Part shown: positions 1-26,112 of the stretch, piece after piece
How the letters are laid out: every line of letters begins with the position of its first letter
Position numbering within the stretch: position 1 is the stretch's first letter
From: a virus
IMG/VR virus record: IMGVR_UViG_3300031975_001512
Location: 1 to 26,112 of that record
DNA: 26,112 nucleotides
Strand: one strand, 5' to 3'
The notes under the pieces: generated by a model
Database searches by the model: none
What the model was told of the DNA's origin: nothing
Seen by the model: the letters and a program-made list of their open reading frames with translations, nothing else
Program-made: the position numbers and the translations under genes

Positions 1-520
1 CCTTTATTGTACCTTTTGGATTTTCATCCGTATACAAATCTGAATGACTTGGTGAGTTTCTATGTTGACCTTTCTTACGAGGTTTTCTTGGTGCTTCATT
101 CATCTTCAACTGTTTCATCTGTTTTTCTAAATCAAGAATCTTCAATTTTAATTTATAACTACCTGCCTGTGGTCCAAACCCACCATACTTTCTTATCAGT
201 TCCATTCTTTTTCTATGTAACCTACCATACTTTAATTGAGTTTTTCTACTAACTTCACCCAAAAGAGAATATCCTAAGATAGCCATAGCTTTATCTCTTG
301 GAGAATCCCCTCTAAATTTTTTAACTACTTTTTTGTAATTCTTCTTTATCATATCTGTAGCATCTTTAGTAGACCTTCCATATTGTGTGAGAATTTTATG
401 TATTGTTTTTATTTCAGACTCACTTATCTTTCCAATCATACCTAATGGTCTAGGACCACATCTCTTTCTGTATTGTGCTACTGTCTCGGTATTACTTTTA
501 TGTCCACAAGGTAAAGACAT
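1..520 (-). CDS. Basic hypothetical protein, 3' end beyond the left edge
   Basis: An open frame of 173 codons runs from an ATG at 518-520 to the left edge without a stop, so the C-terminus is missing. It begins MSLPCGHKSNTETVAQYRK. The protein is strongly basic throughout, with KK/RK clusters such as KKNYKKVVKKFR and, near the visible end, PRKPRKKGQ, and it has a predicted helical stretch rich in Lys and Leu at about residues 122-140 (KLKLKILDLEKQMKQLKM). Two cysteines and one histidine lie in the first 21 residues. The start is set by a one-base TAATG overlap with the preceding gene, which implies translational coupling. I do not recognise the family. The charge suggests nucleic-acid binding, but no named motif is visible, so that is only inference. 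Confidence 0.7.
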   Translation of the reverse strand, partial: MSLPCGHKSNTETVAQYRKRCGPRPLGMIGKISESEIKTIHKILTQYGRSTKDATDMIKKNYKKVVKKFRGDSPRDKAMAILGYSLLGEVSRKTQLKYGRLHRKRMELIRKYGGFGPQAGSYKLKLKILDLEKQMKQLKMNEAPRKPRKKGQHRNSPSHSDLYTDENPKGTIK

Positions 521-867
521 TACTTCTTTGGTTTGGTATTAACTCTTATTGGTTTCTTACCACCACCCTTTAAATCCGATGTTCCACCTCTACCAGCTTT
601 ATTTTGAGCTGCTCTTTTTCTACGAGTTGCTGATTGTTTTTGTTTTTTGGTCATACCAGCAGCTTTTGATTTAGGAACACATTTAGCATAGCCTCTTGTC
701 TTACCACTAGTTCCACAAGGGGGATGTTTACCGGATTTATCTTTCTTACCGATGTTAACCCATTTATCAGAAAACCATTTCTTTAGATTTTCATCTACAA
801 GGTTTCCACAATGAATACAGGTATTTTCATCAAAAATACTTTCTACTATTTTTCTTAAATGTATCAT
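520..867 (-). CDS. DUF5872-like small basic protein
   Basis: This 115-residue protein has a CxxC pair near the N-terminus (CIHCG, residues 17-21), then LKKWFSDKWVNIGKKDKSG, a PPCG...GYAKCVP segment, and MTKKQKQSATRRKRAAQ followed by a basic GKKPIRV tail. From memory this arrangement (KWVdi...PCGr...yPKCVP.sKA..MT..Q..SA.rRKR) is that of DUF5872 proteins, which occur in T4-like marine phages and some giant viruses and have no known function. The ATG at 865-867 has no AGGAG, and its leader 868-902 is very A+T-rich. The gene is coupled by TAATG to the next one. Because it is a phage-type family it shows that phage sequence continues on the far side of the pilin genes. The family name is by recall, not by search. 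Confidence 0.75.
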   Translation of the reverse strand: MIHLRKIVESIFDENTCIHCGNLVDENLKKWFSDKWVNIGKKDKSGKHPPCGTSGKTRGYAKCVPKSKAAGMTKKQKQSATRRKRAAQNKAGRGGTSDLKGGGKKPIRVNTKPKK

Positions 868-902
868 TACATCTATAAATATAATGTAAAAAAGAAAGGT
901 TA
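867..902 (-). other. Short A+T-rich leader with a 13-base element shared with the 8940-8992 gap
   Basis: This gap between the secreted helical protein and the DUF5872-like gene contains ATCTATAAATATA on the plus strand at 871-883. The identical 13-mer occurs at 8967-8979, in the only other gap of more than 30 bases apart from 3202-3398. On the transcribed minus strand it reads TATATTTATAGAT. No Shine-Dalgarno sequence precedes the ATG at 867. It could be a promoter element for the downstream gene, but neither strand gives a convincing -35/-10 pair. Confidence 0.25.
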
Positions 903-1301
903 CTAATTAGTATATATTTTGATTTTTTTATTTATGACAAGAATGTAATTATCTATTACATCTGTATTAACACCATCTTTTTCCATCTTTTCTTTTTTAG
1001 CTACCAACTTACCATAAACTTTCTGTAAATCTAAAAGAGATAATGACCTCATAGATTTTCTGTAATATAATTTATTGAGAGCTTCATCTTCAGCTTCTGC
1101 TCCACGAACTCCAGCAACTGTTGTTACTTTTTCTATTTCATAATCTTTGATAGTAACTTCTTTAATTTCTTCCCACACGGTGTTTTCCCACATGGCATCT
1201 AAATCAAGTTCTTCTGTTGTGTCTTGACTAAAACTCAAGTTTAACAGGATACTCAGCCAAAATAAAGTTAAGACTATCGTAGGTATAATACCAAATCTCA
1301 T
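903..1301 (-). CDS. Secreted helical protein at the end of the pilin operon
   Basis: The 132-residue product starts with a classic signal peptide: MRFG, a hydrophobic core (IIPTIVLTLFWLSILLNL) and a likely signal-peptidase I site after FS, with Gln26 as the first mature residue. The mature part is charged and predicted mainly helical (LDAMWENTVWEEIKEV, LLDLQKVYGKLVAKKEKME, VIDNYILVINKKIKIY), with no cysteine and no further membrane segment, so a periplasmic location is expected. The ATG at 1299-1301 follows AGGAG at 1310-1314 with an eight-base spacer, which fixes this start even though it lies 74 bases inside the preceding pilin gene in a different frame. I do not recognise the family. Position last in the pilin operon suggests a periplasmic partner or chaperone of the pilins; that is inference from context. 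Confidence 0.75.
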   Translation of the reverse strand: MRFGIIPTIVLTLFWLSILLNLSFSQDTTEELDLDAMWENTVWEEIKEVTIKDYEIEKVTTVAGVRGAEAEDEALNKLYYRKSMRSLSLLDLQKVYGKLVAKKEKMEKDGVNTDVIDNYILVINKKIKIYTN

Positions 1302-1647
1302 TATTCATTCTCCTATGATAAATTGCTGGATTACTTAAAATTGATGTTGAAAACTTCCATTCATTATCAAATAGAGGAAGTCCTTCTGTAAGTGTTATAT
1401 GATACCCACGAGTTCTTCCAACTAAAGTTAAGGGATTATATGGATATTTTTCAACTCCATTTACTTCTAATTCATACTCAGCGTATTCTTCTAAATCTTC
1501 CCAAAGTTTGTTAATAAACTTTTTTTCTAATTGTAGTAATTCAAGTTCTAATTTTTTTTGCATTTTAGGTAATTGAATTACAGAAAGTATTCCTATTATC
1601 ACAATTACCATAACTAATTCAATCATAGTAAAGCCTTTAGAATACAT
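1228..1647 (-). CDS. Prepilin-like protein (minor pilin/pseudopilin), fourth in the operon
   Basis: This 139-residue protein carries a very short leader MYSKG, then FTMIELVMVIVIIGILSVIQLPKM, which matches the type IV prepilin/pseudopilin signature: Gly at -1, Phe at +1 and the conserved Glu at +5 (Glu10), followed by a roughly 20-residue hydrophobic helix. The remainder has an acidic amphipathic helix (LLQLEKKFINKLWEDLEEYAEYELEV) and a short aromatic beta-type C-terminal domain with WYYTYDSLNF. Processing would need a prepilin peptidase, presumably the host's. The start overlaps the preceding stop (TAATG) and has GGAG at 1655-1658. Its last 74 bases also encode the start of the next gene. Pilin or pseudopilin nature is secure from the N-terminus; which subunit it mimics cannot be told. 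Confidence 0.88.
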   Translation of the reverse strand: MYSKGFTMIELVMVIVIIGILSVIQLPKMQKKLELELLQLEKKFINKLWEDLEEYAEYELEVNGVEKYPYNPLTLVGRTRGYHITLTEGLPLFDNEWKFSTSILSNPAIYHRRMNNEIWYYTYDSLNFILAEYPVKLEF

Positions 1648-2093
1648 TAAATTTCTCCGATTACTTCTTCTTCATAAGATGGGCTATCCTCATCCTCATC
1701 AACTATAATTATCATCCGTGTTACAAATCCTGTTTCAGATGTGTCGGATTGAACATAATAATAAAATGGATTGTTATTAGAATTCATCGGAAGATCACCA
1801 CTAAACAAATCATTAACCATTCTACCATCTGATAAAACTTGAGCCTTAAACTCTAAATCCATTTGATTGTTTTCTGGTTGTGGTGGAAAGTTAGGGTTTC
1901 CTATCATATGTCCTTCTTGCCAATACATCATAAATGTTGTTTTAACAATCTCCATATTTGTGATATTAGATTGTCTTTGTGTAGCAAGAACATTAGATTG
2001 GTAGGAGGGGATAGCGAATGACATCAATATCCCCACCAACGAAATAGAAACAACTAACTCTGCCAATGTGAAACCATCATTGGAGTTTCTCAT
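1647..2093 (-). CDS. Prepilin-like protein (minor pilin/pseudopilin), third in the operon
   Basis: The 148-residue product has leader MRNSNDG followed by FTLAELVVSISLVGILMSFAIPSY: Gly at -1, Phe at +1, Glu at +5 (Glu12) and a hydrophobic N-terminal helix, as in type IV pilins and type II secretion pseudopilins. The globular part contains FPPQPENNQMDLEFK and ends in a very acidic stretch (VDEDEDSPSYEEEVIGEI). The ATG is preceded by AGGAG with a six-base spacer. It lies 20 bases after the previous pilin gene and is coupled to the next by a one-base overlap. The N-terminal half (FTLAELVVSISLVGIL...IPSYQSNVLATQRQSNITNME) resembles PilE/FimT-type pilins in general layout. It is predicted to be an inner-membrane precursor that could enter a pilus or pseudopilus after cleavage. 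Confidence 0.88.
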   Translation of the reverse strand: MRNSNDGFTLAELVVSISLVGILMSFAIPSYQSNVLATQRQSNITNMEIVKTTFMMYWQEGHMIGNPNFPPQPENNQMDLEFKAQVLSDGRMVNDLFSGDLPMNSNNNPFYYYVQSDTSETGFVTRMIIIVDEDEDSPSYEEEVIGEI

Positions 2094-2113
2094 TGGGTTC
2101 TCCTTTTTATTTA

Positions 2114-2554
2114 TTAAAGAGCTACCCTTTCACCGATTGAACCGATAGCAGCATTATCTCCATCTTGAACACCTTTATCATAGTCCCAAGCCCAACGAGT
2201 ATTATCATTTCTCTGATGGGTAATCTGTAATGTTACTAAGTTATATGTCCATTCTCCATCTGTATCTGCATCATCTGTATCAGTAGCATCATATCCAGCA
2301 GGAGTTTCTTCTAATCCATCAAATGGATGATCTGGCCATACCTTACGACCTTCTGAAAATAGTTGTTCCATAGCATAGTTGGATAGTCCAGCTTGTATAC
2401 TAGCGATTATAGCATCTTCAGCAGCTTCTTCAGCTTTTGTTACAGTTCCAAGATATCTTGGTACAGCAACTGCTGATAAAATACCTAAAATTATTGTTAC
2501 CATTATTAGTTCAATTAATGTGAACCCTTTGTTGTCTTTTATTGTGTTAAACAT
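2114..2554 (-). CDS. GspG/PilA-like prepilin, second in the operon
   Basis: This 146-residue protein shows the strongest classical signature of the four: leader MFNTIKDNKG, then FTLIELIMVTIILGILSAVAVPRY with Gly at -1, Phe at +1 and Glu at +5 (Glu15), and a helix continuing through KAEEAAEDAIIASIQAGLSNYA. The C-terminal part has a dense acidic run (DATDTDDADTDG) that could bind calcium, as is known for GspG-type pseudopilins, though I cannot identify the actual ligands. A GDN.A..GSIGERVAL tail closes the protein. The start has AAGGAG upstream (GTAAGGAGAACAGAA-ATG). It is 11 bases after the first pilin gene. This is the best candidate for a major pilin or pseudopilin subunit. Confidence 0.9.
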   Translation of the reverse strand: MFNTIKDNKGFTLIELIMVTIILGILSAVAVPRYLGTVTKAEEAAEDAIIASIQAGLSNYAMEQLFSEGRKVWPDHPFDGLEETPAGYDATDTDDADTDGEWTYNLVTLQITHQRNDNTRWAWDYDKGVQDGDNAAIGSIGERVAL

Positions 2555-2565
2555 TTCTGTTCTCC

Positions 2566-3201
2566 TTACGGTTGTAGTTTCTTTTTAAAGTTAGCAGGTG
2601 ATTCTAAATCAGCCACATAAAGTATTGGTGAATAAGAGGATTGTCCACTTCCACCACCAGCGATTACTGTGTAAATATAGTGTCCATCCTGAAAAGGTGA
2701 TTTAACAGCGTTTCCACCAAATTCATTTAGGAACTCTTCTGCTCCTACGGTTTCGCTGAAAGAACCATCATCATCTGGATCTTCAGCAGTATTGACACTA
2801 GCACCCGTTGGCATTGGATTAGCAGGATTTTGTGTTCCAAATATAGAAGCCCATTTAGATGCTTCTGCACTTTCAAATGTTTGGAATACATTAAGTCCAG
2901 CTACCACAGAACTTTCATCTTGGTATCCACCACCATCAGGAACAGATTCATTGTATTTAACTTGACCTGGAAATCTTCCACGACCTTCACTAGTTACTTT
3001 TTCATTATAAAAGTTATTAGCAGATTTTACAATCTTATCAATATCAGCTAATGTCTTTTTTTCTTTAGCACCCTCTCCTACGCCAGAGAACTTAGGTGCA
3101 GCAGTAGTAGCGAGTGTCGCCATCATCGCTGTTGTTACAGCGAATTCAGCGAGTGACTGACCACTTCTACCTTTTAATTTTTTTCTTAGCTTTTGAAACA
3201 T
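2566..3201 (-). CDS. Atypical long-leader prepilin-like protein, first gene of the operon
   Basis: The 211-residue product has a 14-residue, strongly basic leader (MFQKLRKKLKGRSG) followed by QSLAEFAVTTAMMATLATTAAPKFSG. Gly at -1 and Glu at +5 (Glu19) are kept, but +1 is Gln and the helix is rich in Ala, Thr and Met, unlike the GFTLIEL type of its neighbours. Further on, NNFYNEKVTSEGRGRFPGQ and KSPFQDGHYIYTVIAGGGS followed by SPILYVADLE look like the ordering seen in pseudopilin globular domains (RYP..., DPW...YIY..). It is preceded by AGGAG at 3209-3213 (seven-base spacer) and a promoter at 3246-3273. It is the largest of the four and the first translated, so it may be the main structural subunit. 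Pilin identity is probable rather than certain. Confidence 0.82.
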   Translation of the reverse strand: MFQKLRKKLKGRSGQSLAEFAVTTAMMATLATTAAPKFSGVGEGAKEKKTLADIDKIVKSANNFYNEKVTSEGRGRFPGQVKYNESVPDGGGYQDESSVVAGLNVFQTFESAEASKWASIFGTQNPANPMPTGASVNTAEDPDDDGSFSETVGAEEFLNEFGGNAVKSPFQDGHYIYTVIAGGGSGQSSYSPILYVADLESPANFKKKLQP

Positions 3202-3245
3202 TTTGTTTCTCCTATGTTAGTTGTTCTACACTATATAATACAAAA

Positions 3246-3273
3246 ACTATACCAAAGTACCTGTTTTTTACAA
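3246..3273 (-). promoter_or_regulatory. Sigma70-like extended -10 promoter for the pilin operon
   Basis: On the minus strand TTGTAA (3268-3273) is separated by 16 bases from TATAGT (3246-3251). The -10 box is preceded by TGG, giving an extended -10 element (TG-N-TATAGT). It lies after the terminator of the upstream block and about 45 bases before the first pilin start, so the untranslated leader would be roughly 40 bases with an AGGAG near its end. Spacing and position are good; the -35 matches only part of TTGACA. Assigned by eye. Confidence 0.5.
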
Positions 3274-3321
3274 GTTTTTTTTAATTATTTTTTTAGTATT
3301 GATATTGTTGAGGTTAGGGGT

Positions 3322-3356
3322 ATAAATAAAAAAACCCCACTATGTGTGAGGTTTTT
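3322..3356 (-). terminator. Intrinsic terminator ending the tail/envelope transcript
   Basis: Read on the minus strand, AAAAACCTCAC, loop ACATA, then GTGGGGTTTTTTT form a hairpin. The arms are 3346-3356 and 3330-3340, fully paired on this strand with one G-U pair, and are followed by a T-rich run into TTTATTTATA. On the plus strand the same position is a C/A mismatch and the U-run is weaker, so the terminator is built for minus-strand transcription. It closes the long transcript that includes the tail and envelope genes and isolates the pilin operon. Confidence 0.85.
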
Positions 3357-3358
3357 AA

Positions 3359-3400
3359 AATGATACAACTGTATTTATTTGTTACAAATTATGTATCATT
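3359..3400 (-). other. Nested inverted repeat between the thioredoxin-like gene and the terminator
   Basis: A perfect 9-base inverted repeat, AATGATACA (3359-3367) and TGTATCATT (3392-3400), surrounds a 24-base loop. Inside the loop is a second dyad, ATTTGT-T-ACAAAT (3377-3389). The outer right arm overlaps the stop codon of the thioredoxin-like gene at 3399-3401. It may be a 3' mRNA-stabilising stem next to the terminator, or a protein-binding dyad; the sequence alone does not decide. Confidence 0.55.
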
Positions 3401-3773
3401 AAAATACATCTTCTGCTAATACATCATCTATAGCACTTTTTATTTCTTTATTACTGGCATCTATCTCACCATCCATATCACCTTTCCAAGTTTCTTTCTT
3501 AGAACCATCATAGAAAAGAGCCATAGATGGAAAGTTTCTAAATCTAAGTTTCTTTATTACTTTTGGTGCTTCTTCACTTTTAACATAAAGTATTTTACAA
3601 TCTTGATATCCCTTTACACCCTTTATAAGTGATTCATCAAAATCAGCGTCTTGCCATTCTGATGTAAATATGGCTACGACTATACCACCATTAATTTTTT
3701 CTTTAAAGTTCTTATCATTTATTTGTCCGTATGACACAGACAAAAATAATAATAAAGTAAATATAAATCTCAT
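3399..3773 (-). CDS. Secreted thioredoxin-fold protein without a CXXC motif
   Basis: The 124-residue protein has a signal peptide (MRFIFTLLLFLSVSYG, mature start at Gln17). The rest follows the thioredoxin layout: helix NFKEKINGG, strand IVVAIFTSEW, a helix where the active site would be, strand KILYVKSEEAP, the conserved RNFPSMALFYDG segment with the cis-proline (Pro82), and a C-terminal helix. Where thioredoxins have WCGPC this protein has EWQDADFD, so both catalytic cysteines are absent. The only cysteine is Cys59. It should therefore act in the periplasm as a binding or folding module, not as a disulfide reductase/oxidase. AGGAG precedes the ATG. It is last before the terminator. The fold call rests on pattern and the FPS motif, not on a search. 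Confidence 0.72.
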   Translation of the reverse strand: MRFIFTLLLFLSVSYGQINDKNFKEKINGGIVVAIFTSEWQDADFDESLIKGVKGYQDCKILYVKSEEAPKVIKKLRFRNFPSMALFYDGSKKETWKGDMDGEIDASNKEIKSAIDDVLAEDVF

Positions 3774-3782
3774 AAGTAACTC

Positions 3783-4454
3783 CTATTTGTCTTTCTTCCT
3801 TCGTTCTAGGTCTTTAATATCCGATCTTAATTCTTTTATAAGTTCTTCATACTCATCTATTATTTCATAAACGGCATCCATATCTTCTTGTAGTCCACCT
3901 ACTTGGTTTTTATATTGTTCATAAGAACGAGGCCAGTTATGACCATCAGGTTTAGATGGATATTCATCTGTAAAAATTGATTCTACATTTATTTCAGGTA
4001 GTTGTTTTGCTTCTTCTATTTCTTGTAATAACATATAATAACCACCGACAGCAGTAGATATAAGAGTTATCAACCCTACTATGGTTTGAACCGACATTGA
4101 GAACTTAGTTCCCATAACCTTTTCTTCCGATAACTCAACCGGTTCTTCCTTTACAGGTTCGGGTTCAACTATGGGTTGCGGTGTTGGTTGTTCTGTTGGT
4201 GTTGGTGTTGGATTCACAATAGGTTCATTGTGTATCTCTTGATGTTTTTCTATATGTTGTTTTGTTTTTTCCTTTTGTCCGTTTAATAGCGCATCGGTGA
4301 TATCATCTAAAGTACACACACCCATATCAACTAGGATTTCGCCAATGGTTTTTTTATCACCCTTAACTTGGCGTCCTAAAGCCTTACTTAACTGGCGTTT
4401 TGTAATGACATCAGCATCACATAAAAGCTGACCTAATTTGATATCACCGTTCAC
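3783..4454 (-). CDS. Membrane-anchored MshEN-like (type II secretion/pilus ATPase N-domain) protein
   Basis: Residues 5-60 of this 223-residue protein (KLGQLLCDADVITKRQLSKA...KTIGEILVDMGVCTLDDITDAL) show the tandem LGxxL...T...L..AL..Q pattern of MshEN/GspE N-terminal domains, which in MshE-type ATPases bind cyclic di-GMP. Several consensus positions differ: Arg is replaced by Lys and Thr, one Gly by Asp17, and the second motif has an extra residue before Gln, so ligand binding is doubtful. A Pro/Thr-rich linker (about 78-107) leads to one membrane segment (about 120-143), then a region ending in a charged coiled coil (about 180-220). No ATPase domain is present. The expected topology is N-terminus in the cytoplasm and coiled coil in the periplasm. 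The start is GTG (CAC at 4452-4454) with AGGAA upstream. Confidence 0.75.
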   Translation of the reverse strand: MNGDIKLGQLLCDADVITKRQLSKALGRQVKGDKKTIGEILVDMGVCTLDDITDALLNGQKEKTKQHIEKHQEIHNEPIVNPTPTPTEQPTPQPIVEPEPVKEEPVELSEEKVMGTKFSMSVQTIVGLITLISTAVGGYYMLLQEIEEAKQLPEINVESIFTDEYPSKPDGHNWPRSYEQYKNQVGGLQEDMDAVYEIIDEYEELIKELRSDIKDLERRKKDK

Positions 4455-4472
4455 TATTAATTCCTAACTATA

Positions 4473-4667
4473 TTACTTACTTCCAAAAACCTTAGAAAAG
4501 AAACCTTTCTTCTTGTTAGCTTTTTTCTTTTTCTTACTCTTACCTTTTTTCTTTTTCTTCTTTTTGATTTCTTCCATATTATCCATCTTCATATCTGAAG
4601 CGTTTAATGTTGGAACAGAACCAAAAATGAAAATAGCTGATAAGATTAACTTTAGTATATTCTTCAT
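4473..4667 (-). CDS. Secreted lysine-rich peptide
   Basis: I choose the ATG at 4665-4667 (64 residues) over the upstream ATG at 4739, because AGGAG at 4675-4679 sits seven bases before it and because the protein then begins with a proper signal peptide (MKNILKLILSAIFIFGSV..LNA, cleavage before Ser). The longer frame would only run in the wrong phase through the cysteine-rich gene. The mature part of about 40 residues contains 19 lysines in runs of seven, five and three, and ends in GFFSKVFGSK, a small hydrophobic/cationic tail. Such a peptide delivered to the periplasm would bind anionic surfaces: lipopolysaccharide, peptidoglycan, teichoic-like polymers or nucleic acid. I do not recognise a family. 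A role in outer-membrane disruption at lysis is speculation. Confidence 0.72.
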   Translation of the reverse strand: MKNILKLILSAIFIFGSVPTLNASDMKMDNMEEIKKKKKKKGKSKKKKKANKKKGFFSKVFGSK

Positions 4668-4680
4668 TTTACTTCTCCTA

Positions 4681-4743
4681 TTAGCAGTTGCAATTACCGC
4701 AACCACATGATTCATTACATTTACAATTTTTACATTCACACAT
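4681..4743 (-). CDS. Twenty-residue peptide with eight cysteines (duplicated CxCxxCxC)
   Basis: A complete frame of 20 codons plus TAA reads MCECKNCKCNESCGCGNCNC. The cysteines form two identical CxCxxCxC blocks (residues 2-9 and 13-20) joined by three residues, which would be well suited to binding soft metals such as Zn, Cu or Cd in a metallothionein-like way. The ATG at 4741-4743 has AGGAG at 4751-4755, seven bases upstream, overlapping the TAG stop of the preceding outer-membrane gene. The stop lies directly before the Shine-Dalgarno sequence of the lysine-rich peptide gene. It has no signal peptide, so it should be cytoplasmic. Known bacterial metallothioneins are clearly longer. An alternative is a cysteine-codon-rich leader peptide controlling the next gene. 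Confidence 0.7.
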   Translation of the reverse strand: MCECKNCKCNESCGCGNCNC

Positions 4744-4753
4744 TATATTTCTC

Positions 4754-6046
4754 CTAAAATCCCATAAATTGATAGTTAAGTCCTAATTTTAAATCATAAG
4801 CAGGTCTTTCCCAATAATACAGATATCTACCTTCGGCAAACACACCTAAATTATCTTTTACCTTTACACCAAATATACCACCCATATCATAATCATTCCA
4901 ATCATGCCACATTGGTTTCATATACATAAATTTATGAGCAGGCATACCTTTTTCTAAATGTTCTTGGTAATGAGAAGCATTATGATAAGCATGTTTAGAG
5001 TGTCCATAATGAACTGGTAACCAGTTACCCCAAGCATGTATCCACCAATTCTCACCATAGTGATAAAAGTCAACACCTAATACCAGAGATGTTTCACTTT
5101 GGTATCCTAAGTTTTTCTTTACATCACCTATGTAATTTTCTAACATATTTGGAAAATGGTATAAGAAATATTCTCTATCTGTATAAGCAAATATCTTACC
5201 TTGCTCATCTCTCCATAACCAATCATGTCCCCAATACTGACCATCACCATTCCAAAAAGGACCATCACCTTCTATTAGTCTAAGTTCACCTGTTTCAGGA
5301 TCTACTTCATAAAGGTCTTGTTTAATCCAATTTCCATCTTCATCTTGCATTGTCGGGTCATACCATCTATTATCATCTATACCAAAAGCATCTTCAGCAA
5401 AGTTCCACCATTGACCTTTATACCAAGTAGTGTCAAGAACCATAGCATCAAATCCATATACTGGATGTTGTCTATGTTTTACACCAACAGAAAAATGTAA
5501 TTTGTTTCCTAATGCTTCAGGTGTAAGGTGTAATCTAATATCACCTTGTCCATATCTAATATCCTCTAAACCTAATTCTGACCAACCAACTTTAGCCATA
5601 ACCCAATTACCAATATATCTTACCCAATATTCTTGGTTAATATAGTCATTACCCCATTGTCTACCCTCTGACCATTTGATTAGATATTCCCAACCTTTAA
5701 CAGGTCCGAATGTAGCACTTTCGTTAGCATTGTGTTCTGAACCATCATACCAAGTTCCACCTTTACCAGCAGACTTAACACCTCGCTTTGGTTCATACTG
5801 AAATCTACCAATCTTACGAAGCCCAAATGATGATTGGAAATCAGGTTTTAGTTCTCTTTCGGTTCTTTCAACTTCAAGAGCTCCTGTTGATAAACCACCG
5901 ACAATAGCAAATCTATCATCTTGAAATCTTGGTGCATTTAAACTAAAACTAGCATATGCTGTAGAATACTTGAAAAACTTTAGTATTTCATTTTCAGCAA
6001 ACAAAGATGAAGTTAGTAATAAACCTACTATAATTTTCTTTAACAT
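4754..6046 (-). CDS. Phage-encoded outer-membrane beta-barrel candidate
   Basis: The 430-residue product has a signal peptide (MLKKIIVGLLLTSSLFA, cleavage before Glu) and no other hydrophobic helix. The body alternates polar and aromatic residues and is unusually rich in Trp, Tyr and His (EYLIKWSEGRQWGNDYINQEYWVRYIGNWVMAKVGW is typical in pattern). The last strand, YDLKLGLNYQFMGF, ends in Phe, as do substrates of the BAM complex. These are the marks of an outer-membrane barrel. The family is not recognised; I have an impression that barrel genes of this sort recur in marine myoviruses. Plausible roles are receptor masking or superinfection exclusion, or nutrient uptake during infection. AGGAG precedes the ATG, and the stop overlaps the next gene's ribosome binding site. 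Confidence 0.72.
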   Translation of the reverse strand: MLKKIIVGLLLTSSLFAENEILKFFKYSTAYASFSLNAPRFQDDRFAIVGGLSTGALEVERTERELKPDFQSSFGLRKIGRFQYEPKRGVKSAGKGGTWYDGSEHNANESATFGPVKGWEYLIKWSEGRQWGNDYINQEYWVRYIGNWVMAKVGWSELGLEDIRYGQGDIRLHLTPEALGNKLHFSVGVKHRQHPVYGFDAMVLDTTWYKGQWWNFAEDAFGIDDNRWYDPTMQDEDGNWIKQDLYEVDPETGELRLIEGDGPFWNGDGQYWGHDWLWRDEQGKIFAYTDREYFLYHFPNMLENYIGDVKKNLGYQSETSLVLGVDFYHYGENWWIHAWGNWLPVHYGHSKHAYHNASHYQEHLEKGMPAHKFMYMKPMWHDWNDYDMGGIFGVKVKDNLGVFAEGRYLYYWERPAYDLKLGLNYQFMGF

Positions 6047-6056
6047 CTGTTTTCTC

Positions 6057-6347
6057 CTATATCATTATCCAGGCAGCTGCTCCAATCTCTACTATTAAAT
6101 CAGCAGCAGTATTATATGCCCATTTCTTCTTACTACCATAGACACGCCAATCCTCTATGATATATTCAAATATTTCCCAAGCTATTCCTATAATCACCAC
6201 CCACATTACACACCAAAAATCAGTTTGACCTAACCATTCTGCTATCTTTGCAATAAAGATACCAGCTGCTAGATGATATGATGTCCAATGGTCTAGTTGA
6301 CCGGTTGATAATTGCCAATTTACAAATTTTGATAATGGGCTGTTCAT
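6057..6347 (-). CDS. Small three-helix membrane protein (holin candidate)
   Basis: This 96-residue protein has hydrophobic segments at about residues 24-40, 44-64 and 77-96, separated by short loops, with a basic loop RVYGSKKK between the second and third. The pattern WEIFEYIIEDW...NTAADLIVEIGAAAW is reminiscent of VanZ/DUF2238-type membrane proteins. Its size, three helices and place after the tail genes also fit a class I holin, but no endolysin or spanin pair is adjacent to confirm that. TATAGGAGAAATATT-ATG gives a strong ribosome binding site. Membrane location is well supported; function is not. Confidence 0.65.
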   Translation of the reverse strand: MNSPLSKFVNWQLSTGQLDHWTSYHLAAGIFIAKIAEWLGQTDFWCVMWVVIIGIAWEIFEYIIEDWRVYGSKKKWAYNTAADLIVEIGAAAWIMI

Positions 6348-6373
6348 AATATTTCTCCTATATAAGTATTGTT

Positions 6374-7186
6374 TTAATAATCCATTCTTAGTAAAAACTT
6401 CATTGGTATCTTTTGGCTTTTTGGTATGGGTTTTGATAATTTAGCATAACCAACCAAACTATTTTGGTCATCATATAATCCAACTTCTGTTATGTAAGTT
6501 GGAACATTACTACCAGTTAAATTATCTTTTAACTGACCTAATCCGTTAGAATTAAACACCGTAGGATTAGTTGTGTTATTTAATTCATTTGGTTGTGAAT
6601 CACAACTCCATTCATATGTATTTATTTGTGATGTTCCTTGATATTGAACTACATAGTTACCACTTGTTACATCGGTATAATTATTTGAACCATCAAATGA
6701 AGCAGTTTCCGTAATAGCAAAAACTCCTACATTGTAAAAAATATTTCCAACATAATTGTCTTGTGAAGATAAATCAGATACAGATTGTGAAAAGGTAGCA
6801 TTTGTTGAGTAAAGATTTCCATCACTATCATCAACTATTCTTGCTCCTGTTGTAGTATCTACTAAAAGAAAACTACCTCTTTTTATTTCTTCATCAAATT
6901 TATTTTGTGGAATAAAAACAATTGAACCGTTATCATAAAACTTATTTAAGAAAGTGTTTCTACCAGAACCATCATTACCTATATTAAATTGACTTCCATA
7001 ATTATCTAAAGTAGAACCACTTGTATAAAAATTTATACGGGCAAAATCATAATAACTTTTAGATACTTCATTAGTAGAGTCTTTGATAAACTCATATCTT
7101 GTTAAATCAGTTTGGGTTAAAGTAAAATTCTTATGTGCCTTATACTGATAGGTATTTTGATTTTCAGGTGTAAACTTTTTAAACAT
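6374..7186 (-). CDS. Marine-phage-type structural protein, paralogue of the next upstream gene
   Basis: The 270-residue product contains KFYDNGSIVFIPQNKFDEEIKRGSFLLVD followed by IVDDSDGNLYS, and ends with YITEVGLYDDQNSLVGYAKLSKPI..SQKIPMKFLLRMDY. These blocks (GS.i.IPQ..F.e.IkpGSF..., ITEiGLYD..N.L...aKLSkPi) recur, as I remember them, in virion proteins of T4-like marine phages of unknown exact role. The C-terminal block is shared with the neighbouring 7196-8260 gene, so the two arose by duplication or domain sharing. It is probably a tail or fibre-associated structural protein. The ATG at 7184-7186 lies ten bases after the upstream stop and has no strong Shine-Dalgarno sequence. It is the last structural gene of the tail block. 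Confidence 0.75.
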   Translation of the reverse strand: MFKKFTPENQNTYQYKAHKNFTLTQTDLTRYEFIKDSTNEVSKSYYDFARINFYTSGSTLDNYGSQFNIGNDGSGRNTFLNKFYDNGSIVFIPQNKFDEEIKRGSFLLVDTTTGARIVDDSDGNLYSTNATFSQSVSDLSSQDNYVGNIFYNVGVFAITETASFDGSNNYTDVTSGNYVVQYQGTSQINTYEWSCDSQPNELNNTTNPTVFNSNGLGQLKDNLTGSNVPTYITEVGLYDDQNSLVGYAKLSKPIPKSQKIPMKFLLRMDY

Positions 7187-7195
7187 CCCATGACA

Positions 7196-8260
7196 TTAGT
7201 AAGTTAATCTAACTTTAACGATAGCTTCTGAACTAAAGTTTTTATTGATTGGTGAACTTAATCTACCAACAGCCAATAATGAATTTTGTGCATCATACAA
7301 TCCAACTTCACTAATAAAAGTTTGTGGATTAGTTACCATATCACTATGTCTTATTTCGTAAGTTGAACCACTCCAAAAAGTTAAGTTTTGTGAAAGATTA
7401 AATTCACTAGCTTTAGCTCTACAGAAATAATCATATACATACTGTTGCTCTTCTGAACGGAGAGTTATTCCAGTACCTCTTTCTATCGCTACTCTTATTT
7501 TATTAGCATTATCAGTAGCATCTGCTACTGTCAAATCTTGAGTTAAACCGTTACCATCTATCAAACCAGCATCACTACCACTTATTATATATCCAGGAGT
7601 TCCATGTATACTTGATGAAAGAGCATTAGCACTAAAGACCATTAACCCAGCATCAGGATAAAAGAACCCATAAGTCTTTGTATCATAAGCAGTAGTTACT
7701 GTTCCAGCACTACCTTCTACAATATGATATCTATTGCCAAATGGAGCAGATTCAGCTTCTACTGTTTTCGAGTCATCGGTTAATGATAACGAAGCAGCAG
7801 CACCAGCACTATTTGAACCGGAAAGATTTAATGTCCAAGTACCAGGATTTAATCTATCTTTCATCTGTAATCTTTCAGCAGCAAGGATATAAACACCTTC
7901 TTGAGTTACAGCATTAGCACCATTAGTTCCATCAATCATTGACCAACCACTTCCATCTCTTAAATTTTCAGAATTTGGTTCTGTAAAGTTAAAAAATTGT
8001 TTATAAATAGCTTGTGTAGTTCCTTCCGTAGTAGCACTTTCTACTGCACTACCACTTCCAAGAATATGTCCATAAGTTACACTAAAATGGTCTTTAGAAT
8101 TATATTGTAGATTATAATAATAAGATTTTTGTGTAGCAGACAAAGAAGATGTAGAAAGGTTAGAACCAGCAAGTGTTCCGACACCACCATCAAAAAATCC
8201 GTTGGTAACAGTAATCTGTGTTGTTATTGTATCATCGGCTATATTAAATTGTTTATTCAT
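7196..8260 (-). CDS. Marine-phage-type structural protein with GLYD C-terminal block
   Basis: This 354-residue protein has the block GVYILAAERLQMKDRLNPGTWTLNLSG and a C-terminus FISEVGLYDAQNSLLAVGRLSSPINKNF...VKVRLTY. Comparable blocks occur in structural proteins of marine myoviruses (from memory). The last 45 or so residues align by eye with those of the 6374-7186 product: EVGLYD-x-QNSL at the start and a hydrophobic Arg-x-x-Tyr end. It contains no transmembrane segment or signal peptide. TAGGAT lies upstream of the ATG. Position between the large fibre-like genes and the paralogue indicates a tail-tip or fibre component; the exact place in the virion is not known. Confidence 0.75.
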   Translation of the reverse strand: MNKQFNIADDTITTQITVTNGFFDGGVGTLAGSNLSTSSLSATQKSYYYNLQYNSKDHFSVTYGHILGSGSAVESATTEGTTQAIYKQFFNFTEPNSENLRDGSGWSMIDGTNGANAVTQEGVYILAAERLQMKDRLNPGTWTLNLSGSNSAGAAASLSLTDDSKTVEAESAPFGNRYHIVEGSAGTVTTAYDTKTYGFFYPDAGLMVFSANALSSSIHGTPGYIISGSDAGLIDGNGLTQDLTVADATDNANKIRVAIERGTGITLRSEEQQYVYDYFCRAKASEFNLSQNLTFWSGSTYEIRHSDMVTNPQTFISEVGLYDAQNSLLAVGRLSSPINKNFSSEAIVKVRLTY

Positions 8261-8270
8261 AATTTAAATC

Positions 8271-8939
8271 CTACGCTGTTGTGTTGTTAGCTTCAATTGT
8301 TACAGTTACAAATGATGAAGCAGCACCATCTCTTGATATTTCCACTCCAACTGACCTTTGTGAAGTAATCTGTTTTGGTTGAGCATTAATAGTTAAGTTT
8401 CCTTGACCTGAAATATTTGCTATAACAGGTTCTGGATGGTCAAATGGTGGTAAGTTATTAGCATTAAAATCACCGGATATATTTACATTTGAAGCATTTA
8501 CGCCTTCTAATGTAAGTCCTCTCATATCTAAAATCTTGTAATCAAATGTAGCACGTTGAACATTTGGAAAAACATTTGGAACTATAGTGATAGGTGAACT
8601 TTCTGTCTCACCAGCAATCTTAGATATAGTTACCGAAGTACCACTTGTAGCAGTAATAAAAGAAAAGTTTTGTACGTTCCTTTCACCTTCTCCGTAAAGT
8701 TTAAATCTTAAAAATACATTGTCATCGGGTACTGCTTCCAACATTGGAAGAGAAGTGATAGCACTTCCGTAAGCACTTGAACCACTTGGGTGGTCAGCGT
8801 TATATAATGTGTAATCTACACCAGTATCACCAAAAGCGTATTGTGTTATTCCTAAAGGTTCTCCGTTTGCTAGTTTCTGTCTTCCTAACTTAGTTAAGAT
8901 GGCATCTACTATGACGGTATCGTTATCTAAAAGTCCCAT
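8271..8939 (-). CDS. Marine-phage-type structural protein with VDAILTKLGRQKLANG N-terminus
   Basis: The 222-residue product begins MGLLDNDTVIVDAILTKLGR then QKLANGEPLGITQYAFGDTGVDYTLYN, DHPSGSSAYGSAI and LPMLEAVPDDN. This N-terminal arrangement (viVDAvLTkkGRe.La.g...It.fAl.D..iDY.Ly...hP.Gs..yg..I...PllEA) is familiar from virion proteins of marine T4-like phages, where it is annotated only as structural. The C-terminal half is Ser/Thr/Asn-rich with beta-type sequence. AAGGAC lies seven bases before the ATG. It follows the largest gap of the tail block (53 bases). A tail-fibre or baseplate-periphery role is likely by context. Confidence 0.75.
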   Translation of the reverse strand: MGLLDNDTVIVDAILTKLGRQKLANGEPLGITQYAFGDTGVDYTLYNADHPSGSSAYGSAITSLPMLEAVPDDNVFLRFKLYGEGERNVQNFSFITATSGTSVTISKIAGETESSPITIVPNVFPNVQRATFDYKILDMRGLTLEGVNASNVNISGDFNANNLPPFDHPEPVIANISGQGNLTINAQPKQITSQRSVGVEISRDGAASSFVTVTIEANNTTA

Positions 8940-8992
8940 AATTTTGTCCTTGTGTTAAATATGTCTATCTATAAATATATCGAAATATTTTT
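8940..8992 (-). other. 53-base A+T-rich spacer inside the tail block
   Basis: This gap is unusual because most tail genes here overlap or nearly touch. It contains the 13-mer ATCTATAAATATA (plus strand, 8967-8979) that also occurs at 871-883. No strong hairpin is visible. It could carry a promoter for the 222-residue structural gene and those after it, or allow partial termination. I cannot assign a definite -35/-10 pair. Confidence 0.3.
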
Positions 8993-11900
8993 TTACCTTA
9001 TTACTTTTAACTTCTTAGTAGTATCTGAACCACCTACGTTAATTGTATAAGCTGAAATTGTCGGTGATGTATCTAATTCAGGATCAAATTGTGGTGGGTT
9101 GCTACCATCATTTTGTGTTCCTTTATAGATAAGGTTTGTTAATCCATCTTTACTTGTTCCGACTTTAAAGTAATGATTGATTGGGTAAAAAATTTCACCA
9201 TTAGATGCACTAAAAAATAATGTTCTACCAACCATTCTACCATTTACAGTAGCACCTTTACTACCAAAAAATGAATTGTAAGTGTATCCACTTCCACTAT
9301 CTACATAATAGCGATTTCCAAAATGTCTAAAGTTATCATGATGATTAAAAGGTTGTTTAGCGTTTGTACCAGTTCTGCTTTCATAAGTTCCACTTACAGG
9401 AAAAAACTCTTCGGTATCCCCTATACTTCTAAAGAAAAATCTATCTTCATATTTGTAAGTATTGTAGTTTCCATCACTACCAGGATTACCGGATTTAAAA
9501 AATGTGTTATTTACACCAGTTCCACTATTTTTATAAAACTCGTTTTTAGAACCTAATAACAAATCAGTAAAATTATCTGGTTCTATATTAAAAACTGTTT
9601 GATTAGAAGAGTTTGATAAGTCTATTACATTTAAGGAAATAGAAGAATTAGAATGAACTTTATCATTAACATTAGCACTTACACTAACCTCATCAGTTAA
9701 AACATCAATAGTTTTTTCTTTTAAGTTTTCATTAGCTAAAGCAGATACGGAAAACTCGTCACTTGGAACATCAATAGATACTTCATGTTTATTTTCATTA
9801 AAGTTTATACTAACAACTGGTTCGGTTAAATTAGCAGAACCAATTACTTTGTTTGGGTTTAGTTCAGTTTGTAAACTAGCTTTTTTAATTTTTGACCTAA
9901 ACAAAGTATCATTTTTAACTTCATAAGAAAACTCAAACTTTGATTTTGCTGGTAATAATTTTTCTATGTTTTCTATAAAATCAGGATTATCTGTATGATT
10001 TTCTATAGAAGATAAATTATTTACTACATCAACTGATATCAATCTTTCTTCTATTAGTTGTTTTCTTAAAGTTAAAAGGTCATCGTATATCCCATTATTA
10101 TCATAATCATCTAAGTAATCATCTATTTCAAAATCAGCCATTGAGTTTATTATTATTGAATCAATAGCATCTACATAAGAATAAGTTTTTCCTATTTTAT
10201 TTATTACTTGCACTTTAGGTTCATTTGTTCCAGCTTTAACTGGTTGTTTTAAAGTAGATACTTTTGAATTAAGACCACCAGTTGATTTTAAATCAGAACC
10301 TATTTTATATTGTTTATCGCTCTTAACAGCATCTGTCCCTCTAACTTGAAAACTAAAGTTTTTAACAGTAGCTATACTACTTTTTACTGTATCTAAACTT
10401 GGTTGTGATGAAACAGATTTACTAAAGTTTTTAACTTTGTTTGGAGAAGAAATATCTTTTATTGTTGAAGTATTTGGAGCATCATCTAATGGAAAATGAT
10501 AAACTAAATTATCTCTAGCAGCAGTTGCTGTTCCAGCTACAACACTTTTATAATTCAATGTATGTTGTTTAAATTTAGACATACTGATTGGTGTATCCCA
10601 AGCTCTAACTTCGGCAATAGAACCTGTCATCTCTTCACCAACAAGAAAGTTATTTGATGTTTGTCCAGAAGCGGTTATAAAAGCTTTATTAGCATTGGTA
10701 TCAAATGATGACATACTAATATGCTGAACATCTTTTATTTTATCACCATCTTTTCTACTAACAAGTAAACTATATGATTGAGTTAACTCAGCAGATGCTG
10801 TTGCTATATTTTTTTGTAGTAATACATTAAAAAATTTATTATCATTTACATTATCAATAAAATCAGTTGACATTGAAATAGCATTTGAAGCAATAGCACC
10901 AGAACCATTAGCACTATTATTTAATCTAAATTCTATCTTACCCCTAGTAGTAGAAGAACCTGATGGTACAATTCTTAAATCCCAATTATCTTCAGAACCA
11001 CTTGCTCTTAATAATTTTTGCTCGTTATTGGTCTTAGTAGTTTTAAATATAAACTCAACACCATTTGGTTGAGCATCATTTGAATACCAATCTAATGCTA
11101 ATTTATCTTCTTTTTTAGATAAGTTTAAAGACCTAAGTTGTTCTTTTTTTTCTTTAAATGATACATTACCTTTTACATTTTTTATTCCATTTTCTAAATC
11201 ATTTGTAGCAGTATTTTTTACAATACTTGGGTTGTGTTCATCAGAAGAACCACCATATTCAGTTAACTTAAAGGAATCTGTATCATACCCATAAAGATTT
11301 AATAAAGTATTTATACTTTCTTGTGTTCCCTTTGTTTTGTAAATATACATTAAGTTATTTAATATTTTTGTCCAAAGAGAAGCAATAGCTTTTTTATCAC
11401 CAACTTCATCCCCACGAGTTGATTCTAAATAATTTTCTAAACTGCCAGAAATTGGGTTTTTTAAATCAAATCCAAGTGAGTTTCCAATAATCGGTAAAAG
11501 ATTATCTGGCATAGCATTTGGATTTTTATACCCTAACTTATATATGTTATGATAATTGTCAATGTAACTTCTCAACAAGTCAAATTGTTCCCCTAACATA
11601 TTTACAAAATCACGAAGAACTTTATGTTCTTCACCAGTTTGTAAAACTTCAGGTAAGTTATTTACAAGTGAATGGATATTGTTAGCATCATAATCTTCAG
11701 CAATACTTTCCATTGTATTATACCAATCATTCCATTCAGATGAACCAGCATAAGTTCCATTTGGTGGTCTATATGTTTTTGAAAAAGGATGTATGTTTGT
11801 TGGGTTATTTTTTGTCAAAGTTACATCGGTAAATAATATATCTTTACTTCCTGTCTGTTCAGCAAATACAGGAAATAAATCACCTTGTGGTAATATAGAA

Positions 11901-13591
11901 GCTGTTACAAAATTTATTGAATTTACAGTTCCATCTTGTTGTACTTGTGATGGAAACATATGTGGGACATACACACCGGAAATATCTATTATAGCTTGAC
12001 CGTTTGTTAAAGAATCTGCTAATTGAGTAGAGCCTGAAAGGATTATCCAATGAGTTGAGTCTTCTTCAAAAGTTTCACTAACACCATCTATTATACTATC
12101 GCTTGGTCTAAAAAAGTTTTGTTGTGCTTTAAATATATATCGTCTATAATTAGATCCAGTTACTTCTGGATTTAATATAGCAGAACCACTAAATGCATTA
12201 AATGGTATCTGCCTATCATTGTAATATGGATACTCTCCTAATGTAGTACCACCAACCGTATTGTATTTTTCATTAGCTAATCCACCACTAATAGTCAATG
12301 AGTATTTATTGTCAACATGATTTGTATCACCCTTAGCAATAAATGATAGATAAAAGAAATCATTGGAATTGTAAAAAGGTGGTTCTTCTACATTATACAC
12401 ATCAGTAAAAAGGTGAATAAATCCATCCCCTTCTTTTTTATAAACTTTATCAAATCCACTTTGGTCTTGAATAGAGGTAAATGAATTATCTACATTATTA
12501 TTAAAATTTGTTCCGGCTAAATTACTACTAACACCAGGTGCTGATGATGTAGAATAACTTTGACCATCATTGTACATGAAATGTTCATAGTGAGTAAATT
12601 CATTTTCTACTTGTCTTATTTGTTTAAATAAATCTTTTCTTTTTTCTAAAATATTATTTGTATCTGTAAATGCTAAGGATGAACTAACTTCTGTAAATAA
12701 TGTATCTAACCTAACAACTTTATTTTTAAAGTTTTCTAATTTAGATTTTGCAGAACCAAAAAATACATGACCATCAAACTTTTCATAATCTATATTTAGG
12801 TTAAGGTCTTTTTGTAATCTGTTTACTTGTTCTACAATATTTTCTCCAACAGATGCTGTAATTTCATTATAGTTGGCAAAGGAATCAGAAGATGGGACAT
12901 CCATTGTAGCAAATGATGTATCAATATCTAAACCTAAACCGACTACAGAAAGTTGTTCTCTATCAATAAAGAAAATTGTTTCTGTTTGTGATGATAAAAA
13001 TTTATTTGATATATTAAAATCAGTTGATAAAGTTTCTATATCGGTTGGTAAAGGTTGGTTTAATTTTAGTATTAAAGTTCTTTTATTGCCAGTTACTTCA
13101 TCAAAAGCATATCCATTAATAGGAATTAATCTTCCTTGTGATATTTCCAAATAAGAATTAAATTGATATGGTTTTTCTTCCTCTTCATTTGGATCTTCAT
13201 TCATGAAGTTTGATATTGAATCTCTTAATTCATTAGATATCTCAAAAGTTTCAGCAGTTATCCTAACTTCTTTTCTACTTGGAGATACTTGTGATATATG
13301 AAAAAGATTAGCTTGAGGAAATCTTTTTAAAAAATCAAACTGAACATTATAGTTATCTTCTATAAAATTATTTCTATCTAAGTATTCATTTGGTTTTAAA
13401 AATAATTCATCATCTTTTACATAGAAATCAATATTTTCTTGTAAGTCGCCACTACTATCAAAAAAACCATCATCACCAAATACTGATATTTTTATTACAC
13501 CATCTTGTAAATCAACAGCAGTAAATGTATAATCACTATTATCGGATATTAGTTGTAAAGTATCGTTGTTATATGGTTGTAATATTTCCAT
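8993..13591 (-). CDS. Giant tail protein: tail-protein-I-like region plus LamG-like domain
   Basis: At 1532 residues this is the largest gene. Residues about 615-775 (SEWNDWYNTMESIAEDYD...FVNMLGEQFDLLRSYIDNYHNIYK...LLPIIGNSLGFDL...YIYKTKGTQESINTLLNLYGYD) have the helical layout and KGT..si..LL..YG motif of phage tail protein I-like baseplate proteins. Residues about 830-1010 (EFIFKTT..., WDLRIVPSG, GSIAEVRAWDTPIS) look like a LamG/concanavalin-like jelly roll. The last 200 residues contain GRMVGRTLFFSASNGEIFYP followed by NHYF, a block I associate with marine phage fibre proteins. It probably links the baseplate to receptor-binding parts. The start is coupled to the upstream stop by TAATG. 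The domain calls are by eye. Confidence 0.8.
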   Translation of the reverse strand: MEILQPYNNDTLQLISDNSDYTFTAVDLQDGVIKISVFGDDGFFDSSGDLQENIDFYVKDDELFLKPNEYLDRNNFIEDNYNVQFDFLKRFPQANLFHISQVSPSRKEVRITAETFEISNELRDSISNFMNEDPNEEEEKPYQFNSYLEISQGRLIPINGYAFDEVTGNKRTLILKLNQPLPTDIETLSTDFNISNKFLSSQTETIFFIDREQLSVVGLGLDIDTSFATMDVPSSDSFANYNEITASVGENIVEQVNRLQKDLNLNIDYEKFDGHVFFGSAKSKLENFKNKVVRLDTLFTEVSSSLAFTDTNNILEKRKDLFKQIRQVENEFTHYEHFMYNDGQSYSTSSAPGVSSNLAGTNFNNNVDNSFTSIQDQSGFDKVYKKEGDGFIHLFTDVYNVEEPPFYNSNDFFYLSFIAKGDTNHVDNKYSLTISGGLANEKYNTVGGTTLGEYPYYNDRQIPFNAFSGSAILNPEVTGSNYRRYIFKAQQNFFRPSDSIIDGVSETFEEDSTHWIILSGSTQLADSLTNGQAIIDISGVYVPHMFPSQVQQDGTVNSINFVTASILPQGDLFPVFAEQTGSKDILFTDVTLTKNNPTNIHPFSKTYRPPNGTYAGSSEWNDWYNTMESIAEDYDANNIHSLVNNLPEVLQTGEEHKVLRDFVNMLGEQFDLLRSYIDNYHNIYKLGYKNPNAMPDNLLPIIGNSLGFDLKNPISGSLENYLESTRGDEVGDKKAIASLWTKILNNLMYIYKTKGTQESINTLLNLYGYDTDSFKLTEYGGSSDEHNPSIVKNTATNDLENGIKNVKGNVSFKEKKEQLRSLNLSKKEDKLALDWYSNDAQPNGVEFIFKTTKTNNEQKLLRASGSEDNWDLRIVPSGSSTTRGKIEFRLNNSANGSGAIASNAISMSTDFIDNVNDNKFFNVLLQKNIATASAELTQSYSLLVSRKDGDKIKDVQHISMSSFDTNANKAFITASGQTSNNFLVGEEMTGSIAEVRAWDTPISMSKFKQHTLNYKSVVAGTATAARDNLVYHFPLDDAPNTSTIKDISSPNKVKNFSKSVSSQPSLDTVKSSIATVKNFSFQVRGTDAVKSDKQYKIGSDLKSTGGLNSKVSTLKQPVKAGTNEPKVQVINKIGKTYSYVDAIDSIIINSMADFEIDDYLDDYDNNGIYDDLLTLRKQLIEERLISVDVVNNLSSIENHTDNPDFIENIEKLLPAKSKFEFSYEVKNDTLFRSKIKKASLQTELNPNKVIGSANLTEPVVSINFNENKHEVSIDVPSDEFSVSALANENLKEKTIDVLTDEVSVSANVNDKVHSNSSISLNVIDLSNSSNQTVFNIEPDNFTDLLLGSKNEFYKNSGTGVNNTFFKSGNPGSDGNYNTYKYEDRFFFRSIGDTEEFFPVSGTYESRTGTNAKQPFNHHDNFRHFGNRYYVDSGSGYTYNSFFGSKGATVNGRMVGRTLFFSASNGEIFYPINHYFKVGTSKDGLTNLIYKGTQNDGSNPPQFDPELDTSPTISAYTINVGGSDTTKKLKVIR

Positions 13592-15888
13592 TAAAATGCT
13601 TGCTTTTCATTATCTGTTTCTAAAAGAGGAGTTATCATTACACCTTCTTTTTGTATCTCACTCCCTTCTAGTTGATTAACTTTGTAGTCGCCAATTAAAA
13701 TCCCTATCTCTTCTAAACCAGCTTGATTTTGTATTGCTGAATATTCAGAGTTTGATGGATTTAAATCAACAACACACTTATCATCTCTTATAAATATGTC
13801 GGTTGCTAAACTATTGATAGGTAAACTTCCTGATCCTTGGTTTATCCACTTTAATTTATCAGCTCCTATAAAATCATAAATATCCTTTGGTTCTGTAAAT
13901 ACTCTTGTTTGTCCTAAATCTAATTGACCAGGTTGTTCTCCTAAAAAACCATTATTTATTTTTTTTATATAATCCCTAGATGATACTCTTTTTAAATAAT
14001 CATCTTGAATAAAGTTATCATCTTTTACGATTTTAGAAACTGAATTGTTATAATCTGATTCTGTTTCAAATCCACCTATGATTGCTTGATTATCAGTAAT
14101 AGGTAAAAAGTCAAATTCACTTACACCAAATATTGAAAAATCTTGTGATGTAAATAGACCATCGTTGATAACAATATTTTTTGTAACTAAATAAGTTTCT
14201 AAAATAAATCTTCCTTCTTTACTATATCTGTATACAACTATTTTAATTGACTTAACTCCAGGAGTAAGATATGTATGGGATGAAGTATCTTTAAATGAAT
14301 TTGAATTATAAATTATTTCTTGATTATATCTCAATATATTATAATCATTTGGTGCTGGGTATTCATCATTATCATAAAAATTAAAAAAGTATGTGTTTTC
14401 TATTTGGTCATCCGTTAATAAAGTTTTTTCATCACCCCATTGTATTACTTGGTATCTATAAAAAGACTCATTAACATCGGGTTTTACTTCGCCAAAAATA
14501 AAATCTTGAACAGTAGAAGAATTAGCATAAGAAAAAGTTAAAGCATCAAACTCATTAAGTTTTCTACCGTTTTCCAATTCTATAGAAGCATTAGTGTTAC
14601 CATTCCACAAAGACATTTCTAATGTAACTTCTAACGGATAAGAAGTATTTAAATATTTTTCGCTGCCATTTTCCCAATATAATAAATCTTCACCATCTTT
14701 ATTGTTACATATCACCTCAAATAAAACTCTATTTAAGTCTATATTATGTGATAACAATCCGTTATATTGAAAGTCAGGAAATCCTAATTTTTTAAAATAA
14801 TCATCCTCATCTGTGTTTGGTGGAAATGGTGAATAATTATCATCATCAGCATTTAACATTCTAAATTCAAGAAATTTATTTGGTGAAAATATTTTATTTA
14901 AAATAGCATTATCATTTTCCGATGATAATACAAGGGTATTATTTGATGATCCTATAGTTGGCATTGGTAATAAAGGTCCTAGCACAGATAAAGAAGTAGC
15001 TAACTCTATAGTTACACTCTCATTGTCTCCTGGATTTTGTATTGTAAAAAATCTTGGGAATACTACTTCATAAGTATTACCAGGTATTTTCTCAAACTGA
15101 AAAAGTTTATCTAATTTATCTTCCTCGCTATCTATATTAATATCATAGTCTTCATTGATATCATAATCACCTGACATATCTTTTATATAAATTAAATCTC
15201 GTATCTTATCTAAAAGGTTATCATCAAATTCTATAACATATTTATCTTCAACAGAACTAGAATTAACTCTTTCTTTTATAAAAGCAAAACCATCTTCATA
15301 ATTTACTTCTTTTCGCATTGAGTCGATTTCAAACTTATTAGTGTTTGGATCACCTTCTTTATTAGCATACTCATTAACTATATTCTGTTGTCTCTCTCGT
15401 CTTTGTTTACCTTCATTAGAACCACCATCAAATTCACCATCCCCAAAATCTAATTGAGCATAACTTTGATACGGTATGCCATCCCCATCACCATCATCTC
15501 CATTTCCAGTGTAAACTTTTGTAATTGTAAATAAACCATAATTATTTCTTTCAGCTTTAACAAAGTATGAAGCAAAAGGATAGTTGGTGCTATTGTTTGC
15601 TCTGGTGTTATCACTATCTTCCAAGTTACCTCTGAAAGATAATAGTTCATCTCGTCCCCATTTTATACGAATAGGTCTACCTCTAGGATCTTCCGATGCT
15701 GGATTTGAAGTACCAATATCAGTTGATACTATCATCTTACTATTTTTTCTAATAGAATTCCAATTACCTAATGAAAAGTTTTCTAAATCAGAATTATTTA
15801 AACCAAGCTCTTTATCGGTTACACCTTCAGCATCAGAGTATATTCCTGGTTTCTTAACAGATGGGTAGTATGTTTTTTTAACTGCCAT
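13591..15888 (-). CDS. Large structural protein with a degenerate PKD-like domain
   Basis: This 765-residue protein has an acidic GNGDDGDGDGIPY repeat (about 128-140) that could bind calcium, a long Asp/Asn-rich middle, and at about 477-570 YQVIQWGDEKTLL...SHTYLTPGVKSIKIVVYRYS, which follows the W-GD-E/G ... HTY..PG.y.i...v pattern of PKD domains. This is followed by FSIFGVSEFDFL...AIIGGFETESDYNNSVSKI, which matches a segment after the PKD domain of the 16538-18397 product, so the two genes share a duplicated region. It ends EKQAF just before a TAATG overlap. The expected role is a baseplate- or fibre-associated virion protein. Its exact family is unknown to me. Confidence 0.75.
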   Translation of the reverse strand: MAVKKTYYPSVKKPGIYSDAEGVTDKELGLNNSDLENFSLGNWNSIRKNSKMIVSTDIGTSNPASEDPRGRPIRIKWGRDELLSFRGNLEDSDNTRANNSTNYPFASYFVKAERNNYGLFTITKVYTGNGDDGDGDGIPYQSYAQLDFGDGEFDGGSNEGKQRRERQQNIVNEYANKEGDPNTNKFEIDSMRKEVNYEDGFAFIKERVNSSSVEDKYVIEFDDNLLDKIRDLIYIKDMSGDYDINEDYDINIDSEEDKLDKLFQFEKIPGNTYEVVFPRFFTIQNPGDNESVTIELATSLSVLGPLLPMPTIGSSNNTLVLSSENDNAILNKIFSPNKFLEFRMLNADDDNYSPFPPNTDEDDYFKKLGFPDFQYNGLLSHNIDLNRVLFEVICNNKDGEDLLYWENGSEKYLNTSYPLEVTLEMSLWNGNTNASIELENGRKLNEFDALTFSYANSSTVQDFIFGEVKPDVNESFYRYQVIQWGDEKTLLTDDQIENTYFFNFYDNDEYPAPNDYNILRYNQEIIYNSNSFKDTSSHTYLTPGVKSIKIVVYRYSKEGRFILETYLVTKNIVINDGLFTSQDFSIFGVSEFDFLPITDNQAIIGGFETESDYNNSVSKIVKDDNFIQDDYLKRVSSRDYIKKINNGFLGEQPGQLDLGQTRVFTEPKDIYDFIGADKLKWINQGSGSLPINSLATDIFIRDDKCVVDLNPSNSEYSAIQNQAGLEEIGILIGDYKVNQLEGSEIQKEGVMITPLLETDNEKQAF

Positions 15889-16523
15889 TAAAATGCCTGT
15901 TCATTATTATTTTTTTCTATACCATCTGCTATAAAAAAAGTGTTTGTTTCAATTCTAAAATCATCATCTAATGATATTTTATAATCTTGATTATATTCTA
16001 TCTGATTAAAGTTAGTTTTATCAATTATATCATCTGTATCAGTTTGGTCAAAGTCTACATTTAATATTAAGTTTTCATCAGAGTCATCTAGGTTTGTAAT
16101 AGGAGCAGTATCATCTCCGTATGAATTTTGAACATTTACATCTTCTGTAAAATTCCCATATATGTTTAACTTAGGTAAGGTTGGGTAGTAATAATTATTA
16201 TCCCAAATTTGTTCTACCTCATCATCAATAATTATTTCGGTATATGGTATCCGTGGAACTCTTGAACCACTTATTGGATTATCACCTTCTTCTATAGTAA
16301 TTCCGTTTTTATTTAAAAAGTTAAAATTACTTGGTATTATGTTATCCCAATAAATAGATTGATTTGGTATATCACTATCATCACTTTCAAATCCCAACTG
16401 TTCCCACATTGGCTTTACACCTTTGTAAATTTTGGTTGTGGCTAAGTCAAAGTTATTTAAGCCAGTATCCTTAAAGGTATTGGTTAATTTTTTGTTTATA
16501 AATCCGTTATGTATTTTAGCCAT
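15888..16523 (-). CDS. Acidic tail-associated protein of unknown family
   Basis: The 211-residue protein begins MAKIHNGFINKKLTNTFKDT and is rich in Asp and Asn (for example DSDENLILNVDFDQTDTDD). There is no signal peptide, membrane segment or recognised motif. It ends NNNEQAF, nearly the same as the EKQAF end of the next gene product, and in both cases the codons for QAF run into a TAATG overlap. It lies among large structural genes and is translationally coupled to the 765-residue protein, so a virion or assembly role is likely. AAGAG lies upstream of the ATG, a weak ribosome binding site. Confidence 0.65.
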   Translation of the reverse strand: MAKIHNGFINKKLTNTFKDTGLNNFDLATTKIYKGVKPMWEQLGFESDDSDIPNQSIYWDNIIPSNFNFLNKNGITIEEGDNPISGSRVPRIPYTEIIIDDEVEQIWDNNYYYPTLPKLNIYGNFTEDVNVQNSYGDDTAPITNLDDSDENLILNVDFDQTDTDDIIDKTNFNQIEYNQDYKISLDDDFRIETNTFFIADGIEKNNNEQAF

Positions 16524-16537
16524 TCTATTTACTCTTA

Positions 16538-18397
16538 TTATGGTCTAGTGTTATTACCAGAACTACCTGGCTCTACCCATATACCATAAATATTTAAATC
16601 TTGATAATTACTAGGACCTGGTTCTCCAACTGGCTCTTTTAATCGTATAGCTATTTGTTCAGTAGCACTTATACCACCGAATGGAGGCATATTAGGATTA
16701 TCAGTTTGATTAGTTGGATTAAAAGGTCCTTCGTTCCATTCTCCAACAGTACCGTTACCACTAGCATTGTTAGTAAAAGAAAAATCAGCTACAGCATATT
16801 CTATATTATCTGGTATAACCCATCCGTAAAAGTTATCAGCATTATCTGGTTGGTTTATGCTCGCATCTAATAATACCCAAGTATCAATACCATTTAATCT
16901 ATTGGTTGGATTTATTATTGGGTATTGTCCTTGAATTTGAACAGGATTACCATTACTAATTTCTATTGTATATTGAATAAAGGTTTCTGGATCAAGGTCT
17001 TCAGCTCCTATAATATCAGCTTCCATAGGAGTTCCATCCGCATTATATCCATCAGGAATAGTAGTAGTTAAGATTCCCCTAACTCCCCTTATCACACCAG
17101 GCTCCCCAATAGTTAAACCAAGCGCTTCGTTTTCAGATGCTACTTGAGTTACTAAATTAATACTGTAAGAACAAGAACCATCATCGGTGTCTGCAGTAGA
17201 ATCATAGTTATCAGCATTTATATCCATACACCCATAAAAAAGTTCATCTTCAATTAATACCTCAGCAGCTTCACCTTCAATTTCTGAATCGGTTTGGTCA
17301 AATATTTCTATGCTATAAGGTTGAACTAAATCTATAAATTTACTAATAACATCTTCACTTGATATTTTATAAACAAAATTTAATAACTTTAATTTATCAA
17401 AATCATTTAAACCTTTGATAAGTTCAAGATTGGCTTTTGATGAATCTCCTGTTAATGGATTAAATCCAATTGTATTGTATATTGATTTTACCAATGTAGA
17501 TTGAGTTGATATACCACCGATAGTAGCAAAGTTTTCATATCCATATAAGTTGAATTCATTAATTTTTGATTCGTTTAATAATATAGTAGTTTCAAACCTT
17601 TCATACATAAAAACATTATCTGAATTACCTACAAATATTACACCACTTATGGTATAGAAACCAGGTTTTTCATATGTATGTTCTAGTAAAGTAGTTCCTT
17701 CCATAAGTTTAGGTTCAGTTGTATGCTCTAATGGAGAACCATCACCCCAATTTAATTTAAATAAGAAAAAATTACTGGACCCATCAGCAGCTGATGTAAA
17801 CTTATTTATAGAATAATCCTTTCTACTTCTTTCAGAAAATAAATCTATATTACCACTTTCAAGTCTACCATCAGTTCTAGGGTAAATATAATAATTTATC
17901 TTACCTTCTGTTGCTAAATAATGTTCCGTTGAATTTATTTTTTTATCCCAATACCTATCAACCCTAATTATTTCATCTTCATTATTTGGATCAATTACAA
18001 ATGGCAAAGCGTCAATTGAATATTTATATGTTGAAGATGTGCTACCAGGATCTCTTTTTACTATTTTTTCACCATTACCATCTTCTATAAGTTCGGTTTC
18101 AACTACAGTTCTATTACCAGTTAAATATGGTTGAAATGTAGATTCATTAAAATTTATATCTTCCCAAAAACCTCTGTTGTTTAAAGTTATAGTTCCAAGA
18201 GTTTGTCGGTCATCAAAAGAAGCACTTATTTCTGTAGAGTCGTTATTTACAAGAGGATTTTTATATACAATATCTATTCCTTGTTCAGGTTGAAATACTC
18301 TAAGATTTTCGTTTAATTCATTACCTTCAGTATATGGTCCTACTGATTGTTTATCTATTTGAGTGTATAGATTATCAGGTGTAGTAAACTTTGGCAT
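16538..18397 (-). CDS. Tail/adhesion protein with PKD domain and GC..DDGSC motif
   Basis: In this 619-residue product residues about 200-275 (FFLFKLNWGDGSPLEHT...LEHTYEKPGFYTISGVIF) form a clear PKD domain with WGDG and HTY..PG.Y. Residues 389-409 (GCMDINADNYDSTADTDDGSC) match a Cys-bounded, Asp-rich element, GC.D..A.NYd..A..DDGSC, known from surface proteins of marine Bacteroidota and relatives. The two cysteines could form a disulfide around a calcium-binding loop. A Pro/Gly-rich C-terminal region with NIYGIWVEPGSSGN closes the protein. The N-terminal part is unrecognised. It overlaps the previous gene by one base (TAATG). The role is most likely in receptor binding or fibre architecture. 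Confidence 0.78.
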   Translation of the reverse strand: MPKFTTPDNLYTQIDKQSVGPYTEGNELNENLRVFQPEQGIDIVYKNPLVNNDSTEISASFDDRQTLGTITLNNRGFWEDINFNESTFQPYLTGNRTVVETELIEDGNGEKIVKRDPGSTSSTYKYSIDALPFVIDPNNEDEIIRVDRYWDKKINSTEHYLATEGKINYYIYPRTDGRLESGNIDLFSERSRKDYSINKFTSAADGSSNFFLFKLNWGDGSPLEHTTEPKLMEGTTLLEHTYEKPGFYTISGVIFVGNSDNVFMYERFETTILLNESKINEFNLYGYENFATIGGISTQSTLVKSIYNTIGFNPLTGDSSKANLELIKGLNDFDKLKLLNFVYKISSEDVISKFIDLVQPYSIEIFDQTDSEIEGEAAEVLIEDELFYGCMDINADNYDSTADTDDGSCSYSINLVTQVASENEALGLTIGEPGVIRGVRGILTTTIPDGYNADGTPMEADIIGAEDLDPETFIQYTIEISNGNPVQIQGQYPIINPTNRLNGIDTWVLLDASINQPDNADNFYGWVIPDNIEYAVADFSFTNNASGNGTVGEWNEGPFNPTNQTDNPNMPPFGGISATEQIAIRLKEPVGEPGPSNYQDLNIYGIWVEPGSSGNNTRP

Positions 18398-20508
18398 TAA
18401 TAATTACCACCACCTGCACCAAAGTTTATTATATCATCAGGAGTATTTGTAGCTATTGGTTCACTACTTTCTTCTTCTTCAGTTTCCTCTTCTTGGGTTT
18501 CTACTGCTACCCATGTCATAGATACACCGTTCCAACTCCATTGTCCTTGTGGACTTAAAGTACCTGTCATAGGATTGGTCATTGGATTAAATCCAACAGG
18601 AGCGCTAGAAGGCATTGGTTCTACATTAGAAGTTTCTTCTTGGGTTTCCGATGGGTTATCTAAAGGATCTATATCTTCGGCTTCATCTACATTAAAAGGT
18701 GGTTCTTCATCATCAGGTGGGATATCAATTTCATTATCTTCAAGTATTTCACCAGCTTCAGAATCTATGTCTATAGCTAAATCATCTATTTTGTAACCAC
18801 GAGCTCGTAACAAATCACTTTTACTTATTACTTCAACTTTACATTTAGCACCAAGACCACTATTAGCAACTACTTCACCATTTTCGTCTATATGGTTTAA
18901 CCAATATTGTGTGTTGCTACTTAATTCAGATTCTTCTATTTCTTCAACTACTTGAGGGTTATAAGTAGCACAGATAAAATACCATTCATTTAAATTATCG
19001 GTTGGTATCTCAGGATATATATTATGAGCCCTAGTAGGAAATCTAAAAACTGGATTAAAATTACTATTACTCCTAGATACTAAATCTCTTCCTGTTATTC
19101 TATTTAAACCAACATTACCATTTGAAAGTTTATACCCATAGTGATTATCTCTAATTAAATCATCCTTTACCACCAACCGTATTGTTCTACGATATTTATC
19201 ATTACTATCTTGAGTAACATTTGTTTCTAATCTAAATCCTTTACCATCTACTTCATTTGGATTACCGAAATTAAAAAGAGTTCCACTTGATTGTTTATCT
19301 ACAAATCTTACCCACATTGTTATTGTAAACCCATCAGTTAAATATGAGTTATTTTTTTGAAATTCTAATTCATTATTTGTTGGTGATTTTAATATAATTG
19401 CCTGATTTGGTTTTCGTATTTTAAGAAATCCATTTGATGTGTTTTCATATTCAGGTCTTGTATCAGGTAACTCTTGAATAACATTATCAACATCACCAAG
19501 ATAAGTGTTAAGCTTATTTCTTAAAGATTGAAGAGTCTTACCACCATTATCTTCATTTGCTTGTTCATCCAATCTTGTTATAAAAGCATCTACTTGGTTT
19601 TCATGACTAACACGGCTCTCTTCATCTTCTTGATAATTATCGGGTTGTTCACCAGCACCATCACCATCTACATCTGTAAAACTAGGAGATGGTCCTACTA
19701 GTTCATCAAAGTCTGAAAAGAAATTATTTATCTCTTCTTGACGATCCGGTTGTGTTGGAAGAAGTTCAAATATATCAGTATCTAAAACTTCTCTAGCCTT
19801 TTCAGGATCTATTTTAGAACCTGTTTTTGTTTTTGTTAATTGACTAAGGTTTAAAATATCTGTAAATTCATTTCCTATTTTTTTAGCAACATTTATTTCA
19901 TATACAGTAGTCCCATCTATGAATTTTATTTTATATTGAATAGTTGATTGTGGAGGCGTACCTTCTGCTGGTAATTCCACTTGTATGATAGAAAACTTAC
20001 CTTCTAAATCTGTAATATCATTTTCAAATAGATATTGACATAGTTGTTCAAAAATATCACCTTCTATATCTTTTCTATTTTCTAATGTATTTCTATCTTT
20101 TTTATAAAATACAAGAGGCTCATCTTCTGTACGACCTGATTGTTTTATTCCATCACGGATAGTTGTTTGAAGAGAAAGAAGTTGTTCATCAGTTAAGGTA
20201 TTAGATTCAAACCATAGTTTGTAAAATATATCACTTACTGCTTCACGAGTTTCTTGTATAGCAGCATAAGTAACTTTTTGAAATATTATTTCACTAGGAT
20301 TCATATCATGAGTTATTCCCAACTCACCAGCACCAATCATAATTTCACCATCTTGATGTATGTGGTAAAGACCTACATACTGCTCTTCAGGATTATCTAC
20401 AAAGAAAAAATTATCTTCTAATGTAGCATTTAAACCAACTTGTGTAATAGGATTTTGGTTTACTGTTGTTTCTTCTTGGTCTGTATCACCACCACCGTAA
20501 CTAGCCAT
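18397..20508 (-). CDS. Structural protein with YHIH motif and LamG-like domain
   Basis: This 703-residue product has near its N-terminus EEQYVGLYHIHQDGEIMIGAG (about 41-61). This resembles a Y.G.YH.H.dG..M.G motif I have seen in marine phage virion proteins; the histidines suggest metal coordination. A helical middle follows, then about 365-520 a jelly-roll pattern (AIILKSPTNNELEFQKNN, GFTITMWVRFVDKQSSGTLFNFG, EWYFICATYNP) typical of LamG/concanavalin-like carbohydrate-binding domains. The C-terminus is strongly acidic, interrupted by WSWNGVSMTWV (about 657-667). AAGGA precedes the ATG. It probably contributes to host-surface binding. The domain assignments are by pattern only. Confidence 0.75.
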   Translation of the reverse strand: MASYGGGDTDQEETTVNQNPITQVGLNATLEDNFFFVDNPEEQYVGLYHIHQDGEIMIGAGELGITHDMNPSEIIFQKVTYAAIQETREAVSDIFYKLWFESNTLTDEQLLSLQTTIRDGIKQSGRTEDEPLVFYKKDRNTLENRKDIEGDIFEQLCQYLFENDITDLEGKFSIIQVELPAEGTPPQSTIQYKIKFIDGTTVYEINVAKKIGNEFTDILNLSQLTKTKTGSKIDPEKAREVLDTDIFELLPTQPDRQEEINNFFSDFDELVGPSPSFTDVDGDGAGEQPDNYQEDEESRVSHENQVDAFITRLDEQANEDNGGKTLQSLRNKLNTYLGDVDNVIQELPDTRPEYENTSNGFLKIRKPNQAIILKSPTNNELEFQKNNSYLTDGFTITMWVRFVDKQSSGTLFNFGNPNEVDGKGFRLETNVTQDSNDKYRRTIRLVVKDDLIRDNHYGYKLSNGNVGLNRITGRDLVSRSNSNFNPVFRFPTRAHNIYPEIPTDNLNEWYFICATYNPQVVEEIEESELSSNTQYWLNHIDENGEVVANSGLGAKCKVEVISKSDLLRARGYKIDDLAIDIDSEAGEILEDNEIDIPPDDEEPPFNVDEAEDIDPLDNPSETQEETSNVEPMPSSAPVGFNPMTNPMTGTLSPQGQWSWNGVSMTWVAVETQEEETEEEESSEPIATNTPDDIINFGAGGGNY

Positions 20509-20510
20509 GA

Positions 20511-21602
20511 TTATATCCTTAGTATAAATTCAAAATCATTATCATATATTATTTCTTGACCATCATCGTGATTAACTTTTATTAATATCTTATAAGCCCG
20601 ATTAGGTTCAAAGGCATTTAAGTCTTGTTTAAAATAATTAGAAGTGGTATCACAACTCATTGTTGTATAAGCACTAAACGGAACAACAGACTCATTTGTT
20701 GCCATATCTATGATAGAGTAAGCACCTTTACCTTCAGGTATAAAACTACCACTAACAGTTTGAACCGATGTTGTAAATGATTTTTGTATGTATCTTTTAC
20801 GAGCACCAAATCTAAATTTTATGGTTTCGTTTTCTTTATACGCTTCTCGTAAGTGAATTGGGTATAGGTAGTTCTCACTATTACCTGAAAGGTCTAAGGT
20901 GGTCAAGCTACCCGTGTTAGAACCAGTTGCTGGAAGATGGTCATCCCACTTTAATTCTATCTTAGGAGAGTATATAGTATTGGTTTGTCTTGAGAAAAAT
21001 TTGATGTCTTCAAAGCTACCACTTGATGTTTCTCTACTGCCAGATAGTCTCACTAACATACCATAGTTAGTATTTACACCACCAAACCATTTATTAGCAA
21101 GGGTGGTAATATCCATGTTAAGGTCAGGAGATTCCGATGAAAATACTTGAGTTGTTTCATCAGCAGCAATATAAGTTCCACCAGGATCTGTCCAACTTAT
21201 CTCCGAATTGTTTTTGTTTTTCCTATACAACCAACTACAACCATCCGTTGTTTTTGGAACATCTGATTCTTTACCAACACCCTCATCCCATTCTTGACTT
21301 AGGGGATAAGCAGCAATTGTATATTCTTCACTTAAACCACTTGTTCCTTCTGTTTCATAAAGTCTAAGATTTAACTGATAGTCATTTGGTAAAACAGATG
21401 AGCTAATATAACTTTCTATTTCATCGGTATCAAACTGAAGAAGAACTCTTGTTTGATAAGAAAATGTTCTATTAAAAAATACTTTTTTTAATTCAAGTAT
21501 TTCATCTTGTCCTGTGTTCTTATCCTTAAAGTCTTCGCCTGTAATTGAGTCTGAACCACTATTAATAAAAGTATCTTTGGTTGTAAAAAAATATCTATGC
21601 AT
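20511..21602 (-). CDS. DNRLRE-like tail protein
   Basis: The 363-residue protein starts TKDTFINSGSDSITGEDFKD (8-27), has RVLLQFDTDEIESYI (52-66), LNLRLYETEG and, later, EDIKFFSRQTNTIYSPKIELKW (198-219). This order of blocks (disordered metal-type start, r.LLrFDl..i, l.Ly, i.fySre.....PkL.l.w) is that of the DNRLRE/CBM-like beta-sandwich family found in secreted and phage adhesion proteins. It directly follows the gp6-like gene, with TAATG overlap, and precedes the LamG protein. This suggests a baseplate-attached adhesin. No signal peptide is present, as expected for a virion protein. Confidence 0.7.
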   Translation of the reverse strand: MHRYFFTTKDTFINSGSDSITGEDFKDKNTGQDEILELKKVFFNRTFSYQTRVLLQFDTDEIESYISSSVLPNDYQLNLRLYETEGTSGLSEEYTIAAYPLSQEWDEGVGKESDVPKTTDGCSWLYRKNKNNSEISWTDPGGTYIAADETTQVFSSESPDLNMDITTLANKWFGGVNTNYGMLVRLSGSRETSSGSFEDIKFFSRQTNTIYSPKIELKWDDHLPATGSNTGSLTTLDLSGNSENYLYPIHLREAYKENETIKFRFGARKRYIQKSFTTSVQTVSGSFIPEGKGAYSIIDMATNESVVPFSAYTTMSCDTTSNYFKQDLNAFEPNRAYKILIKVNHDDGQEIIYDNDFEFILRI

Positions 21603-23512
21603 TATATCACCTTCCCATAAATGTCTTGGTTTGGATTTTTTAATTCAAATACAGCAGGCGAAACAGATGGTCTATAAATACCATCTTCAAGAGAACTATG
21701 AAAATCATATTGGAATCCATAATTAACATCATCTCCTATGACCTCACCATCTCCTCTGTAGTAATAAAATTTTCTACCACTAGCATATTCATCATTTCCA
21801 TCTTGAAATAATATTAATTCTTTTACACCAATTACACCACTCAATCCTAATATATTATATTGTAAATCGTTCATGTTTATTGATTGTCTAAACTGCATTT
21901 TTTCTACTTTAAAAAAGTCTTTTATTACTTGAATAACATTTAATTTAACTTCCGTTGGATTAAACCTTCGGTCATAATTTACTTTAAAATTAACACCAAA
22001 GTTTATTATGTATCCGGAAAATAAAACTTCTTTTAAATTAAACCCAAAATCAACTTGGTCATTAATCATTCTAAATTGGTTAAGATAAGTTGCTATGTTT
22101 TGTAAAACAAGTTGTGGTGTTTGAACTAATTGTTTATTTTGATTATAAGAAAGAGTAGATACCAAAAGAGTTCCACTATCCAATCGTTCTACATAAGCTT
22201 TAGCAATACTACCAAACTTTACTGGAATACTTTGTATTCTTGCTGTATAATCTTCTTTGGTTACACAACGAAGTTGAGTAGCAAAAAACGCACTAGCATT
22301 ATTTCTTATTTCATCTACGGTTTGACCATCTGTTCCACCGACACTAGGCTCATCGTTTGTTACAGATATAGTAACACCGGCAGGAGGATTGTTTATGGTA
22401 GTAAGTTCTCCAGCTTGAACATTTGATGTAGCACCACCGCCAGCTCTATATGTAAAAGTTAATGTAGTGTTTGTTGGAGTTTCACCTAAATTTAAATTGT
22501 TACCTATTGTAGAACTTATAGCACCAGGTATATCAGCAATATTAGTTCCATTAATTGTCACACCAGCTTGTTCAACGGGATCTACATTTGAACCTGAATT
22601 ACTAAATCTAAATAACCCATTTCCAAAACAAACTTTATATGTCTGTGTGTCTTCATCAAACTTTGATATAAATTTTTTATTTGTTTTTATATATTCAGCA
22701 ACATAAGGAACTGGTATAGAAGATAAAACAGTTGTAGCATTACCTTGGTCATAAGCACTATCTCTAGTTGTATCATCACTATAATGAGTTTCCTTTAATA
22801 CCTTTTCTTGTGCTAGATAATCAACTTCATACCATGTAAGTCTTGATGAATCAGTACAACTTAATATCTCAACTACATTGTCATCTCCCAAATCTAATTC
22901 TAAAAATTTACTTGGACTTGTTATAGTAAATGATTTTGATTTTGTTTTACCAGATACGGCTCTTACATACCGTGTAAGAGTATAAGATTCTGCTTCTCCA
23001 TTACTATCTAATGTTGGAGCACTTATAGCAGGATCGCCAGAACCACTTGATGTAAAATCTATTTCACCTGTTGTTTCAAAAAGTATTTGTGAATCTACAT
23101 TTGAAGCAATTTGTAATCCACTATCTATTGAAGATGGAGCTTGACCATAATTAGGTGTACCATCGGCATTAGCATCTATGGTTGTTGTTACTTTTAAACT
23201 AACAACAGATGGTGTTTTATTAGGAACTTTATATCCTAAGAACTCTGATAATCTTCTTACATTTCTTTTTTCAGTTGCTGTTGCTAATAAGTTTTCTTTG
23301 TAATTATAATCAATATAATAAGAAAGAACATCACCAACATAACTAGATAATTCTATTAACATCATACCAGGTGATGTTTCATTAAAATCTTTATACGTAT
23401 CAGGAAAGTAAGCTTTAGTATATTCAATCAAGTCAGCTTTAATTGTACTGAAATCTTTACTTGTGTAGTTTACATTTGTTTCTATTAATTTTTGTTTATC
23501 GGTATATGCCAT
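21602..23512 (-). CDS. gp6: Baseplate wedge protein, T4 gp6/baseplate-J-like
   Basis: The 636-residue length is close to T4 gp6 (about 660). The N-terminus NYTSKDFSTIKADLIEYTKAYFP followed by ETSPGMMLIELSSYVGDVLSYYIDYNYKE and NVRRLSEFLGYK is the well-conserved opening of gp6-like wedge proteins. Residues 392-440 (GGTDGQTVDEIRNNASAFFATQLRCVTKEDYTARI...FGSIAKAYV) match the baseplate-J motif G.D.qt.eeiR..A...f..q.R.VT..DY. Gp6 forms the ring that joins the wedges of a contractile baseplate together with gp25 and gp7. The gene follows gp25 directly with a TAATG overlap, the usual order in T4-like phages. Confidence 0.93.
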   Translation of the reverse strand: MAYTDKQKLIETNVNYTSKDFSTIKADLIEYTKAYFPDTYKDFNETSPGMMLIELSSYVGDVLSYYIDYNYKENLLATATEKRNVRRLSEFLGYKVPNKTPSVVSLKVTTTIDANADGTPNYGQAPSSIDSGLQIASNVDSQILFETTGEIDFTSSGSGDPAISAPTLDSNGEAESYTLTRYVRAVSGKTKSKSFTITSPSKFLELDLGDDNVVEILSCTDSSRLTWYEVDYLAQEKVLKETHYSDDTTRDSAYDQGNATTVLSSIPVPYVAEYIKTNKKFISKFDEDTQTYKVCFGNGLFRFSNSGSNVDPVEQAGVTINGTNIADIPGAISSTIGNNLNLGETPTNTTLTFTYRAGGGATSNVQAGELTTINNPPAGVTISVTNDEPSVGGTDGQTVDEIRNNASAFFATQLRCVTKEDYTARIQSIPVKFGSIAKAYVERLDSGTLLVSTLSYNQNKQLVQTPQLVLQNIATYLNQFRMINDQVDFGFNLKEVLFSGYIINFGVNFKVNYDRRFNPTEVKLNVIQVIKDFFKVEKMQFRQSINMNDLQYNILGLSGVIGVKELILFQDGNDEYASGRKFYYYRGDGEVIGDDVNYGFQYDFHSSLEDGIYRPSVSPAVFELKNPNQDIYGKVI

Positions 23513-23985
23513 TAGTAAGCTCCATCGCCTGTTGCTGATGAGGTTTCATCACCCACACCATCAAATGTAACTTGAACACTTTCTGTAGCATTAGGTGTTC
23601 TATTTATATTAAATTCTATGTTTATAGTCACTTGATTTATATCATCTCTTCGGTTGACTTCAATGTTTCTTAAATCAACAAATGGCAACCATCTCTGAAA
23701 AACATCCACAATATCATTTTCAATTTGAATTGAAAGGTCTTCTGTCATTTGTTCAAATAAAAGTTGTTTTAGATTCATACCCAAACTAGGTTGAAATAAT
23801 CTTTCACCTTGATTGGTTTGTAGTAAAAATTTTATGTTAGTTTTTACAGCCTCAATAGTAGTTTTAGTTGTTGCAAAATACCCATCCCCACCAGCAACCC
23901 TAGCAAATGGAAAGTCTATTCCAACTGATACTCTACTATCTTGGTCTTCTACAAATCTATCTTTTCTTCTATCTAGTATTGGCAT
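23512..23985 (-). CDS. gp25: Baseplate wedge protein, T4 gp25/GpW-like
   Basis: This 157-residue protein (T4 gp25 is 132) contains ATTKTTIEAVKTNIKFLLQTNQGERLFQPSLGMNLKQLLFE, matching the gp25 family core in which an initial helix leads to GER.m.P.fG..l...lFe. This is followed by an IENDI...QRWLPFVDLRNIEVN helix-strand and a beta pair with NQVTINIEFNI. In contractile tails this protein initiates sheath polymerisation from the wedge. The C-terminus is extended by a Gly/Ser/Thr-rich tail (FDGVGDETSSATGDGAY). Both ends overlap neighbouring genes by one base. Confidence 0.93.
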   Translation of the reverse strand: MPILDRRKDRFVEDQDSRVSVGIDFPFARVAGGDGYFATTKTTIEAVKTNIKFLLQTNQGERLFQPSLGMNLKQLLFEQMTEDLSIQIENDIVDVFQRWLPFVDLRNIEVNRRDDINQVTINIEFNINRTPNATESVQVTFDGVGDETSSATGDGAY

Positions 23986-24347
23986 TATGCTTCCTTAACA
24001 CTTATTAATTTTACTTTTGATTTTCTAACATTAGTATTCACCGTAGGTAATCCAACCTTATTTGATGTCTCACTTATCTGTACAACACCAGTTACAGGTG
24101 CTGTATTAGCACCACTCTGAGCAGCTGGACTTCCAGCAGTAGCTACAGCAACCTTACCAGGTAAGATATTATAAGGTGCTTCCATTTCAGTAATGTTAAA
24201 ATCTTGTTTAACAATAAAATCTATTATAGCATTTCTTAGGTCTTCTGCTAAATCATCTACTTTCTTTTTACCTTCTGAAGTAGAATCTACAAAATCCTTA
24301 CCTAAGTTTTTTTCAAAGGCAGCATATATGTCGGATTTAAGCCCCAT
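23985..24347 (-). CDS. Small baseplate-associated protein of unknown function
   Basis: The 120-residue product has an N-terminal helical half (MGLKSDIYAAFEKNLGK and KKVDDLAEDLRNAIIDFIVKQDF, then NITEMEAPYNI) and a Gly/Ala/Thr-rich half ending VRKSKVKLISVKEA. A gene of similar size, starting MGLK and containing a helix followed by F.IT...AP, is commonly found between the hub and gp25 genes of marine T4-like phages, so I take it as a conserved baseplate accessory. Its exact function is unknown. The start overlaps the upstream gene by 11 bases and the stop overlaps gp25 by one. Confidence 0.68.
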   Translation of the reverse strand: MGLKSDIYAAFEKNLGKDFVDSTSEGKKKVDDLAEDLRNAIIDFIVKQDFNITEMEAPYNILPGKVAVATAGSPAAQSGANTAPVTGVVQISETSNKVGLPTVNTNVRKSKVKLISVKEA

Positions 24348-24741
24348 TTTTAAACTTTGCCTTTTCTTCTACTTTTTTCATTACTTGTGAATAATCTTTA
24401 TTAAGAGCATTAGCTAAATGGTCAGGTAAACCAGCAGTATCTTCGGTTACAGATTTTGTTTCTGCTTCTTTATCTATATTCTTCCATTCACCTGAATGAG
24501 CAGTTTCTTTTAAGATGTCATTTAAGATAGAATTTTTAGTCATTGGAACTCTTGTAGACGGAGTTGATGTATTTTTTTCACTTGGAGATAAGTTATGCTG
24601 TGGCACTCTATCTTCAACTATACTATTAGTTTTACTACTAACTAACACTTCATCTAACTTTTTTTCAACTGCAGAAAATTTATAATCTAATTCTTCTCTT
24701 ATAACTTCTCTTATTAATTTCTTAAATATATCAACCTTCAT
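24337..24741 (-). CDS. Coiled-coil protein next to the hub gene
   Basis: In this 134-residue protein the first third (MKVDIFKKLIREVIREELDYK and FSAVEKKLDEVL) is an amphipathic helix, the middle is low-complexity (Ser/Thr/Pro/Asn) and the end contains GLPDHLANALNKDYSQVMKKVEEKAKFK. The C-terminal block (ipD.l..AL..DYs.lmk) is familiar from short proteins beside hub genes in marine myoviruses, with no assigned function. The linker may tether two partners during baseplate assembly; this is inference. It overlaps the hub gene by 11 bases and the following gene by 11 bases. Confidence 0.65.
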   Translation of the reverse strand: MKVDIFKKLIREVIREELDYKFSAVEKKLDEVLVSSKTNSIVEDRVPQHNLSPSEKNTSTPSTRVPMTKNSILNDILKETAHSGEWKNIDKEAETKSVTEDTAGLPDHLANALNKDYSQVMKKVEEKAKFKNGA

Positions 24742-26026
24742 TATTACTCCTATTGTTTTGTTCTATGTAATGATGATGACTCAGAAAATTAGGACCATCT
24801 TTGCCATAATTTATATTTCCATTATCATCTTCAGTTTCAGTTCTTGCTGTTAATTGTTCTACTATCTCTGTTAAAGTAAGTATAGGACTTTCAAGTGCCA
24901 CACTCTTACTTTGATTTAATGGAGCTCCTAAAGCATCAGTAAGTGGTACAGGAACTCCTTGTACAAGAGCATGAGCATTTTTTAATATCTTTGTTATATC
25001 CTCTAACATCTTTCTTAACTCATCACCTAATACTACAGGCTCCTTCTTACTTTTTGCTGGTTCTCCTAAATAAATATTACCAGAATTAATAACTGAATAA
25101 CCTGAATTGTTTAATGTAAAATTTCTTTTAGCTCCAAAATTTATATTTCTATTTGATGATACAGTAAAATCGCCTTGGTTGCTTCTAGCATCAAATGTTA
25201 TCTTATCAGAAGTAATAATTATTTGATCAGTTGTTGTATTATCTGTGATATTTCCATAGTTATAATTAAATATATCCTCACCACTATCGTTTCCTCTATT
25301 TAAAGAAAATGGATTAACTTCCTCAGTAGGAACATCTATTGATAAGAAAAAATCACTATTTTGACCACCAAAGTTTTGTCTAAGAGATCCGTTAGATATC
25401 ATAGAAATAACAGAACCAGCAGATAATGATTCCTCAGAAAATGGATTATTATTACTTATATTTAGTAATGGAAATATAGCTCTTGAACCAATTCTAATTC
25501 CATTTCCATGCCTACCCTCAATTAATAAATCAGAATGTTTTGATACATTATATGAAGCATCACTCAAAAAATCTAATACTGTGTTTTTTCTTTTTTTAAG
25601 TTTTTTAACTTGAAAATTTTGTGGGTATTCAATTCCATATCCACTCTTGTCATCTATCTGAGGGTTTGAGTTTAAATTCCTACCTTCTATATTTTTAGAA
25701 TAAAAATTAGCAGGAGAGTAATTGGGTTCATTAAAACTATTTAAAGGTCCTATGTAATAAAATTTTTTAGATATCAATGCAAATAAAACTAAATCACCTC
25801 TAGTTATAGAATCACTTATACCTCTAAATAATGGCCTAGCCTTTATCTTTTTTTGTATGGTAGGTAATGTAGCCTTTAATGGTTTTATCTCAATTATTTG
25901 AGATGAGTTTTTTTCTTCATCTTGATTTGGGTAATCAACATTATTTATAAAAACCTTGTTTACTAAGGCTAAATTGAACTCTACTGCTCTAGTAGCTATA
26001 TCATCATAAAATCTTTTTATGCCCAT
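24731..26026 (-). CDS. Baseplate hub/central spike-like protein (gp5/VgrG type, no lysozyme)
   Basis: The 431-residue product has an N-terminal region (about 22-100: LVNKVFINNVDYPNQDEEKN...ITRGDLVLFALISKKFYYIGPLN) consistent with the OB fold at the start of gp5/VgrG-like hub proteins. DLLIEGRHGNGIRIGSR (about 166-182) follows, and then short beta repeats (IIITSDKITFDARSNQG, DFTVSSNRNINFGAKRNFT, SVINSGNIYLG) like those of spike beta-helices. EPVVLGDELRKMLEDI and a HHHYI end complete the pattern seen in phage spike proteins. No lysozyme domain is inserted, unlike T4 gp5. It lies upstream of gp25, fitting baseplate module order. The preceding stop overlaps the ATG by one base. Confidence 0.75.
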   Translation of the reverse strand: MGIKRFYDDIATRAVEFNLALVNKVFINNVDYPNQDEEKNSSQIIEIKPLKATLPTIQKKIKARPLFRGISDSITRGDLVLFALISKKFYYIGPLNSFNEPNYSPANFYSKNIEGRNLNSNPQIDDKSGYGIEYPQNFQVKKLKKRKNTVLDFLSDASYNVSKHSDLLIEGRHGNGIRIGSRAIFPLLNISNNNPFSEESLSAGSVISMISNGSLRQNFGGQNSDFFLSIDVPTEEVNPFSLNRGNDSGEDIFNYNYGNITDNTTTDQIIITSDKITFDARSNQGDFTVSSNRNINFGAKRNFTLNNSGYSVINSGNIYLGEPAKSKKEPVVLGDELRKMLEDITKILKNAHALVQGVPVPLTDALGAPLNQSKSVALESPILTLTEIVEQLTARTETEDDNGNINYGKDGPNFLSHHHYIEQNNRSNNEG

Positions 26027-26112
26027 TATGTCTTTCCATACTTACTTCTTATACCTTCCATATCAACAATCTCATCTTTTTTCTTTTGTAAATCAGTTGT
26101 TACATCTTCAAG
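26026..26112 (-). CDS. C-terminal end of a gene beyond the right edge
   Basis: An open frame enters at the right edge and ends at TAA (26026-26028), overlapping the hub gene start as TAATG. The visible 28 residues, LEDVTTDLQKKKDEIVDMEG plus IRSKYGKT, are charged and helical. Too little is present to name it. The one-base coupling shows it belongs to the same baseplate operon. Confidence 0.65.
   Translation of the reverse strand, partial: LEDVTTDLQKKKDEIVDMEGIRSKYGKT

Follow-up and report, generated by a model that had tools for sequence, protein, structure and literature searches.

A prepilin cassette with which a marine phage lineage may rebuild the pili of SAR406 bacteria

The window analyzed computationally in the current study, i.e., the complete stretch of 26,112 nucleotides comprising positions 1 to 26,112 of the IMG/VR virus record IMGVR_UViG_3300031975_001512, carries four adjacent prepilin genes within the genome of a phage. 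We consider it likely that these genes belong to a host-derived, moron-like set of pilus substrates that is assembled by the machinery of the host, and our analysis leans, with due caution, toward a widespread marine phage lineage that rebuilds the pili of SAR406 with virus-encoded pilins under a copied host sigma-54 switch, resulting in virus-made pili on infected cells. What can be read directly from the sequences are the cleavage sites, the gene order, the insertion at an intact junction, the shared promoter and enhancer-like sites, the lack of assembly machinery in the phage records, and purifying selection. The source is a single metagenomic record, no end repeats were found in the 26,112-base window, and the phage group comprises uncultured marine tailed phages whose hosts are probably SAR406 (Marinimicrobia). 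If correct, this interpretation exemplifies a new strategy by which a virus reshapes the exterior of the cell it infects, namely by supplying both subunits and host regulatory wiring, and it connects a group of uncultured phages with their likely hosts, members of an ocean phylum that is abundant and itself uncultured.

Four different prepilins encoded in a phage genome

The genes A (positions 2566 to 3201; 211 aa; cleavage site GRSG/QSLAEF), B (2114 to 2554; 146 aa; NKG/FTLIEL), C (1647 to 2093; 148 aa; NDG/FTLAEL), and D (1228 to 1647; 139 aa; SKG/FTMIEL) are all located on the minus strand and encode prepilins, that of gene B being GspG-like. As described in the initial annotation, each of the four adjacent genes specifies a Gly at position -1, a Glu at position +5, and a hydrophobic N-terminal helix and is preceded by an AGGAG/GGAGA Shine-Dalgarno sequence; among all ORFs of the window, only A to D fit the prepilin pattern. 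The curated cut-off of the Pfam model N_methyl (21.2 bits) was exceeded by B, C, and D with 31.4, 26, and 26 bits (E-values of 1.2e-7, 6.2e-6, and 6.3e-6), and so was that of NCBIfam TIGR02532. Gene A had no family-model match in the Pfam/NCBIfam profile search and does not show the N_methyl feature. The four top-ranking structural hits of the AlphaFold model of A (pLDDT 76.7) were XcpV/XcpW, the enterotoxigenic Escherichia coli (ETEC) type IVb pilus, the Xcp pseudopilus, and TcpB, with modest Z-scores spanning 5.6 to 2.0 (5.6, 4.9, and 3.8 for the first three; all below 8), which favors a pilin-type fold of A but falls short of proof. Taken together, A to D are confirmed, as far as sequence allows, as four different predicted prepilins with intact cleavage sites. 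They resemble GspG and type IVa pilins in the cleavage/methylation segment and in the match of B to TIGR01710 (GspG; 1.4e-10), but differ in that this match reaches 41.3 bits versus a cut-off of 88.85, so that B does not qualify as a GspG equivalog, and in the absence of a family model for A.

Probable origin of the cassette from a SAR406 pilus cluster

The alignment of A, used to scan 84,980 species genomes, retrieved 22 loci, most of which are titled Neomarinimicrobiota or Marinimicrobia (SAR406) and a few otherwise. In the isolate AM-382-M06 (L103), a response regulator, an A24 prepilin peptidase, PilB with an MshEN domain, a sigma-54 activator, and PilC are followed by the pilins A, B, C, and D, two further minor pilins, and more genes including a PilQ-like secretin. 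The phage cassette resembles this SAR406 pilus cluster in its pilin order A-B-C-D, the promoter type, the enhancer-like sites, and the sequence of A (81% identity), but the host has a whole machine and further minor pilins, whereas the phage has four pilins and an additional gene, E. In the phylogenetic tree, the A gene of the window groups with that of L103 (support of 82; next fork, 94), and the topology forces at least two changes between virus and host. The proposal that one of the four subunits serves as the major pilin and the others as minor ones is partly supported: it is backed by the positional match of the phage genes to A-B-C-D of the host, and against it stand the weak similarity of D to host D and the absence of the host's last minor (tip) pilins from the phage cassette.

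Gene E (903 to 1301, minus strand), the last gene of the cassette, starts inside D and encodes a protein with a signal-like N-terminal segment. Among the 15 genomes with gene A, 10 also have a homologue of E, located at another locus, and 27 columns of the E alignment are invariant across virus and host; the structure model is poor (pLDDT 62.7). Since the phage has united the pilins and E from two host loci, E is suggested to work together with the pilins, and we propose it as a pilus accessory protein. If so, E is predicted to be an unrecognized partner of the SAR406 pilus.

From the homology of both the pilins and E, we infer that the host belongs to SAR406 (Neomarinimicrobiota); the presence of A-type genes in 21 of 244 Neomarinimicrobiota genomes counts against this assignment. 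Retractile pili are plausible, as 9 of the 14 host genomes have PilT-family genes that score above the cut-off. On the host chromosomes, long tandem prepilin arrays were also observed (L116:9956-17626 and L111:5531-13510), in which most A-type copies lie behind their own sigma-54-type promoter. A further locus, L123, titled Alphaproteobacteria MAG SZUA-1021, resembles a phage contig with gene A, and its other genes match viral loci; it has probably been wrongly binned.

Proposed dependence on the assembly machinery of the host

Neither an A24 peptidase, a T2SSF platform protein, nor a secretin was found in the 25 viral records tested, some of which are fragments, and no T2SSE ATPase exceeded the cut-off in the same set. 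Matches to T2SSE below the cut-off occurred in 11 viral records as short stretches in frames of 385 to 419 aa, which probably reflect the ATP-binding motifs of other ATPases. The absence was uniform, although in fragmentary records it falls short of proof. The full gene set of a type IV pilus or a type II secretion apparatus was thus not found in the 25 phage records, and a self-sufficient new filament, one of the functions initially envisaged, was rejected as unlikely for lack of peptidase, ATPase, platform, and secretin in these records.

According to our preferred scenario, ancestors of the phage would have acquired the first four pilin genes of the SAR406 pilus cluster together with the enhancer-like sites and the promoter, and gene E, which resides elsewhere in the hosts, would have been joined to them. 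During infection, the activator of the host and RNA polymerase with sigma-54 would transcribe the cassette, and a PilD-type host peptidase would trim the phage subunits. Host PilB, PilC, and secretin could then assemble these subunits, either by themselves or together with the pilins of the host, on the tip complex of the host, for which the phage has no genes. The infected cell would finally display pili that consist partly or wholly of phage-encoded subunits.

Possible benefits for the phage

Two payoffs of such pili are possible, namely superinfection exclusion via a changed receptor surface and a continued pilus supply as host expression falls. Exclusion is slightly favored over maintenance for a lytic phage, which would gain by closing the cell to rivals, although the data are compatible with both; it may be regarded as a tentative explanation, well short of an established one: phage pilins would alter or poison the filament, and pilus-binding phages would fail to adsorb. 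Pili are common phage receptors, and the disabling of pili by Tip, Aqs1, or Zip of Pseudomonas phages offers a precedent for phages acting on pili (PMC11656802; PMC11436027). Exclusion is also in line with the observation that the minor-to-major pilin ratio alters pilus dynamics (PMC13249403) and with the PilB-type MshEN domain encoded by the neighboring gene M. However, the known excluders are single small inhibitors, whereas four subunits with intact assembly helices appear to be made for assembly.

The comparison of viral and host alleles bears on both payoffs. For mature residues 1 to 50 of A, the identity amounts to 90% between virus and host and 94% among hosts, and for the globular part, the values are 56% and 57%, respectively. 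The globular part of viral A hence diverges no more than host alleles do, and there is no special support for a receptor change. This is consistent with maintenance, in which phage-supplied subunits keep the host pili working for uptake or attachment and leave the receptor unchanged, analogous to cyanophages, which supply photosystem proteins. Viral A is no further from host A than the host alleles are from each other, in both the helix and the globular part, selection is purifying rather than diversifying, and the host-type regulation has been retained. The restriction of the cassette to the first pilins, with the tip pilins missing, speaks against maintenance, which we regard as conceivable but rather doubtful.

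Purifying selection is apparent from dN/dS values of 0.03 to 0.47 within viral pairs for A to E, which indicate that all five genes are maintained; based on whole-gene dN/dS, no diversifying selection on the pilins was seen.

A host-like sigma-54-type promoter upstream of gene A

Sigma-54 promoters consist of a -24/-12 element and upstream enhancer sites. The corresponding layout (TGG-N10-TTG with upstream enhancer sites) precedes gene A on the minus strand, where the sigma-54-type promoter TGGTATAGTTTTTGTA (3239 to 3254) is the sole match to TGGYAYRNNNNTTGYW within the window (0.09 expected). Three enhancer-like sites of the TGTNACA type, i.e., TGATACA (3392 to 3398), TGTAACA (3380 to 3386), and TGTATCA (3361 to 3367), are located upstream on the same strand, and a terminator hairpin with an 11-pair stem and a T run (3330 to 3356, minus strand) lies between these sites and the promoter. 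The terminator would shield the pilin operon from read-through of the tail genes.

This arrangement is widespread. Of the 77 viral loci, 65 have the strict promoter motif ahead of gene A, with about 0.01 per locus expected by chance, and the motif is rarely seen elsewhere in the same loci; a slightly looser pattern is present in 72. No sigma-54-type site was found in L005, L013, L022, L023, L071, and L080, which counts against our interpretation, and these cassettes may use another promoter. In 59 viral loci, TGTNACA-type sites located 100 to 175 nt upstream of the -24 element reach a density of 2.64 per 300 nt versus a background of 0.22, and 56 of the 59 have at least two of them. A hairpin with a T run occupies the terminator position in 55 of 70 viral loci, invariably with an enhancer-like site upstream of the hairpin. 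In the genome contigs, most A-type genes (33 of 39) are preceded by the same promoter type, and the host density of TGTNACA-type sites is 1.78 per 300 nt (background, 0.24).

The viral -12 element mostly reads TTGT, whereas TTGC is classical, which counts against sigma-54. Moreover, CTATATAGG downstream of the -24/-12 element is conserved among viruses and overlaps a weak sigma-70-like match in the window, as expected if the conserved upstream motif were a phage-specific or sigma-70-like promoter and its assignment to sigma-54 wrong. However, in contrast to TGG and TTG, which are retained, the sigma-70-like -10 sequence TATAGT of the window usually reads TACAGT in other loci, and sigma-70-like matches are no more common than expected by chance. 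The host pilin promoters show equal spacing, and the enhancer-like sites are common to virus and host, so that a different promoter type is improbable, and we adhere to the sigma-54-type promoter.

A discrete insert with the anatomy of a moron

The whole inserted cassette extends from about 868 to 3398 on the minus strand (approximately 2.5 kb) and is located between gene T (3399 to 3773, minus strand) at the left border and gene F (520 to 867, minus strand) at the right border. Gene T encodes a secreted thioredoxin-like protein (PF00085, 7.9e-4, below the cut-off), and gene F is DUF5872-like (PF19197, 7.5e-4, below the cut-off; phrog_23735, 3.6e-18). The extent originally assigned (1228 to 3201) correctly covered the four prepilin genes but was too small, as it omitted gene E, the promoter, the terminator, and the enhancer-like sites.

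Sister phages were retrieved by a search with the neighboring O protein. Three of them (L140, L141, and L156) are free of the cassette; the order tail genes-O-M-T-F-G is kept, the pilins are absent, and the stop codon of T directly overlaps the start codon of F (TAATG), without a promoter or enhancer-like site in between. This overlap identifies the cassette as a discrete insert of about 2.5 kb and excludes a chimera. Phage morons, or auxiliary genes, have their own promoter and terminator, leave an intact junction, and occur in only some sister phages. The cassette likewise carries its own terminator and promoter, the three sisters show the junction undisturbed, and its anatomy fits that of a moron. 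What sets it apart from typical morons is its cargo, a pilin operon under an enhancer and promoter arrangement of the host's sigma-54 type.

Relatives of gene A were found on at least 86 IMG/VR contigs, those of B in 21 viral loci, and those of D and E in 74 and 72 of the fetched viral loci, respectively. The recurring arrangements of the fetched loci are A-B-C-D-E, A-B-B'-D-x-E, and A-D-x-E, and gene C has a conserved position after B within the first of them. The flanking genes vary widely between phages carrying the cassette, which indicates that it moves as a unit. The wide variation of the flanks and the sisters without pilins also argue against a role of A to D as virion or lysis-related proteins, i.e., as structural phage parts, and so do the prepilin leaders and the own sigma-54-type promoter behind a terminator; despite the location next to the tail module in the window, such a role is very improbable.

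The flanks of the window recur on the independent contigs L004, L007, L009, and L069, which supports the original assignment of the cassette to a genuine phage genome. The terminase large subunit exceeded the cut-off in 6 of the 25 viral records tested, with lengths of 77 to 132 kb, and the homologues are accordingly not confined to bacterial chromosomes but also reside on terminase-bearing viral contigs. That the contig is a chimera of the assembly or contaminated with bacterial DNA was rejected as practically negligible: apart from the origin from a single metagenomic record, nothing was found in favor of it, and on co-linear independent contigs, the longest of about 132 kb, the cassette is likewise flanked by phage genes on either side.

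The viral cassettes also contain genes that differ from the window. Gene x, which encodes a membrane-anchored protein of 141 to 147 aa, is located between D and E in many of them (e.g., L025:12042-12467, L059:12037-12462, and L070:12057-12500) and is absent from the window. In another case (L031:12324-12647), a secreted protein that resembles the TonB C terminus by eye is encoded directly after the cassette.

Comparison with known phage genes

To our knowledge, phages that attack type IV pili do so by switching them off. The Tip, Aqs1, Zip, and Pf4 proteins of Pseudomonas phages also target the host type IV pilus (PMC11656802; PMC11436027), but they inhibit the motor or its partners, whereas the present genes encode pilus subunits. 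Single prepilin-like phage genes do exist: the Vibrio phages 033B and GH32 have one such gene with a GspG-like N terminus, as in B, but with a single match per record that covers 21% of B and no cassette seen. Gene A had no match among 50,697 phage records, and no report of phage-borne pilin sets was found in the open-access papers searched. The set is as unusual for a phage as was originally assumed: the parts and the phage carriage of host genes are known, and the combination appears to be new.

Neighboring genes M and O

MshEN is a regulatory domain of PilB-type ATPases. Gene M (3783 to 4454, minus strand) encodes an MshEN domain of the cyclic di-GMP-binding type, a proline-rich linker, one membrane helix, and a coiled coil, and matches NF053729 above the cut-off (6.3e-11). 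Its nearest host matches are frames of 587 and 598 aa, which gave hits to the PilT/PilB ATPase family as well. The M protein might regulate the motor PilB or act as a decoy of it, and any connection with the pilins is guesswork.

Gene O (4754 to 6046, minus strand) encodes a protein of 430 aa with a signal-like N terminus and no family match; it is present in 23 viral loci retrieved with O as the query. Since none of 245 Neomarinimicrobiota genomes contained a match, O was dropped as a marker of the host link. The T-M-O group accompanies the cassette in many loci and occurs without it in others. Further along the window (6057 to 6347, minus strand), a membrane protein of 96 aa is encoded whose residues 20 to 96 show a weak match, below the cut-off, to heliorhodopsin.
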